Shown: positions 1 through 64,000, counted from the first letter of the stretch. The stretch: DNA of 64,000 nt from Methanobrevibacter gottschalkii DSM 11977 (GCF_003814835.1 NZ_RKRG01000005.1:1-64000); one strand, 5' to 3'. Translations and numbers: made by a program. Notes: generated by a model from the sequence alone, not told the origin.

Positions 1-183
1 TGATCAGCACTCCAAACTTCAGAAATATTAAAGTATTTACGAAGTTTTTCTTTAGATTCAAGCTCACTCAAGATGAATGGAATATCTAAACCAAATAACA
101 TGCTGATAAATATAATTTTAAAAGTAAATACTTGTTTATTCAAGTTTTTAAAGCCAAATGAAGCTAAAATTTCAGAAGTTTCT
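1..183 (-). pseudogene. Transposase, internal part, interrupted by an insertion sequence and cut by the window edge
   Basis: Read on the minus strand, this stretch is open and continues the frame that begins at 1893 once the element at 184-1796 and one copy of the 8-bp duplication are removed. The joined peptide runs from the MKHRLNLDI start through a segment ending in SELESKEKLRKYFNISEVW. That pattern (a short N-terminal domain followed by a charged 'xxLxxKEKLRKYF' helix) resembles the N-terminus of IS4/IS1182-type transposases; this family call is by eye. The rest of the gene lies to the left of the window. It is broken by the insertion and so presumably inactive. Confidence 0.6.
176..183. 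repeat. Target-site duplication, left copy (aagtttct)
   Basis: These eight bases directly abut the left inverted repeat and recur exactly at 1797-1804 directly after the right inverted repeat. An 8-bp duplication is usual for several DDE families (ISL3, IS256, ISM1-like). Keeping one copy restores the interrupted reading frame. Confidence 0.92.
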
Positions 184-207
184 GGGACTGTCAATTTGTT
201 AGGTCTT
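184..207 (+). repeat. Left terminal inverted repeat of the insertion sequence (24 bp)
   Basis: This 24-base sequence is the exact reverse complement of 1773-1796. The perfect match, although the transposase has decayed, suggests recent insertion or selection by a trans-acting transposase. Confidence 0.95.
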
Positions 208-460
208 AAGTGATTATTTTGTGTTTATTTTTTATTTTTTCTATTTTTTGATGGTTTTTTTGTTTTTTTTTGGCGATATATTTAAATATTTTGTGGGATT
301 TCATTTTTTTATTTTTTGTTTTTTGGGAGTTTTTGGATTGTTTATTTTTTGTTAATTCTTTTTGATTCTTATTTTAATAACTGTATGTTATTTAATTATT
401 CAATATTAATTTATTCTTTTTTTATTTTAAATTTTAAGGATAATAAACTATAAATAGGGT

Positions 461-505
461 GGGAGACAAATTATTAATTATGTACAAGCAAAATAATTGT
501 CTCCC
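461..505 (+). other. Hairpin at the transposase start codon
   Basis: GGGAGACAA followed by a bulged A and TTATT (461-475) pairs with AATAATTGTCTCCC (492-505), a 14-bp stem. The ATG at 480 lies in the loop and the alternative GTG start (459) lies at the foot of the stem. Such a structure could hide the start of the transposase from ribosomes, a known way to limit transposition; that role is inferred. Confidence 0.6.
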
Positions 506-1789
506 ATTTCTTATATTGGAAGATAAGACATATAATTTTGTCGGTGATTTTGTTGATCCGATTCGACATGAAAATAAATGTGAAATTTTAGATAATTCTG
601 TTCAGATTATCCTGCCAATTCAAAGTATTCTCGATAATAACTTCTTTGTTAACTCAGATGGTGTTATTGAATACCGTGAACGCCATTGTTGTAAATGTGG
701 ATCATGAAATGTTATTAAAAAAGATTTTAATTGGAGAACATTATGTTTTAGAAGAAGGATTTCCAATTAGAGTAAAAATTAAACGATATTTTTGCCACGA
801 TTGCGGAAAAAAAATCTCAAGCAGAGTTTACAGGATTCTTTGATAAATTCTATAATTTATCCAATGATTTCAAAAATAAAATAATTAATGCCCGTGAAAA
901 CAGTTGGGTATCTCTAATAAATATTAAAAGACTCATTAAAGACTGGTTTGGAATTAAAGTGTCTCATGAAACCATAAGAAAAGTTTTATTGGTCGAAGGT
1001 GAATTTTATTATTTCAACGATGAGTTGAAATTGTCTGGATATTACGGATATGACGAACAGTGGGAGAGAGTTAACGGAAACTGGGTTTACTACATTGTCC
1101 TCTCTGATTTAGTCAATAACGTACCGGTGGCATCGATGTTAACAGAAATATTAAATGAGAATGTAATTGAAAATTTTATTGATATGAGCATTCCTTTTAA
1201 AGACCGTGTTGCAATTGTTACGGATTTAAAACCGGAATATGATAAAATAATGAGCAAATTAGGATTTGTTCACCAACATTGTACTTTTCACTTGGAAAAA
1301 AACATTAAAAGTAATATGGAAAAGAAAATAAACAAAAAAATGACTAATTATCGCTTTGAATTAAAAAATACTCATCCTCAATACTCTGATGACAATCTTG
1401 ATGAAATTATAAAAAAGAAAAAAGAAGAAGTAAAAAAAGAAATATGGGAATATATTGCTGAATTTATGGAATTATTTAAACAATCAACCTTTGATGAAGC
1501 AGTTGAGTATATAGAATTTTTAAAAGATGAAATAAAATATTATTCAGAACATTTGGCCAAGTATCTAAAAAAGAATTTTTTCCCAGAATACAGAAAATTC
1601 CTAAGATTCCTTGAAGATGATTATAAAAGACATTTAGAACCAATAAATAATAAATTAGAAAATTTCAATGGCAATACAATGCCAAAATACGAAAAAAGAA
1701 GTTATAGAACTATGCAAGGATTATGGAGTGCATTAATGCATAAAAAAGATGGTTGGATAAAAAGAAGAAATGAAGACCTAACAAATTGA
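480..1789 (+). pseudogene. DDE transposase of the insertion sequence, disrupted
   Basis: Three frames must be joined to read the protein. The first part ends at a TGA (705-707) directly after the first zinc-finger half (CCKCGS). The second frame supplies EEGFPIRVKIKRYFCHDCGK, the second zinc-finger half. A further shift near 815 leads into a frame that is open from about 818 to 1789. Catalytic features are visible: the first Asp in YDEQW, the second in VTDLKPEY, and the CTFHLEKNI motif that follows the second Asp in ISL3/MULE-like enzymes. The intact protein would be about 430 residues, normal for this group. The first frame could also begin at GTG 459. With one stop and two shifts it should be inactive. 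Confidence 0.85.
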
Positions 1790-1796
1790 CAGTCCC
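1773..1796 (-). repeat. Right terminal inverted repeat of the insertion sequence (24 bp)
   Basis: This is the exact reverse complement of 184-207. The transposase stop codon (1787-1789) lies inside this repeat, a compact arrangement common in insertion sequences. Confidence 0.95.
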
Positions 1797-1804
1797 AAGT
1801 TTCT
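1797..1804. repeat. Target-site duplication, right copy (aagtttct)
   Basis: This is identical to 176-183 and abuts the right inverted repeat, marking the insertion point within the minus-strand transposase gene. Confidence 0.92.
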
Positions 1805-1893
1805 CGGGAATCCATAATTTTAAATATTTCTTTCAACAAAATGTAATTTGGGTCTTTAATATCTAAATTTAATCTGTGTTTCATTTTTATCAC
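1797..1893 (-). pseudogene. Transposase, N-terminal part, interrupted by the insertion sequence
   Basis: On the minus strand the reading frame starts MIKMKHRLNLDIKDPNY and runs to KIMDSRET, where it meets the inserted element. Removing the element and one duplication copy continues it as SEILASFGFKNLNKQVF in 1-183. It therefore represents the 5' end of an older resident transposase gene that served as the target of the second element. The transposase family is uncertain (IS4/IS1182-like by appearance). Confidence 0.6.
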
Positions 1894-2855
1894 TAAATAA
1901 ACTTATGTAACACATAATATTTAAATTTATCGATATTAAGACCCTTTTTATTAAAATTAACGCTAACAAAAATGTATTTTTACAAACCATACGAAATAAA
2001 TGAAAAAAATACGAAAAATAGAACAAATTAAGCCGAATTTTAATCAAAAAAATTCAGGCTCCTAAATTTATTTTATAGAAAAGCAGTTAAGAAATTTCCT
2101 AATGATTCTAATTTAAAAACAATAAATGAATCTGGATAAGGGTTTAGAGGATATTTGGCACATGGTGATAATGTTTAATTTAGTTGATTGATGCAGATGA
2201 AAGGGATTAATATTTAAAAGAGTGATATAAAATTGTTTATTAAACATAATAACTACTTGAAGATTATATATTTCTTTTAAACGTGTTACTATATTAGATT
2301 TCACCCATATATTATCTTGATTACTTTTGAATTAAAAATAAGGAAAAATAAGAAAAGAAAAAAGTCAAATCAAATCACTTAAGTTTTTAAAAGTGCCTTT
2401 TAGATATTATCAAAAAGTGCAGTACGATTAAAATTCACCACTATTGAAGTATAGGTTTTTGCCTTTGATGCAATGTTGATTGTCTGTTAAAACTCAAGAT
2501 AGGTCATGAATTTTTTTTAAAAAGACAATAACCACTTCACCTTTAAAATCTGGAATTTTACAAAATGGAATCTATGTTTATCACTTTTTACAACTGTTAT
2601 TATATTTATCATTATTTAATTAATAATTGTTTTGACGACTTTAATTGGTATTGGTCTAATATAATGTTTCTTTTTTCTTGTTTTCTATAAACGAAAAATA
2701 AAAAATCACACAATTTTTTGAAAATGTCCTTTTAAACATTCATATTTATTAATGTGAAAAAGTATAGTTAATAATATAATATTTTTTTTAAAATTATTTT
2801 TAAAAATCTTAGGATAATAAATTTACATGGTTGTTATAAATTATAAGTTATAGGG
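1894..2855. other. Intergenic region of relic DNA, no intact gene
   Basis: About 960 bp of AT-rich sequence separates the insertion locus from the DUF1611 gene. I see no plausible intact gene in either direction; the only coding trace is the short peptide at 2400-2486 on the minus strand. The region just before 2856 contains AT-rich TATA-like sequence that probably serves the downstream gene. Confidence 0.5.
2400..2486 (-). pseudogene. Possible remnant of a transposase C-terminus
   Basis: A 28-residue open stretch on the minus strand contains NIASKAKTYTSIVVNFNRTA and then a stop. The local composition looks protein-like and resembles the tail of archaeal IS4/IS5-type transposases, but upstream the frame is closed by stops. 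It may be a leftover of an element related to the one interrupted at the left edge. Evidence is weak. Confidence 0.25.
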
Positions 2856-2864
2856 GTGAAATTG

Positions 2865-3917
2865 TTGTATTCAATAAAATCAGTAAAAGAAATTCAAGAT
2901 TTAAATCCATTCATAGTAGTAGGTTGTGGTGGAGGAGGTGAAAAATTCTCCAATCTTGAAGGGGTAGAAACTGTTGGATTCATAGATGATAATGTTAAAA
3001 AACAAGGAAAAGAATTCTGTGGCTATATTGTAGCAGGTAGCTTGGATGAAAGTCTTAAACATGCAAAAAACGCAAAGTCATTAGTTATTATGCTTCCTAT
3101 TGGTGCAGAGGGTTCAGCTTTAAAATATGCAGTTCAGGCTATTGATGCAGGATTAAATGTTATCACTTCATTTAGATCATTATCCATAACTGAAAACATT
3201 TCTTTAAAAAAATTTGCTGATGCAAAAGGTGTTGTAATCAAAGACATTGGTCCTAGATTGGACGTTGTTAAAACAATTGCAGGTGTTGCTCCTAAAAAGT
3301 CTTGTGAGGTATTACCAAAAATTTCATATGAATCAAAAGCACCAGTAATCTTCGTTGGAGGGACTTCCCAGGAATGCGGGAAAAGAACCACTACAAAAAA
3401 ATTAGGTATTGCAAGCATGAAAAGAGGATTGACTCCTGCCATTATATCTACTGATGAGATGGGATTGGAAGAACCTACTGATTTTAACTTTAGGGCTGGA
3501 AGTTTATCTGCAATGGATGTTCCAGCAGCAGTATTATCTGCAATTAAATACGCAGAAGAAACAAAACAACCGGATATTATTTTCATTGAAGGTCAATCCA
3601 GTTTGACTGAAAAAGGAAATCCTCACCCAAGAGGATTGTCTGCAGCCATATTAATTGGTGCAGCTCCTGATGCCGTTATTGTTGGACACAGACCAAACCA
3701 CCCATACAGAGAACCTAGAGGTATTGAAGAAGAAATCAGAGCTATTGAAGCTGTTGAACCTACTAAGGTTGTTGGTTTGTCCATCAACCTTAAAAATGCT
3801 GACCTGGATTTATGTCCTGAATTCTTCGAATCCAAATACAATTTACCTGCTGAGGATGTTTATAACAATGGTGCTGATAAATTATTAGATGCGATATTCG
3901 AATATTTAGGGGAGTAA
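2865..3917 (+). CDS. DUF1611 family protein (P-loop type)
   Basis: This is a 350-residue protein of the DUF1611 family. The N-terminal part has a glycine-rich Rossmann-like segment ([14 protein letters not shown]), and near the middle there is a P-loop-like [12 protein letters not shown], the conserved core of the C-terminal domain. Some bacterial members have been linked to D-glutamate N-acetylation, but I do not extend that here. The frame also allows a GTG start at 2856. However, that codon overlaps the ribosome-binding GGGGTGA (2853-2859), so a TTG at 2865 with five bases of spacing is more likely. It lies five bases before sepF on the same strand, suggesting an operon. Confidence 0.8.
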
Positions 3918-3922
3918 TTTAA

Positions 3923-4456
3923 ATGAGCTTTATGGATAATTTAAAAAGAAGTTTAGGCTATGAAGAAACAGAAGATAGTGAAAAAAAAGAAGGTGGAAGT
4001 TTTAACTTTTCTGAATTTGTAAATGATTTTACTAAATCTGTTAAAAATTCAAGAGAACAGTATAAACAATCAAAACAACAGGAAACTGCACAACAACAAT
4101 ACAGGCCGGCTCCTGAACCACAACAAGCTCATAGAACAGCTCCAGTTTACGATGATTTTGATGATGATTTTGTGATTACTCCAGAACAATCTTTTTATGA
4201 AATCGTACTGATTAGGCCAAAAACTCTTGATGACATCAATTATATGGTTGACCAAATCCTCGAAGAGAAAAATCCCATCATTGTTGATTTATCCTTTTTG
4301 GAAAAAGAAAGTGAAGCCAACTTTAAATTAGCAGGAGATAAAATTAGACAAATGAGAACAAAATATGGTGCTCAGGCATTATTACTTACACGCTCTGAAG
4401 ATAAGAATTTAATTATTCTTTCTCCTAGAAAAGTAAAATTGGTCAATAAAGGATGA
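3923..4456 (+). CDS. sepF: SepF, archaeal FtsZ membrane anchor
   Basis: SepF tethers the FtsZ ring to the membrane in Methanobrevibacter and most other FtsZ-containing archaea. The 177-residue protein has the expected layout. A short N-terminal amphipathic segment (MSFMDNLKRSLGY) is followed by a charged, Gln-rich linker (about residues 20-85) and then the compact DUF552 fold, from FYEIVLIRPKTLDDINYMVD through PIIVDLSFLE to IILSPRKVKLV. Length and order fit the family. It follows the DUF1611 gene by five bases and ends in a hairpin that separates it from the convergent transporter gene. Confidence 0.93.
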   Translation: MSFMDNLKRSLGYEETEDSEKKEGGSFNFSEFVNDFTKSVKNSREQYKQSKQQETAQQQYRPAPEPQQAHRTAPVYDDFDDDFVITPEQSFYEIVLIRPKTLDDINYMVDQILEEKNPIIVDLSFLEKESEANFKLAGDKIRQMRTKYGAQALLLTRSEDKNLIILSPRKVKLVNKG

Positions 4457-4480
4457 GTAGATTAATTTCTACTTTTTTTG
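4456..4480. terminator. Hairpin plus T-tract between convergent genes
   Basis: AGTAGA (4456-4461) pairs with TCTACT (4468-4473) and is followed by seven T residues on the plus strand. The left arm overlaps the sepF stop codon and the loop holds the stop of the minus-strand transporter gene. It can fold on both strands. Confidence 0.65.
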
Positions 4481-5376
4481 CTATTTTTTAAAAATTCGCA
4501 GTATTCAAATAATACATAGAATACTACAATTACTGCTATCAATGTTTCAACTGTTTGTACTGAAGATAATAGTGTATTTGAACCTACTATTTTTACGATG
4601 TCTTTTGTTGCAAGTGCACTTATTACAAACGGAAATGTAAATGCTGCAAAACTCGGATAAAACTTTAAAGTTCTGTATTCAACTAATTTGTAGAATGAAA
4701 ATATGTAGAATAAGCATGCAATACAATATAAGCAGATTATAAATGCCGTTGAAATTGCCGGTGCTGAATTTATATATCCAACAAGCAGTATGCTCATAAG
4801 TGCTGTGAAAATACATGTTGTTGGTTTATTGGCATCAGGCATTTCTGAATATTTGACATATCTATAAATCATTAAAGGCAATGTTATTAGCATTGAAATA
4901 AAACTTATGACTAAAAATATGAATCCTATTTCTTTATGGCCATGAAGTGGTGCGGTAATTGCAGCCATTGAGACTCCAACATAAACAATCCAGTAACTTG
5001 GATAAACATCAGTTATATTAAAATTTCGTATGATGAAATGATATGTAAAGTAAATCATTAACAAAATATGTAAGCTGATTCCAATAATCCATACAATATA
5101 TGAAATATTTGGCATAAATTCCAGAGCATATGTAGATGAAAGCATTAAACTCATTGAAAAAGTCCCGGAACTGCTTGCAATTACAGGATTTTTAAAATCA
5201 TCTTTAACATCTTCCGGATAAAAAATAGCTTTAAGAATTGTTAAAACAATGATAATTGCACCCATAGCTCCAAATAAATACTTGACATTAGGATTCATGT
5301 CTTGCAATAGATTGCCTAATGATAATAAAGCAAGGGCTAAACCTGCAATTGGAATTGGTATCTTTTTAATGAGCAT
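4462..5376 (-). CDS. TehA/SLAC1-type (TDT family) membrane transporter
   Basis: This 304-residue protein is almost entirely hydrophobic, with about ten predicted membrane helices. It begins with PIPIAGLALALLSLGNLL and contains NPVIASSSGTFSMSLMLLS-like sequence (here NPVIASSSGTFSMSLML), both hallmarks of the tellurite-resistance/dicarboxylate (TDT) family. These proteins move anions or C4-dicarboxylates across the cytoplasmic membrane; the substrate cannot be read from sequence. It is five bases downstream of the TatD gene on the same strand, so the two are probably co-transcribed. Confidence 0.85.
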   Translation of the reverse strand: MLIKKIPIPIAGLALALLSLGNLLQDMNPNVKYLFGAMGAIIIVLTILKAIFYPEDVKDDFKNPVIASSSGTFSMSLMLSSTYALEFMPNISYIVWIIGISLHILLMIYFTYHFIIRNFNITDVYPSYWIVYVGVSMAAITAPLHGHKEIGFIFLVISFISMLITLPLMIYRYVKYSEMPDANKPTTCIFTALMSILLVGYINSAPAISTAFIICLYCIACLFYIFSFYKLVEYRTLKFYPSFAAFTFPFVISALATKDIVKIVGSNTLLSSVQTVETLIAVIVVFYVLFEYCEFLKNSKKSRN

Positions 5377-5381
5377 GTTAT

Positions 5382-6137
5382 CTAAATTTTAAAATAATCT
5401 GAAGCATTTCTGTGGGATATTTTATCTATGCTGCTTTTTTTATAGCCAAGTCTGGATAACTCACGAATAGTTTTAGCAACAGAAAGGTGGTCTGATGGTT
5501 TGTTGCTCATATCACTATTTAAAAGAAAATTATCAAATCCGAAATTATCCAAAATATCGATAGCTCCATCAACATCAAGTTTTTGGGGTTGTACTGTTAT
5601 TCCAAGCATATAATTTCTATCAATAACTTCTCCGATAACTTCTTGATTGACATGATCAATTACTGCTTGTGATTCATCTAAATGCTGCGGCACAATATCC
5701 AAGATTACTTTTAGAACTTCTAATTTTTTTTTCCTTGGTGTATGGATGATGACCTTTGAATTTGTCTCATCAGCAATATCTAACTGTTTTTTGAATATGT
5801 CTATTTCTGTTTCAGTTAAATCTTCAAGACCAATTTCTCCAATAGCTACAATCTGTTTATTTTCAATCCAATTATACATTTCATCAAAAATCATCTGAGG
5901 ATTCTCAATACTGTTTGTCGGATGAATCCCTAAAGCTACTTTTAAATCTAAACCGTATTGTGATGCTCTTAGAGTATCATATTCTAAAATTCTATTTAAA
6001 TGATTCAATAAGATGTTTTCAGCATCAATTTTGTACGGATAATAGCTGCAAGTTATTGCACAATCAATTCCGGATAAATACATTTCTTTAAAGTCTTCAC
6101 TGCTTCTTGCATCAGCATGAATATGCGTATCAATCAT
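5382..6137 (-). CDS. TatD-family metal-dependent hydrolase
   Basis: This is a 251-residue TIM-barrel hydrolase of the TatD family. The first metal motif is MIDTHIHAD (residues 1-9), a catalytic Glu lies in VAIGEIGLED (about 97-106), a His in KVIIHTPRKKK, and an Asp in LLNSDMSNKPSD. TatD proteins are metal-dependent phosphatases or DNases with nuclease or quality-control roles. The archaeal subgroup is poorly characterised and the substrate is unknown. The gene heads a two-gene unit with the TDT transporter. Confidence 0.88.
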   Translation of the reverse strand: MIDTHIHADARSSEDFKEMYLSGIDCAITCSYYPYKIDAENILLNHLNRILEYDTLRASQYGLDLKVALGIHPTNSIENPQMIFDEMYNWIENKQIVAIGEIGLEDLTETEIDIFKKQLDIADETNSKVIIHTPRKKKLEVLKVILDIVPQHLDESQAVIDHVNQEVIGEVIDRNYMLGITVQPQKLDVDGAIDILDNFGFDNFLLNSDMSNKPSDHLSVAKTIRELSRLGYKKSSIDKISHRNASDYFKI

Positions 6138-6766
6138 TATATCACTTTAAATATCAGTTGATTATACTGATTCTCCCATAACTTTTCTATAATATTCTTT
6201 TTACGGGATGCTTAATTAAATTTGGGATGGGGTTCCAGATTCATGAAATTAAAAGTTGGTTAAACATTAATTATAAACTATTGTGTGTTGTAAAAAAATT
6301 TAATGATTTCTAAATATTAACTTTCATATTTATTATTTTCAGAATTTTTATTTAGATAATGTTCGACAAGAATCATATTTATTTTTTCATCAACAAATTT
6401 AGGGTTCTTTCAAAAACCTGTGTGATTTTTTTGTTTTGATCTTTTATCTTCCAATAGTTTAGTTTTAGCATGAATCGGCTTAAAAGACCTGATTTTATTT
6501 TTATTGTTTTTCATGTGTTTTAGGAATACTTTTTGGAGGGTGTTTTATCTAAAAAAGAAATATATTCAGTTTTTAAATTTTATGGATGTTAGTTTTTTTT
6601 AAAATCCTCTTCAGGGTTTTGTGGATGGGTGTTATATTGAATGAATGAGTTTTCCATAGTTTAAATTTAATTTTTGTCTTGTAATGGCCCAAACTTGTTT
6701 TTCACTATATGTTATTCCGTATTTTTCTTCAATTAGTTTGCCTACATCTTTTAAATTATATTTTTC
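6138..6766. other. Region of relic coding DNA between TatD and the decayed transposase
   Basis: About 630 bp without an intact gene. The right part (from 6589) is the decayed C-terminal continuation of the transposase starting at 7084. The middle (6317-6514) holds one minus-strand open stretch with an internal TGA. The stretch nearest 6138 is probably the promoter of the TatD gene. Confidence 0.5.
6317..6514 (-). pseudogene. Possible remnant ORF with internal TGA
   Basis: A 66-codon minus-strand frame starts MKNNKNKIRSFKPIHAKTK, is interrupted once by TGA after codon 34, and continues KNPKFVDEKINMILVEHYL to a TAA. The composition is protein-like, but I do not recognise it. It could be a relic carried with the transposase or a chance frame in AT-rich DNA. 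Confidence 0.25.
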
Positions 6767-7084
6767 TTAATTTCCTGTAATGATTTCTTTTAATTCTTCT
6801 AGTTGTTGGTCAGTTAGGTATGATTTTCGGCCGCAATTTGAATAATCTAAAAAGAATCCATCAACACCATTTTCATTATATTGTTTGACCCATCGTTCGC
6901 CAGTTTTTCTGGATATGTTAATGTTTTTTGAGGCTTTATTAATACTTTCACCGTTTGCAACCATGTGAATTACTAAAAGATGTTTATAAACATTGTAATA
7001 TTTCTTGTACTCTTTCAACATATCTGCAATTTCAGAAAGCTCCAAATGTTTCTCAATTTTATTATTGAATTTTTCCATGAACAT
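6589..7084 (-). pseudogene. IS630-like transposase N-terminal half, decayed
   Basis: The first 105 residues are an intact helix-turn-helix region (KASKNINISRKTGERWVKQY followed by GVDGFFLDYSNCGRKSYLTD), typical of the DNA-binding half of IS630/Tc1-mariner transposases. A TAA (6767-6769) then interrupts the frame, which continues as EKYNLKDVGKLIEEKYGITY and TRQKLNLNYGK. After one frame change it reads YNTHPQNPEEDFKKN. The DDE domain that should follow is not seen. It is therefore a truncated, degraded transposase. The remaining HTH peptide could still be expressed and might bind element ends, but this is speculation. Confidence 0.72.
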
Positions 7085-7259
7085 ATATCATTAGGTATAA
7101 ACTTTTGGTAAGAAACTATAATTCAACATTGAGGTTTTGTTTCTGATTGTAGGTAGTTTATATGCAGTTTCACTTTTTCACATTTTCTCACTTCAAGAGA
7201 TTTTATATTTTTTAGTAATAAAAAATAATGATGTAAGTAATACTCGATTGGTGATTAAT

Positions 7260-8036
7260 TTGGAAAATAATGAAAACTATTTAAAAAGCTATGATTTGAT
7301 TTCAGAAGAAGTAAAATATCTTACTAATTCAATAATTAGATTAAAAATATTGGCAACATTATTTAAGTGTCCTTTAAATATGAAAGATATAAACGGCATC
7401 ACTTCCCTAAGTTACAGTTCAATATCCAGCAATCTGCATAATTTAGAGTTGAAAGGTCATGTTTACAGAGAACACAATAAGTATTTTTTATCAAACTCTA
7501 CTAAATTGGAAGTGGAGCAAGTTTTAAAGTTAGGTAACTTAATAAATCTATTAAATGATTTCTTTAATATTTTGGATAAACATCTTGTTGACATGATTCC
7601 TAATCAGTCAGTTGCTGAATTATACTTGCTTGGCAATGCATGTCTTATGGAATCCGATGGTGTTGATGTATATAGGATTTATAAATATATTGAAGATGCA
7701 CTAAATGCTGCAGAAGAAGTTAAATGTGTTTTGCCTTTTTACTATGAAACATTCAATGATAAACTAAATGATTTGGTTAAAAATGACAAAAAAGTTGAGG
7801 CAATGGTTCCACTTAGTCTTTTTGAGGTCTTTGATGAAAAATCGGAAATTGGAAAGTTATCTTTTTTCAGTAATGATAAAACCTTTTTGTTGATTATTAC
7901 TCATGAATTAATGATTTTAGGTCTTTTTAAAGAAGATGGTTATTTTGATCAAAATAGATTATTGACTTCTAAAAATAGTGATTCAATAAAATGGGCTAAC
8001 AATCTGTATGAAAATTTTAAAATTAAAAATAAATGA
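7260..8036 (+). CDS. Winged-helix regulator of the FilR1/DUF1724 type
   Basis: This is a two-domain archaeal transcription factor. An N-terminal winged helix (about residues 20-80, IIRLKILATLFKCPLNMKDI to SISSNLHNLELKGHVYRE) is followed by a C-terminal domain resembling the FilR1 middle domain of methanogens. The frame is open further upstream, but the TTG at 7260 has a GGTGAT ribosome site five bases before it, so I start there (258 residues, normal for the family). The upstream 41 residues look like chance coding. What it senses is unknown. It ends in a hairpin shared with the convergent glyS. Confidence 0.72.
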   Translation: MENNENYLKSYDLISEEVKYLTNSIIRLKILATLFKCPLNMKDINGITSLSYSSISSNLHNLELKGHVYREHNKYFLSNSTKLEVEQVLKLGNLINLLNDFFNILDKHLVDMIPNQSVAELYLLGNACLMESDGVDVYRIYKYIEDALNAAEEVKCVLPFYYETFNDKLNDLVKNDKKVEAMVPLSLFEVFDEKSEIGKLSFFSNDKTFLLIITHELMILGLFKEDGYFDQNRLLTSKNSDSIKWANNLYENFKIKNK

Positions 8037-8051
8037 GCTTTAAACTCATTT
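8031..8051. terminator. Hairpin built from the two stop codons of convergent genes
   Basis: AAATGAG (8031-8037) pairs perfectly with CTCATTT (8045-8051). The TGA stop of the regulator lies in the left arm and the TGA stop of glyS lies in the right arm, so the two stops pair with each other. It can act in both directions. Confidence 0.65.
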
Positions 8052-9740
8052 ATAATATTTTTCCACGTAATCTGCTAATTCTGCTATTGGGATTCTTTCT
8101 TGAGCTTCGCTGTCCCTGTCTCTGACAGTTACCTGATTATCATCTAATGTATCAAAGTCAACAGTAACTGCAATAGGAATACCAATTTCGTCAGCTCTGG
8201 CATATCTTTTACCAATAGTTCCGGTAGCATCATATTCTACTTTAAATCCGTTCATTCTGAATTGTTCAGTTAATTCTTGGGCAATTTCACGAGGTCCTTC
8301 TTTGTTAACAAGAGGAAAAATTCCAAGTTGAACTGGAGCAACACTTTTGTCAAATCTGAAGTAATCTTTTCCTTCAGTTTCTGTAAATGAATGTAATAAG
8401 ACGGAATATGTAATACGATCAATACCAAATGATGGTTCAATAACGTGAGGAATGATTTTTTCACCGGTTATCTCTTCTTCAACATCTTCAAAGATGAGTA
8501 AGTCTTCTGGCACTTCATATACTTTATCTAATTCTACTGTAAATTTACCTTCAGATTTAATTGCTGATTTAATATCTTCAACATTTGCATCTTCAATAGC
8601 CTGTTTTACTTTAGGTGAATCCCCTTTAAATATAGGTCCGAATTTAGATAAATTTGGCTTAACAATGGTTTTTTGAACTTTTTTAGGTTTATCGTATTCA
8701 ATAAACACGTTTAGTTCATCATTACTGTATTTGGAGTGTGAACTTAAGTCATAATCCCCTCTATCAGCTATTCCTATAATTTCAACCCAACCATATTTGT
8801 CGGTTTTAACTTCAACGTCCCAACAGTCAAGTGCATAGTGGGCCATTTCCCCTTTTAAGTGTTGTCTGAATCTTAAAACATCTTCAGGAATTCCAATTTC
8901 AGTTAAAAATTTACGAGCTAAGTATAACTGGTAGATTAACATTTCGTTAGCTACAATTCCTTTGTCAAGTGCTTCACGAGCAGTGATTTCCAATGGTTCT
9001 AAATTTTTTTCCTGAACTTCTTGTGAGTTTAGGCGCAATATGACATTTTCTATTTGTGAGAATTTTGGATGTGTCTTTTCTTTAGGGTTTAAAAAGATTT
9101 CTGCTTCTGCTTGTGTGAATTCTCTAAGTCTAATAACTCCTTGTCTTGGGGAAATTTCATTTCTGTATGCTTTACCAAGTTGAACCGCTCCAAATGGGAG
9201 TTTTCCTCTGAAAAATCTTTCCAAACGTTTGAATAAAATGAAGATTCCTTGTGCAGTTTCAGGTCTCATGTAACCTATTTTATCTCCTTTAGCTCCAATT
9301 TCTGTTTTAAACATTAAATTGTAATTCCAAATGTTTGATAAGTTACCGCCGCATTCCGGACATTTAATGTTATTGTCAATAACTATCTGGTCAAGTTCTT
9401 CATTCTCAAGGCTTTCCACATCTTCACCAATAACTTCTTCAATAATGTGATCCGCTCTGAATACTTCTCCACAGTCTTCACATTTACACATCGGATCGGT
9501 AAAGTTATCAACATGCCCTGATGCTTTTAAAACTTCTTTTGGCATTACGGTCGGACCTTCAATTTCGTAAAATCCTTCACCGGATACATATTGCTTTCTC
9601 CATTTCTGCATGATATTATTTTTTAGACTAGCTCCAAGAGGTCCATAATCTGTAAAACCAGACACACCAGAGTAAATTTCAAATGAAGGCCATAAGAATC
9701 CTCTTTTTGAACTTATATTTGACATTTTATCATGATTCAT
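8046..9740 (-). CDS. glyS: Glycyl-tRNA synthetase
   Basis: This enzyme charges tRNA-Gly with glycine and is the eukaryotic/archaeal homodimeric class II type. At about 564 residues it is full length. Class II signatures are clear: the N-terminal KRGFLWPSFEIYSG, the motif 2 region with YRNEISPRQGVIRLREFTQAE, and the C-terminal EPSFGIDRITYSVL. A metal-binding insertion with CKCEDCGEVF and CPECGG is present. The C-terminal anticodon domain starts near APVQLGIFPL. The frame opens at 9755, but GGAGAT lies between there and the ATG at 9740, so the latter is the likely start. dcd lies immediately upstream on the same strand. Confidence 0.96.
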   Translation of the reverse strand: MNHDKMSNISSKRGFLWPSFEIYSGVSGFTDYGPLGASLKNNIMQKWRKQYVSGEGFYEIEGPTVMPKEVLKASGHVDNFTDPMCKCEDCGEVFRADHIIEEVIGEDVESLENEELDQIVIDNNIKCPECGGNLSNIWNYNLMFKTEIGAKGDKIGYMRPETAQGIFILFKRLERFFRGKLPFGAVQLGKAYRNEISPRQGVIRLREFTQAEAEIFLNPKEKTHPKFSQIENVILRLNSQEVQEKNLEPLEITAREALDKGIVANEMLIYQLYLARKFLTEIGIPEDVLRFRQHLKGEMAHYALDCWDVEVKTDKYGWVEIIGIADRGDYDLSSHSKYSNDELNVFIEYDKPKKVQKTIVKPNLSKFGPIFKGDSPKVKQAIEDANVEDIKSAIKSEGKFTVELDKVYEVPEDLLIFEDVEEEITGEKIIPHVIEPSFGIDRITYSVLLHSFTETEGKDYFRFDKSVAPVQLGIFPLVNKEGPREIAQELTEQFRMNGFKVEYDATGTIGKRYARADEIGIPIAVTVDFDTLDDNQVTVRDRDSEAQERIPIAELADYVEKYYK

Positions 9741-9756
9741 AAATATTATCTCCAAT

Positions 9757-10341
9757 TTATTTTTTTAATTCGTAATCTAATTTAACTCTACTACTTTCAG
9801 GACTAGTTTGCCCCATATATTTGCTTTGCCTATCTGGATGTCCGTAAGGAACTTCTGAAGGTGTGGTCATGGTTTCAAATACAATTTGACATACTCTCTG
9901 GCCGGGGTATAAAGCAACCGGCATCGCACCAATATTTGATATTTCTAATGTGATTTTACCTTCAAAACCGGGATCAATAAAACCTGCTGTAACATGCATT
10001 GTAACACCAAGCCTTCCCATACTTGAACGGCCTTCAACTCTTGCAACTAAATCATCAGGTACTTTAACATATTCTAATGTAGTGGCAAGGGCAAATTCAT
10101 TAGGATGAATAATAAATGCTTCACCTTCATTAACAGTAGTTGATTCCATATACGATGCAATGTCTTCTTCATCTTTTGGATCAATGTAGGGTTTTCTAAT
10201 AACTTTAAATACTTTAAATTCATCTCCTAATCTCATATCAACTGAAGATGGTTGTATCTGTTTTTCATCTAAAAGAGGTTCAATACCGATTTTACCTTCT
10301 TCTAAATATTTTTTTATGTCTTTATCACTTAAAATAGCCAT
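9757..10341 (-). CDS. dcd: dCTP deaminase (dUMP-forming type possible)
   Basis: This enzyme deaminates dCTP for dTTP synthesis; in related methanogens one enzyme also hydrolyses dUTP to dUMP. The 194-residue protein has the family core: QPSSVDMRLGDEFKVF, GRSSMGRLGVTMHVTAGFID, and GFEGKITLEISN with the catalytic Glu. It ends with a region containing YPGQRVCQIVFE and a mobile C-terminal lid. The frame opens at 10353, but GTGAG precedes the ATG at 10341, which begins MAILSDKDIK. It is followed closely by glyS. Confidence 0.95.
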   Translation of the reverse strand: MAILSDKDIKKYLEEGKIGIEPLLDEKQIQPSSVDMRLGDEFKVFKVIRKPYIDPKDEEDIASYMESTTVNEGEAFIIHPNEFALATTLEYVKVPDDLVARVEGRSSMGRLGVTMHVTAGFIDPGFEGKITLEISNIGAMPVALYPGQRVCQIVFETMTTPSEVPYGHPDRQSKYMGQTSPESSRVKLDYELKK

Positions 10342-10362
10342 TTTCTCACACAAACAAGTTTT

Positions 10363-11193
10363 TTATAATTCTTTAATTTCAATTAAATCATCAATTCTAT
10401 TAACTATGTTGTCAATAGTTTTAGCAGTATAATCTATTGTAATTGCATCAAATTTACAAGCATTAACACAAAGGCCACAGCCTTTACAAGTATCATAATC
10501 AATAGTTATTTTATTATTCTCTAAACTGATGGAGCCATACATGCAAATGTCATCTAAACATTTCATACAATGTTTGCAGTTATCTTCATGAAGCTTTATT
10601 TCAACACCATTAAGTTTTTCTATTTTATCACTTATATCCTCATCTAAATTCGGATAAACTTTCCATAAACAACAACAAGGACAGCAATGGCATATTGTTA
10701 AAAGTCCTTTTCCAGGTCGTATATTCATCCAAATAGTATCAATTTTATTTCTTCCAATAATATGGGTTAATCCCGCCTCATCAGCTTTGTCAATTTGAGC
10801 TAACGCTTCGTCAACAGTAGCTTTCTTACCAATATGATTCGGAATCTTTCTAGTGGTTGGACCAAGAAATATACATCCGATATCGTGAGGATAATCCTGA
10901 CAGTCATTTGATTCTCTACAAAGGCATGTGTTCATAATTACAATGTCTTCGCTGCGTTTAACAACTTCTTTAATAATGTCTGTTGGTAAAAATTCAGAGC
11001 CTTCAGACTCAATTTTTTTATTTATATTAACAGTATTGGGCACAACAACAATTTCATCTTCTTCAAAAAGCATTTTATCGATGAATTTTTTGTATATTTT
11101 AGATTTTTTGGTAATCTCCGCAATCCAAAATCTCCAGTTAAAAATATATTTAAGGACGAATATGCTGATGTCTACAAATCTTATTCTTCTCAT
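10363..11193 (-). CDS. Cysteine-rich 4Fe-4S ferredoxin-domain protein
   Basis: This 276-residue protein has a C-terminal double-cluster ferredoxin domain (CKHCMKCLDDIC and CKGCGLCVNACKFDAI, about residues 205-260). Before it lies a cysteine-rich segment with TCLCRESNDC and CHCCPCCCLWK. The CxCCPCCC motif recurs in a methanogen and anaerobe family of ferredoxin-like proteins of unknown redox partner. The N-terminus has a hydrophobic, aromatic stretch (residues 8-25) that may touch the membrane. Its ATG overlaps the stop of the upstream methyltransferase (ATGA), implying translational coupling. Confidence 0.75.
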   Translation of the reverse strand: MRRIRFVDISIFVLKYIFNWRFWIAEITKKSKIYKKFIDKMLFEEDEIVVVPNTVNINKKIESEGSEFLPTDIIKEVVKRSEDIVIMNTCLCRESNDCQDYPHDIGCIFLGPTTRKIPNHIGKKATVDEALAQIDKADEAGLTHIIGRNKIDTIWMNIRPGKGLLTICHCCPCCCLWKVYPNLDEDISDKIEKLNGVEIKLHEDNCKHCMKCLDDICMYGSISLENNKITIDYDTCKGCGLCVNACKFDAITIDYTAKTIDNIVNRIDDLIEIKEL

Positions 11194-12098
11194 TGTTCAC
11201 CAAATTTATTTTTCATTCGCCTTAATATGCCTTTAAAAGTATGTGCTTCTCTTGATGTAATGAAAGCTCTTGAAATTATGTTGTTAAAAGTTTTAAGACC
11301 ATTTCTTTTTTTATGGTCTGGAATATCCAAACTGTTGATTATCTCTTTCATATCCATTAATAAAAATTCTTTTTCCAAATCACTACTTTCATCAAGTCCT
11401 TCAGCACCATAGTCATGTTTATTTCTAAATAATTCATAAAATATGATTGCCGCTGCATGGGAAATATTCATAATAGGATAAGTTGGATCGGTCGGAATTG
11501 AAACACAAATGTCACAATCCTCAATTTCTTTATTTGTAAGTCCATTTCCTTCTCTTCCAAATAATATTGCTATTTTATTTGAAACATTCATTGACCTGCC
11601 AAGTTCTTCGGGTCTAATTGGAATTCTTGATAAATTATAACTTCCACCGGCCATCCCTGTTGAAGCAACTTTAAAATCAATTCTTTGGGATTGATAAAAA
11701 TCATCCAGGGTAGGGTATATTTTTGCATTCTCAACAATATATTTGCCATGGGTCGCCTGATAATATGCTTCATTTGTTAATGTGGGTGGATTAATTAATA
11801 CTAAATTCTTCAATCCGAAATTTGCCATAGTTCTTGCAAGAAAACCAATATTTCCGGGAGTTTCACATTCAACAAAAACAATGTAAATATTTTCTTTAAA
11901 AAGACTAATTTCTTTTTTTTCCTGCTTTTTTATTAATTTTGCTCTTGCAGTTCCTCTAGACTGGCTTGTAGACTTAGCTTTTTTAGTTGAAGTTGATTTT
12001 TTCTCATCATCTGATTTTTCTTTTTCTTTAGGTGAGTTTAGAGAGGTAGTTTCAACTACTTTTTCCTCACTAACTGCAGTATCTCCTATTTTAATCAA
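11190..12098 (-). CDS. SPOUT (TrmJ-like) RNA 2'-O-methyltransferase
   Basis: A SpoU-class knotted methyltransferase domain occupies about residues 65-245: FVECETPGNIGFLARTMANF (motif 1), IAILFGREGNGLTNKEI (motif 2) and IPTDPTYPIMNISHAAAII (motif 3). This pattern matches TrmJ, which methylates the ribose at tRNA position 32. The first 60 residues are a disordered, lysine/serine-rich tail. The only canonical start is a TTG (12098) immediately against GGAG. An ATA at 12089, nine bases after GGAG, is a plausible non-canonical start (see findings), changing only the first residues. The gene overlaps the ferredoxin gene downstream by four bases. Confidence 0.85.
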   Translation of the reverse strand: MIKIGDTAVSEEKVVETTSLNSPKEKEKSDDEKKSTSTKKAKSTSQSRGTARAKLIKKQEKKEISLFKENIYIVFVECETPGNIGFLARTMANFGLKNLVLINPPTLTNEAYYQATHGKYIVENAKIYPTLDDFYQSQRIDFKVASTGMAGGSYNLSRIPIRPEELGRSMNVSNKIAILFGREGNGLTNKEIEDCDICVSIPTDPTYPIMNISHAAAIIFYELFRNKHDYGAEGLDESSDLEKEFLLMDMKEIINSLDIPDHKKRNGLKTFNNIISRAFITSREAHTFKGILRRMKNKFGEQ

Positions 12099-12110
12099 CT
12101 CCTAACAAGA

Positions 12111-13589
12111 TTATTCATAAGCTTTATCTAATAACTCTAAAATATGTATACATTTGATGTTGTCATATCCTATTTCATTTAAACCGTCTTGAATATTCAA
12201 TTCGCAAAAAGGACATATTGTAACAACTGCATCAGCACCGGTATCTTTAACCATTTCTGCTTTTGATTTTGCCAATTCCATTGCAATTTCCGGTTTTCCG
12301 GATTTGATTCCTCCACCTGCACCACAACATTGACAAGGATATAACATTTCTTTAAATTCAACACCGGGTATTTTCTCAATAATCTCTCTAGGCGCATCTT
12401 TAATGCCTTGACTTCTGGCTAAGTGGCATGGATCATGATATGTAACAGTCATATTAACGTCTTTAAGTTTACTTTCATCGAGTTTATCTACTAAAAATTC
12501 ACTAATGTCCATCACATTTAATTTTGAACCGAATTCTGGATGATTATTTTTTAAAGTAGCTCCACATCCAGAACAAACGGTAATAATGGTATCATAATCT
12601 TTGAATACTTCTTTATTTTTATCAACAAGATCCTGTACAATGTCTGTCTGACCAGTTCTTAAAAGTGGAGAACCACAACACACTTGGCCTTCTGGAACAT
12701 CAATGTCAATTCCATTTTCTTTTAAGATTTTAACTAATTTATGACCAACTTCCGGAAATTTGTAATCAACCATACACCCAGTAAAAAATGCTATTTTTGA
12801 ACCTGTTTTGTTTTTTGTTTCTTCAATAAATGTTGGTTTGTCAGTTTTTACAGATCTTCCGGTTTTTAAAATATTTTCTTTAAATGCAACATGCTTTGGG
12901 AGAGGACCTGAACCGTTTGCAACTGCAATAGCTCTCATTTTTTCTATCGCATCACCAAATGTGTTAATATTTTTCGGACAAACAGATAAACATTTGCCGC
13001 AACTGGTACAATTATATAATCCTTCATCTAAGGCCTCTTTAAGCCTATCAAAGTTGTCTCTTGGATCAGTGTCAAATTTATTGATATATCTCATTAAATA
13101 AGGTCCACCAAATTCTTCTGTTGCAATATTGACAACAGGACAAGTTGAATAGCAAGAATAACACTCAATGCAATTTCTTACTTTTTTAGTATCTGCAGTA
13201 TCTTTTTTTGTTATGCTGGAATCTAATTCGCTACATTCATGACTGCACTGAAGAGATAATTCTAAATCTTTTACTTTTGCTTCAATGCTTGAAGTATCGA
13301 CAATTAAATCTTTAATGACTGGGAATTTAAGTGGTTCAATTATTGCTCCATCTTTAATTTCTTTTTGACATGCAAGTGCTCCATTTCCGTTAAATAAAAT
13401 TCCACAGGAACCGCATTGTCCTGCTCTACATGAGCTTCTAAAACTAATGTCTGCATCATATTTTTCATTAATGGCTTGAAGTGCATCAAGAACCTTCATA
13501 TTAGGTGTTTCATTAATGTCATAACACTCCAGATGTGGTTCTGTGTCAATCCCTCTATTAAATCTTGAAACATAAACTTTAATCATCAT
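12111..13589 (-). CDS. tfrB: CoM/CoB fumarate reductase iron-sulfur subunit TfrB
   Basis: TfrB is the iron-sulfur and thiol-oxidising subunit of the cytoplasmic thiol:fumarate reductase that couples fumarate reduction to formation of CoM-S-S-CoB. The 492 residues show an N-terminal [2Fe-2S] domain (RSSCRAGQCGSCG, then GALACQ), two 4Fe-4S motifs (CIECYSCYSTCP and CTSCGKCLSVCP), and two CCG domains resembling HdrB (FTGCMVDYK, CCGSPLLRTG, YHDPCHLARSQG, PCQCCGAGGG). Length and domain order fit. Succinate is used in this lineage in the incomplete reductive TCA route. The flavin subunit TfrA is not in the window. A GGGAGAG ribosome site precedes ATG 13589. Confidence 0.95.
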   Translation of the reverse strand: MMIKVYVSRFNRGIDTEPHLECYDINETPNMKVLDALQAINEKYDADISFRSSCRAGQCGSCGILFNGNGALACQKEIKDGAIIEPLKFPVIKDLIVDTSSIEAKVKDLELSLQCSHECSELDSSITKKDTADTKKVRNCIECYSCYSTCPVVNIATEEFGGPYLMRYINKFDTDPRDNFDRLKEALDEGLYNCTSCGKCLSVCPKNINTFGDAIEKMRAIAVANGSGPLPKHVAFKENILKTGRSVKTDKPTFIEETKNKTGSKIAFFTGCMVDYKFPEVGHKLVKILKENGIDIDVPEGQVCCGSPLLRTGQTDIVQDLVDKNKEVFKDYDTIITVCSGCGATLKNNHPEFGSKLNVMDISEFLVDKLDESKLKDVNMTVTYHDPCHLARSQGIKDAPREIIEKIPGVEFKEMLYPCQCCGAGGGIKSGKPEIAMELAKSKAEMVKDTGADAVVTICPFCELNIQDGLNEIGYDNIKCIHILELLDKAYE

Positions 13590-13879
13590 TTCTCTCCCAA
13601 ATAATTAAGAAATTATAAATTATTCTAATATATTATTTGTGTCTTAACAAATATATTATGTTTACTATTAATATTTAATATTAATTTGAGCTATTTTTTC
13701 CAAATAATTCTTTCAATCAAATATAAAAAGTATTTGTTTATTTTTTCCTTCTGAATAATTTAAATACTTATTTTTTATAAACTATTAATTATCTCTTAAC
13801 AAGGTTAAGTTTAATTTTGGATTAAATCATGTTAAATTAGCATTGTTATTTTTGAAAACAATAATGGAGATCTGTTATA

Positions 13880-14659
13880 ATGAAAATTAAAGCTGTTAAA
13901 TTATTTGAAAATGGATTTATGACTCAGCCTTTTGCTTTTGGTGGTGAAAAAGGTGCAGAAAATTTTGATGCATCAGTTAAATATAGGTCAAGTCTTCAAA
14001 ATTATGTAATCGATACAGGTGATGAAGTGATTCTTGTTGACACGGGACTGCCTTCAGAACTTCCAGAACAGCCTCGTGATGATAATGCACCTATATGGAG
14101 TGGGGATAAGATTAAAGATTATGTTCCTGCATTAAAAGAGGCAGGTTATGATATTGAAGATATTACAAAAATACTCGTAACTCACAAACATTTGGACCAT
14201 ACGGGGGAATTAAAAAAATTCCCAAATGCTGAAATATTCATGTCAAAAACAGAAGCTGGTGAAGTTGATTTGGAATCTGATAATATAATTGGTGTTGATT
14301 TTGATGATGGGGAATATTATAATTTTAAGAAATCACAAAAAATTGCTAATGGAGTATATTTAATTGAAGCGAAAGGACATACATTAGGTAATAGTATGGT
14401 TATTGTAGAATGTGATGATGTATTTTACATGTTGCATGGTGATATTACATATACTGATGAAGCATTATATGAAAATAAGTTATCTATTGTTTTTGAGGAT
14501 ATTGGTGCTGCAAGAGAAACTCTTGACAATGTCCGTGAATTCATTAAGAATAATAAAACCGTATATCTTTCAACACACACTCCATTAGGTTATGAAAATC
14601 TTGAAAATAATAAAATAATTGATTTGGAAAATCCTCCTGAATCTATTTATCCAAATTAA
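13880..14659 (+). CDS. Metallo-beta-lactamase-fold hydrolase (AHL-lactonase-like)
   Basis: This is a 259-residue MBL-fold protein. The metal motif THKHLDHTG (about residues 97-105) supplies the HxHxDH ligands. A further His occurs in EAKGHTLGNS, an Asp in LHGDITYTD and the last His in YLSTHTPLG. The overall layout resembles N-acyl homoserine lactonases and related MBL hydrolases, but substrate cannot be inferred and methanogens are not known to use AHLs. It stands alone after a promoter region and ends in a T-rich tract. Confidence 0.82.
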   Translation: MKIKAVKLFENGFMTQPFAFGGEKGAENFDASVKYRSSLQNYVIDTGDEVILVDTGLPSELPEQPRDDNAPIWSGDKIKDYVPALKEAGYDIEDITKILVTHKHLDHTGELKKFPNAEIFMSKTEAGEVDLESDNIIGVDFDDGEYYNFKKSQKIANGVYLIEAKGHTLGNSMVIVECDDVFYMLHGDITYTDEALYENKLSIVFEDIGAARETLDNVREFIKNNKTVYLSTHTPLGYENLENNKIIDLENPPESIYPN

Positions 14660-14792
14660 ATTTTATTTTTTCTTTTTTAATTCTTATTTTAACAATAAGT
14701 TTTTTCACTATTTTTTTAATTTTTAGATAAGGATTATATAATTTTAAGATGAAAATATAGTATTGTATTAATGATTATTTGAGGAAAATATA

Positions 14793-16679
14793 ATGAATTT
14801 AAAAGAATTAGTCACAGGAGATTCTGGTGAAAAACGATTTTTACTAGGTAATGAAGCTGCTGTAAGAGGTCTTATCGAAGCAGGCATTTCTATTGCGGCT
14901 ACTTATCCTGGAACTCCTTCATCTGAAATTGGAAATGTGTTATCAGTATTGGCTAAGGATGCTAATATTTATTTTGAGTTTTCTACTAATGAAAAAGTCG
15001 CAATGGAGGTTGCAGCAACTGCAGCTGTATCCGGTCTTAGATCATTTACATTCATGAAACATGTTGGTATGAATGTTGCGGCTGATTCATTCATGACAAC
15101 TGCTTATTCAGGGGTCAATGGTGGAATGGTTATTTTATCTGCTGATGATCCGTCTCTTTTCTCATCTCAAAATGAGCAAGACACACGTAATTATGCAAAA
15201 TTGGCAAATGTACCTATTTTAGAGCCATCTAACTGTCAGGAAGTTAAAGACATGGTAAAATATGCATTTGATTTATCAGAACAATTTAAATTGCCTGTCA
15301 TCGTTAGAACAACTACTCGCGTATCTCACATGAGGGGTGTTGTTGAATTTGGTGATGTGAGAGATAACTCATCAAATAATGATAATCATTGGAAGAGAGG
15401 TCATTTTAACAAAGACCCATCAAAATATGTTCCTGTACCTGCTTTTGCAGGGGATATGCATGTAAGACTTTGGGACAAAATCCGCAAAATCGAGGAAGTA
15501 AGCAATAAAAGCAAATTTAACTGTGAATGGGGTACTGGTAAAAAATACGGATTAATAGCTTCAAGCAGTGCATTTAATTATGCTTGTGATGTTGTAAAAT
15601 TCAATAATTTAGATATTAAGATCTTAAAATTAGGATTTTCATATCCGTTTCCACAGAATAAAGTCATTGAATTTTTAAGTGATTTGGATGAAGTATTTGT
15701 TGTAGAGGAAGTGGATCCAATCATTGAGAGAGATACTTTAGTTTGTATTGGTTCTAAAAACCTCAATGTTCAAGTTCACGGTAAATTGGATGGAACATTC
15801 CCGATTTATCATGAATTCAACTCTGATATTGTTGCTGAGGGATTAAACAAAGTATTGAACTTTAAAGAAAATAAATCAGTTCAATTCACTCAAAGTTTAG
15901 AAAAATTAAGTGAAGACATTCCATCTCGTGCTCCGGTTTTATGTGCAGGATGTCCTCACAGAGCAATGTATTATGGAATCAATATTGCAATTGAAGAATT
16001 GGGATTAAAACCCGAAGATGTAATCTTTGCATCAGATATCGGATGTTACACATTAGGTATTAACCCACCATACAATGCAGCTGATTATTTGCTGTCTATG
16101 GGTTCTAGTGTGGGAGACGGTTGCGGATTCTCTGTTTCAACAGATCAAAAAGTAGCTAGTTTCATTGGAGATTCTACATTTTTCCATAGCGGTATCTCTC
16201 CTTTGATAAATGCAGTACACAACAAACACAACTTTGTTCTAACTGTATTGGACAACAGGATTACCGCAATGACTGGTGGTCAACCAAACCCTGGAATTCC
16301 AGTTGATGGTATGGGTGATGATGCTCCAGAAGTATCTATTCGTAAACTGGCTTTAGCTTGTGGTTGTGATTTTGTACGTGTAATCAATCCATTTAACTTG
16401 GAGCAAGTTGTTAAGACTTACAGAGAAGCATTTGAAAGAAAAGATGCTGCAGTAATAATATCAAAAGCTCCATGTACTTTAATTAAAGGATTAACTAGAA
16501 AACCTCCTGTAAAATTCATTGAAAGTAACTGTAACAATTGTGATAAATGTGTAAAAGAATTAGCTTGTCCTGCTATTTCTAAAATTAATGGAAAAATTAC
16601 TATTGATGAATCCCAATGTGATGGATGTACAGCATGTATTCAGGTATGTAAATATGGTGCCTTGGAAGATGGTAGGTGA
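14793..16679 (+). CDS. iorA: Indolepyruvate ferredoxin oxidoreductase, alpha subunit
   Basis: IorA binds thiamine diphosphate and, with IorB, interconverts aryl-2-oxo acids and aryl-acetyl-CoA using ferredoxin. The 628-residue protein begins with a pyrimidine-binding domain (AAVRGLIEAGISIAATYPGTP, FEFSTNEKVAMEVA). It contains CAGCPHRAMYYG, and the diphosphate-binding region SFIGDSTFFHSGISPLINAV followed by VLDNRITAMTGGQP. It ends with two 4Fe-4S motifs (CNNCDKCVKELACP and CDGCTACIQVCKYGA). In methanogens the reverse direction lets the cell build Phe, Tyr or Trp from imported aryl acids, consistent with the CoA ligase nearby. iorB follows after four bases. Confidence 0.96.
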   Translation: MNLKELVTGDSGEKRFLLGNEAAVRGLIEAGISIAATYPGTPSSEIGNVLSVLAKDANIYFEFSTNEKVAMEVAATAAVSGLRSFTFMKHVGMNVAADSFMTTAYSGVNGGMVILSADDPSLFSSQNEQDTRNYAKLANVPILEPSNCQEVKDMVKYAFDLSEQFKLPVIVRTTTRVSHMRGVVEFGDVRDNSSNNDNHWKRGHFNKDPSKYVPVPAFAGDMHVRLWDKIRKIEEVSNKSKFNCEWGTGKKYGLIASSSAFNYACDVVKFNNLDIKILKLGFSYPFPQNKVIEFLSDLDEVFVVEEVDPIIERDTLVCIGSKNLNVQVHGKLDGTFPIYHEFNSDIVAEGLNKVLNFKENKSVQFTQSLEKLSEDIPSRAPVLCAGCPHRAMYYGINIAIEELGLKPEDVIFASDIGCYTLGINPPYNAADYLLSMGSSVGDGCGFSVSTDQKVASFIGDSTFFHSGISPLINAVHNKHNFVLTVLDNRITAMTGGQPNPGIPVDGMGDDAPEVSIRKLALACGCDFVRVINPFNLEQVVKTYREAFERKDAAVIISKAPCTLIKGLTRKPPVKFIESNCNNCDKCVKELACPAISKINGKITIDESQCDGCTACIQVCKYGALEDGR

Positions 16680-16683
16680 GAAA

Positions 16684-17268
16684 ATGGATAATCATTATAA
16701 TATTTATATTTGTGGTGTTGGAGGTCAAGGAATTATTAAAACTTCAACAATTATTGGTGAAGCTGCAATGAATCAAGGTTTAGATGTAGTAATGAGTGAA
16801 ATTCATGGAATGTCTCAAAGAGGAGGATCTGTTTCTACTGAATTAAAGATAGGGGGTTACAATTCGTCAATCATTCCAAAACAAGGTGCAGATATGTTAC
16901 TTTCTTTTGAACCGGTTGAGACAATAAGAGGATTGGATAAGGTAAACAGTGAAACTAAAATTGTTTACAATACTCATCCAATCATCCCCTCTTCAACTGA
17001 TAAGCAATATCCTAATGTAGATAGTATTACTAAAACTTTAAAAGAAAACTTTAAATATGTTCTTCCAATTGATGGAACTCAATTAGCGATGGATGCTGGA
17101 AGTGTTTTAGCGTTGAACATGGTTCTTTTAGGTGCGGTAACAGCTGATGACAAATTCCCATTAACAAAAGAATCTGTTATTGAAGCAATGAAAAACAATT
17201 TAAAACCTAAATTCCATGAAATGAATTTAAAAGCTATTGAAAGTGGATATAACTCCATTAAAAGTTAA
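16684..17268 (+). CDS. iorB: Indolepyruvate ferredoxin oxidoreductase, beta subunit
   Basis: The gamma-type domain of 2-oxoacid:ferredoxin oxidoreductases is seen from YICGVGGQGIIKTSTIIGEA, with SEIHGMSQRGGSVSTELKIG, both highly conserved. At 194 residues it is the normal IorB length. The frame is open further upstream inside iorA, but the ATG at 16684 has GGTGAG (16673-16678) placed correctly and starts MDNHYNIYICG. It is translationally tied to iorA. Confidence 0.95.
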   Translation: MDNHYNIYICGVGGQGIIKTSTIIGEAAMNQGLDVVMSEIHGMSQRGGSVSTELKIGGYNSSIIPKQGADMLLSFEPVETIRGLDKVNSETKIVYNTHPIIPSSTDKQYPNVDSITKTLKENFKYVLPIDGTQLAMDAGSVLALNMVLLGAVTADDKFPLTKESVIEAMKNNLKPKFHEMNLKAIESGYNSIKS

Positions 17269-17323
17269 AAATTTAAATACTATTTAAACTAAAGATAAAA
17301 TTAAATATTGAAAGTGTGATATT

Positions 17324-17602
17324 ATGGCTTATAAAATTGACAATGCAATCATAAAAAAAGATAGGAATGGGAAAGTAACTTTGATTGATCCAGAAAATGT
17401 TTTTGGTGATGAAGATGCATTTATTGCTGTTAAAAGTGATGATTTAATTACTATTCAACTTTTGATCAATGCTATTATGAAAAATGATTTTAAAAGTTGG
17501 AAAGAATTAGGTGCTATTCCTGAAACTGAACCAATTAAAAGCCTATTTGTCCGCTTAGGTTACTCAAGGGAAGATATAGCTAATATGCTGAAAGAGTTTT
17601 AG
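17324..17602 (+). CDS. Conserved small protein of unknown function
   Basis: This is a 92-residue acidic protein without membrane segments or cysteines: VTLIDPENVFGDEDAFIAVK, then a helical part LITIQLLINAIMKNDFKSW and a C-terminal helix LGYSREDIANMLKEF. A GTGAT ribosome site lies before the ATG, and a TATA-like sequence precedes it, so it may have its own promoter. It sits between iorB and the convergent ACT/PaaK genes. I do not recognise the family and assign no function. Confidence 0.7.
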   Translation: MAYKIDNAIIKKDRNGKVTLIDPENVFGDEDAFIAVKSDDLITIQLLINAIMKNDFKSWKELGAIPETEPIKSLFVRLGYSREDIANMLKEF

Positions 17603-17650
17603 CTATTATTTTCATTCTTTTTTTTAAGATAAATTTATATTAATAAAGTT

Positions 17651-17673
17651 TAGAAAAGAATAAATCTTTTCTA
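17651..17673. terminator. Perfect hairpin between convergent genes
   Basis: TAGAAAAGA (17651-17659) pairs with TCTTTTCTA (17665-17673), a 9-bp stem with a five-base loop. The right arm contains the stop codon of the minus-strand ACT gene. A T-rich tract lies upstream, at the end of the plus-strand gene. Confidence 0.6.
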
Positions 17674-18102
17674 TAAATCTTTAATGTCTTCTGTTTTCAA
17701 GATTTTAACATTGCTATCTTGCAATGCTTCGATAGCTTTTTCCATATTTTCTAATCTCATAACAACAATAGCCGCATCAGTTTTACTACTTACAAATGCA
17801 TACAAATATTCTAAATTAATTCCTTTTTCATCAAATATTGCTAATGTTGAATTTAATCCATTAGGTTTATCCGGAACTGCTAAAAGTATGACTTCGTTTT
17901 CCTTTACAATAAATCCATCTTTTTCAAGAGCAGCTATTGCTTTCTCATTATCTGAAACAATTAATCTTAAAATTCCGTATTTGGTTGTATCAGCTATTGA
18001 AAGAGCACGAATATTAATGTTTTCTTCTGCTAATGTATTAATAGCTTTTTTGATTCTGCCTTCTTTATTTTCCACGAAAACTGAAATTTGTTTTACTGCC
18101 AT
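17671..18102 (-). CDS. Tandem ACT-domain protein
   Basis: The 143 residues contain two ACT folds. The first starts KQISVFVENKEGRIKKAINT with NINIRALSIAD, the second VPDKPNGLNSTLAIFDEKGI with NLEYLYAFVSS. ACT domains bind amino acids and act as allosteric sensors. Free-standing tandem ACT proteins beside aryl-CoA ligase and Ior genes are common in methanogens and anaerobes, suggesting control of aryl-acid activation by aromatic amino acids; this role is inferred. The gene is nine bases downstream of paaK with a GGTGG ribosome site, so the pair is an operon. Confidence 0.88.
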   Translation of the reverse strand: MAVKQISVFVENKEGRIKKAINTLAEENINIRALSIADTTKYGILRLIVSDNEKAIAALEKDGFIVKENEVILLAVPDKPNGLNSTLAIFDEKGINLEYLYAFVSSKTDAAIVVMRLENMEKAIEALQDSNVKILKTEDIKDL

Positions 18103-18111
18103 GTTACCACC

Positions 18112-19416
18112 TTAGTCCTCAAAATTTCTTTCATCAATTACACGCACCGCTTTACCTTCACTTCTTGGAAGGGATTCAGGTTCACAAATTGTTACATCCA
18201 CTCTAAGTCCTGTTTCAGATCTGATAGATGCCTGAATTTGCTTTTCAACTTTTTCCATTTCTTTCATTTCATCAAAGAATAATTCTTTTGAAGCTTCTAC
18301 TTTAACTTCTACTTCATCTAAAATATCCGGTCTTGTTACATGAATCATGTAATTATGGCTGATACCTTGGATTTTAAGTAATGCTTTTTCGATTTGTGAT
18401 GGGAATACCATTACTCCTTTGATTTTTAGCATATCATCACTTCTGCCAGTGATTCTTGTCATTCTAACGGTTGTTCTTCCACAGTCACATGCTTCACCAA
18501 TTAAAGAAGTTAAATCCTTTGTTCTGAATCTTAAAATAGGCATACCAGTTTTAGTCAAGGAAGTTAATACAAGTTCTCCTTTTTCACCGTATCCTAGTGT
18601 TTCACCAGTTTCAGGGTCAATGATTTCTGGATAAAAATGATCATCTTGAATGTGCATTCCATTTTGTTCACCACATTCCTGAGCAACACCAGGACCCATA
18701 ACTTCTGTTAGACCGTAAATGTTATGGGTTTTAATTCCAAGTGATGTTTCGATTCTTTTTCTCATTTCATCAGTCCACATCTCTGCTCCATGGATTCCTG
18801 CTTTTAAATTAATCTCATCTAATGAAATTCCAGCTTTTTCACGAGATTCTCCGATATATGCTGCATAAGATGGAGTGCAAGTTAAAATATCACTTTGGAA
18901 ATCCACCATAGTGTCGAGTTGTCTTTGAGTGTTTCCTGCTGAAATTGGGATTGTAATGGTTCCCATCATGTTTCCACCATGGTGAATTCCAAATCCTCCA
19001 GTGAATAATCCGTATCCGTATGCATTTTGGATAATGTAATCTTTTTTGGCACCTGCCATTTTGAGGCCACGTGCAATACATTCTCCCCAGATATCTAAAT
19101 CATTTTGAGTATATGCAGTAACTGTTGGTTTTCCAGTAGTTCCAGATGATGCATGTACTTCTACAATGTCTTCACGTGGAACTGCAAGTAAGCCTAATGG
19201 ATAAGCTTCTCTTAAATCGCTTTTAGTAGTAAATGGAATTTTTTCAATATCTTTTAAAGTTTTGATGTCTTCCGGTTTTAAACCAATTTCGTCAAATCTT
19301 TTTTTATAAAACTCTACATTTTCATATGCGAGTTTAACAGATTTTTGAAGTCTTTTGAGTTGTATTTTTTCTTTTTCTTCTTTACTCATACATTCGGCTT
19401 TTTCGTCCCAAAACAT
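18112..19416 (-). CDS. paaK: Phenylacetate-CoA ligase family enzyme
   Basis: This enzyme activates aryl acids such as phenylacetate or indoleacetate to their CoA thioesters with ATP. At 434 residues it has the family length. Adenylation motifs are visible: [17 protein letters not shown] (phosphate loop), [17 protein letters not shown], and the hinge region [18 protein letters not shown]. The C-terminal domain has [20 protein letters not shown]. The product feeds IorAB (reductive carboxylation), giving aryl pyruvate for transamination. The ACT gene follows in the same operon. Confidence 0.93.
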
Positions 19417-19616
19417 GTTATCCCTATTCTTTTCAATTTTTACATTGTTTAATTATTTTTGTTCATTATTATAAATGTTTAGTTTTGAGTATATTTTTTT
19501 ATAATTGTCTCTTGAATGATTTGTAATGGTAAAATCATAAATTGATATCAATTTTTCATTTATTTTTTAAAAAAACTATTTATAGTTCTTTAATTCTAAA
19601 TTTAATTGGTGATATT

Positions 19617-20417
19617 TTGAATTTTAAGTTTAAAGAGTGTAAAACAGAGTTCGATGGGGGAAATTTTGAAGAAGCATTGGATATTTTGGGTGAAATTGAA
19701 AATGATGATGAGGATTATAAATTTGCTTTGATGCTTAAATATAATTGTCTGATGGGTCTTGGTTGTTATGGTGATGCTTTAACTATTATAAATATGTTGA
19801 TTCATGAAAATCCCTATATGTCTTTATTTTGGTTTGATAAGGTTAAATGTCATTATTTCCTTAAAGATTTAACAAATGCTGCTGGTGCGTTATATCATGT
19901 TGAACATATCATTGATTTAAAGGATGTTGTTGAAATTATTGACTTTGTGAAATTATGTAATATGATTGGAGAGCATGTAATTGCATTGAAATATTGTAAT
20001 ATTGTATTGGATACAGATGAAAACCAGATTGATGCATTACTTGAAAAATCATTGATTTCAAATATTATTGATGACAAGAACATGATGAATGAATGTGGTG
20101 ATAAACTTTTTGAATTAAGTGGAGATAATTTATCTTTATTGATGGTTTCTTTTGCACTAAAATTATTTTCTGGGATGTATCGTGACAGTTTTAATATTAT
20201 TCTGAATATAAATTGTATGGATTCAAAAATGGGGTTAATATTAAAGAAAATTATTTATAATCAGATGCTTTGTGATTTAAATATTCAAATTGTGATGGAA
20301 AGCAATGCTGAATTAACAATTGATGAGTTTATATTATTGTTATTTGATTATAGATATTATGGAGTTGAATCTGGTGAAGTTAAAAATGTTAGGTACATGA
20401 TAGTGAAACAAGATTGA
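19617..20417 (+). CDS. TPR-like helical repeat protein
   Basis: This 266-residue acidic protein is built of helical pairs like tetratricopeptide repeats, e.g. FDGGNFEEALDILGEIENDD and YNCLMGLGCYGDALTIINML near the N-terminus, then ALKYCNIVLDTDENQIDALL. Its repeats are degenerate, so the assignment rests on pattern. Such proteins usually act as protein-binding scaffolds. The frame is open upstream, but the TTG at 19617 has GGTGATATT directly before it, exactly the context of ATG starts elsewhere in the window, so I use that start. Confidence 0.6.
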   Translation: MNFKFKECKTEFDGGNFEEALDILGEIENDDEDYKFALMLKYNCLMGLGCYGDALTIINMLIHENPYMSLFWFDKVKCHYFLKDLTNAAGALYHVEHIIDLKDVVEIIDFVKLCNMIGEHVIALKYCNIVLDTDENQIDALLEKSLISNIIDDKNMMNECGDKLFELSGDNLSLLMVSFALKLFSGMYRDSFNIILNINCMDSKMGLILKKIIYNQMLCDLNIQIVMESNAELTIDEFILLLFDYRYYGVESGEVKNVRYMIVKQD

Positions 20418-20531
20418 TGTACGGATTTGTACTACAATGTATAATAGTAATCTTTATATAAATAATTGTGCTAATCTAATAATGTAAATATTATAATATT
20501 TATTTATATTTTTATTTTGAGGTAATTATTT

Positions 20532-22142
20532 ATGAACGTAATGATTTTAGCAATCGTATTTATAATCTACATATTTTCACTTGTTTTTGTAGGTTATTAT
20601 GCATACAAAAAAACTAATTCCTCTGAAGACTTTATGATTGCTGGTAAAGATACTCACCCATTCATCATGGCAATGAGTTATGGGGCTACATTTATTTCGA
20701 CAGCGGCTATTGTTGGTTTTGGAGGTGTTGCTAGTGAATATGGTATGAGTGTTTTATGGTTAGCATTCTTGAACATTATCATTGGGGTATTTATCGCATT
20801 CGTATTTTTAGGAAAACGAACTCGTAGGATGGGCCATGCATTAAATTCATTAACTTTTCCCGAATTTTTAGGTAAACGTTTTAACAGTAACTTCATCCAT
20901 TATTTCTCAGGATTAGTTATTTTCTGTGCAATGCCGCTTTATGCAGCAGTAGTATTAATTGGAGCTGCAAGATTCTTAGAGTCTTCACTATTAATTGATT
21001 TCAGCATTGCTTTGCTTATATTGTCAATTATTATTACATTCTATGTATTGTTCGGTGGTATTCGTGGTGTAATGTATACTGATGCTTTACAAGGAAGTAT
21101 TATGGTTGTGGCTATGGTATTTTTGCTTGTATTTGTTTATTGGTTACTTGGAGGAATCGATATTGCAAACACTGCATTAACAAATATGGTCAATTTATAT
21201 CCTGCCAATGCAATTGCAACAGGAGGTACTGGATGGACGGCATTTCCAGAATTTGGAACTCCATTTTGGTGGTCACTTGTATCTTCAACACTTATTGGTG
21301 TAGGTATTGGAGTACTTGCCCAACCTTCATTAATTGTAAGATTCATGACAGTTAAATCAGATAAAGAATTAAACAGATCTGTTTTAATTGGAGGTATTTT
21401 CATTGCAATCATGCCAACTACTGCATATATTGTAGGATCTCTTTCAAATGTGTATTTCTATGATAAGTTAGGTAAAATTGCAGTAGATGTTGTTGGAGGA
21501 AACATTGATAAGGTTATTCCAACATTTATTACAATGGCATTGCCTGAATGGTTTGTATACATTTTCTTATTGTCATTAATTGCAGCTGCTATGTCAACAA
21601 TATCTTCTCAATTGCACACTCAAGGTACTGCATTTGGTGTAGATATCTATGGTACATTAAGAAACAAATCCAAACAAAAATTAGATCAAGTAAGTATTTC
21701 CAGAGTAGGTATTCTTATTGCTATTATTTCAGCATTAGTAATGGCATTTTCACTTCCGGGAAGTGTAGTTGCACTCGGAACAAGTTTATTCTTTGAAATC
21801 TGTGCAGCGGCATTTTTACCTGTATTTTTGGGAGCACTTTACTGGAAAGGAATCACAAGGCTCGGAGCCATTTCAGGAATTATATCTGGAACTTTAGTCA
21901 GTTTGTTCTGGTTAATGTTTGTATTCAAAAAGACTGCACTTGGACTTGGAATTTGTAAATTTGTCTTTGGTGTTGAAACATTGCTGCCTGTTGCACCATG
22001 GCCATTTATTGATGTAATGTTGATAGCTGTTCCAATTTCAGCAATATTCACAATCGTAGTAAGTTTACTTACAAAACCTTTGGAACAAGAGGTAATTGAC
22101 AAGGCATTTGAAAACATAGATGAAAAAGGAAGTGATGCATAA
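20532..22142 (+). CDS. Sodium:solute symporter (SSF family)
   Basis: This 536-residue integral membrane protein has about thirteen hydrophobic segments. The early segment SEDFMIAGKDTHPFIMAMSYGATFIS carries the SSF pattern, and the core helices with GGIRGVMYTDALQGSIMVV match the family's Na+-site helix. SSF proteins import solutes such as amino acids, pantothenate or organic acids with sodium; the substrate is not readable. Its stop codon shares a base with the start of the small partner protein, so the two are translationally coupled. Confidence 0.9.
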   Translation: MNVMILAIVFIIYIFSLVFVGYYAYKKTNSSEDFMIAGKDTHPFIMAMSYGATFISTAAIVGFGGVASEYGMSVLWLAFLNIIIGVFIAFVFLGKRTRRMGHALNSLTFPEFLGKRFNSNFIHYFSGLVIFCAMPLYAAVVLIGAARFLESSLLIDFSIALLILSIIITFYVLFGGIRGVMYTDALQGSIMVVAMVFLLVFVYWLLGGIDIANTALTNMVNLYPANAIATGGTGWTAFPEFGTPFWWSLVSSTLIGVGIGVLAQPSLIVRFMTVKSDKELNRSVLIGGIFIAIMPTTAYIVGSLSNVYFYDKLGKIAVDVVGGNIDKVIPTFITMALPEWFVYIFLLSLIAAAMSTISSQLHTQGTAFGVDIYGTLRNKSKQKLDQVSISRVGILIAIISALVMAFSLPGSVVALGTSLFFEICAAAFLPVFLGALYWKGITRLGAISGIISGTLVSLFWLMFVFKKTALGLGICKFVFGVETLLPVAPWPFIDVMLIAVPISAIFTIVVSLLTKPLEQEVIDKAFENIDEKGSDA

Positions 22143-22255
22143 TGATGATTTTGGGAATTGAAGACCCAATGATTTGGGGAGTATATGTCGGAATTATCTT
22201 ATCTACACTTTTATGTGTTGTTTATGGTATTGTAAACTGGAATAATGGAGATTAA
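22142..22255 (+). CDS. Small symporter accessory membrane protein (37 residues)
   Basis: The ATG at 22142 overlaps the symporter stop (TAATG). The peptide starts MMILGIEDPMIWGVYVGI, has one hydrophobic helix (about residues 11-32) and ends YGIVNWNNGD. This 'DPxxW...STLLCVVYGIxNWN' pattern is that of the small accessory proteins found next to SSF symporters. It is too short for most gene finders. A second in-frame ATG at 22145 could also serve. Confidence 0.88.
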   Translation: MMILGIEDPMIWGVYVGIILSTLLCVVYGIVNWNNGD

Positions 22256-22319
22256 ACTCTCTATTTATTTTTTCTTTTTTTAATAAACTTTTTATATTTA
22301 ATTTTAAATATTAGAATTC

Positions 22320-23039
22320 ATGAAAGAATTATTTAGTAATTTTGGAAGAATTCAAAAAAATGATCCTGAATTTCATGAAATATTTGAAAAATTTGCTTAT
22401 GGTGAAGTATTTGAATATTCTAATTTATCTGAAAAAGAATCTATTTTAGTGACATTAGCATCATTACTTGCATGCCAATCACCTAAAGCATTTAAAAAGA
22501 TTTTACTGGCGGCTCTTGACATGGACTTAACTGCCGAGGAGATTAAAGAATTACTTTATCAATCAGTTCCATATGTGGGATTTGCACGTGCACACAACTT
22601 TTTTGGGATTGTTATTAAGGTGTTCAATAAAAAAGGCATAGAATTACCTTTGCCTAATAGATCAAATACTAATCCGGAAAATAGGCACAAAAAAGGTCGT
22701 GAACTTCAGGATAAGTACTTTGGTGCTGAAATAATTCAAATGATGAATGATAACACTCCAGCCGATCAACAGCATTTCAATAGATTTTTAGAAGGATTCT
22801 GTTTTGGTGATTTTTACACAAGGGACGGTTTAAATGATCAAGAAAGAGAATTAATCACTTTTGTATTTTTGGCATCCTTAGGAGGATGTGAAAGCCAACT
22901 AATGGGTCATATTCAAGGTAATTTGAATGCCGGTAATGATAAAGAAAAATTAATTTCGGCATTAACTGTTGTCATGCCCTATATTGGGTTTCCAAGAACC
23001 CTTAATGCATTAAGTATTGTTAATGAAAGTTGTGAATAA
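22320..23039 (+). CDS. Carboxymuconolactone decarboxylase (CMD) family protein
   Basis: This 239-residue protein has two CMD/AhpD-like domains, one containing KESILVTLASLLACQSPKAF and one containing ERELITFVFLASLGGCESQL. Members include decarboxylases and peroxidase partners (AhpD); the AhpD CxxC pair is absent in both halves, so a peroxidase role is not supported. No ribosome site is visible. A TATA box (22292-22299) lies 21-28 bases before the ATG, so the transcript is probably leaderless. Confidence 0.82.
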   Translation: MKELFSNFGRIQKNDPEFHEIFEKFAYGEVFEYSNLSEKESILVTLASLLACQSPKAFKKILLAALDMDLTAEEIKELLYQSVPYVGFARAHNFFGIVIKVFNKKGIELPLPNRSNTNPENRHKKGRELQDKYFGAEIIQMMNDNTPADQQHFNRFLEGFCFGDFYTRDGLNDQERELITFVFLASLGGCESQLMGHIQGNLNAGNDKEKLISALTVVMPYIGFPRTLNALSIVNESCE

Positions 23040-23044
23040 AAGAG

Positions 23045-23072
23045 AATATTAATGTTTTTTAACATTAATATT
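23045..23072. terminator. Perfect 12-bp hairpin between convergent genes
   Basis: AATATTAATGTT (23045-23056) pairs perfectly with AACATTAATATT (23061-23072) around a four-T loop. The right arm includes the stop codon of the minus-strand gene that ends at 23065. It is the longest perfect stem at a convergent junction in the window. Confidence 0.7.
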
Positions 23073-23499
23073 TAAATTCATAGGTCTCTTCAACATTCAT
23101 CATGTTCCTTATTTCTGCGGTTGCATCATTAAGGTAGAAAACACCCATTTCCCATCCATTAGCTTCATACATTTCAGCTATTTCAGGCATAAGTTCGAAT
23201 GCTTTTTCAACAATTGCATCATTTTTGGTTAAATCTGCTACTCCGTAGTATCTTAAAAAGTGTTCTCCATCCCATGCAGCTATTTCTACATTTTGATTTG
23301 ATTCTATCTGTTTATAAACTTCTTTAAAAGTTCCTACACCAAAGTAAATTTTGCCATCAATTAATAAATGGAATCCTAAGGGCCTTACTTTTGGTTTTTC
23401 TCCATATACTGTTGCAAGATAAAATACTTCTGCTTTTGATAAAATTTCATCAACTTTCTCGATATTTGACATTTTTACACTTCTATTTGATATATTCAT
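23065..23499 (-). CDS. Pyridoxamine 5'-phosphate oxidase-like flavin-binding protein
   Basis: This 144-residue split-barrel protein has KAEVFYLATVYGEKPKVRPL at the start of the fold and KIYFGVGTFKEVYKQIESNQ, both typical of PNPOx-like proteins that bind FMN or F420. The substrate is unknown; a true PNPOx is unlikely because of size and sequence. A second ATG at 23472 (MSNIEKVDEIL) is the likely real start; the first nine residues before it look non-native. Confidence 0.8.
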   Translation of the reverse strand: MNISNRSVKMSNIEKVDEILSKAEVFYLATVYGEKPKVRPLGFHLLIDGKIYFGVGTFKEVYKQIESNQNVEIAAWDGEHFLRYYGVADLTKNDAIVEKAFELMPEIAEMYEANGWEMGVFYLNDATAEIRNMMNVEETYEFKY

Positions 23500-23717
23500 G
23501 TGTTTTATATTTAAACATTAGAGAAAGACTATTTGGTTTTTTTATCTCTTTATTAATTAAAATAATAACGTAATTTTTTATCTAATTTTATTTAAAAATG
23601 ACTATTCAATGATTAATATTTTATTGAATGATTAATATTTACTTAAATAATAATTTTAAATCAAATATCTAATTATTTTATTTTTAAAATTTTTTAGAAA
23701 ATTTATTAAATAACTTA

Positions 23718-24869
23718 GTGAAAATATATTACTATCGAATATTTTTTGATGGGGGATTTATAATAGAAAAAAAGATAAAATTAATCATTTTAATGTTAAT
23801 TATTTTGATAGTGTTGGGTGTTGCCACTCACTTATTTTTGACTCCTTCTAGTGTGGAAACAGAAGGCTCTAAAAATATAACTGACATGTTAAATAGAACT
23901 GTTGAAGTTCCAAATGGGGTTAATAATGTTATAGCTACTTCTCCGCCAATGACTACTGTATTATATATGCTTTCACCTGAAAAGTTAAAAGCAGTTAACT
24001 TCCAATGGACTGAAGATGAATTGAAATATGTGCCATCTGAATATGCCAATTTACCAGTTGTTGGTGGTTGGTATGGTACACAAGATGGGAGCTATGAAGA
24101 ATTTATTGCTGCTGAACCCGATATTGTGATTGAATCTATTGATGAAGGGGGGGATGGTGATGCATTCACTGTTCAGGAACGTCAAGATAAATTTGGCAAA
24201 ATTCCAGTTCTTGCCGTTAAAGACACTACAAATGTTGAAAAAATAGGAGATTCCATTTCATTCATGGGTGAAGTTATAGGTACGGAAGACAAAGCTAATC
24301 AACTTAATGAGTTTAATACTAAATATTTGGATATTGTACATGATAAATCATCTAAATTAGTGGATAGTAATAAAAAAACAGTTTATTATGCAGCGAGTAG
24401 TGATGGTTTACAAACTTACCCGTCAGGTGCTTCTCATGGTCAATTGATTGATTTGATTGGGGGGAAAAATGTTGCTGATTCATTAAATCAAGGTAATACT
24501 ACTTCAGGTGTACAAGTATCCATTGAACAGGTAATTAAGTTGGATCCGGATGTTATAATAACTAATGATATGCATTTCTATAATAAAGTGTATAATGATT
24601 CAAGTTGGGCTCATTTGAAAGCTGTTAAAAATAAAAAGGTTTATGTATCTCCACAATCTCCATTTAAATGGTTTGATAAACCTGTTGGTGCTAATATGAT
24701 TATTGGTGTTCCATGGACTGCTAAAGTAATCTATCCTGAAGATTATAAAGATATTAATATGGTGGATGTAACTAAAGAGTTCTATAGTAATTTCTATCAT
24801 TTTGATTTAAATGATAATCAGGCAAAAGAGATTTTACTTGATTCAGGACTTAAAGAATCAAATTTATAG
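23718..24869 (+). CDS. ABC transporter substrate-binding lipoprotein-like protein (FecB/BtuF type)
   Basis: This is the extracellular binding protein of a FecBCD-type importer. It has one N-terminal membrane segment (LIILMLIILIVLGVATHLFL) and two Rossmann-like lobes (VEVPNGVNNVIATSPPMTTV; EPDIVIESIDEGG; KKTVYYAASSDGLQTYPSG; LDPDVIITNDMHF). Such proteins bind iron chelates, corrinoids or, in the MolA branch, molybdate/tungstate. The only canonical in-frame start before the membrane segment, GTG 23718, has no ribosome site. A GGGGGAT (23751-23757) instead precedes ATA codons at 23760 and 23763, which may be the true start. It is followed by permease, ATPase and FmdE. Confidence 0.88.
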   Translation: MKIYYYRIFFDGGFIIEKKIKLIILMLIILIVLGVATHLFLTPSSVETEGSKNITDMLNRTVEVPNGVNNVIATSPPMTTVLYMLSPEKLKAVNFQWTEDELKYVPSEYANLPVVGGWYGTQDGSYEEFIAAEPDIVIESIDEGGDGDAFTVQERQDKFGKIPVLAVKDTTNVEKIGDSISFMGEVIGTEDKANQLNEFNTKYLDIVHDKSSKLVDSNKKTVYYAASSDGLQTYPSGASHGQLIDLIGGKNVADSLNQGNTTSGVQVSIEQVIKLDPDVIITNDMHFYNKVYNDSSWAHLKAVKNKKVYVSPQSPFKWFDKPVGANMIIGVPWTAKVIYPEDYKDINMVDVTKEFYSNFYHFDLNDNQAKEILLDSGLKESNL

Positions 24870-24878
24870 GGTAATATT

Positions 24879-25892
24879 ATGGATAATGATTCAAAGGATG
24901 TTATTAGTATCATACTTTTAATTTTTCTCCCTATTATTTTATTTTTCACCTCATTTTTATTGGGCAGATATCCTATTAGTCCAATAGATGTGATAAATAC
25001 TATATTGTGCCCAATATTCCCACAATTGGAAGTTTCACCAACTATAACTACTATTGTCTTTGAAATTAGACTTCCAAGGATTATTGCAGCTATTGTAGTT
25101 GGGGCTGCACTTGCGATGGCAGGAGCTGCATTTCAGAGTATTTTTAAAAATCCTCTTGTCTCTCCGGATTTACTTGGTGTGTCTAATGGTGCAGGTTTTG
25201 GGGCGGCATTGGCAATTTTAATAAGTGGTGCAGGTGTTGTAACTCAAATATTTGCATTTGCTTTTGGAATTATTTCTGTTTCAGTCACTTATTTAATTTC
25301 AAGAGCATATAAAGCTGGTGGAATTTTAATATTGGTATTATCTGGAGTTGCAATCTCTGCATTTTTCAGTGCATTAATTTCAGCTATTAAATTTATAGCC
25401 GATCCAGATGATAAATTGCCCGAGATTGTTTACTGGTTAATGGGAAGTTTGGCTTCTATTACGATGGATCAATTAATAATGATTATTATTCCAATAATTG
25501 TTGGTATGATTATTCTTTTAACTCTTAGATGGCATATGAATTTACTTGCTATGGGTGATGAAGAAGCTCAATCTTTGGGTTTAAATCCAACAAGAGTAAG
25601 GCTATTGATTATTGCAGGTTGTACTTTATTAACTTCTGCAGCAGTTTCTGTAAGTGGAATAATTGGTTGGATTGGTCTTGTTATTCCACATATGGCTCGT
25701 ATGATAGTTGGTCCTGATAATAAGATATTAATCCCCGCTTCATTAAGCTTTGGCGCAAGTTTCCTGTTATTGATTGATAATATTTCAAGAGCCATAATTT
25801 CAATTGAAATTCCGATTGGTATATTGACAGCTATTATAGGTGTTCCTATTTTTTTATACTTACTTAAAAGGGGGTATTCTGAATGGGCATAA
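24879..25892 (+). CDS. FecCD/BtuC-family ABC transporter permease
   Basis: The 337-residue protein has about ten membrane helices. FecCD-family markers are EIRLPRIIAAIVVGAALAMA, FQSIFKNPLVSPDLLGVSNG and the cytoplasmic coupling region with LSLGLNPTRVRLL-like sequence (here AQSLGLNPTRVRLLII). Near the end, GIIGWIGLVIPHMARMIVGP is diagnostic. It overlaps the ATPase gene by ten bases and follows the binding protein by nine, forming one operon. Confidence 0.94.
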   Translation: MDNDSKDVISIILLIFLPIILFFTSFLLGRYPISPIDVINTILCPIFPQLEVSPTITTIVFEIRLPRIIAAIVVGAALAMAGAAFQSIFKNPLVSPDLLGVSNGAGFGAALAILISGAGVVTQIFAFAFGIISVSVTYLISRAYKAGGILILVLSGVAISAFFSALISAIKFIADPDDKLPEIVYWLMGSLASITMDQLIMIIIPIIVGMIILLTLRWHMNLLAMGDEEAQSLGLNPTRVRLLIIAGCTLLTSAAVSVSGIIGWIGLVIPHMARMIVGPDNKILIPASLSFGASFLLLIDNISRAIISIEIPIGILTAIIGVPIFLYLLKRGYSEWA

Positions 25893-26686
25893 CTAATAAT
25901 TTTTATGAGGTTAAAAATATTTCATTTTCGTATGATGGCAATGAAATATTCTCAGATATTAGTTTTTCAATTGAAAAAGGAGATGTATTGTGTATTTTAG
26001 GGCCGAACGGTACTGGAAAAACAACGTTAATAAAATGTCTTAATGGATTACATGAAATCGGTTCTGGTGAAATTTTAATTAAAGGGAAAAATATTAAAAA
26101 ATTATCATTTAAAGAAATATCTAGAAATATTGGTTACATCCCTCAAAATCACGCACCTTCATTTCCATTTAAAGTAATTGATGTTGTGCTTATGGGAAGA
26201 GCACCATATTTAAATTTAATTGATGCTCCTAGAAAAAAAGACATGGGAATTGCATTAAATTCTTTAAAGACTTTGGGTATTGACAATCTCAAAGATAAAG
26301 AATACACTAACTTAAGTGGTGGTGAGATGCAATTAGTATTCTTGGCAAGAATATTATGTCAACAACCTGATATTTTGATATTGGATGAACCAACTTCTCA
26401 TTTGGATTTTGGAAATCAAATTAAACTTTTGGAAATTATTGATAATTTGGCGGCATCCGGACTTTCAATTATCATGTCTTCTCATTTTCCTGATCATGCT
26501 TTTTTAAGTTCAAATAAAGTTGCTATTATGAAAGATGGTTGTTTTATAGATTTTGGAAGTCCTAATGATGTTGTAACTGAAGAAAATTTAAAAAAAGCAT
26601 ATTCAATTGATGTAAAGTTAATTGAATTGGAAAATAAAAGAAAAGTTTGTGTTCCTTTAAAAACAAACTTTGAATTAAGTTTATAA
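25883..26686 (+). CDS. ABC transporter ATP-binding protein (FepC/BtuD type)
   Basis: The 267-residue ATPase has Walker A GPNGTGKTTL (about residues 38-47), Q-loop IGYIPQNHAP, signature NLSGGEMQLVFLAR, and Walker B ILILDEPTSHLD, then the H-loop SSHFPDH. The order and spacing are those of FecE/BtuD ATPases. It energises the adjacent FecCD permease. Confidence 0.94.
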   Translation: MGITNNFYEVKNISFSYDGNEIFSDISFSIEKGDVLCILGPNGTGKTTLIKCLNGLHEIGSGEILIKGKNIKKLSFKEISRNIGYIPQNHAPSFPFKVIDVVLMGRAPYLNLIDAPRKKDMGIALNSLKTLGIDNLKDKEYTNLSGGEMQLVFLARILCQQPDILILDEPTSHLDFGNQIKLLEIIDNLAASGLSIIMSSHFPDHAFLSSNKVAIMKDGCFIDFGSPNDVVTEENLKKAYSIDVKLIELENKRKVCVPLKTNFELSL

Positions 26687-26695
26687 GGTGATTAT

Positions 26696-27265
26696 ATGAA
26701 TGAACAAGATTATGATGAACAATTAGCAAAAGCAGCGAAGTTTCACGGTCATATATGTGGTGGAATTGCAATAGGAACTAAATTGGCAATGTATGGGCTT
26801 GAATTGCTTGGAATGGAGTTCAATCAAAAACATAAAAATTTAATTGTATTTTTAGAAATTGACAGGTGTATGTCTGATGCAGTTCAGTCTGTTACTGGTT
26901 GTTCTATGGGTAAAAGAACTCTTAAACAAATGTATTATGGTAAATTTGCAGCTACTTTTTATAATCAGGATACTGGTGAAGCTTTAAGGATTACTGATGC
27001 AGATGCTAATAAAAAATTCAAAGATGAAGAAACAAAAGAAGAAATGATTGATCGTTTTAGAAGAACTCTCCCTGAAGAGCTATTTAAAGTGAATAAAGTA
27101 AAAATCGAATTAAATCCTGGAGATATGCCTGGCAAACCTTATACAACAACATTTTGTTCTGTATGTGGTGAAAAAGTATCTGATGGTCGTCATATACTTA
27201 GGGGCGGTAAACCTATTTGCAGGTCTTGTGCTGAAGGATCATATTATGAATTAATTGAAGATTAA
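26696..27265 (+). CDS. FmdE family protein with C-terminal zinc ribbon
   Basis: FmdE-domain proteins were named for a gene near molybdenum formylmethanofuran dehydrogenase. The 189 residues start with AKFHGHICGGIAIGTKLAMYG, the conserved CxxH-type ligand region, followed by DRCMSDAVQSVTGCSMGKR. The C-terminus has a zinc ribbon (CSVCGEKVSDG...CRSCAEGSYYEL). The gene is nine bases after the ABC ATPase with a GGTGAT site, so it belongs to the importer operon. This points to a metal-related cargo such as molybdate, tungstate or a metal cofactor; that is inference. Confidence 0.9.
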   Translation: MNEQDYDEQLAKAAKFHGHICGGIAIGTKLAMYGLELLGMEFNQKHKNLIVFLEIDRCMSDAVQSVTGCSMGKRTLKQMYYGKFAATFYNQDTGEALRITDADANKKFKDEETKEEMIDRFRRTLPEELFKVNKVKIELNPGDMPGKPYTTTFCSVCGEKVSDGRHILRGGKPICRSCAEGSYYELIED

Positions 27266-27577
27266 TTTATAACATTATTCTATTTTATTCTTTAAAATTT
27301 TTATTTTTTATTTTAACTACTTATATTTTTTATATTATACTTTAAAATTAATTTTAAATTTATTTTAATTATTTTAACATCAATTATATGTTTAATTAAT
27401 TTTTTAATAATTTCTTTCGATATGTTTATATATTCATGTTGGTTAAATATTAAATTATAATAATGGATCTATGGGTGGAATATTTGATTTAATTATCAAT
27501 GAAAATATTGATATTTTTAAATGTTCCTATTTACCAATGGTTTTTATTATGTAATTAATGGATTAGGGAGGTGAAAT
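27266..27577. other. AT-rich promoter region upstream of adhesin-like gene
   Basis: About 310 bp of very AT-rich DNA. A TATA-like TTATATATT is near 27425-27435, preceded by CGATA at a spacing different from the adhesin motif found upstream of the other three adhesins. A 28-codon frame (27471-27554, MGGIFDLIIN...) is open but lacks a clear ribosome site, so I do not call it. GGGAGGTGA before 27578 is a strong ribosome site. Confidence 0.5.
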
Positions 27578-29638
27578 ATGAGGAAATGTTTCGTGATTAT
27601 ATTGGTTCTATGCTTGTTATTTTCATTAAACATTTGCTTTGCTCAGGATATATCTAATTCAACAGATTTTACTTTTCAAAATAGTAATTTTGATTATTTG
27701 GAAAAAACTGATAGTGTTAATTTGATTAGTACTTCAGATAAAATTAGCACACATATTGATGTGGTAAGTAATACTACATTTGATGGTACTGTGGACTATT
27801 TTAAAATTAAATTGTCTGATGAAAATAACAAATCAGTTCCAAATGCTAAAGTGATATTTACAGTTAATGGGGTTAGTTATGATAAAAATACTGATTCACA
27901 GGGTATCTCTTCACTTCAAATTAATTTGGCTGATGGTTCATATAAAGTCATTTCTAAATTCGTTGGAGACTCTAATTATAAATCTTCATCAAAATCAACA
28001 ACAATTACTATTGATAATACTCGCATTGTAGAAGATGGATTAAACAATGCTGAAATTCAAAATATAATTGATGATGCTAAAGAAGGTAATGTGATATTAT
28101 TTAAAGGAAATAGTTATTCAAATATCAATTTAGTGATTAATAAACGTCTTACACTAATTTCTACTGTTAATACAGTATTAAAATCAAGTTCATCATCTCC
28201 AACAATTACAATTAAAGGAAAAGAAGCTTCTTATTCAATTGTTAAAGGATTTAAAATTCAAGGAAATGGTGATGGTGTTGTAGTGGATGGATCGAATTAC
28301 GTAAGAATTTTAAATAATGACATTACTGCTGATGGAGTAGGAATCACGGCATTTAATGTTAAATATATCAATATTACTGGTAATAATATTGTTAAAAATG
28401 GTAAATGTGGAATTATTCTTTATTCAACAGAGAAATCTTACATAATCAATAATGTAATTAACAATAATAATGCAAATGGAATTGTATTGACAAAATCTGA
28501 TATTACATATATCGATAGTAACACTATTTCAAACAATGCTCGTTATGGTATTTTATTAACAAACAAATTCAATGGTAATTCTTATAAAAATGGTCCTGAA
28601 AATGTTTATATTACTAAAAACACTATCAATAATAATAAATGGGATGGTATTTCTGTAAATAATGCAGAAGATAATATTAACATTAAAGGAAATACAATTG
28701 TTGGAAATGATGAAAGTGGTATTTCTGTTAATGTTGTAGGTTCCTACAAAATTCAATCTAATATTATAACTAATAGTTATACTGGTGTTAGATTCGATGA
28801 GGATCATGTTCAAAAGAAAAACCAAGAAATTACTTATAATGCAATTTATGGAAATGCTCATGTTCAAATTGAAGCTAAATCATATAATGGTGTTAATCCT
28901 TTATCTGTAGGAGATAATTGGTATACTGATGATGGATTATTATGTCCTAAAATCAAAACAAATAATTTAAAATTTACTGTAACTCAAATTGGAAAAAATC
29001 AATTCCAAGCAACTTTTGTTGATTCTAATGGCAATATTGCAAGTTTACTCCCTGATAGGGAGTTAAAATATAAAACCAATGATGGTAAAATCGCAACTGT
29101 TATGATTAAAGGAGGAATAGGAACATTTACTGTCACGGCTTCTGATGCAGATATTATTAAGTCTACTGTGGATCGCACAAGCAGAAAAAATGTTTATGAT
29201 TCGAATTCTCCAACTAAAACTCCACAAAATGGTCAATCTCCAACATATGATTATCCTAACATAGATTATGGTGGAGGACAAGGCAATGGAAATGGTCAAG
29301 GTGGAAATGCAAATAATGGTAATGGGTCTTCACAAAAATCTAGTGATGATTCTGGAAATAGCTCAAATAGTAAAAAAATGGAACCAAATAGTAATCCAGT
29401 AAATCAAGCAAACGATGTATCTCAAAGTTATGACACTTCGCAAAGCATGGCTCGAGCTGATGCATCTGAGATTAGTGGTGGAGCAAATTCAGGCTCACAA
29501 TCTATTGCAAAACAAATTATAATTGAAGATGATGAATTTTTTATAGTTAAAGGTCTTTCATTAATAGTATTGTTAATATTATTAACAATAGGATTTTATT
29601 ATCGTGATGATATAAATGAGATGAGATCTAAACTTTAA
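27578..29638 (+). CDS. Adhesin-like protein with Ig-like and beta-helix domains and C-terminal membrane anchor
   Basis: This 686-residue surface protein has a signal peptide (residues 1-23, RKCFVIILVLCLLFSLNI). An Ig-like domain (about 60-148, with SVPNAKVIFTVNGVSYDKNT) follows, then a right-handed parallel beta-helix (about 150-430) of repeated N-x-I/V-x-x-N units such as NITGNNIVKNGKCGIILYS. After a further beta domain comes a Gly/Asn/Gln/Ser-rich linker (about 560-650). It ends with a transmembrane helix (KGLSLIVLLILLTIGFYY) and a short charged tail, leaving the bulk outside the cell. These proteins are abundant in gut and rumen Methanobrevibacter and are thought to mediate adhesion. The start ATG has a near-perfect ribosome site. 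Confidence 0.88.
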   Translation: MRKCFVIILVLCLLFSLNICFAQDISNSTDFTFQNSNFDYLEKTDSVNLISTSDKISTHIDVVSNTTFDGTVDYFKIKLSDENNKSVPNAKVIFTVNGVSYDKNTDSQGISSLQINLADGSYKVISKFVGDSNYKSSSKSTTITIDNTRIVEDGLNNAEIQNIIDDAKEGNVILFKGNSYSNINLVINKRLTLISTVNTVLKSSSSSPTITIKGKEASYSIVKGFKIQGNGDGVVVDGSNYVRILNNDITADGVGITAFNVKYINITGNNIVKNGKCGIILYSTEKSYIINNVINNNNANGIVLTKSDITYIDSNTISNNARYGILLTNKFNGNSYKNGPENVYITKNTINNNKWDGISVNNAEDNINIKGNTIVGNDESGISVNVVGSYKIQSNIITNSYTGVRFDEDHVQKKNQEITYNAIYGNAHVQIEAKSYNGVNPLSVGDNWYTDDGLLCPKIKTNNLKFTVTQIGKNQFQATFVDSNGNIASLLPDRELKYKTNDGKIATVMIKGGIGTFTVTASDADIIKSTVDRTSRKNVYDSNSPTKTPQNGQSPTYDYPNIDYGGGQGNGNGQGGNANNGNGSSQKSSDDSGNSSNSKKMEPNSNPVNQANDVSQSYDTSQSMARADASEISGGANSGSQSIAKQIIIEDDEFFIVKGLSLIVLLILLTIGFYYRDDINEMRSKL

Positions 29639-29671
29639 AATCATCTATTATTTTTTTTCACTGATTTTAAA
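29634..29671. terminator. Hairpin after adhesin-like gene, convergent junction
   Basis: TTTAAAATCA (29634-29643) pairs with TGATTTTAAA (29662-29671), a perfect 10-bp stem around an 18-base loop that contains a T8 run. The left arm contains the TAA stop of the plus-strand adhesin gene. The convergent adhesin ends at 29714. Confidence 0.6.
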
Positions 29672-29713
29672 ATTCATTTAAAAATAGAAAAAGACAGATA
29701 AATAATTAAATAA

Positions 29714-31312
29714 CTATTTATCCTTTGAATTTTCTTTTCCATATCCAATAAATAATGCTATTATTGTAATTACTAAACAAATAACTAAGTATAGTAATCT
29801 TGGAGATTGGGATTTGGAAACACTTTTTGTTTCATTTAATTCATATGCTTTTTCATCATCTCCTATGGGTGTGGTTGAATTAGAAGAAATTAAATAATTC
29901 TCTGTTTCTATATTTTCGGTTGTTTTATTGGATAATATTATTTTAGAATCATTTAAACTATTTTTGGTATTGTTTGAATCTTTAAGTCCATGTTCGTCTT
30001 TGTTATTTGGAGTATTGTTCTTATTGTTTTCTTTATTTTGATTAGCTTTTGATTCTGCTTGTTTTTTGATATTTTCTAAATAGTTTTCTGGGAAGTAATC
30101 TTTAATTAAATCATAGTATTTGTTTAATGCATTGAAATTCAATTCATCTAATAAATTGGACTTATCAGTTGTAGTTTTCACTTTACTTCTTGCAGTAACA
30201 TTATCCGGGTCATTTATTTTGTAATCATTTGGATCTTCGCTTCCCCAATCATTATCATTAAAGTCAGGGTATAAGTTTTGTGAATGTCTCCATTTTACAT
30301 AGATTTCTTGACCTTTAGGTGAAGAATTATTTGTAATTAAATTATTGTTAACATTAATATAGGTTTTTGCTTGATACATTGGTTCTTGAATGTAGAATGA
30401 ACCTCCAGTTTTTCCACCACTATTGTTTACAATAATTGAATTTTCAAGGTCTAAATTGCCTGAAACCATTACTGCTCCACCATTTGTTCCTGCAGTATTG
30501 TTCATAAATATGCATCTATTGATTTTAGAAGTACCTGACCAACTGTAGTATGCTCCGCCCCACTCATCAGCATGATTGTACATAAAAATACAATCTTCTA
30601 CATGGCCATACCCATAAACACTAACTCGCACTGCTCCACCATCTCTAACTGCAGTATTATTTATAAATACACAATTATACATGTCAGAATTAGCGTAACA
30701 TGTTGTTACAGCCCCTCCATCATGGTCTGCATGATTATTCATGAATAAGGTGTTGTTTACAAGGAGGTATGCTTTGTTATCTTCATTTCCGTAATTGGAT
30801 ATGGCACCTGCATTGGTATTGTTGAGTGCTGTGTTGTTGATGAACTGGCAGTTATCTATATAAACACTACCTGTATTAATGCATATTGCACCACCAAAAT
30901 TGTAGGATAAACCATTAATGAATGTTAAATTCTTAAATGTTACGCAGGTAGTAATATTGTTTATCAAAAAAATACTTGACTGTTTACCTCCATCAATTAT
31001 AATATCACTTGGATTTCCAATTCCTTGGAGTGTGATAGTTTTATTGGTAATGGTTATATTGTGGATATTATATGTTCCAGGTTTTATCAATATTATATCT
31101 CCATTTTTTGAATTAATGATTTCATTTTCTAAATCTGATGATGCATCTCCTAGATTATCATTGATACTCACTTTTAAAGAGGATGTTTGTTTTTCATTAA
31201 TTGGAGTATCATTCGTATCTGAAGTTTGATTATCTTGTGTTGCACTTGCTGTTGCAATTGAAATTAATACAATTAAAAATGTGATTACTGTTATTACTTT
31301 CTTGAATTTGAT
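29714..31312 (-). CDS. Adhesin-like beta-helix protein, start codon probably ATC
   Basis: The 532-residue surface protein has a beta-helix (about residues 55-345) with repeated GGAV/GGAI turns (DGGAVRVSVYG, WGGAYYSWSG, NGGAVMVSGNL). A Lys/Asn-rich linker follows, then a C-terminal membrane helix (PRLLYLVICLVITIIALFIG) and a charged tail. A standard start (GTG 31171) would remove the secretion signal. Upstream in frame, codons from 31312 encode a clear signal peptide (KFKKVITVITFLIVLISIATASA). It is preceded by GGAGGTG (31324-31318) and closed by an in-frame TAA before it. No ATG, GTG or TTG exists in this stretch; ATC at 31312-31310 is at the correct spacing. I therefore extend to ATC, but a point mutation of ATG cannot be excluded. 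Its promoter motif is at 31373-31397. Confidence 0.75.
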   Translation of the reverse strand: MKFKKVITVITFLIVLISIATASATQDNQTSDTNDTPINEKQTSSLKVSINDNLGDASSDLENEIINSKNGDIILIKPGTYNIHNITITNKTITLQGIGNPSDIIIDGGKQSSIFLINNITTCVTFKNLTFINGLSYNFGGAICINTGSVYIDNCQFINNTALNNTNAGAISNYGNEDNKAYLLVNNTLFMNNHADHDGGAVTTCYANSDMYNCVFINNTAVRDGGAVRVSVYGYGHVEDCIFMYNHADEWGGAYYSWSGTSKINRCIFMNNTAGTNGGAVMVSGNLDLENSIIVNNSGGKTGGSFYIQEPMYQAKTYINVNNNLITNNSSPKGQEIYVKWRHSQNLYPDFNDNDWGSEDPNDYKINDPDNVTARSKVKTTTDKSNLLDELNFNALNKYYDLIKDYFPENYLENIKKQAESKANQNKENNKNNTPNNKDEHGLKDSNNTKNSLNDSKIILSNKTTENIETENYLISSNSTTPIGDDEKAYELNETKSVSKSQSPRLLYLVICLVITIIALFIGYGKENSKDK

Positions 31313-31372
31313 TTTTCCACCTCCTTTAAATTAATTATAGAAATGGTTTTTTGGTACTTTAATATTTGTTTT

Positions 31373-31397
31373 TCAATATATAATAATATTTATATCG
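31373..31397 (-). promoter_or_regulatory. Adhesin promoter motif CGATA-N7-TATTATATATTGA (minus-strand gene)
   Basis: On the minus strand CGATA is followed after exactly seven bases by TATTATATATTGA, which contains the TATA box. The predicted transcript would start about 25 bases further on, leaving a leader of roughly 36 bases with a strong ribosome site before the ATC start at 31312. Confidence 0.6.
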
Positions 31398-31584
31398 TTT
31401 GTGTTAAAATTCGTTATGTAATAATTTTTAAATTTTATATTTTGAATTAAATATTAAAATTCTAATTATAATATATTTATTAAATAAAATAATTCATTAT
31501 TATATTTTATATTTGAATTGAAATTAATATTTTGATTTAAATAATTATTAAAAATTATTTAACTATATTTAAAAAATCGATAAA

Positions 31585-31609
31585 CGATAATATTTATATT
31601 ATATATTGA
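31585..31609 (+). promoter_or_regulatory. Adhesin promoter motif CGATA-N7-TATTATATATTGA (gene at 31728)
   Basis: CGATA (31585-31589), seven bases, then TATTATATATTGA (31597-31609), identical in both halves to the motifs at 31373-31397 and 34764-34788. The TATA box is contained in the right half. The start codon is about 118 bases downstream, implying a leader of roughly 95 bases. Confidence 0.6.
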
Positions 31610-31727
31610 TACAAAATATTATTGTACTGATATGTAATTTCATGTTCATGTTTGGATTTAGTATAATTCTGAATAATTTAATTTACATATTTTCTTCTTA
31701 AATTAAATTATTTTGGAGGTGAGTAAA

Positions 31728-34643
31728 ATAAATAAATTTAAGGTGATTTTTTTATTTACACTGTTTTTTTCAATATTCTTGATTGGTGTGGTCTGTGCTG
31801 AGGATAATAATGTAACAGAAAATGCAACGAATGAAGATTTTCAAGCTATTCAGATTTTAATTGATAATGCAAATCCTGGTGATTCGATATATTTAGAAAA
31901 TAAAACTTATCAGGGTAGTGGATCTCCAATAATTGTTAATAAATCTGTTAATGTTTATGGGGTTGATTCTTCTAAGACTATTTTGGATGCAAGTAACAAA
32001 TCAAGTATTTTTTTAATCTCTAAAGATGTTAAAGTTAATTTCAATGGTTTAACTCTTACTAATGGTTATAATGAAACTAAAGGTGGAGCGATATATAATT
32101 TAGGTATTTTAAATATTACCAACTCTAAAATTTCCAGTAACTATGCTGAAAGTGGTGCTATACGTAATGAGGGTACTGGTAAATTAACTATTTCAAATTC
32201 TTTATTTGATAAAAATTGCGGAAGTTTTGGTGCAGCTATTGATAATTATGTCGGGTATTTAAATATTGTTGATACAACATTCACAAATAATGATTGTCTT
32301 GAAGGTGGAGCAATCTATAACAGATTTGGTGAATTTTTAGTTTATAATTGCACATTTATTAATAACTCTGCAGCTCGTGGTGGTGGAGTTTATAATAATA
32401 GAGGTGGCATGTATATTTACAATTCCAGATTCATAGCAAATAATGTTTATGATTTAGGAGGAGGAATTAAAAGTTGGGGTTCTTGTGAAGTGTATAATAC
32501 AGTATTAATAAATAATACTGCAAAACAAGGTGGAGGAATTTATGTATCTGAATTTACATTAATTGCTGAAAATTGTTTTGTTGAAAATAATTCTGCTCAT
32601 TGGGGTGGTGGAATCGCTGTTGAAGCAAAAGCTACTGCAAAAATTAAAAATGCCACTATTATAAATAACTTGGCTGACCGTGGTGCAGGTATTGATATAA
32701 ATATGGGATCTATTGATTTACAGGACTCCATTGTTAATAATAATGTTGCAAAATATGGTGCGGGTGGAATTTACTTTGCTTTGTTGTCTTCAACAGTAAA
32801 AAATACTTATATATGTAACAACATCGCTAATACATCAGGTGGAGGTTGTTATATTTATGGATTTAGGGGTGTTGTTGTAAATTTCACTAATGTGATTATT
32901 AATAATAATTCTGCTTCTAAAGGTGGAGCAATTTACAGTACTGGAACTGCAAATATTCAAAACAGTATTTTAAATTCAAATAATGCTTATAAAGGTGGAG
33001 CTATTTATAATGAACTTAATTTAACAGTTAAAGATTCTCAATTTTTTGAAAATACAGCTGATAGTTGGGGTGGAGCTATTTATAATAACTTAAATTCATT
33101 TATAGATAATGTTGTTTTAAATTCAAATGAAGTTAAACAATTTGGTGGAGCTATTTATAATGAAAAATTAGTCAATGCTAAAAATTCTCTTTTTGAATCA
33201 AATAAAGCATTACAAGCAGGAGCAATTTATTCTACAAATGACTTAATAATTGATAATTCTCAATTTATCAAAAATTATGTTAAACGTAACTATTGTGTTC
33301 TAATGCTTAGTAAAGGTGATGTGAATATTACAAATTCATTATTCAAATTCAACACAAATGCTGATGAAGGGGGTTGTATTTTTAATTATAATGCAAATTT
33401 ATTAATTGATGCTTCTCAGTTTATTTCAAATGATGCAAGAAGTTATGGTGCAGCTATTGATAATTCTGGTAATTTAACTATAAAAAATTCATTGTTTTAT
33501 AAAAATAAAGCATATGGTGCAGCAGCTATTGATAATTCAGGTAATTTAGTTATAATCAAATCTAATTTCACTGATAATGTTGCTACTAATAATGGTGGTG
33601 CTATTGACAGCAATGGTAAATTGATTATTATTGGTTCAATTTTTAAGAATAATCTCGCTGGAAATAATGGTGGAGCATTAATACTTAGAGGAGATACGAC
33701 TGTAACCCATTCGATTATCTATAATAATCATGACAAAAATGGTTATGCAATTTTCAATAAAGGTGTTGAAAATATATCTCTTTCAAATAATTGGTGGGGC
33801 AGTAATAATCCTGATTTTGAAAAATTATTGAACATGGGAACTTCTGATGATTTTAATTGGATTATTATGAGTTTTTCAAGTAATAATCAATTAATTCAAT
33901 ATAAAAATTCTATTTTGAATATAAATTTCGATAACGTTAAAGATAAAATGGGTAATGTTTATAAAATTAACTCAACAGAATTGTTGCCTATTTTTAAAAT
34001 AGCATTGTCAAATTACGGTGAGGTTACTATATCTAATGGATTTAAATCTATGAATAAAAATATTCCATTAATCACATCTATTTCAGCAAAAATTGATAAT
34101 CAAAGTATTATTTTAAAAATTACTCCAACAAATAAAAGAATAATTGATAATAAGAACATTGTTGTTGATTATAATGGAAAAGTTACTTATAAAGTTCGTG
34201 TTGTTGGTGTTGATGGAAAAATCGTCGGCGCAAATGTAGCTGTGGTTATGAAAATTGCAGGTAAAAAATACACTGTTAAAACTAATAAAAATGGTTTTGT
34301 ATCTAAATTATTCAGTTTAACTCCAGGTAAATATTCAATTATTACAACATATAAAGGATTTACAGTTAAAAATAGTATAACTGTTAAAAAAGTATTATAT
34401 GCTAAAAGCATCACTAAGAAAAAATCTAAAAAGATTACATATTCTGTCTCATTAAAAATAAGCAATGGAAAACCAATTGCAGGTAAAAAAATTACTTTTA
34501 AAATTAAGAGTAAAACTTACACTGCTAAAACTAATAAAAAAGGGGTGGCAGTTGTTAGCTTTAAGAATTTAAAAGTGGGTAAATATTCAGTTATTGTTAA
34601 CTATTTAAATTCAAAGGTTAAAACAACTCTAAAAATAAAATAA
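31728..34643 (+). CDS. Adhesin-like protein with GGAIYN beta-helix repeats and Ig-like C-terminal domains
   Basis: This surface protein of about 971 residues begins with a signal peptide (INKFKVIFLFTLFFSIFLIG to CAED). A long beta-helix (about residues 45-700) is built of repeats around GGAIYN/GGGIYV (e.g. GGAIYNLGILNITNSKISSN) that resemble those of chlamydial polymorphic membrane proteins. Two lysine-rich Ig-like domains end the protein (TNKNGFVSKLFSLTPGKYSI and TNKKGVAVVSFKNLKVGKYS). No C-terminal membrane helix is seen. GGAGGTGA (31715-31722) is followed after five bases by ATA 31728, the best-placed start. TTG 31713 and GTG 31719 lie at or within the ribosome site. It ends with a hairpin terminator. 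Confidence 0.85.
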   Translation: MNKFKVIFLFTLFFSIFLIGVVCAEDNNVTENATNEDFQAIQILIDNANPGDSIYLENKTYQGSGSPIIVNKSVNVYGVDSSKTILDASNKSSIFLISKDVKVNFNGLTLTNGYNETKGGAIYNLGILNITNSKISSNYAESGAIRNEGTGKLTISNSLFDKNCGSFGAAIDNYVGYLNIVDTTFTNNDCLEGGAIYNRFGEFLVYNCTFINNSAARGGGVYNNRGGMYIYNSRFIANNVYDLGGGIKSWGSCEVYNTVLINNTAKQGGGIYVSEFTLIAENCFVENNSAHWGGGIAVEAKATAKIKNATIINNLADRGAGIDINMGSIDLQDSIVNNNVAKYGAGGIYFALLSSTVKNTYICNNIANTSGGGCYIYGFRGVVVNFTNVIINNNSASKGGAIYSTGTANIQNSILNSNNAYKGGAIYNELNLTVKDSQFFENTADSWGGAIYNNLNSFIDNVVLNSNEVKQFGGAIYNEKLVNAKNSLFESNKALQAGAIYSTNDLIIDNSQFIKNYVKRNYCVLMLSKGDVNITNSLFKFNTNADEGGCIFNYNANLLIDASQFISNDARSYGAAIDNSGNLTIKNSLFYKNKAYGAAAIDNSGNLVIIKSNFTDNVATNNGGAIDSNGKLIIIGSIFKNNLAGNNGGALILRGDTTVTHSIIYNNHDKNGYAIFNKGVENISLSNNWWGSNNPDFEKLLNMGTSDDFNWIIMSFSSNNQLIQYKNSILNINFDNVKDKMGNVYKINSTELLPIFKIALSNYGEVTISNGFKSMNKNIPLITSISAKIDNQSIILKITPTNKRIIDNKNIVVDYNGKVTYKVRVVGVDGKIVGANVAVVMKIAGKKYTVKTNKNGFVSKLFSLTPGKYSIITTYKGFTVKNSITVKKVLYAKSITKKKSKKITYSVSLKISNGKPIAGKKITFKIKSKTYTAKTNKKGVAVVSFKNLKVGKYSVIVNYLNSKVKTTLKIK

Positions 34644-34646
34644 TAA

Positions 34647-34674
34647 AATGAGAATTTACTCTCATTATTTTTTT
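34647..34674 (+). terminator. Hairpin and T-tract terminator
   Basis: AATGAGA (34647-34653) pairs with TCTCATT (34660-34666), followed by A and seven T residues. It separates two adhesin genes on the same strand and looks like a bacterial-type intrinsic terminator. Confidence 0.75.
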
Positions 34675-34763
34675 AATTCAATATGAATATCTATTCAAAT
34701 CTATTTTAAAAAATTTAATTTTATTACTTATTTTTTTAAATAAATCAAATATATTAAATATAT

Positions 34764-34788
34764 CGATAGTTATAATATTATATATTGA
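34764..34788 (+). promoter_or_regulatory. Adhesin promoter motif CGATA-N7-TATTATATATTGA (gene at 34809)
   Basis: CGATA (34764-34768), seven bases, then TATTATATATTGA (34776-34788). The ATG at 34809 is only about 23-31 bases from the TATA core, where archaeal transcription begins, so this mRNA should be leaderless or nearly so, unlike the other adhesins. Confidence 0.6.
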
Positions 34789-34808
34789 TATTAATTGTGG
34801 TAAAAACT

Positions 34809-37800
34809 ATGAAAATTAATAAAATTTTAGTATTATTATCGTTTATATTGGTTGTTCTTATTTGTACTAATTCAGTTTCAGCTTTTTCAGATGATAGTAA
34901 TTTAACAGATGATTTATCAAGTTTTGCAAGTGATTTTGATAAATCAAATTTAGGTCAGAATATCGAAGTGAATTTAGATAAGTTAAGTTTTAGTGAAGAT
35001 TCTCCTTTATCGGATACTATAATTGTTGAAGAAGTTGAAAAAGATCACAATGAAATGGATGATTCAACAATACAAAAAGCAATCAATAATGCAAAGGCAG
35101 GAGATACAATAATTATCAATGGGACAAGTTATGTGCACTGTCACTTTATTATTGATAAAAAATTAACAATAATAAGTAATGTTGGAACAACTATGGAACC
35201 ATGTGGTAGTGATGCTGTATCTGGACATAGGGGTATTTTTTATATTTCTCCTGAAGCTAGTGGGACTGTAATCAGTGGTTTTACTATACGAAATGATGTT
35301 GCTAAAGCTGATGATTATGGAATTCTTGTAAGAGGGGCGGATGATGTTAAAATTCAAAACTGTGTTATTTATAATAATGGATTGTCTTCTGATGCAATTA
35401 GAGTGGAAAATACAAAAAACACAGTAATTGAAAATGTCTCAATATCAAAAGCATTTAATGGGATTCGAATTCTAGATTCTGAAAATGTCAACATAAGTGA
35501 TTCATTCATTGATAATGCAAAATATTGTATTAATGTTATTGACTCTAATAAAATTAACTTAGTTTCTAATAATATTACTAATAATAAAATTTCAGGAATT
35601 GCAATTTCAGGTTCAAGTAAAAATATTAATATTCTTTCTAATAACATTTCTAAAGGGCATGTTGGTATTAATTTAACCGTAGCTAATCATGTTTATATTA
35701 TCAGTAATTATATCGGACTTTCGGATAAATATGGTGTTTATACAAATTGTAATATAACTAAAATGGAAATTAAAGGTAATTTCATAGATAGGAATGGTAA
35801 CTACAATATTTTCAATGATCATCGTGTTAAAAATTTATTTGTAAACGGCGGGGAGAATAAACAAGTAATTAATAATAATTATATGATTGGTGGGGATAAT
35901 CAAGATAGGCCAGTATGGCATCAAGTTTATGAATATCGTCCTGGAAAGGGTGATAATACATATAATCCTGAAACAGATACTTATACTTATGTTGGGGAGG
36001 ATAATGGAGATTATTATGGTCATCAAAGTGGAACATTTATGGGTTATGTATTAGCTATTAATCAATTTTTGCAATGTCCAAACATATATTTCACTTTCCC
36101 CACTAATGGTGTAACTCCATGGACAAAAACTGGAAATTATAATTTATATTTAAGTGAAATTACTCAAGTTAAAAAAGGAGTATATTCAATTTCAATAGTT
36201 GATGTTGATGGAAATTTAGCTGAAGAGATTAGTTCTGTACCTGTTACTTTTTATTTAATGAAAAATAACACGGATAATAATGGTAAACAAAAAGCTCCTC
36301 AAGAAGATGATGTTTCTAAAGTTGTCATGATGAAAAATGGTACTGCAACTGTGAGATTTTACCCGGATGAGTTTAAGGAATCTGATAATATTTTACTTGC
36401 AAGTTTCCCAGGTATCGGCAATAACATATATTCTAATATGTATAGTCCATATAAATTATTCAGCATTGATGATAAATTCATCCCAGGAAATGTAACTGAA
36501 ACAAAAGTCACTGTTTCTAATTTAAATACATATCCTAACTCAAATGCAATTTTTAAAGTAATTTTAATAGATTTAACTGGTAATGCTATTGCAAATGAGT
36601 TAGTAAACTTCAAAATTAATGGTAAATCTTATGGTGCTACAACAGATGTTAATGGTGTAGCTAAAATAAAGATTTCACAATCAAAAGAAGGAACTTATAC
36701 AATAGCTGTCAATTATATTGGTGATGATATTGATTATACTTCCAGTAGTGCTCAAGCTAAAGTTGCCGTCAAAAAAATATCTACTAAAATTCTATCTTCA
36801 AATGTGTATATGATTCCAAATATTGCTGAATATTATTCTATCACTTTAAAAGATGCATCAGGTCATGGAATTTCATATCAAAAAGTGACTTTTAAACTTA
36901 ATAAGAAAATATACACTGTAAAAACAAATAAAAATGGTGTTGCAAAACTTAAACTTAAATTTACTAAAAAAACAACTTATTATATTCATGTTAATTTTGA
37001 AGGAAATAGTAAATACAAAGCGGTTTCAAAAACAAATAAAATAATTGTTAAATATTCCTCTAAAATTGCTAAATTAACAGTTCCTAAAGTTACAATTCTT
37101 CCAAAAACATATAAATATTACACAATTTCTCTAAAAAATACTAATGGTAAAGGAATTGCAAAACAAAAAATCACTGTTAAATTAAATGGTAAAACTTATA
37201 TTAAAACAACAAATGGTAAAGGTAATGTTGCAATTAAAGTTAAATTCTCAAAACTTGGAGCCTATAAAGTATCTGCAATTTACAAAGGAAGTAAAATTTA
37301 TAAAAAAACTTCTTCAAATGGTAAAATTGTAGTTGCCAAGTCATCTACTAAATTTACAGCTCCTAAAGTTACAATTCTTCCATATGAGAAGAAAGTATAC
37401 ACTACAACTTTAAAAACAAGTGCTGGAAAAGCTTTAAGCAAACAAAAGATTACCATTGTTCTTAATGGCAAAACATATTCTAAGACAACTAATAGTAAAG
37501 GTCAAGCTAGTATTAATGTTAAATTTTCATCAGAAAATGTTTATTCTGTTATATTGAAATATTCTGGAAATGGATATTATAAATCTAGTAAAGCAACAGG
37601 CACCATAACAGTTTCAAAAATATCTACTCAGCTAATAAGTTATAATAAAACATTTGCTATTGATTCAACTAAAAACTTCACCATATCTCTTAAAGATAAA
37701 TCTGGTAAAACATTATCAAATCAGAATATCACTTTTTTATTTAATAATCAAAATTTAACAAAAATAACAGATGAAAATGGTATTGCTTCTGTTAATTTAG

Positions 37801-39227
37801 ATGCAAATGTAGGATCTTTTGAAATAATCTCAAAATATTGTGGAAATAATCAATATAAATCTATATCCAATACAAACATGATTACAATTTCTAATAAAAC
37901 AAATGTTGTATTTGTTGATGCAAGTTTGCCAAATTCTGAAATTCAAAAAATTTTCGATGATTGTAAAAATGGAAGTAATGTTGAATTCTTAGGGAACAGT
38001 TATAATGATATTTCATTAAATATTAACAAACCATTAAATATTTACTCTGAAAATAGAATTACTTTAAATGCTAAATCAATGAGTCCAGTATTTAAAGTTT
38101 TAGCATCTGATGTGAAAATTTGTAATTTATCCATTGTTGGAAACTCTTATGATGGAATTGAGATTAACAATGCTGTTAATGTTGTAATATTTGAAAATAA
38201 TATTTTAAATCGTTTGGATCAATCTAAAATAGGTGAATATATGTTGAGTACAATTTCTCTTCCAGGGTATGGGATAAATGTTATTGACTCAAAAAATGTT
38301 GAAATTTCTAATAATTCAATCAACACATTTGAAAGTGGAATTTTTGTTTCAAATTCTAATAATTTAAGTATTAACTCAAATGTGTTAAAAGAAAATAATT
38401 ATGGGATTAAGTATGGATTTAATGTTTCAAATTCTAACATTACAAACAATATGATTTCTGAAAGTATTGGTTTATATACAAATTTAGTTCCTGAAGGTCC
38501 GCGCGGATATGGTGTATTTTTAAATAATTCTGCAGTAAATGTAACAATTGCTAAAAATAATATTTCTTGGAATCATTTAGGGATTTCCATTGATGCAAAT
38601 TATTCAACAGGTATTTTAATAACTAGTAATTTAATTTCTGATAATGTACTTGAGGGAATTAGGTTTAATGAAGGTTATGATTTGGCTAAAAATGCTATTG
38701 AACCTGTTGTGACTGATAATGCAATATATAGAAATGGTAGAGGTCCAAGTATGATGATTTTAGGTGAATTAAGTGCAAACCCTGCAGGAATTTATGGTCC
38801 TGGTGCATTTAATGATTCTTTAAAATTAAAATTAGGTGCTAATTGGTATGGTAAAAATCTGATTGTTACATGGGATAATGATACTGGGGTTGTTGGTTAT
38901 GGAACAATGTGTCCAAGAATTAATACAACAGGAATTGCATTTAAAGAGATAACTTGTGTGAATCCAGGTACTTATTCTATTACATTTTATAAAAATGATG
39001 AAGTTGCCTCAAAATTGCCAGTATTTAATATGTATGCTACGTTAAATGACAATGTTGAAATTGTGTTTGATGTTATAAATGGTGTTGGGGTGTTTACTTT
39101 TGATACTCAAAAATTCACTACTGGTGAAAATGTAATTAAAGTGTCTAGTGGTTCTTTAAATGATTCTGATAGGATTTTTAAAGTTGAAATGTCTAAGACA
39201 TTAGATGATAGTGAAGTTCCAATTTAA
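34809..39227 (+). CDS. Giant adhesin-like protein with two beta-helix modules and tandem Ig-like repeats
   Basis: This surface protein of about 1,472 residues starts with a signal peptide (KINKILVLLSFILVVLICTN). A first beta-helix module (about 85-340; DSTIQKAINNAKAGDTIIIN at its start) is followed by a Tyr/Asn-rich middle domain (about 345-540). Then come about five lysine-rich Ig-like repeats (about 570-1010), each with a 'LNGKTYxKTTNxKG' turn. A second beta-helix module (about 1015-1310) starts NSEIQKIFDDCKNGSNVEFL, closely resembling the module of the adhesin at 27578. No membrane anchor is visible at the C-terminus. The ORF extends to a TTG at 34785, but that lies within the promoter motif; ATG 34809 is the probable start. 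Confidence 0.87.
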   Translation: MKINKILVLLSFILVVLICTNSVSAFSDDSNLTDDLSSFASDFDKSNLGQNIEVNLDKLSFSEDSPLSDTIIVEEVEKDHNEMDDSTIQKAINNAKAGDTIIINGTSYVHCHFIIDKKLTIISNVGTTMEPCGSDAVSGHRGIFYISPEASGTVISGFTIRNDVAKADDYGILVRGADDVKIQNCVIYNNGLSSDAIRVENTKNTVIENVSISKAFNGIRILDSENVNISDSFIDNAKYCINVIDSNKINLVSNNITNNKISGIAISGSSKNINILSNNISKGHVGINLTVANHVYIISNYIGLSDKYGVYTNCNITKMEIKGNFIDRNGNYNIFNDHRVKNLFVNGGENKQVINNNYMIGGDNQDRPVWHQVYEYRPGKGDNTYNPETDTYTYVGEDNGDYYGHQSGTFMGYVLAINQFLQCPNIYFTFPTNGVTPWTKTGNYNLYLSEITQVKKGVYSISIVDVDGNLAEEISSVPVTFYLMKNNTDNNGKQKAPQEDDVSKVVMMKNGTATVRFYPDEFKESDNILLASFPGIGNNIYSNMYSPYKLFSIDDKFIPGNVTETKVTVSNLNTYPNSNAIFKVILIDLTGNAIANELVNFKINGKSYGATTDVNGVAKIKISQSKEGTYTIAVNYIGDDIDYTSSSAQAKVAVKKISTKILSSNVYMIPNIAEYYSITLKDASGHGISYQKVTFKLNKKIYTVKTNKNGVAKLKLKFTKKTTYYIHVNFEGNSKYKAVSKTNKIIVKYSSKIAKLTVPKVTILPKTYKYYTISLKNTNGKGIAKQKITVKLNGKTYIKTTNGKGNVAIKVKFSKLGAYKVSAIYKGSKIYKKTSSNGKIVVAKSSTKFTAPKVTILPYEKKVYTTTLKTSAGKALSKQKITIVLNGKTYSKTTNSKGQASINVKFSSENVYSVILKYSGNGYYKSSKATGTITVSKISTQLISYNKTFAIDSTKNFTISLKDKSGKTLSNQNITFLFNNQNLTKITDENGIASVNLDANVGSFEIISKYCGNNQYKSISNTNMITISNKTNVVFVDASLPNSEIQKIFDDCKNGSNVEFLGNSYNDISLNINKPLNIYSENRITLNAKSMSPVFKVLASDVKICNLSIVGNSYDGIEINNAVNVVIFENNILNRLDQSKIGEYMLSTISLPGYGINVIDSKNVEISNNSINTFESGIFVSNSNNLSINSNVLKENNYGIKYGFNVSNSNITNNMISESIGLYTNLVPEGPRGYGVFLNNSAVNVTIAKNNISWNHLGISIDANYSTGILITSNLISDNVLEGIRFNEGYDLAKNAIEPVVTDNAIYRNGRGPSMMILGELSANPAGIYGPGAFNDSLKLKLGANWYGKNLIVTWDNDTGVVGYGTMCPRINTTGIAFKEITCVNPGTYSITFYKNDEVASKLPVFNMYATLNDNVEIVFDVINGVGVFTFDTQKFTTGENVIKVSSGSLNDSDRIFKVEMSKTLDDSEVPI

Positions 39228-39232
39228 ATTTT

Positions 39233-39258
39233 AAGGTATTATTTTTAATACTTTTTTT
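39233..39258 (+). terminator. Hairpin and T-tract terminator after the giant adhesin
   Basis: AAGGTATTA (39233-39241) pairs with TAATACTTT (39246-39254) with one G-T pair, and the right arm runs into a seven-T tract (39252-39258). The remaining ~240 bp up to the convergent tag gene show nothing else I can support. Confidence 0.6.
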
Positions 39259-39495
39259 ATTTTATTAAACCGCTAGTTTGCGTGTCTTTTGCTTAGTTGT
39301 TTTAAAAACATGTTGATATTATAATATTGCATTTCTTTATTATTTTTTAATTTTAATAATGTCTATATTTCAGGATATTAAAACATGCAATGAAATAAAA
39401 TGCTTTTTATTATTTGGAATATATGGTCTTGCAGTTATTTGTATTTAAAAAAATATTTTGGTGCATTTAAATTAGTTTTCATTGTTTCATAATAT

Positions 39496-40044
39496 TTAAT
39501 CAGTTTTATTAAATTTAAAACAACTTTTTTGATGATTATCAATAATTCCAATAGATTCAAGATATGAATAGACTATTGTTGGACCTACAAATTTCATTCC
39601 ACGTTTTTTTAAATCTTTTGAAATGGTTTTTGATAATTCAGATTCAGTTTTAAATTCAGCTTTAATTATTTTCCCATTGCTAAATCCCCAAATATATGAA
39701 TCAAAGCTTTCAAATTCATTTTGAATTTCCATAAATATTTTAGCATTATTGATTGCAGCATTAATCTTTCCTTTGTGGCGAATAATTCCTTTATTTTCTT
39801 TTAATTCATTAACTTTATCTTCTTTATACTCAGAAATTTTCATGTAATCAAAGTTATCAAATGCTTTTCTGAAATTTTCTCTTTTTTTAAGTATTGTAAT
39901 CCAAGAAAGGCCTGCTTGGAATGATTCTAGAACAAGCATTTCAAATAATTCTTGGTCGTCATGTGTTGGGACTCCCCATTCTTCATCATGATATTTAATA
40001 TAGATTTCTTCATCAGTTACCCAACTACACCTTTTAATTGTCAT
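39496..40044 (-). CDS. tag: DNA-3-methyladenine glycosylase I
   Basis: Tag removes 3-methyladenine from alkylated DNA as the first step of base excision repair. The 182 residues match the family: CSWVTDEEIYIKYHDEEWGV at the N-terminus (with the zinc-ligand Cys and the active-site aromatic/Glu region) and QELFEMLVLESFQAGLSWIT. The middle part is RKAFDNFDYMKISEYKEDKV, and KKRGMKFVGPTIVYSYLESI lies near the end. It is convergent to the adhesin cluster and divergent from the FUSC gene. Confidence 0.93.
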   Translation of the reverse strand: MTIKRCSWVTDEEIYIKYHDEEWGVPTHDDQELFEMLVLESFQAGLSWITILKKRENFRKAFDNFDYMKISEYKEDKVNELKENKGIIRHKGKINAAINNAKIFMEIQNEFESFDSYIWGFSNGKIIKAEFKTESELSKTISKDLKKRGMKFVGPTIVYSYLESIGIIDNHQKSCFKFNKTD

Positions 40045-40110
40045 AGAAATTATTATTAAAAACTTTATTTAAATATATTTTCATTGAACAATTAATTGAA
40101 AGGTTTGCAA

Positions 40111-41866
40111 ATGAATAACGCTTTAAAATTGAAATTGAGCATGTTTTTTCTCATGATGTTTGTCATGATTTTTTATATGTTGGTATTTGGAAAAGTTAAT
40201 ATTGTAATTGGTTTAATGGTTGTTGTTGCAGCGTTATTAAATTTAGGTAATGATTTATCATACAATCCTAAATTATCCTTTATTAAAGTATTTTCTCTTT
40301 TAATGATTTTAGGATTTGCATCTTATCTTAATAATCCTATAACTGCTTTTGGTTGTATTTTAACATTTTTCATAGTATTTGGAACAACATTTACATCTTA
40401 TCATTTGTTCGGAACTCATGTTTATTTGCCATTTTTAATGATTTATTTTATGATGGTAGTCATTCCAGTACCTCTTGAAGCTTTGCCGATGAGGTTATTA
40501 TCTTTGGCAATCGGAGCTATTTTCATTGTGGGCTTAAATCTAAAGGTTAATGGTAAAAAATATTCTAAATTATCTAAATTTACAATTTCTTCACTGATTA
40601 ATGAACTTCTTGAAGCAATTGATTTGAAATTAGATGGAAAGGAAGTTTCAATGGATAGTTTTAATGTAGCTAATGGATTTTATAGGAGTATTTTTTCTAA
40701 ATTTGAATATAAATATTTCCCAAATCAAAAGCATGAATGTATCTTAAATATTCTAAAATCTTTTCAATATATCGGTTGGAGTTTATCTAATTATGAATTG
40801 TCTGTAAATGAATTAACCCATATTAAACGAATTTTAAATGATATCAAAAATTTTAAATTTTCAGAAATTGAAGAAATTACAGGTGAAACTAAAGAAATGA
40901 ATTTAATTCTTTTAAACTTAAAAATAATTGTAAACGAAGCAAGTAAAAAAAATATAGAAAAAGAGAAGAAAATTCCAAATAAATATGTTGTATTCAATGT
41001 ATTAAAACATTTAATTAAAAGACAATTTTCATTTAAATCAGCTAAATTCACTTTTGCATTTAAAATGGCTGTTGTTTTAACATTATGGGAAGTTATAACA
41101 TTAATATTTAATTTTCCATATACAAAATGGTTATATTTTGCATCAATTCCATTAATGCTTCCATATATTGATGATGTTGCACATACTGCTAAAAGTCGTA
41201 TGGGAGGAACATTAATTGGAGTTTCTGCATTTGCAGTAATCATGATTGCTTTACAGTATATTCCCATTTCTTCTTATATTGCAATGATTATTGTATTGAT
41301 AGCCTCACTATTTGGTATGGTTTTTTCACTTCAAAATAAATTGAAATTATCCTCATTCACAACATTAATGTCAGTTACAGTATCTCTGATGTATATCACA
41401 CCACCTAAGGCTATTAAAAATACTGTGGGTTATTGTTGCAATGATTGTTGTAACCTTTATTAATTATGGATTTTTGCCATTTTCTGTTGAAAAAGAGACC
41501 AAGAATAATTTAAAAACATCTTATGTGTTAAATAGATGTTTTGTAAATTTAATTAAATTAAAATGTGAGGGTAAAAATATTAACAAAACATCATTGCTTG
41601 CTGTAAGTAGTATGGTTCATGAAAATATTGAATTAACTAACAATAATAAAGAATTGTATCAAATGCAAACTAAAACAACGAATATTTCTAATTCAATTTT
41701 AAATTATATTGAAATTTATGGAATATCTTCAGAAATGAAAGTTAAAATTATTAAAGTAATCGAAAATAAAGGTAATTTTGACAATCATGAAAATATTATT
41801 CTATATTCTATAAATTATGTAGTGAATTTATTGAATGAAGAAAAAAATTTAATAGAATCTATATGA
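40111..41866 (+). pseudogene. FUSC-family membrane protein, frameshifted
   Basis: The first frame (40111-41463) codes for a FUSC-like protein with two blocks of membrane helices around a soluble region. The first block is MFFLMMFVMIFYMLVFGKVN to LSLAIGAIFIVGLNL. The second starts KMAVVLTLWEVITLIFNFPY and includes HTAKSRMGGTLIGVSAFAV, typical of aromatic-acid exporters. At about 41425, beside GTGGG, the natural continuation changes frame. WVIVAMIVVTFINYGFLPFS and the following ~140-residue cytoplasmic tail read to 41866. One base too many (or two missing) explains it. The first ATG with an AGGT-like site is 40111. Either it is a pseudogene or the sequence has an error. Confidence 0.78.
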
Positions 41867-41951
41867 ACATATGATAAGTTTATATAGTAAATTATCAAAA
41901 TAAATGTATGTTTAACTAATTTTTTTTATTCTATTTCAATGAGGGATTACA

Positions 41952-43094
41952 ATGGTAGAGTTAGGGTTAGGGATGATGAGACTCCCGGTTTTAGATGAAA
42001 ATGATTTTTCAAGTGTAGATTATGATCAAATTACAAAAATGATTGATGCATTAATGGATGCTGGTTTCAACTGTTTTGATACTGCTTATCCATATCATGA
42101 AGGTTTAAGTGAAGTTGCTTTAAGAAAATGTCTGGTTGAAAGATATCCTAGGGATTCTTTTAAGGTCTTCGATAAATTGCCCACTTTTGCAATTACCGAA
42201 GAATCACAACTTGAACCAATTTTTAAAGAGCAGCTTGAACGATGCGGTGTTGAATATTTCGATTATTATTTGATGCATAATGTAAGCGGATATTCTGAAA
42301 AAGGATGGTTGGATGTTGATTCATTTTCATTTGCAAATAAGAAAAAAGAAGAAGGATACATCAAACATTTAGGATTATCTACTCATGCTAATGCAGAATT
42401 TTTAGATAATATGTTAACAATCCATCCAGAAATGGAATTCGTTTTACTCCAAATTAATTATCTTGATTGGGAAGATGAAGGAATTGAATCTAGGAAATGT
42501 TGGGAAGTTGCAAGAAAACACAATAAACCAATAATGGTGATGGAAGCATTTAAAGGCGGTTTTTTATCTGATGTTCCTAAAGAAGCAGAAAAACTCATGA
42601 AAGAGTATGCTCCAGACAAATCTGTTGTATCTTGGGCAATGAGATTTGTAGCTAATTTGGATGGTGTATTTCTAGTTTTAACTGGTGCAAGCAGTCTTGA
42701 ACAAGTTGAAGAAAATATTGTTGAGTTTAATAATGCAACTCCTCTTAATGATGAAGAATTAAATGTTATTAGTGAAGTTTCAGAGATTATTAATGCTAAT
42801 ATTACTGTAGATTGTACAAAATGCAGATATTGTGTTGATTCTTGCAGTGAGGAGATTGATATTGCAAAACTTTTTGATTTATACAATAAAGAGAAGATTC
42901 TTGGTGAAAATGACTGGTCTCCTATAGGTAATGCTTATGTGAATTATTCTAAAATTCCTGGTGTTGGAATTGCTTCAGATTGTACTGAATGTGAATTATG
43001 TATTGAGGAATGCCCTCAAGAAATCAATATTCCTGAAGTTTTAAAAGATGTTGCAAAAACATTTGAAACTGAAGGTTATGGTTTTACAAACTGA
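41952..43094 (+). CDS. Aldo/keto reductase with C-terminal 4Fe-4S motifs
   Basis: The first ~290 residues are an aldo/keto reductase TIM barrel (GLGMMRLPVLDENDFSSVDY; FDTAYPYHEGLSEVALRK with the catalytic Tyr; YYLMHNVSGYS). The C-terminus has two cysteine clusters (CTKCRYCVDSCSEE and CTECELCIEECPQEI) that bind 4Fe-4S centres. This fusion is widespread in anaerobes and methanogens, but the substrate is unknown. It has its own TATA box (TTTATATA near 41879) and a GAGG site, and is followed by a U-rich tract. Confidence 0.92.
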   Translation: MVELGLGMMRLPVLDENDFSSVDYDQITKMIDALMDAGFNCFDTAYPYHEGLSEVALRKCLVERYPRDSFKVFDKLPTFAITEESQLEPIFKEQLERCGVEYFDYYLMHNVSGYSEKGWLDVDSFSFANKKKEEGYIKHLGLSTHANAEFLDNMLTIHPEMEFVLLQINYLDWEDEGIESRKCWEVARKHNKPIMVMEAFKGGFLSDVPKEAEKLMKEYAPDKSVVSWAMRFVANLDGVFLVLTGASSLEQVEENIVEFNNATPLNDEELNVISEVSEIINANITVDCTKCRYCVDSCSEEIDIAKLFDLYNKEKILGENDWSPIGNAYVNYSKIPGVGIASDCTECELCIEECPQEINIPEVLKDVAKTFETEGYGFTN

Positions 43095-43200
43095 TTCTTT
43101 TCTTTTTTTAAAATTTTATTTTTTTTATTATATCTAAAGCAACTTTTAATTATAATAAATAATATAATTATAAATATCTAATTTTTATGAGGATTCTATT

Positions 43201-43551
43201 ATGATACCTGGTATGAACAAAAGACAAATGAAACAAATGGAAAAGCAAATGAAAAAAATGGGTATGAAAATGGAGGAACTTGAAGGAGTTCGTGAAGTTG
43301 TTATTCGTTTTGATGAAAAAGAGTTAATTATTGACAATCCTAGTGTGAGTTTAATGAATGTGATGGGTCAAGAAACTTATCAAGTTGAAGGCAAAGCTCA
43401 TGAAGTAGAACTTGATTATGAAATTGAAATTCCAGAAGAAGATATTGAGATGGTAGCTAATAGTGCAGGAGTTTCTGCAAATAAAGCAAAAGAAGCACTT
43501 GAAGAATGTAGAGGTGATCTTGCAGAAGCTATCATGAAATTAAATCAATAG
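43201..43551 (+). CDS. nac: Nascent polypeptide-associated complex protein (archaeal NAC)
   Basis: Archaeal NAC is a homodimeric chaperone near the ribosomal exit tunnel. The 116 residues show a basic, Met/Lys-rich N-terminus (MNKRQMKQMEKQMKKMGMKM), the NAC beta barrel (VREVVIRFDEKELIIDNPSV) and a C-terminal UBA domain (EEDIEMVANSAGVSANKAKE). All three parts and the length are typical. The phosphoesterase gene begins five bases after its stop, so they are co-transcribed. Confidence 0.96.
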   Translation: MIPGMNKRQMKQMEKQMKKMGMKMEELEGVREVVIRFDEKELIIDNPSVSLMNVMGQETYQVEGKAHEVELDYEIEIPEEDIEMVANSAGVSANKAKEALEECRGDLAEAIMKLNQ

Positions 43552-43556
43552 ATAAA

Positions 43557-44300
43557 ATGACTCTTATTGTGCATATTTCAGATTTGCATGTTTGTGAAAA
43601 TGAATTTGATGAAGATATTTTTATGCAAGCTGTTTCTGAAATTAATAATTTAAAACCTGACATGATTATATTAACTGGGGATATAACTAATAGCGGGTAT
43701 TACTATGAGTTTCAACAAGCAACTAAATATTTGGAGATGTTTGAAGCTCCGTTATTTGCTGTTCCAGGAAACCATGATGCTCGTAATTTGGGTTATCAAA
43801 CTTTTGAAGAATTAATTGGGGAGCGTAGTTGGAAATTAACTATGGGCGGTAATTTGACTGTAATTGGTCTTGACAGCAGCTCTCCGGATGAAAATAGAGG
43901 ACACATTGGTAATCCTCAACATATGTGGTTAGAACATCAATTAGATGAATGTACAATTAATGAGAACTTTTCTATCGTAGCTTTACATCATCATGTAATT
44001 TCTATTCCTCAAACAGGACGTGAACGTAATGTTTTATCTGATGCAGGGGATGTATTAAAAACATTAACTAATCATGAAGTTGATTTGGTATTGTCAGGAC
44101 ATAAACATGTTCCCAATATATGGAAACTAAACAATACTATTGTCGTTAATGCAGGTTCTCTTTGTTCTAAAAAGCTTAGAGGTAAAATAAAGAATTCTTA
44201 TATGATATATAATGTTACAGAAGATGAAATAGAAATTTTTCTCAATAATATTAATGGGGAAAAATTTTTATTTGGAAAATACGCGAGAAATGTGTTATAA
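43557..44300 (+). CDS. Calcineurin-like metallophosphoesterase (CpdA-like)
   Basis: This 247-residue two-metal phosphoesterase contains all core motifs: HISDLHVCENEFD (residues 5-17), IILTGDITNSG, VPGNHDARN, ALHHHVISIP and LVLSGHKHVPNI. The arrangement is that of class III cyclic-nucleotide phosphodiesterases (CpdA), although related enzymes act on other phosphoesters. It follows nac by five bases and precedes the nuclease/palm gene pair by about 80 bases. A role in degrading a cyclic nucleotide made by the palm protein is speculative. Confidence 0.9.
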   Translation: MTLIVHISDLHVCENEFDEDIFMQAVSEINNLKPDMIILTGDITNSGYYYEFQQATKYLEMFEAPLFAVPGNHDARNLGYQTFEELIGERSWKLTMGGNLTVIGLDSSSPDENRGHIGNPQHMWLEHQLDECTINENFSIVALHHHVISIPQTGRERNVLSDAGDVLKTLTNHEVDLVLSGHKHVPNIWKLNNTIVVNAGSLCSKKLRGKIKNSYMIYNVTEDEIEIFLNNINGEKFLFGKYARNVL

Positions 44301-44377
44301 AGTAAATTTAAATAATGGAATGCAAAAATATATAATGTAGAATTATTTATTTTGATTAATTAGTTTTAGGTGATATT

Positions 44378-45403
44378 ATGAAAGTGGTTGTAGATGCTTC
44401 TAATGTAGCTTTTAGTGTTAAAAATGAAATGGGACAACCTCAAATGTCTAATATTCTTGCAGCTGTTAAGGCATTAGAAGAAGGTGAAGATGAATTTGTA
44501 ATAATTGCCGATGCATCACTTCGTCATGATATTGATGATAAAGAAACATTTTTGAAATTATTGGAAAGTGAGAACGTAGAAGAAGTCCCTGCAGGTAATG
44601 ATGCAGATCATTTTATTTTGGATATTGCTTCACGTGAAAAAGCAAAAGTATTGTCAAATGATAAATTTAGGGATTATGCTGCTGAATTTAGGAATATTTC
44701 TTCTATTAGGATTCCATTCATAATTGAGAATAATAGACTAACATTTGGTAAACCTAAGAAAGCTAAAAAAGATAAAAACATCCTTCAACACATATGTGAT
44801 GAAATTATAAAAGAATTGAACTTTAAAAAATGGGAAATTTACACAGGTAAAGAGGGTTTAGAAATTTCACCATTAAATATTGCTAAGCAAGCGATTATTC
44901 GCATTGATAATGAGAATAATACGGAATCCAAACTTGAAAACATCTTTTCTAAAATCCCAATGTTTAATAAAATTGTAGAGATGGTTGATGATGTTGAAAT
45001 AGCTGCACCATATGTGATTTTTGTATTGGTGCATCCTAAAGATTATAAACTTGCTGTTAAAAATGCAGGTAACATATCCGTTACTGTTGCAGATAGATTA
45101 GGCCTTGAGAAAAAACCTCTAATTGCAGTTAGAAATGATTTATTCACCAAACAAGGTAATTTTGAATTAAATATTATGTTGGCTGATGAAGTAACTGAAT
45201 ATGCTCCATATAACATTTCAGTTCGTGTATGTGATAGTGATGAAATATTTATTAAAAGAAATTCAAGGAATATTGCAAGCACAATTGCTGGAAGGCTCGG
45301 ATCATGGAAATTCCCATTTGTTTCTGTAAAACCAGATATGCTTTTAGAAAAACCTGGTGATTTTGAAATAGAACTGGAAAAAGGAGGAGGATTAGATGGT
45401 TAA
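44378..45403 (+). CDS. NYN (Zc3h12a-like) ribonuclease domain protein
   Basis: Residues 1-125 form a PIN-like NYN domain of the Zc3h12a type: MKVVVDASNVAFSVKN (Asp6), VIIADASLRHDID (Asp45), PAGNDADHFILDIASRE (Asp75/Asp77) and VLSNDKFRDYAAEF (Asp94). These acidic residues form the metal site of RNases. A lysine-rich linker (KPKKAKKDK) follows. A C-terminal region of about 200 residues of unknown fold contains two related-looking halves, each with a motif resembling 'NAGNISVTVADRLG' / 'NSRNIASTIAGRLG'. It has its own promoter region and GGTGAT ribosome site, and its 3' end overlaps the palm-domain gene by eight bases. Confidence 0.8.
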   Translation: MKVVVDASNVAFSVKNEMGQPQMSNILAAVKALEEGEDEFVIIADASLRHDIDDKETFLKLLESENVEEVPAGNDADHFILDIASREKAKVLSNDKFRDYAAEFRNISSIRIPFIIENNRLTFGKPKKAKKDKNILQHICDEIIKELNFKKWEIYTGKEGLEISPLNIAKQAIIRIDNENNTESKLENIFSKIPMFNKIVEMVDDVEIAAPYVIFVLVHPKDYKLAVKNAGNISVTVADRLGLEKKPLIAVRNDLFTKQGNFELNIMLADEVTEYAPYNISVRVCDSDEIFIKRNSRNIASTIAGRLGSWKFPFVSVKPDMLLEKPGDFEIELEKGGGLDG

Positions 45404-46598
45404 TCCATTAACTAAATCTTTAATTAAGGTAACTACTAACTTAACTCCAATTTCTGTTGGAACTAAATTTTTTCCAACAAATTCACTAGAAACAGAATAT
45501 GTTGAATTATTTAATTATACTCAAACTATTCTTTTTGAACTTGATAAAGCAGAAATAACCTCCGATTCCATTTTAGAAAACTTAATTCGGGATGTTGGTG
45601 TGGAAAACCTTCCAAAAGATTATAATTTTTATGAATTAAAACCAGCTGAAAACCGGATTGAAGAATATGCATTAGTAAGTAATATTATCATGGGCAATGA
45701 TCGTTATTTTTACATCGAACTTCAAAATCCTTCTCATTTAATTAATATTTTTGTAAAAATCATTGAAAATGAAAAAGGGGAAGTTGTAGAAAAAACTGCA
45801 ACAGAATTAGTTGCTAAAATGCTAAGTAAAAATGATGCGATTCGTGTAGCTATTGAATTAATTGGTATTGGTTTGTCTGAAGGAATTCAAGTAATTTCTG
45901 CTGTTGGAATGACTGGTGCGGCATCTATTGAAAGAGCAATACATTATACTCAAAACGTAGGCAGTTTTCCAGGTATTGCATTTACTAAGTTAGGTGGGGA
46001 ATATGCGCTTGTTTTTGATTCTCCATTTTTACTTCAAGAATCAAGGCCTGTTGACTTGGAAAATTATTTATTCATTGATTTAATCGATTCGACTAAATTC
46101 ATTGATAAAAATGGTCGTAATCAACTTGTTGATTTGATGACAGGTATTAAAAATTTCATTGAAACGGAATGTAATGGTGAGTTAGAAGGGTATCGTGAAG
46201 GTGGGGATGATTTTATTGCAAGGTTTCCATCTAAAGACTTAGCAATACGCGCTGGACTTGATGCAGCATGGTTCGCACTTGATAATGGTGCGAAAATAAG
46301 GGCAGGTGTTGGTAGAAGTAGAAGGGAAGCAGGTGAGAGAGCCCAACTTGTTGATGATTTAAAATCAACTGCACCATTGTCTTTGGTTGTATTTGAATTA
46401 GCAAATGGTTTGTATGCATATAATATTCCGTCTGAATTTACAAGAACTTTAATTAATTTAATAGAAAATGAAAAAGCAAAATTAATTGGTGTTTTTGTTT
46501 TTGTGTTTATATTTGCATTTATAATGTCCATTTTAGGGCTTGGAGTATTTAGTTTCATAGGTGTTATAATAGCATTAGTTTATGCATTTGTAGCTTAA
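45396..46598 (+). CDS. Membrane protein with a GGDD palm (nucleotide polymerase/cyclase-like) domain
   Basis: Residues about 222-310 resemble the palm domain shared by GGDEF cyclases, class III cyclases and CRISPR Cas10. FIDLIDSTKF (226-235) gives D228 and D231, GYREGGDDFIARF holds GGDD at 269-272, and IRAGVGRSR resembles the strand that follows in GGDEF enzymes. All residues needed for two-metal nucleotide chemistry are present. An N-terminal domain of about 200 residues has no family I recognise. Two membrane helices lie at 364-399 (IGVFVFVFIFAFIMSILGLG), placing the palm domain in the cytoplasm near the membrane. The gene overlaps the NYN nuclease gene by eight bases, so both are co-translated. 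The product nucleotide is unknown. Confidence 0.65.
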   Translation: MVNPLTKSLIKVTTNLTPISVGTKFFPTNSLETEYVELFNYTQTILFELDKAEITSDSILENLIRDVGVENLPKDYNFYELKPAENRIEEYALVSNIIMGNDRYFYIELQNPSHLINIFVKIIENEKGEVVEKTATELVAKMLSKNDAIRVAIELIGIGLSEGIQVISAVGMTGAASIERAIHYTQNVGSFPGIAFTKLGGEYALVFDSPFLLQESRPVDLENYLFIDLIDSTKFIDKNGRNQLVDLMTGIKNFIETECNGELEGYREGGDDFIARFPSKDLAIRAGLDAAWFALDNGAKIRAGVGRSRREAGERAQLVDDLKSTAPLSLVVFELANGLYAYNIPSEFTRTLINLIENEKAKLIGVFVFVFIFAFIMSILGLGVFSFIGVIIALVYAFVA

Positions 46599-46619
46599 TA
46601 AATAAAGAAGTGAAGTAAT

Positions 46620-46997
46620 ATGAGAAGAAAAAAAGATGATAAGAGGGTTTTATTTTCTCCAAATAGTAATCGTCCAAAGCATTCTAATAAAAGAAAATTA
46701 AATTTACCTAATTTTCAACGTCAACCTCAACGTTCACGCAAACAAAGTAAATGGGGCAATGTTACTGTATTTCTTATTATTTTAGCTTTAGTTGCATTTG
46801 TTGTTGGTGCAGGAATGGGGGTATCATTAAGTTTTGATAATGATGATGGTCCTCATTGGAAGAATGTTACTGAAGAGATGACTACTAATTTAAATGAGAC
46901 TGATAATTTTACTTATGATGAAGAAGTAGATGGTGTTGATTTTAATAGTAATGAAACATTAACTGAACTAAATGTTACTGTTAAACCATCATATTAA
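46620..46997 (+). CDS. Single-pass membrane protein with basic inside and acidic outside
   Basis: This 125-residue protein starts with a very basic, Arg/Lys/Asn-rich segment of about 45 residues. One membrane helix follows (NVTVFLIILALVAFVVGAGM, about 48-70). Then comes an acidic, Asn/Thr-rich tail of about 55 residues with several NxT/NxS sites (NVTEEM, NLNETDNFT, NETLTELNVT) that could be N-glycosylated outside. It is 21 bases after the palm-domain gene and 10 bases before argJ, so it may belong to that operon. I do not recognise it. Confidence 0.65.
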   Translation: MRRKKDDKRVLFSPNSNRPKHSNKRKLNLPNFQRQPQRSRKQSKWGNVTVFLIILALVAFVVGAGMGVSLSFDNDDGPHWKNVTEEMTTNLNETDNFTYDEEVDGVDFNSNETLTELNVTVKPSY

Positions 46998-47007
46998 TTA
47001 ATTTTTT

Positions 47008-48240
47008 GTGAGTTTTATGGAGTTTATTAAAGATTTATCTGGTGGATTTTCTGTTATAGAAAATCTTATGGTATCTGGAGCTCGTGAAGGTAAATTTGGC
47101 GTTGCAATTATCTATTCACCAAATAGTACAGCATCTGCAGTTTTCACTTCTAATAAAGTAGTTGCAGCTCCAGTTAACTATACTAAAAATGTACTTAAAA
47201 AAGGAATTATTTCAGCCGTTCTTGTAAATAGCGGCAATGCTAATTGTTTTACAGGCAAAAAAGGATTTAAAGATTGTGAAACCTTAGCTGAATTAGTGTC
47301 TAATGATTTAAATCTACCTAAGGATGAAATTGCTATTTCTTCAACAGGAGTCATTGGCCGGGAAATGCCGATTGATATTATTTCTAAAGTTGCTTATGAA
47401 TCACTTTCAAAATTAGGAAACGGCCCTGAAAATTCCCTGGCCGCTGCAAAAGCTATAATGACAACTGATACTTTCCCAAAAGAATGTGCAATTGAAGTTA
47501 CATTAACCACTGGTGAAACTGTTAAAATTGCAGGCATTACTAAAGGAAGTGGAATGATTGCTCCAAATATGGGAACCATGCTTTCATTTATTGTAACTGA
47601 TGCTGTAATTCCATCTGATGAAATTAATAAAGCATTAAAGAAATCTGCAGATATCAGTTTTAACATGATTGTTGTTGATGGGGATGAAAGCACTAATGAT
47701 ACCTGTCTGATGATGGCTAATGGTACATCTAATGTTGAAGTTGTAAATGAAGGTAAATTGGATTCTAATTTCCAAGAAGCTCTAAATTATATTTGCATTG
47801 ATTTAGCTAAAAAAATGGCTCGTGACGGTGAAGGCGCTACTAAATTCATTGAAGCTAATGTTTACGGTGCAAAAAATGAAACAGATGCAAAATTGGCTGC
47901 AAAATCAATCATATCCTCAAATTTATTTAAATCTGCAGTATTTGGTGGTGACCCAAATTGGGGGAGAATTGTATCTGCAATTGGTTATTCAGGTTGTGAT
48001 TTGAATCCTGATATTGTAACAATAGCTATTGCAGATGATTCAGATGATGTGGATCTTGTTTGTAATGGTAAAATTTTAGCATTTGAAAATACTCCAAATC
48101 TTAAAAGAGCTGAAAAAATAATGCAATCAAAAAATGTTAAAGTAAATATTGACATGCATCTAGGTGATGGTGAAGCAACTGCTTGGGGTTGTGATTTAAC
48201 ATATGATTATGTTAAAATCAATGCAGAATATACTACATAA
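47008..48240 (+). CDS. argJ: Glutamate N-acetyltransferase (ArgJ)
   Basis: ArgJ transfers an acetyl group between N-acetylornithine and glutamate (and in bifunctional forms uses acetyl-CoA), recycling acetyl groups in arginine synthesis. The 410-residue precursor contains the self-cleavage site in GSGMIAPNMGTMLSFIVTDA, where the Thr becomes the N-terminal nucleophile of the beta chain. Other conserved segments include NSGNANCFTGKKG, FNMIVVDGDESTNDT and GGDPNWGRIVSAIGYSG. The window ends in argB, the next enzyme. The start may be GTG 47008 or ATG 47017. Confidence 0.95.
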   Translation: MSFMEFIKDLSGGFSVIENLMVSGAREGKFGVAIIYSPNSTASAVFTSNKVVAAPVNYTKNVLKKGIISAVLVNSGNANCFTGKKGFKDCETLAELVSNDLNLPKDEIAISSTGVIGREMPIDIISKVAYESLSKLGNGPENSLAAAKAIMTTDTFPKECAIEVTLTTGETVKIAGITKGSGMIAPNMGTMLSFIVTDAVIPSDEINKALKKSADISFNMIVVDGDESTNDTCLMMANGTSNVEVVNEGKLDSNFQEALNYICIDLAKKMARDGEGATKFIEANVYGAKNETDAKLAAKSIISSNLFKSAVFGGDPNWGRIVSAIGYSGCDLNPDIVTIAIADDSDDVDLVCNGKILAFENTPNLKRAEKIMQSKNVKVNIDMHLGDGEATAWGCDLTYDYVKINAEYTT

Positions 48241-48330
48241 AGAAAACTTTTAAATATATTAAAAACAAATATTTTTATGTTATAGATATAATTTTAATAT
48301 TATTATTATCAATTGGAAGGAGGGGAAAAT

Positions 48331-48435
48331 ATGGCTAAAGTTAAAGGAACTAACAGAAGAACTAGACAAAAAAGAAGTTACACTAAACCTGGTAGTAAAA
48401 GAGGAAGGGGAGTTAAACAAACTTGGAAAAAATAA
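48331..48435 (+). CDS. Small basic protein, 34 residues
   Basis: The ATG at 48331 has one of the strongest ribosome sites in the window (GGAAGGAGGGG). The peptide MAKVKGTNRRTRQKRSY continues TKPGSKRGRGVKQTWKK and stops; about half of its residues are Lys or Arg. It has its own TATA-like promoter upstream (about 48240-48300) and a T-rich end. The composition fits a ribosome- or nucleic acid-binding protein. It may belong to a small DUF family of methanogens, but I cannot name it with certainty. Confidence 0.82.
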   Translation: MAKVKGTNRRTRQKRSYTKPGSKRGRGVKQTWKK

Positions 48436-48549
48436 TCCTCTTAAATCTTTTTTTATTTATTTTAACTATTTTTGAATTGTTATGAAAATATCATCATATT
48501 GAAACTATTAAATACTACTTCTTAAAGATAATCATTTGGTGATATATTT

Positions 48550-49140
48550 ATGAATGGACATAGAGCTCATGGATTTTCAAGTGTACATTTTTTAGATTCT
48601 GATGAAATTTTAAATGAGTTGAATCTTAAAGGTGATGAAACTTTCATGGATGCTGGGTGTGGTGATGGCCACATTGCAATAAAAGTAATTGAGGACTATC
48701 TTCCAAAAGGCACTGTTTATGCAGTTGATGTTTATGGAGCGTCTATTGAAGATATGGAAACATATAAAAATGAAAACAATGTTGAAAATTTAATTAATAT
48801 TGAAGCAGATATTCCTAAAGGAATTCCGGGTGTTGAAGATGAGTCTGTCGATGTTGTTTTGATGGTTAATGTTTTTCACGGATTTAAAGCTTCAAGAACT
48901 ATTGATGATGCAATTGAGGAACTTAAAAGAATTATTAAAAAAGATGGTAAAATTGCAATTATGGATTATAAAGCATGGGATGTTCCAAAGGGACCACCAA
49001 CTGCATTTAGAAGTTCTCCTGAAGAATTAGAAGAAATTTTTAATAAGCATGGTCTTAAAATGACTTATCTAAATGAAGAAATTGGTGAAGATATTCCTGA
49101 GGGTAAATCTCATAACTTTATTGTATTCCAAAAAGAGTAA
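48550..49140 (+). CDS. Class I SAM-dependent methyltransferase (copy 1)
   Basis: This 196-residue methyltransferase has the SAM-binding motif FMDAGCGDGHIAIKVIEDYL (about residues 32-51), the acidic loop TVYAVDVYGASIEDM, and VVLMVNVFHGF plus IAIMDYKAWD in later strands. It is related to UbiE/COQ5-type enzymes; the substrate is unknown. A close paralogue lies at 53858-54451, and the upstream sequences are also related (48504-48527 and 53802-53826), so both came from a duplication. The molybdate transport genes lie between them. Confidence 0.88.
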   Translation: MNGHRAHGFSSVHFLDSDEILNELNLKGDETFMDAGCGDGHIAIKVIEDYLPKGTVYAVDVYGASIEDMETYKNENNVENLINIEADIPKGIPGVEDESVDVVLMVNVFHGFKASRTIDDAIEELKRIIKKDGKIAIMDYKAWDVPKGPPTAFRSSPEELEEIFNKHGLKMTYLNEEIGEDIPEGKSHNFIVFQKE

Positions 49141-49693
49141 TTCTGGTTTAAATAGTATTATTATTAGTTTTATTTATTTTTTCAGGATATATTTTGATGC
49201 TTCGAATATGTCTTTTACAATATATACTTATGAAACTATCGTTGATTTAATTTTATAAAAAGTTATGCTATATTCTCATATATTTATTGAAAAATTGTAA
49301 TATATAGTTAAAATAGTAATTATTTCAAAAATACAATATTATTTACATATTATTGTCGATATCTAAAGTTTATTTTGATATGAAATAATTTATTTCGATA
49401 TGAAAATATTTATATATCATTATGTTCTTAAATTATAATTACTAATCATGATAATTAATTTTAATTTAAGATTATTAATGGATGAATGGTAAAATATTAT
49501 AATTGATAAAAAGTTATTATTGATACTGCTTTGATGTGTAAGTTTATTATATTTTAGTTTTGGCAATAAATAGGAATTCGGATTAATATTAATGTATATT
49601 TATGTATACATATGGAATTTGTTCTTATTTGTCATTTCATCAAATCTTAAATTACTATATTTGATATATGATTTGTATTTGAGGTGAATAACT
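49141..49693. other. Long AT-rich region upstream of the molybdate transporter
   Basis: About 550 bp without a supported gene. It holds repeated (T)CGATAT/TTGATATGAAAT elements (49353-49401) and a CGATA-N9-TTATATAT promoter-like motif (49396-49417). A 12-bp perfect palindrome TATGTATACATA lies at 49601-49612. If transcription begins after 49417, modA would have a leader of about 250 bases. I see no stable RNA structure by eye. Confidence 0.45.
49601..49612. promoter_or_regulatory. Perfect palindrome upstream of modA, possible operator
   Basis: TATGTATACATA is a 12-bp perfect palindrome about 80 bases before modA. Molybdate transport operons are usually repressed by a metal-responsive DNA-binding protein, and such proteins bind palindromes. 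No regulator gene is adjacent, so the role is inferred. Confidence 0.4.
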
Positions 49694-50497
49694 ATGAAAT
49701 CTATGAAAACTGTAGCTGTTGCGATTATAGCAATAGTAGTTATTGTTGCTGTAGGGTTATATCTTACTGGTTCAGTAGGTACTTCAAATGGAGACCTAAA
49801 TGGCCAAGATGTTCAATTAGCTGCTGCAGCTAGTTTGAAAAATGTTTATGATGAAAAATTAATCCCTATGTTTGAAGAAAAATATCCTGGTGTAAAAGTT
49901 ACTCCTACTTATGCTTCAAGTGGGGATTTACAAAAACAAATTGAAAATGGTTTAAAAGCTGATGTGTTCATGTCTGCTGGCAATAAACAGATGGATGCTT
50001 TAATCAATGAAAGTTATGTTGATAATGATTCCAATGTTAAATTTTTAGAAAACAAGCTTGTTTTAATCGTATCTGCTGATTCAAATGTGAATGTCTCTTC
50101 ATTTGAAGATTTAAAAAATGTAAATGGCACTATTGCTATTGGTGATCCTGAATCTGTACCTGCCGGACAATATGCTAATGAATCATTACATAATCTTGGT
50201 ATTTGGGATGATGTTGAATCTAAATTATCTTTGGGAACTGATGTAACAGCAGTATTAAATCAAGTAGCTCAAGGATCTGCTGATTGTGGTCTTGTATACA
50301 CTACTGATGCTAAATCTAGTGATGAGGTTAAAGTAATTTGTGAAGCTCCTGAAGATTCTTTAAAAGATATTGTTTATCCTGTAGCTCCAATTAAAGATTC
50401 TGAACATGCTGATGCTGCAAACAAATTTATGGAGTTCTTACAAACTCCTGAAGCTCAAAGTGTATTTGAAGACTACGGATTTACAATTCATGAATAG
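49694..50497 (+). CDS. modA: Molybdate/tungstate ABC transporter binding protein
   Basis: ModA captures oxyanions outside the cell; molybdenum and tungsten are needed for formylmethanofuran dehydrogenase and formate dehydrogenase. The 267 residues include a signal/anchor helix (VAVAIIAIVVIVAVGLYLTG) and family segments: VQLAAAASLKNVYDEKLIPM, VTPTYASSGDLQKQIENGLK, ADVFMSAGNKQMDAL and GTIAIGDPESVPAGQYANES. GAGGTGAA before the ATG is a good ribosome site. A hairpin follows before modB. Confidence 0.93.
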   Translation: MKSMKTVAVAIIAIVVIVAVGLYLTGSVGTSNGDLNGQDVQLAAAASLKNVYDEKLIPMFEEKYPGVKVTPTYASSGDLQKQIENGLKADVFMSAGNKQMDALINESYVDNDSNVKFLENKLVLIVSADSNVNVSSFEDLKNVNGTIAIGDPESVPAGQYANESLHNLGIWDDVESKLSLGTDVTAVLNQVAQGSADCGLVYTTDAKSSDEVKVICEAPEDSLKDIVYPVAPIKDSEHADAANKFMEFLQTPEAQSVFEDYGFTIHE

Positions 50498-50517
50498 ATT
50501 CTATTAACTCTATTCAT
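50490..50517 (+). other. Intercistronic hairpin between modA and modB
   Basis: ATGAATAGA (50490-50498) pairs perfectly with TCTATTCAT (50509-50517). The left arm includes the modA stop codon. There is no T-tract, so it is more likely an RNA-stabilising or partial-termination element than a full terminator, keeping modA in excess over modB. Confidence 0.45.
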
Positions 50518-50555
50518 GTAAATAATTAATAATGTTAAAGGAGATATATATTTAC

Positions 50556-51230
50556 ATGATGGATTGGACACCTATTTTAATTTCTATGAAAACTGCAAGT
50601 TTATCAATTTTTATAACTTTTTTTTTAGGTTTAATTGTTGCTTGGGGCATTGTTAAAATTAAAAAGGACTCAATAAAAATAGTACTTGATGGTATTTTTA
50701 CACTCCCAATTGTACTTCCTCCTACTGTTGTGGGGTTTTTTTTATTGTATATTTTTGGTGTTAGGGGTCCTATTGGTAGTTTTCTTATAGACTTTTTTGC
50801 TGTGAAAATAGCTTTTTCATGGTCCGCAACGGTTATTGCCGCAGTTGTCATGTCTTTTCCTTTAATGTATCGTTCTGCCAGAGGAGCATTTGAACAAGTC
50901 GATTCTAATTTATTGGATGCTGGTCGTACATTAGGCATGTCGGAGTGGAAAATTTTCTGGAAAGTTTTATTTGCAAATGCATTACCTGGAATTATCAGTG
51001 GTGGAATTCTTGCTTATGCTCGTGGTCTAGGTGAATTTGGTGCTACAGCTATGATTGCTGGTAATATTGCAGGACAAACCAGAACTCTCCCTATGGCGGT
51101 TTACTCCGAAGTGGCTGCTGGCAATATGGGGGATGCTTTTAATTATGTAATATTCATTATTATTATTGCATTTATCGCTATTTTCATTATGGATTTTGTT
51201 TCTATACGTAAAGAAAAACAATGGAAATAG
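50556..51230 (+). CDS. modB: Molybdate/tungstate ABC transporter permease
   Basis: ModB is a 224-residue membrane protein with about five helices. ALPGIISGGILAYARGLGEFGATAMIAGNI is the EAA-type coupling loop of this family, and FTLPIVLPPTVVGFFLL is typical of ModB. The frame is open from ATG 50532, but AAAGGAGA (50537-50544) lies after that, so ATG 50556 (MMDWTPILIS) is preferred. It is followed by the split modC. Confidence 0.93.
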   Translation: MMDWTPILISMKTASLSIFITFFLGLIVAWGIVKIKKDSIKIVLDGIFTLPIVLPPTVVGFFLLYIFGVRGPIGSFLIDFFAVKIAFSWSATVIAAVVMSFPLMYRSARGAFEQVDSNLLDAGRTLGMSEWKIFWKVLFANALPGIISGGILAYARGLGEFGATAMIAGNIAGQTRTLPMAVYSEVAAGNMGDAFNYVIFIIIIAFIAIFIMDFVSIRKEKQWK

Positions 51231-51298
51231 ATTAGTATCTGTAAATAGATATATATTTTTTTATTATTTTACTTTTTTAATATTGTGGAGAATAGATT

Positions 51299-52336
51299 AT
51301 GAGTAATAGATTGCTGAAAGTAAATATCCAAAAGAAACTTAAAGAATTCGACTTGGATGTTGATTTTGAATTGAAAAAAGGTTGTTTGGGTATTCTTGGT
51401 CCTTCTGGCTGTGGTAAAAGTATGACATTAAAATCTGTTGCGGGTATTGTAAATCCTGACAGTGGTGTTGTAAGTTTAATTATGGATGAGGAAACTATTT
51501 ATTATGATTCTAACAAAAAAATTAACTTAAAACCTTAAAAGAGAAATGTGGGCTATTTATTTCAGAATTATGCTTTATTCCCCAATATGACTGTTGAGGA
51601 AAATGTTGCTATTGGTTTACCTAAAGATTATGATGAAAAAATTGTATCTCAAATGATTAAACGTTTTCATTTAGAAGGATTAGAAAAAAGGTATCCTCGA
51701 CAATTATCCGGTGGTCAACAGCAAAGAGTAGCTTTAGCTCGTATTTTGGCCTATGGTCCTGATGTTATATTGTTGGATGAACCGTTTAGTGCTATGGACA
51801 CTGTCTTAAAAGAAAGATTACGTATTGAACTTATTAATTTGCTAAATGATTTTGATGGATTTTCTATTTTGGTTACCCATGATCGTGATGAAGCATTCCA
51901 GTTTTGTGATGAACTTATAATATTGGATGAAGGTAAAATTATTGCAAAAGGTGATACTCATGAAGTATTTGAGGATCCAAAGAAAGTTCAAGTTGCTAAA
52001 CTTACAGGTTGTAAAAATATTTCTAAAATTGAAGTTATTGATGATTTTCATCTTAAAGCTTTAGAGTGGGGAGTTACATTTAAGGTATCTAAAAAAATTT
52101 CATCTAATATTTCCCATATTGGGATAAGGGCGCATGATTTTCATCCTGCTGAAGAAAATGATGTTAATGTAATTGATGCTTTAAATTCATCAAAATTAGA
52201 AAGGCCTTTTGAATGGGAAATAACCTTATCAAATGGTTTGTGGTGGAAAGTTGACAAACAGATTTATGATCATGAATTTGATGTTCCAAAGTATCTAAAA
52301 GTAGATCCTAAAAATATTATTCTATTGGAAGAGTAG
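51299..52336 (+). pseudogene. modC: Molybdate/tungstate ABC transporter ATPase, interrupted by an in-frame stop
   Basis: The ATPase reads in one frame through its whole length except for TAA at codon 80 (51536-51538). The first part contains Walker A (GPSGCGKS, residues 34-41). After the stop the same frame resumes with RNVGYLFQNYALFPNMTVEE (Q-loop), YPRQLSGGQQQRVALARILA (signature), VILLDEPFSAMD (Walker B) and a C-terminal regulatory region. KRNVGYLFQ is normally preceded by Gln, so CAA to TAA is the simplest change. A GTG at 51548 could restart translation but would give a protein without Walker A. It is a nonsense allele, a sequence error, or a read-through case. Confidence 0.85.
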
Positions 52337-52473
52337 TCCAATTTTGACAGCATTTTCAAAGTAAAATTCCTATCAGATCTTTTTAGTTAATAAATTCGAA
52401 AATAATAAAAACTTCTTTTCAAGTTGTAATTTTAAGTAAATGTCTATAAAATGAAAAGGGGGGATTTAGAAAT

Positions 52474-53658
52474 TCAGTCATTTGCTAGATTGTCAAAGTA
52501 TCCTTGGATAAATATGACTGGTGTTCCCTTATCTCCAGAACCGCTTGTTAAATCACATAGTGAACCGATTAAATCAGTTAATCTTCTTGGTGTGGTTCCT
52601 TGTGTAATCATTTGTCCAGTCAAATCTTTGTCTTTGTTTTTAATTTCTTCTTTAATAGCATCTTTTAATTCTTCACCTCTAAGATTTGCGAATTTGTTAT
52701 CTGAAACATACTTTAATTTAATTTCATTCGGAGTTCCTATTAATCCACTTGTATGTGCTGGTGAAACAACTGGATCTGCTAATTCCCAAATATGTCCTAC
52801 AGGATCTTTAAATGCTCCATCACCATAAACCATAACTTCAATTTGCTTACCAGTAATGTTATTTAATCTTTTTTGAATTTCATTGACTAATTTATTTCCT
52901 GTTTTTGGGAATAATTTTAATTTTTCTTCAGTTGCTTTGTTTGAACCGAGCACTCCGTAATCAGGATTAAAACCGGAGTCTCCAATCGGTTCACTTAAAA
53001 CATTGTGCAATCCATAAACATTAGCTCCCTCGGATTTAAGTAATTTTGTTGTTTTTTCTCTTGTATGTATGTCACAAGTTAAAATGTCTTTATTATAATC
53101 AAGTATTGTTTTTACATCATTGGAAAAAACAAATTCAACTTCACAGTCTTCACTTTCAATTAATTCCCTGTAAAGATCAATCATATTAATTCCAGTAAAT
53201 GGGTGTTTCCAGGATCCGAATGTTTTTTTGTATTCTTCTTCAGAAATAACACTTGCTAAATTATATTCACTAGCATCTAAAACTTCTTCGTCTAAAATTC
53301 CATTTCCCACTTCATCTGCAGGAAAAGAAGTTAAAAGGGTAATTTTGTCCATTCCTCGTGCAATACCTTTTAGAATAATCGAAAATCTATTTCTACTTAA
53401 AATAGGATTTGTTACTCCTATATTTTTAGAGGGGAATTTGTTTTGCAAATCTTGTGCAACGTCGTCAACAGTTACATAATTTCCTTCTGAAATACCCACT
53501 ACTGCTTCGGTAATTGCAACAATATCCTTATTTTTAAATTCAAATCCTTCACTTTCTTTTGCAGCCATAACTGAATCTACAACTATATTTGCCAAATCAT
53601 CATTTTCTTTAATAATTGGTGTTCTTATTCCACGCACAACAGTACCAACACATCTCAT
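52474..53658 (-). CDS. CofE-like (F420-0:gamma-glutamyl ligase family) protein
   Basis: The 394-residue protein starts MRCVGTVVRGIRTPIIKEND and has segments KDIVAITEAVVGISEGNYVT, EPIGDSGFNPDYGVLGSN and PVVSPAHTSGLIGTPNEIKL that resemble the F420-0:glutamyl ligase superfamily. It is longer than typical CofE (about 250 residues) and belongs to a COG1478-related paralogous group of unknown substrate, also found in bacteria. It is monocistronic and convergent with modC; nothing else is seen in the short gap. Confidence 0.72.
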   Translation of the reverse strand: MRCVGTVVRGIRTPIIKENDDLANIVVDSVMAAKESEGFEFKNKDIVAITEAVVGISEGNYVTVDDVAQDLQNKFPSKNIGVTNPILSRNRFSIILKGIARGMDKITLLTSFPADEVGNGILDEEVLDASEYNLASVISEEEYKKTFGSWKHPFTGINMIDLYRELIESEDCEVEFVFSNDVKTILDYNKDILTCDIHTREKTTKLLKSEGANVYGLHNVLSEPIGDSGFNPDYGVLGSNKATEEKLKLFPKTGNKLVNEIQKRLNNITGKQIEVMVYGDGAFKDPVGHIWELADPVVSPAHTSGLIGTPNEIKLKYVSDNKFANLRGEELKDAIKEEIKNKDKDLTGQMITQGTTPRRLTDLIGSLCDLTSGSGDKGTPVIFIQGYFDNLAND

Positions 53659-53857
53659 ATTTGATTACTCCGAATTATCATAAACAGTTAATTGGAATAT
53701 AAATTCCAATAATCCATTTATTTATATGTTTTTTAGTTATATATACATTAAGATTAATTTTACATCTGTTTAATAAGATTCTTTTACAAAATTATTTGAA
53801 AATTATTAAATACTATTTTTTAAAGAGTATTATCTAGAAAAATTTAATGTGATAATT

Positions 53858-54451
53858 ATGGAGCATAAACATCATGGAAAATCAAGTGCAAAGTTTCTAG
53901 ATTCTGATGAGATTTTAAGTGAGTTAAATCTTAAAGGTGATGAAGTTTTTATGGATGCTGGATGTGGTGATGGATACATTACCAAAAAAGCAATCAAAGA
54001 TTATCTTCCTAACGGTTTTGTTTATGCAGTAGACAGTTACGATAAGGCTATTGAATTGATGGAAATATATAAAAAAGATAATGCAATTGAAAACTTGATT
54101 AATATTGAAGCAGATATTTCAAAAGGGATTCCTGATGTTGAGGAAGATTCTGTTGATGTTTTATTAATGGTTAATGTATTTCATGGATTTATTGAAAGTT
54201 CCCATCGTGATGCAGTTATTGAGGAGTTATCTCGTATAATTAGAAATGATGGTAGAATTGCTATCATGGATTTTAGACCTGTTGAATTGTCGTTCGGACC
54301 TCCAATTGAAATTAAATGTGGTCCGGATGAGTTGGAGAAACTTTTTAATGAATATCACTTTAAAAAAATTCATCTGAATGAAAAAATGGGTCCAAAAGGT
54401 CCTAATGGGAATTCTCATTATATTATAATATTTGGAAAGGAGCAATTTTAA
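53858..54451 (+). CDS. Class I SAM-dependent methyltransferase (copy 2)
   Basis: The 197-residue protein is a paralogue of 48550-49140 with the same N-terminal pattern (SSAKFLDSDEILSELNLKGD) and SAM motif FMDAGCGDGYITKKAIKDYL. It diverges mainly at the C-terminus. A GTGAT ribosome site places the start at ATG 53858. Its stop codon directly abuts the ATG of the TarI-like gene, so it is co-transcribed with the CDP-ribitol genes. Its methyl acceptor is unknown, but the linkage suggests a cell-envelope substrate. Confidence 0.85.
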   Translation: MEHKHHGKSSAKFLDSDEILSELNLKGDEVFMDAGCGDGYITKKAIKDYLPNGFVYAVDSYDKAIELMEIYKKDNAIENLINIEADISKGIPDVEEDSVDVLLMVNVFHGFIESSHRDAVIEELSRIIRNDGRIAIMDFRPVELSFGPPIEIKCGPDELEKLFNEYHFKKIHLNEKMGPKGPNGNSHYIIIFGKEQF

Positions 54452-55162
54452 ATGATTTTTGCTGCAATTCTGGCTGGTGGAATAGGATCAAGAATGGGTG
54501 GAACTGACACTCCTAAACAATTTTTAACATTAGGAAATAAACCTGTTATTATTCATACTATTGAAAAATTTGTTATAAATGAAAAAATTGATAAAATAAT
54601 TGTTTTAACACCTAAAAATTTTATTAATCATACAAATCATTTAATTGAGGAATATATTTTGTATAAGGATGACATTATTGTCATTGAAGGTGGCAGAACA
54701 AGAAATGATACATTGATGAATGGTATTGATTATATTAATGAACATTATGGAATAGATGAAGATTCAATTATCCTCACTCACGATTCGGTACGTCCATTTG
54801 TGACTCATAGGATTATTGAAGATAATATTGATGCTGCAAAAAAATATGGTGCATGTGATACTGTAATTCCTGCTACTGATACTATTGTTGAGAGCATCAA
54901 TGGTAAGACTATTGAAAGCATTCCTGTAAGGGATTATTATTACCAGGGTCAGACACCACAGAGCTTCAATATAAAGAAACTTTTTAATTTAATCAATAGT
55001 TTAACGGAAGAAGAATCTAATATTCTTACAGATGCGTGTAAAATATTCGCACTTAAAGATGAAGATGTATATCTAGTTGAAGGGGAATTGACAAATATTA
55101 AAATCACATACCCCTATGATTTAAAACTAGCAAATACGATACTTGAGGATATTCATGATTAA
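54452..55162 (+). CDS. tarI: IspD/TarI-family cytidylyltransferase, probable ribitol-5-phosphate cytidylyltransferase
   Basis: The 236-residue enzyme shows FAAILAGGIGSRMGGTDTPKQF (nucleotide binding and Lys), VIEGGRTRNDTLMNGIDYI, THDSVRPFVTHRIIEDN and ACDTVIPATDTIVESIN. These are IspD/TarI features. Archaea make isoprenoids by the mevalonate route and do not need IspD, while the downstream gene is TarJ-like. The likely reaction is therefore CTP plus ribitol 5-phosphate to CDP-ribitol. The start directly follows the methyltransferase stop, and the 3' end overlaps tarJ by eight bases. Confidence 0.88.
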   Translation: MIFAAILAGGIGSRMGGTDTPKQFLTLGNKPVIIHTIEKFVINEKIDKIIVLTPKNFINHTNHLIEEYILYKDDIIVIEGGRTRNDTLMNGIDYINEHYGIDEDSIILTHDSVRPFVTHRIIEDNIDAAKKYGACDTVIPATDTIVESINGKTIESIPVRDYYYQGQTPQSFNIKKLFNLINSLTEEESNILTDACKIFALKDEDVYLVEGELTNIKITYPYDLKLANTILEDIHD

Positions 55163-56171
55163 TATTGTTTATAGATTAAAATCTCCAAAATTTTTTGAAG
55201 AAGCAATTGATGAAATTGAATTAGAAGGGGTTATTGTTAGACCTACTTATCTTTCAATATGTCAGGCAGATCAAAGATACTATCAGGGATCACGTCCAGC
55301 GGAAATACTTGAAAAAAAATTACCTATGGCATTAATTCATGAAGGAATTGGTGAAGTTGTATTTGATGAGTCAGGTAAACTTAAATCTGGAGATAAAGTT
55401 GTTATGATTCCAAACACTCCTGAGGGAAAAGATGTTTATAGGGCTAATTACTCTTATGATTCCAAATTCAGGGGTAGTGGTTTTGATGGGTTTACTTCTG
55501 ATTTAATTAAATTACAATCTGATAGGGTTGTTAAAATACCTAATGAGTTTAATCCTCATGTTGCTGCATTTATCGAGTTAATGACAGTATCATATCAAGG
55601 AATTTCCAGATTTAGTGAAATAGCTATCACTCCAAAAGATGTTTTGGGAGTTTGGGGAGATGGAAATTTAGGATTCATTACAGCACTTTTCCTAAAAGAG
55701 AAATTCCCCGAATCTAAAGTGTATGTATTTGGGAAACATTTGGAAAATCTTAATTTGTTCTCATTTGCTGATGGTATTTATCAGATACATAATGTTCCAA
55801 AAGATTTGCTAATTGATCATGCTTTTGAATGTGTAGGTTCAAGCGCATCTCAATCGGCAATTGAACAGATCATAGATTTAATCAATCCGCAAGGATCAAT
55901 AAACTTATTTGGAGTAAGTGAATACCCTATACCTCTGAATACTCGTATGGTTTTAGAAAAAGGATTGACTATTCAGGGAAATAGCCGTTCTGAAAGAGAA
56001 GATTTTGTTGGAGTTGTAGAAACCCTAAAACAAAACCCTAAACTTTTTGAATATTTGGGAAAATTAGTTACAAATATATGTGAAATAAATTCATTGAATG
56101 ATTTAAAAGAATCTTTTGATAAAGACTATATCTCTAATTTTGGTAAAACAATTTTAAAATGGGACAAATAA
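55155..56171 (+). CDS. tarJ: TarJ-like ribulose-5-phosphate reductase (zinc-type dehydrogenase)
   Basis: TarJ reduces ribulose 5-phosphate to ribitol 5-phosphate with NADPH. The 338-residue protein is a medium-chain dehydrogenase: Cys in YLSICQADQRYYQGSRPAEI (residue about 36), HEGIGEVVFDESGKLKSGDK (His about 62, Glu 63) and Rossmann motif GVWGDGNLGFITALF. The N-terminal MINIVYRLKSPKFFEEAIDE matches the TarJ pattern. The ATG at 55155 lies inside the tarI 3' end, after a GAGG site. It converges with the next gene at a hairpin with no gap. Confidence 0.88.
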   Translation: MINIVYRLKSPKFFEEAIDEIELEGVIVRPTYLSICQADQRYYQGSRPAEILEKKLPMALIHEGIGEVVFDESGKLKSGDKVVMIPNTPEGKDVYRANYSYDSKFRGSGFDGFTSDLIKLQSDRVVKIPNEFNPHVAAFIELMTVSYQGISRFSEIAITPKDVLGVWGDGNLGFITALFLKEKFPESKVYVFGKHLENLNLFSFADGIYQIHNVPKDLLIDHAFECVGSSASQSAIEQIIDLINPQGSINLFGVSEYPIPLNTRMVLEKGLTIQGNSRSEREDFVGVVETLKQNPKLFEYLGKLVTNICEINSLNDLKESFDKDYISNFGKTILKWDK

Positions 56172-56193
56172 TTAATTGAGATTATTAATTATT
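56167..56193. terminator. Perfect 10-bp hairpin at the zero-gap junction of convergent genes
   Basis: AATAATTAAT (56167-56176) pairs with ATTAATTATT (56184-56193). tarJ ends at 56171 and the minus-strand gene ends at 56172, so both stop codons are inside the left arm of the hairpin. Confidence 0.6.
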
Positions 56194-56696
56194 TTGAAAT
56201 ATTCTTTTCTAAAATAATTTCTCTCTTCTTTTTTACATATTAATGGCATCATTGATAATGCATATAAATCTTCATTATCAAGTATTTCGCCTTTGATGAT
56301 TTTATTTTTTATTATATTGAGTAAAATTTCTGCAGGATTCTCTTCAACAGCTGCTAATTTTATGCTAAATTCCGCTTCAGATTTAATTTCACATTCTTTA
56401 ACACAAATATTAACTGTATTTGGGCAGATTATGTATATTGAAACATATTTGTTGTTTGTTTCATACAATGCTTCTGCAAGTTCAACATATTTTACAAGTT
56501 CATCTTCAGTAAAGTTTGTTAGCTGTAGTTCTAAATCAATAATCTCATCATTTTCAGTAATAAAAATGCTGCCCTCTTGATGGATATGGTTTTCTAATTT
56601 TAAATTCTGTATAGGAATCTGGCACTTAATTTTCCTTTTATCATTAAAAGTTTCTTGTATAAGTTTTGTTTTCATTAGAAAATCTTGTTTTTTCAT
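56172..56696 (-). CDS. Unknown protein, possible PD-(D/E)XK-like fold
   Basis: The 174-residue acidic protein contains EGSIFITENDEIIDLELQLT, where a hydrophobic strand with E-x-Q resembles the nuclease core 'D...ExQ' of Rpn/transposase-like PD-(D/E)XK proteins. Helical regions KYVELAEALYETNNKYVSIY and ILLNIIKNKIIKGEILDNED follow, a pattern also seen in that group. The evidence is modest and the protein may be inactive. It has no clear operon partner. Confidence 0.5.
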   Translation of the reverse strand: MKKQDFLMKTKLIQETFNDKRKIKCQIPIQNLKLENHIHQEGSIFITENDEIIDLELQLTNFTEDELVKYVELAEALYETNNKYVSIYIICPNTVNICVKECEIKSEAEFSIKLAAVEENPAEILLNIIKNKIIKGEILDNEDLYALSMMPLICKKEERNYFRKEYFKIINNLN

Positions 56697-56872
56697 TGTT
56701 TAACCTCAATAAATTTTAATTTGCATTGATTATATATAATTTTAAGATTAATAAATCAGTAAGTTATTTTTTAAGATAATTTTATGAGGTTAAATCAATT
56801 TTTAAGAAAAAATTCAATTTAATTTTATGGTGTAAATTTTAAAAATAGAATAAACTAAGAGTGCATTAACTC

Positions 56873-58237
56873 TTAATTTCCAAATTTTGATCTAATTCTT
56901 CTGACTTCATATCTTGCAAATATGTAATTCAATGTGCTTGCAATTGCCCTTCCTATACATAATCCTAACCAGATTCCTAAAATATCTAAATGGAATATGT
57001 ACACAAATAAAAAGATTAAAGGAACTACAAATATGATTTCTCTAAGTATGGTAAACATTAAACTATAAATTCCTTTTCCAATCCCTTGATAAAAAAAGCT
57101 TGATGGAATTCCTATGCCTGTTAATATTAATGTTGGACATACTACTTGAAGATATAATGCAATTCCCGGAACTAAATTGGTGGTTTCCGGTGTATATGCA
57201 AATAATGTAGATAAGGGTGTTGCAAAAATTACTAAAATTAAAGTAATTATAGTTCCTAATATCAAACCAAATTTTGAACCATAAATATGGGTCCGTGATA
57301 AATAATCACCATTCTTAGCACCAAATGCACTTCCAGACACTGCAATAACTGCAGATCCAATAGCTGTAAGTGGCATTATTGCAAATAAATATAATCTTTG
57401 ACCAGATGTAAATGTTGCTATTCCATAATCTCCTCCAACTTGAGATATTACGATTAGATAAATGGACATTGCAATCGCCATGATTAGCATATCAAGTGAT
57501 GAGGGGATTCCAACTTTTAAAATATCTTTTGTTAAATTCATGTCTAACTTGAATTTTTTAATAGTAACATTAACATAAGTGTCCTTTTTAACTAAAATCC
57601 AGTATAACATAACTAATGCCGCAATTGATGAACTGGCTATTGTTGCAAGGGATGCTCCTGCTGAACCTAATCCTATTGTGTAAATAAATAACGGATCTAA
57701 TATTGCATTTAATATGACTGTAAGGATTACAACATACATTGCACGTTTCATATCTCCTTCTCCACGAAGGATTCCACTACATCCATTTGAAAACATAAAT
57801 CCTATCAATCCTAAAAATAATGGTGTAGCATATGCTATTGCTTCATTTAATGTTTGTCCACTTGCTCCATAACTTACAAGTAATGGCTTTTGCATCATCA
57901 TGAAAATAATTGTTAAAATGATTGATGCTATTAAAAAAATAAATAATGAATGTGTTGCAGATTTATTTGCCATTTCATGGTTTTTTGCACCAATAAATCT
58001 TGAAATACTACTTGTTGCTCCGTTTCCAAGTCCAACACTCGCTCCGTTTAACACCATAAATATTGGTGTTACAAATCCAATTCCTGCAATAGCCGTTGGT
58101 CCAAGACCAGCTACCCAAATACCATCAATAATGTTGTATAATGCAGTTAAAATCATTGATATCATAATTGGTATAGCTAATTTTTTTACAGCTATTTCAG
58201 GTTCTCCCCTCATTAATGCTACATTTTTATTAACCAT
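56873..58237 (-). CDS. MATE family multidrug/organic cation exporter
   Basis: The 454-residue protein has twelve hydrophobic segments. MATE features include PIMISMILTALYNIIDGIWV near the start, GNGATSSISRFIGAKNHEMA, CSGILRGEGDMKRAMYVVIL and GFMFSNG. Members export drugs or metabolites using Na+ or H+ gradients. It begins MVNKNVALMRGEPEIAVKKL and has a short basic C-terminal tail. Substrate unknown. Confidence 0.93.
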   Translation of the reverse strand: MVNKNVALMRGEPEIAVKKLAIPIMISMILTALYNIIDGIWVAGLGPTAIAGIGFVTPIFMVLNGASVGLGNGATSSISRFIGAKNHEMANKSATHSLFIFLIASIILTIIFMMMQKPLLVSYGASGQTLNEAIAYATPLFLGLIGFMFSNGCSGILRGEGDMKRAMYVVILTVILNAILDPLFIYTIGLGSAGASLATIASSSIAALVMLYWILVKKDTYVNVTIKKFKLDMNLTKDILKVGIPSSLDMLIMAIAMSIYLIVISQVGGDYGIATFTSGQRLYLFAIMPLTAIGSAVIAVSGSAFGAKNGDYLSRTHIYGSKFGLILGTIITLILVIFATPLSTLFAYTPETTNLVPGIALYLQVVCPTLILTGIGIPSSFFYQGIGKGIYSLMFTILREIIFVVPLIFLFVYIFHLDILGIWLGLCIGRAIASTLNYIFARYEVRRIRSKFGN

Positions 58238-58280
58238 AATTTTAATATTGGTTATTATTATATTTATTAATGGTGATACT

Positions 58281-58613
58281 GTGGATTATGAAAATATAAT
58301 TAAGGAAAATTTTCCAAATTATAATGTTGAAGTCATAACGCCAAATATTTTCGAATTGGAAAAATTAATTGAATACATTACGGACGATATCTTAATTTAT
58401 AAACCCTATTCTATTTTTGTATACAGACATTTAATCAGATTCATGATGAATATCGGTCTTAAAGGCAAAATTTATTATTTGGATGGTTTTTCTGATGAAG
58501 AACTAAAATCGATTCATGGCGGTCTTTTAAAATTCACGTGGGCACATGATGTTAAAATTAAGTTATTTGAAAATGCAGACCCTGATAGGGAAATTCTAGG
58601 TTTGGAAAAATAA
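58281..58613 (+). CDS. Small unknown protein, 110 residues
   Basis: GGTGAT (58272-58277) followed after three bases by GTG 58281 gives a standard start. The open frame upstream, antisense to the MATE gene, is a chance extension. The product begins MDYENIIKENFPNYNVEVIT and contains DDILIYKPYSIFVYRHLIRF and KGKIYYLDGFSDEELKSIHG. It is soluble, acidic/aromatic and not recognised. The promoter must lie in the short gap with the divergent MATE gene. A hairpin with the convergent YhgE gene follows. Confidence 0.6.
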   Translation: MDYENIIKENFPNYNVEVITPNIFELEKLIEYITDDILIYKPYSIFVYRHLIRFMMNIGLKGKIYYLDGFSDEELKSIHGGLLKFTWAHDVKIKLFENADPDREILGLEK

Positions 58614-58616
58614 AAG

Positions 58617-58639
58617 TAGAAGTTAGTAATTAACTTCTA
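58617..58639. terminator. Hairpin between convergent genes
   Basis: AGAAGTTA (58618-58625) pairs with TAACTTCT (58631-58638), extended by one T-A pair (58617/58639). The right arm includes the TAG stop codon of the minus-strand YhgE gene. Confidence 0.65.
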
Positions 58640-60472
58640 AAATAATCCACTTTCTTTTAAACGTTCTTCAAAGTATTTTGAGGATTTATCTGCTTTCTGT
58701 TTAATAAGTGCAGCCACAATAATGGTAACTATTCCAATCGATACAAGAACAACTAATGCTGGAAGGTAATTAGACCAAACAACACCTAATTGTGCTTCAC
58801 GTATCAATGTAATAGCATATGTCATTGGCAAGTACGGATATAATGTTTGGAAGAAATCTTGCATAATTTCAATTGGGTAAATTCCTCCAGTTCCAGATAT
58901 TTGAAGCACTAAAAGTATTACTCCTATTCCTTTTCCCACTTGTCCTAATGCAGATATGATGGAATATACTAAAATCATAAATATTACCGATACCAGTATT
59001 GCAGAGAATATAAATAATGGTGAATTACTTATATAAATGCCTAAGATATAAGCCCCACTTATAGTAACTGCCGCCTGGAGCATGCTCATTACTACAAACA
59101 GTATAACTTTACCAAAGTACATTTCAACGGGTTTGTATTTTGTCCCTTGACTGGTTCCCGGTGTGATCATTACACAAGTAATAATAGCACCAACCCACAT
59201 TGATAATACGATATAGAAAGGAGCTACATTGGATCCGTAATCTGGTACTGAGAATACTTCCTGCCTATCTAATTTTATTGGGGAGTAGAAATAATCTCCA
59301 AGTTCAGTTTCATTGATTCCAGTAATGCTTGAAAGTGAATTTGCAGATGAACTTAGAGCTCCAGCAGCTGAGAACAATGCTTGTGATGCAGAACCTGAAA
59401 GCATTTGAGCACCTGCTGCAAGGCTTAATGATCCTTTTGCAAGTTCAACAGAACCTCCAGCTACTTGATTTGCACCACCCGCAACATTGCTAGCACCATT
59501 AGCCAATTTCGATGAACTATCTGCAAGTTTTACAGAACCATCGGCTAATTGGGATGAACCTTTAGCTAATTCTCCGCTTCCATTTGCAAGTTTAATATTG
59601 CCTTCAACATATTGTTTCATAGGTTCTGGAAGTGTTGATGGATCTACCTGTGATTGTATTTGTTGTGATCCTTTTTCTAAGTCACTAGCACTCTGTTTAA
59701 TTGATGCTGATCCTTGCTTAACATCACTTGCACCATTGTTAATTGCAGATGAACCTTGCTGAACTTGATTAGCACCACTTTGCACTTGGCTTGCTCCATT
59801 TTGAACATCACTCACTCCAGAGGATACTTGTCCTGCACCGGAAGATATTTTTGCAGCACCTGCAGAAAGCTGGCTTCCACCACTGTATAACTGACCTGCA
59901 CCAGATGAAAGACCATCTTTTAAATCTCCGAGTTTTCCGTAAGCTGCAAGGTTTATAATCTGAACAATTTTTGCATTAACTGTAGTATAAACTGTATTTG
60001 CACCTGTGTCCGTTAATTTTGTAGCTACTGGATTTGATTTGATATTCACAAGGTATTCAAGTTCCGCTTGTTTTGGATTATCAGATGTAATGGATGCTAT
60101 ATTTTCACTCAGATTTTTAGGTATTATAATGCCTGCATAATAATCCCCATCATGAACCCCTTTCCGCAGTTCATCTTCAGTTACAAACTTCCAATCGAAT
60201 TTAGTATTATTTTTCAAATCTTTAACAATTTCATTTCCAACATTTAAATATGTACCTTCAAATGTTGATCCGTTATCTAAGTTAGCTATTGCAAATTCTA
60301 CTTCATTAGTATTTTCATATGGATTCCAACATGCTTGGATATTCAGAAGAGCATAAAGTGAAGGTAGAATAATTATTGCAATTAATACAATTGTCACTAT
60401 GGGATTTGAAAATGACGCTTTAAAATCATGCTTTATGATTTCAACAATGTTACCAAAATTTATTTTACTCAT
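58637..60472 (-). CDS. YhgE/Pip family membrane protein with heptad coiled-coil
   Basis: The 611-residue protein starts with a cytoplasmic stretch and a membrane helix (IVTIVLIAIIILPSLYALLN). An external region of about 350 residues carries a long Gly/Ser-punctuated heptad repeat (e.g. GAGQVSSGVSDVQNGASQVQ), typical of YhgE/Pip proteins. Five membrane helices in an ABC-2-like block follow (PFYIVLSMWVGAIITCVMIT to ALVVLVSIGIVTIIVAALI). These proteins serve as phage or virus receptors and in secretion-related roles in Gram-positive bacteria; the role in archaea is unknown. The ATG at 60472 (MSKINFGN) is preferred over 60484. Confidence 0.88.
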   Translation of the reverse strand: MSKINFGNIVEIIKHDFKASFSNPIVTIVLIAIIILPSLYALLNIQACWNPYENTNEVEFAIANLDNGSTFEGTYLNVGNEIVKDLKNNTKFDWKFVTEDELRKGVHDGDYYAGIIIPKNLSENIASITSDNPKQAELEYLVNIKSNPVATKLTDTGANTVYTTVNAKIVQIINLAAYGKLGDLKDGLSSGAGQLYSGGSQLSAGAAKISSGAGQVSSGVSDVQNGASQVQSGANQVQQGSSAINNGASDVKQGSASIKQSASDLEKGSQQIQSQVDPSTLPEPMKQYVEGNIKLANGSGELAKGSSQLADGSVKLADSSSKLANGASNVAGGANQVAGGSVELAKGSLSLAAGAQMLSGSASQALFSAAGALSSSANSLSSITGINETELGDYFYSPIKLDRQEVFSVPDYGSNVAPFYIVLSMWVGAIITCVMITPGTSQGTKYKPVEMYFGKVILFVVMSMLQAAVTISGAYILGIYISNSPLFIFSAILVSVIFMILVYSIISALGQVGKGIGVILLVLQISGTGGIYPIEIMQDFFQTLYPYLPMTYAITLIREAQLGVVWSNYLPALVVLVSIGIVTIIVAALIKQKADKSSKYFEERLKESGLF

Positions 60473-60484
60473 TTTAAACCTCAT

Positions 60485-60839
60485 TTCTAATGTAATAATT
60501 CGTAGGTCACTTTATATTTACAAGTTTTGGGTTATTCCTAGATTATATGAAATATTAATCCTTTAATTGTTTTATTTTCTAATTTTTTGTAATCAGAATG
60601 CTTTTTTGTGTTAATTAAACTTTTTTAACATTTGATTTCAATTTTATGCAATTTAAATTCCCAAGTTTCCTTAAAATATTAGTTAAATACTAATTCAATA
60701 CTCAACTATTAACCTATGATATATATTTAGATTAAAAGTATATAAAATAGTATTCATAAACTGAAATTTCTTTTATTTTTTCTTATTCTGCAAAATATTC
60801 ATTTGAATTCTGGCATTGATATGAGAATAGCTAATTAGC
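60485..60839. other. AT-rich intergenic region, nothing supported
   Basis: About 355 bp before the zinc-ribbon gene end. It probably holds the YhgE promoter near 60490-60560. I see no gene, repeat or stable structure that I can support. Confidence 0.5.
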
Positions 60840-61043
60840 TTATAATTGGAAAAATTCATCACAGTATTCACAGTAGTAGTTGTAATTGCCCATACAACTA
60901 TTTCCAATGATTATTTCATTTTCTAATGACTCAATAGCTAATTCAGTTGTTGGTTCACCATGAAAAACCTTCTTTAATTCTCTCATACATTTTGGACAAA
61001 ATTTCATATTAATGTCTTTTTCATTACTCAATATTAAATTCAT
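60840..61043 (-). CDS. Small zinc-ribbon protein
   Basis: The product has two CxxC pairs, CPKCMRELKK and YCEYCDEFFQL, separated by about 40 residues, which should bind one zinc ion. At 55-67 residues it is a typical small zinc ribbon. The likely start is ATG 61007 (MKFCPKCMREL), although the frame opens at 61043. Neither start has a strong ribosome site. Function unknown. Confidence 0.6.
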   Translation of the reverse strand: MNLILSNEKDINMKFCPKCMRELKKVFHGEPTTELAIESLENEIIIGNSCMGNYNYYCEYCDEFFQL

Positions 61044-61223
61044 GTTTGATAAGAAACTTAAAATGATTTTTGGCTATTTTTATAATAAATGTAGGCAAAA
61101 CATTAAATTAACTAAAATATATAATAATTATAAGATAAATTATATGGTTCCTTAATCGGAATTTTAATTGTTACCTTTGGCAATTTTTAAAGTATTGCTA
61201 ATGATATATTAAAAGGTGTTTAT

Positions 61224-62150
61224 GTGAGTGAACAAAAATTAGAAGTTTTCAATGTTTTAAATTTTTTAGATAATGGCTATGAGATTGATGATATTTTAAA
61301 TGAAGGTAAATTCGGAACTTTTCCTTCAGCACAGGACTGTATTAAATACATGATTGATGAAGGATATCTCAAAGGTGAATTTAATGCTGCAATTCATAAT
61401 GATGGCAAATCATTAACTGCAGAAGAGGTATCTAAAAAATATACAGTTGCTGAATTGAAAGATCTTTTAAGAGAAAATGGTTTGAAAGTTTCAGGTAAAA
61501 AACAGGAACTTGTTGAAAGACTTTTACCTGCATTAAGTGGTGAAATTACAGTAGAGCCAGATAATGGGGAATCTGTTGATTTAGCATTAACTGATAAAGC
61601 ACAAGAATTCTTAAATGAAAATGATTGGATGGATTTATATATGTTCGCACTTGTTGCATTCAGGTTTGAGGATTATGAAACCTACAGAAAAAATTCATCA
61701 GAAGACAATATTCAGACTGCTTTAAAATTCTGTGATGAAATTATTTCAAGAGCATTAATCGCTAATCAATTTTTAGTATTCATCGATGCATTATCTGCTA
61801 AAGCTCATGTTTATGCTTATGATAAAGATTATGAATCTTTCTTAGATTATGATTTACAACGTTTCATTTTAGGATTAAATCCTATAGTAATGGATTCACA
61901 AACTTATGCTAATTATGATGCTATTAATTATGCAAATGTAATTAATTTAAAGAATGTAATTGAACAACTTGATTTAGGTAGTTTAAAGAAAAGATTTGAT
62001 AAAATATGGGATAAGTCTAATATTAAAAGTATTACTGTGCCTAAAAAGACTTGTTATAAAATTTTACAGAAAGCTTTGGCCGGTTCAGATGTTGAAGAGC
62101 TCAATTTTAATGTAACTCAAAAATATTTTGTTAGGAAATTTGGAGTTTAA
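61224..62150 (+). CDS. SAP-domain protein of unknown function
   Basis: Residues about 72-108 form a SAP domain (YTVAELKDLLRENGLKVSGK then KQELVERLLPAL), a helix-extension-helix fold that binds DNA or RNA in eukaryotes and some prokaryotes. The remainder (308 residues) is helical, with an N-terminal segment (LDNGYEIDDILNEGKFGTFP) and a C-terminal part (KKRFDKIWDKSNIKSITVPK). A GTG start follows AAAAGGTG. The DUF998 membrane gene begins three bases later, so they are co-transcribed. Confidence 0.78.
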   Translation: MSEQKLEVFNVLNFLDNGYEIDDILNEGKFGTFPSAQDCIKYMIDEGYLKGEFNAAIHNDGKSLTAEEVSKKYTVAELKDLLRENGLKVSGKKQELVERLLPALSGEITVEPDNGESVDLALTDKAQEFLNENDWMDLYMFALVAFRFEDYETYRKNSSEDNIQTALKFCDEIISRALIANQFLVFIDALSAKAHVYAYDKDYESFLDYDLQRFILGLNPIVMDSQTYANYDAINYANVINLKNVIEQLDLGSLKKRFDKIWDKSNIKSITVPKKTCYKILQKALAGSDVEELNFNVTQKYFVRKFGV

Positions 62151-62152
62151 GT

Positions 62153-62743
62153 ATGAGAAATAAAGTTGCTGGAATTGTCTTTATTGTTGGTAGTTTGTAT
62201 TATGTTCTAGCTGAAGCCGTTTCTGCAACTTTCTTTAATGCTTCTTTATTTAATACTTATTCTTTTCATACCATTTCCGAACTTGGAATCCCTAATGTAA
62301 ATTCCCCTTTGTTTTGGTTAATGAATTCTGCGTTTATTTTAATTGGTTTGACACTTATTTTTGGTAATTTTTATAAATTTAAAGATTTTTTAGTTAAAAA
62401 TAGGATTATAATCTATATTTTAACACTAATGACCTCAACTGGAGTCATTATGGTTGGTTGGATTCATGGGGGAAATCCATTTACTTTAGGTTATCATATG
62501 TTAGGTGCTATGATGGCTATTTTTGGTGGTAATGTTCTTCTGATTGTTATTTCAAGATCCATGTCTGAATATTCTAAATTTCAAAAAACTACATTGGTTC
62601 TAGGAATATTTGGTTTAGCTGTATTTTGGATTATGTTTTTCAATATGGAAAGTATTTACATGCCGGTTTTTGAAAGACTTTCAGTTTATACAATGATTAT
62701 CTGGTGTTTTTTAACTGGTTGTTATATAATTTCTAGAGAGTAA
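62153..62743 (+). CDS. DUF998 membrane protein
   Basis: The 196-residue protein has six membrane helices, with a conserved core: KVAGIVFIVGSLYYVLAEAV, YSFHTISELGIPNVNSPLFW and GWIHGGNPFTLGYHMLGAMM. These match the DUF998 family, in which the SELG segment is characteristic. The function is unknown. It shares the operon of the SAP-domain gene. Confidence 0.85.
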   Translation: MRNKVAGIVFIVGSLYYVLAEAVSATFFNASLFNTYSFHTISELGIPNVNSPLFWLMNSAFILIGLTLIFGNFYKFKDFLVKNRIIIYILTLMTSTGVIMVGWIHGGNPFTLGYHMLGAMMAIFGGNVLLIVISRSMSEYSKFQKTTLVLGIFGLAVFWIMFFNMESIYMPVFERLSVYTMIIWCFLTGCYIISRE

Positions 62744-62867
62744 TCATTGTCTATTTTTCCTGATATCTGATAATTTATATCGGCCATATTGTGATTTTTT
62801 AATTCAAACAATTTCATTTATAAAAGTTTATATAGTTTTTAATTTAACTATAATTAAAGGTGATATT

Positions 62868-63116
62868 ATGACAAACTTAGATAAATCTGTTGAAGAAGAA
62901 ATTTTAGCAATCATTGAAAAATATCAAAAAGAAGATACTAAACTTTTGAATTATCTTATTACTGATGATGAAATTACCTTTTTCTCACCATTAGCAAATG
63001 GTAATTCAATTACTGCAGAAGACTTACACAAAGTTGCAGATATTTTAAAAGGAACATTTAAAGGAATGCAAATTGTTAATCAAGAATACAGATTTACTTT
63101 CGAAATCGGTTTATAA
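62868..63116 (+). CDS. Small unknown protein, 82 residues
   Basis: The ATG has a textbook context (GGTGATATTATG) and its own TATA box (TTTATATA near 62828). The 82 residues begin MTNLDKSVEEEILAIIEKYQ and include a sheet-forming core (TDDEITFFSPLANGNSITAE) and a C-terminal strand MQIVNQEYRFTFEIGL. It is small, acidic and soluble. I do not recognise the family. Confidence 0.65.
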   Translation: MTNLDKSVEEEILAIIEKYQKEDTKLLNYLITDDEITFFSPLANGNSITAEDLHKVADILKGTFKGMQIVNQEYRFTFEIGL

Positions 63117-63147
63117 TTGGGGTTTATAATCTCCCCAAATATTTTTT
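63117..63147. terminator. Hairpin and T-tract between convergent genes
   Basis: TTGGGG (63117-63122) pairs with CCCCAA (63133-63138), followed a few bases later by a seven-T run (63141-63147). The loop holds the stop codon of the minus-strand gene. Confidence 0.6.
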
Positions 63148-63801
63148 TGTAAGTTTGCATTCATACATACACTTTGTGCAGCCTAAACCATTCTTATATT
63201 GCTCAACAATATATTCTCTACATTTTCCGATATCGATAATGTCATTTCTATTTAATTTAGTATTCCATTTTTGAGGATTAATGGCACCAACAGGGCAGGC
63301 TTTTTGACAATTTTCACAGTCATCACATTGTGAATCTGTAATTTGTGTTCCGAATGTAAGTGGCATATTAGTCAATATTCCGCCCAATACAACGGCAGAT
63401 CCATAATCTGGAGTAACAAAAAGTGCAGAACGACCAATCCAACCAAGCCCGGATTTAGTGGCTATTGTCTTATAAGGCAATATACTTAATAATCTTTTCA
63501 TATCGCACTCATTTCTACTCATTGTAAGAGCAAATGCATCATATCCGTGATTTTTGATGTACTTTTCACCTTTAATGGAAATTTCAGTTAATCTGTCTAT
63601 TAGTGAATGAAAACAAGACCAATAAGACTCATAATCTTCATTTTCTATGTAAATCATTGCTTTTTTAGGAATTTTTAAAACAAGACTAATTCCATAAGGC
63701 AAATCTATGAATCCCTCAGCTAATCCATCAACATTGGCAAATCCTACTTTGCTTGCACCTTTTTTTATAAGAAAATTTTTAAGATCATTATCCTCAGACA
63801 T
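63124..63801 (-). CDS. QueG-like 4Fe-4S double-cluster protein (short form)
   Basis: The 225-residue protein carries ATKSGLGWIGRSALFVTPDY, a segment conserved in epoxyqueuosine reductases, and cysteine clusters CDDCENCQKACPVGAI and GCTKCMYECKLTKKY. It is shorter than true QueG (about 350 residues), belongs to the widespread 'reductive' ferredoxin-like group of methanogens and lacks the full C-terminal region. The substrate is unknown. It is convergent with the small protein gene and divergent from argB. Confidence 0.78.
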   Translation of the reverse strand: MSEDNDLKNFLIKKGASKVGFANVDGLAEGFIDLPYGISLVLKIPKKAMIYIENEDYESYWSCFHSLIDRLTEISIKGEKYIKNHGYDAFALTMSRNECDMKRLLSILPYKTIATKSGLGWIGRSALFVTPDYGSAVVLGGILTNMPLTFGTQITDSQCDDCENCQKACPVGAINPQKWNTKLNRNDIIDIGKCREYIVEQYKNGLGCTKCMYECKLTKKYLGRL

Positions 63802-63897
63802 GCTATTAGATATGGTTTATTAATTATTTATATTGTAATATAAAATTTTGACTTTAATTTTATAAATGATTAAAATGATAATATAATAAGTGATTAA

Positions 63898-64000
63898 ATG
63901 AAAGATATAGATGTTTTAATTGAAGCTTTACCTTATATTAAAAAATTTCATGATAAGAAAATATTGATTAAATATGGTGGACATGCAATGGTGGATGATA
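63898..64000 (+). CDS. argB: Acetylglutamate kinase, N-terminal part (cut by window edge)
   Basis: The ATG at 63898 has a GTGAT ribosome site. The visible 34 residues [20 protein letters not shown] and [14 protein letters not shown] match the start of ArgB, where IKYGGHAM is the conserved glycine-rich nucleotide-binding turn. It phosphorylates N-acetylglutamate, the step after ArgJ. The gene continues past the window. Confidence 0.93.

Follow-up and report, generated by a model that had tools for sequence, protein, structure and literature searches.

We found that the membrane protein encoded at the 3' end of a two-gene pair in Methanobrevibacter gottschalkii DSM 11977 is a tandem duplication of two palms, a feature that the first-pass annotation had overlooked, and that the pair, whose other member is an NYN ribonuclease, is part of the core genome of the class Methanobacteria and of no defence island. 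The palm protein falls outside the canonical class III cyclases, the GGDEF proteins, Cas10 and GTP cyclohydrolase III. We tentatively favor the explanation that the pair is a product-controlled housekeeping RNase, in which the palm enzyme would act on the NYN RNase through a product or by contact.

Organization of the locus

The pair lies in the 64,000-nucleotide stretch that we analyzed (the window), which comes from a genome of 1.88 Mb in 6 contigs. The relevant features are as follows.

43201..43551, + strand: archaeal NAC (nascent polypeptide-associated complex), conserved upstream neighbor (Pfam NAC, 57.3 bits)
43557..44300, + strand: calcineurin-like phosphoesterase, similar to class III cyclic-nucleotide phosphodiesterases, a neighbor and non-obligatory part (Pfam Metallophos, 75.9 bits)
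44378..45403, + strand: NYN (Zc3h12a/Regnase-type PIN) ribonuclease, 341 aa (Pfam RNase_Zc3h12a, 60.2 bits; AlphaFold2 and Foldseek)
45383..45395, + strand: ribosome-binding sequence of the palm gene, aaaggaggaggattagATG, within the 3' end of the NYN gene (read from the sequence)
45396..46598, + strand: tandem-palm membrane protein (PALM), 400 aa (AlphaFold2, Foldseek, profile match, core gene)
45657..46031, + strand: N-terminal palm, degenerate, residues 88-212 (hhalign against the C-palm; AlphaFold2 strands and helices)
46041..46445, + strand: C-terminal palm, residues 216-350, with DxxxST (D228-T233) and RxGGDD (R267-D272) (conservation; fold and profile matches)
46476..46595, + strand: two C-terminal transmembrane helices, residues 361-399 (Kyte-Doolittle and AlphaFold2)

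The boundaries first proposed for the three open reading frames (43557-44300, 44378-45403 and 45396-46598) are exact, as is the 8-base overlap, at 45396-45403, between the stop of the NYN gene and the start of the palm gene. A GGAGG ribosome-binding sequence sits just 5' of the palm ATG, and the overlap of the genes together with this internal ribosome-binding site suggests coordinated translation of the two proteins.

Between the palm gene and argJ (window 46620-46997) is a gene for a fast-evolving 125-aa single-pass membrane protein that was detectable in some relatives only. Elsewhere in the window a molybdate/tungstate-type ABC transporter ATPase (51299-51538 and 51548-52336) is broken by an in-frame TAA (51536-51538) directly 3' of the genes for its binding protein and permease, and is either a pseudogene or an assembly error. 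A membrane protein with several helices, which on inspection resembles FUSC/YccS, occupies two overlapping frames (40096-41463 and 41441-41866), and the split near 41430-41463 fits a frameshift.

Fold and duplication of the palm protein

The palm-type fold, originally suggested by sequence motifs, was recovered in the AlphaFold2 model of the protein (alignment of 27 relatives; pLDDT 81.7, pTM 0.72), whose top PDB matches are class III adenylyl cyclases with E-values down to 1.2e-5. The strand and helix order of a palm is drawn in both halves of the model, with pLDDT mostly between 80 and 92, and the profiles of the N-palm (88-212) and the C-palm (216-350) align with an hhalign probability of 96.9% (P 1.5e-10), the score of 63.3 comparing with a mean of 13.4 and a maximum of 21.7 for 100 column shuffles. 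Both predicted membrane helices are at the C-terminus (residues 361-379 and 383-399), forming a hydrophobic hairpin in which Kyte-Doolittle windows exceed 1.6.

Residues D228, D231 and G269-G270-D271-D272 are at the positions the first-pass annotation gave, although its assignment of all of them to metal binding held only in part. D228 and the GGDD were each retained in 87/87 sequences covering the site, whereas D231 varies (80 D, 6 N and 1 G of 87), and this incomplete conservation makes a role as metal ligand unlikely. S232, T233, G269 and G270 of the C-palm are also found in 87/87, and R267 is Arg in 86 sequences and Lys in one, giving an RxGGDD motif that resembles the RxGGDEF of diguanylate cyclases. 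The acids typical of the RRM-like palm superfamily, one where strand 1 ends and others in the hairpin joining strands 2 and 3, are present as D228, D271 and D272 (87/87), and because these are invariant the protein is probably an active NTP enzyme of the two-metal type. E137 of the N-palm never varies and E108 hardly does (85/88); since they occupy the positions of D272 and D228 of the C-palm, respectively, the N-palm is degenerate yet constrained. When the N-palm profile was searched against the PDB only designed repeat proteins were returned, and these were discarded as composition artefacts.

Comparison with known palm enzymes

What kind of palm is it? As a single sequence, the palm protein had no match in Pfam, NCBIfam, PADLOC or PDB sequences, and none of 22 members of its family matched the Pfam models Guanylate_cyc, GGDEF or GCH_III. 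The best Foldseek and profile matches are to class III cyclases. Foldseek against the PDB returned AC9, Rv1900c, Ma1120 and photoactivated cyclases (E from 1.2e-5), the matches being moderate, with TMt of 0.4-0.57 over one palm, and a profile search of PDB sequences independently placed the cyclase domain of Rv1900c first (E 8.4e-4), in an alignment that pairs D228 with the Asp of strand 1 and sets GGDD at the GD hairpin. Both groups have DxxxST at strand 1 and GD in the hairpin, and in C1/C2 class III cyclases two cyclase domains make one active unit, as the tandem palms may do.

These matches raise the possibility that the palm protein fills the gap of a 3',5'-cAMP (or cNMP) cyclase in these methanogens, with the CpdA-like phosphoesterase degrading the cNMP and the NYN protein a neighbor. 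In its favor, there is a report of cAMP in Methanothermobacter thermautotrophicus, the archaeal enzyme that makes it being openly described as unknown (PMC8646023), and the Pfam class III cyclase was detected in 0/60 Methanobacteriales genomes. However, the palm protein has GGDD and not the single-acid GD of the cyclases, and it lacks the class III Asn/Arg transition-state arm after strand 4: there is no N-x3-R, the strand at 301-306 being followed by two residues and then a helix at 309-321 (with R309, E314 and A316 invariant), and HMMER matches to cyclases end at about 306-314. Also counting against a cAMP cyclase are the absence of the phosphoesterase from some genomes and the presence of a CYTH protein in 40/40 genomes, although archaeal CYTH proteins have been argued not to be cyclases (PMC8646023). 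We consider this reading very unlikely.

Diguanylate cyclases of the GGDEF type carry GG[DE]EF and an RxxD I-site, whereas the palm protein has GGDD and no RxxD ahead of it. To our knowledge, conventional GGDEF domains are nearly absent from archaea. Pfam GGDEF was above its cut-off in only 2/40 genomes, at loci other than that of the palm: in one Methanobrevibacter genome (G027) a protein resembling response regulators contains a domain of the GGDEF family reading IGGDDFF (L157:1324-2313, - strand), and genome G026 has two GGDEF-family matches.

Cas10 and mCpol have the GGDD palm in common with our protein. Like it, Cas10 holds two palms (PMC11346440), a degenerate one and a GGDD one in a single chain, and NYN RNases also occur beside Cas10. 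By comparison with these systems, however, the palm protein is without HD, zinc finger, D4, Cas partners, CARF or 2TM-beta effector; it is a core gene and not mobile defence; neither Cas10 nor mCpol was among the best 50 Foldseek matches listed for it; and no CRISPR, CARF or 2TM-beta partners were found among the conserved neighbors (NAC, NYN, argJ/argB and a tRNA-guanine transglycosylase-like gene). The one-palm Cas10 relative mCpol makes c-di-AMP (PMC12657230), which shows that a small palm acting alone is able to synthesize a signal. In the nearest experimental precedent, from Bacteroides fragilis, the NYN protein beside a Cas10 palm was assigned a role in crRNA trimming and not that of a signal-activated effector (PMC11346440), so that a palm beside an NYN gene need not mean a synthase and its effector.

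The archaeal GTP cyclohydrolase III (ArfA, PF05165) also consists of two tandem palms, with GGDN in the second, whereas the palm protein has GGDD, is longer by an N-terminal segment and is anchored in the membrane. The common layout, together with core, vertically inherited status, would suit a GTP cyclohydrolase III-like nucleotide-metabolizing enzyme that performs a biosynthetic step unrelated to signaling, and there is a local match at a RAGxG...AD motif, for which the hhalign score of 26.8 slightly exceeds the shuffled maximum of 22.5. That match has a probability of only 13% and covers just 22 columns, however, and neither an RNase partner nor anchoring in the membrane is what this reading would lead one to expect; we regard it as quite unlikely. 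The narrower proposal that the palm replaces GTP cyclohydrolase III was rejected, the genuine enzyme being encoded by a separate gene in 59/60 genomes, which also weighs against the broader reading.

Among archaea, MK0296 of Methanopyrus kandleri (UniProt Q8TYK1) represents a small family of GGDEF-like proteins, which may already cover the palm family. A 2010 paper by Anantharaman and colleagues gives that family one sentence, describing it as retaining the acidic residues, without signaling domains, and predicted to be active but not to signal, and the paper names M. smithii, M. stadtmanae and M. thermautotrophicus in its list of abbreviations (PMC2904730); the passages found there on the family mention no tandem palm, membrane hairpin or NYN partner. 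A 2005 census had set MK0296 aside as truncated (PMC1183210). Our literature search found no paper on the NYN-palm pair, and a search by M. thermautotrophicus locus tags, whose numbers were guessed from the argJ/NAC neighborhood, found nothing relevant.

The NYN ribonuclease

The Zc3h12a-like assignment of the nuclease proved sound, the Pfam score of 60.2 bits standing well above the cut-off of 23, and its AlphaFold2 model matches Regnase PIN structures (Foldseek E 6e-7, TMt up to 0.68). Its catalytic residues D6, N9, D45, D77 and D95 are conserved in at least 88/90 sequences apart from gaps. The PIN/NYN fold and catalytic acids are thus common to this protein, Regnase-1/ZC3H12 and the CRISPR-associated NYN proteins, whereas its duplicated C-terminal domain has no recognized match. 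The duplication itself, noticed in the first-pass annotation, is real (hhalign score 58.7 against a maximum of 17.0 in 100 column shuffles). The repeated unit is a beta-alpha-alpha-beta-beta domain of ~60 aa, at about residues 207-268 and 273-335, which had no confident match among solved structures and in which no known ligand-sensor domain was recognized; the region 151-208 was poorly modeled by AlphaFold2.

Distribution, linkage and inheritance of the pair

We examined 150 Methanobacteriales genomes and one genome (G150) from another order of the same class. The palm protein was detected in 146/150, representing all 19 genera, as well as in G150, and its gene is single-copy in each genome, barring one split assembly; the NYN protein was detected in 144/150. 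In all 142 genomes with both genes on one contig (142/142), NYN is followed by palm, adjacent and on the same strand. Of the conditions that would have refuted the first-pass annotation, three were checked, and the predicted palm-type structure, the retained D228 and GGDD and this order-wide NYN-palm linkage all spoke for it. Four sampled Methanobacteriales genomes seemingly lack both. True loss of palm or NYN in some genomes was considered and rejected: the absences look like assembly gaps because the neighboring NAC gene is missing there too. The class-wide gene order is NAC-(phosphoesterase)-NYN-PALM-argJ, with NAC upstream and argJ downstream conserved across the class, argB also a conserved neighbor, and a tRNA-guanine transglycosylase-like gene often further upstream. 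In pairwise comparisons, identity between palm proteins tracks that of argJ (correlation 0.90), NYN (0.84) and NAC (0.80), and the mean identities of the four are similar (0.57-0.65), which indicates vertical inheritance at a housekeeping rate. A mobile or defence origin was considered and rejected: no relatives were found in plasmids, phages or viral contigs, and the best viral structural match had an E-value of 3e-3.

This neighborhood bears on the main rival to the explanation we favor, an RNA-processing complex without a diffusible signal, in which the palm would act directly on RNA, as a nucleotidyltransferase or an RNA-/NTP-binding subunit like Thg1 or the RNA-binding GGDEF domains, and would tether NYN to the membrane near nascent chains. 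Such a complex would be in keeping with neighbors that function in translation and RNA metabolism, NAC among them, and including, in the Methanothermus-like G150 and others, a protein (MFEIK...KTPTLMPVIHP) read as archaeosine tRNA-guanine transglycosylase. The work of a CRISPR NYN in RNA trimming (PMC11346440) argues for it as well, as do the statements in PMC2904730 that the palms of Thg1, GGDEF and Cas10 share one ancestor and that some GGDEF domains bind RNA. Nevertheless, no recognized RNA-binding domain was found in the palm protein, its nearest matches among solved structures and profiles are cyclases that act on small molecules, and argJ and argB are also conserved neighbors, so that the context is no more than generic housekeeping. 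On balance we find direct action on RNA possible but somewhat doubtful.

The phosphoesterase is not an obligatory partner

The phosphoesterase is indeed calcineurin-like, as first described (75.9 bits against a Pfam cut-off of 21.5), with all calcineurin-type metal-site residues invariant, although its score with the CpdA model PRK11148 is far below the cut-off (61 bits where 225 are needed). The first-pass annotation had joined it to the pair as a three-part cassette in which the palm would be the synthase, NYN the effector and the phosphoesterase the enzyme degrading the signal; read so, the locus would serve a stand-alone stress or antiviral response. All three enzymes do look catalytically intact from their residues, and the three genes are neighbors in 16/23 representative genomes. 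In the other seven, however, the pair persists while the phosphoesterase gene lies elsewhere (4/23: G011, G047 and, in pieces, G065 and G091) or is absent (3/23: G021, G024 and G030, all three of which retain NYN and palm), and the cassette is thus not supported. A response or defence function found no support either, because the pair is single-copy, is core in effectively every Methanobacteriales genome, evolves slowly like its housekeeping neighbors and occurs on no plasmid, phage or viral contig; PADLOC gave no match for the palm and weak generic ones for NYN and the phosphoesterase. We consider the three-part cassette scarcely likely at all.

Decay of the phosphoesterase gene may be under way in several lineages; G065 and G091 have it split in two, and in a Methanothermobacter-like genome it has an in-frame TAG (G001:C1:131590-132297, L105).

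Discussion

What, then, might a universal palm protein with a fixed RNase partner do? Building on the computed fold, duplication, residue conservation, universality and linkage, we favor a two-gene module with a housekeeping function in the class Methanobacteria and no antiviral cassette. The palm protein would be a membrane-anchored, probably active two-metal NTP-using enzyme in which the degenerate N-palm, fused to the catalytic GGDD C-palm, pairs with it as an internal pseudo-dimer, in an arrangement resembling that of Cas10, GTP cyclohydrolase III and the C1/C2 cyclases. Judging from its residues, enzyme activity is to be expected because D228 and GGDD are absolutely conserved, together with DxxxST and RxGGDD. 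Most likely it makes a small nucleotide product, a cyclized or ligated NTP, at the membrane. The cAMP reported in M. thermautotrophicus (PMC8646023) and the lack of a Pfam class III cyclase from the 60 genomes speak for such a product as well. The duplicated C-terminal domain of the NYN ribonuclease, whose catalytic acids are intact, would serve to bind a partner or ligand, and since the RNase partner is fixed, we infer that the palm product, or the palm protein by direct contact, acts on the RNase and sets its activity for routine RNA turnover.

A bolder version of this explanation, which we think unlikely, makes the palm protein the founder of a new class of synthases for nucleotide signals in archaea. 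The class would be internally pseudo-dimeric and universal among the Methanobacteria, and the duplicated C-terminal domain of NYN would read its product. If true, this would be the first core, non-defence RNase system in archaea to be controlled by a nucleotide signal, and the archaeal cyclic nucleotide that still lacks an explanation might come from it.

The palm protein is a universal, uncharacterized and probably active enzyme with a fixed RNase partner in the dominant methanogens of the gut and rumen. Because both proteins are of modest size, direct assay is feasible. If a product is found, archaeal nucleotide signaling would be opened to study, and if there is none, the pair would still define a core RNA-processing pair of these organisms.
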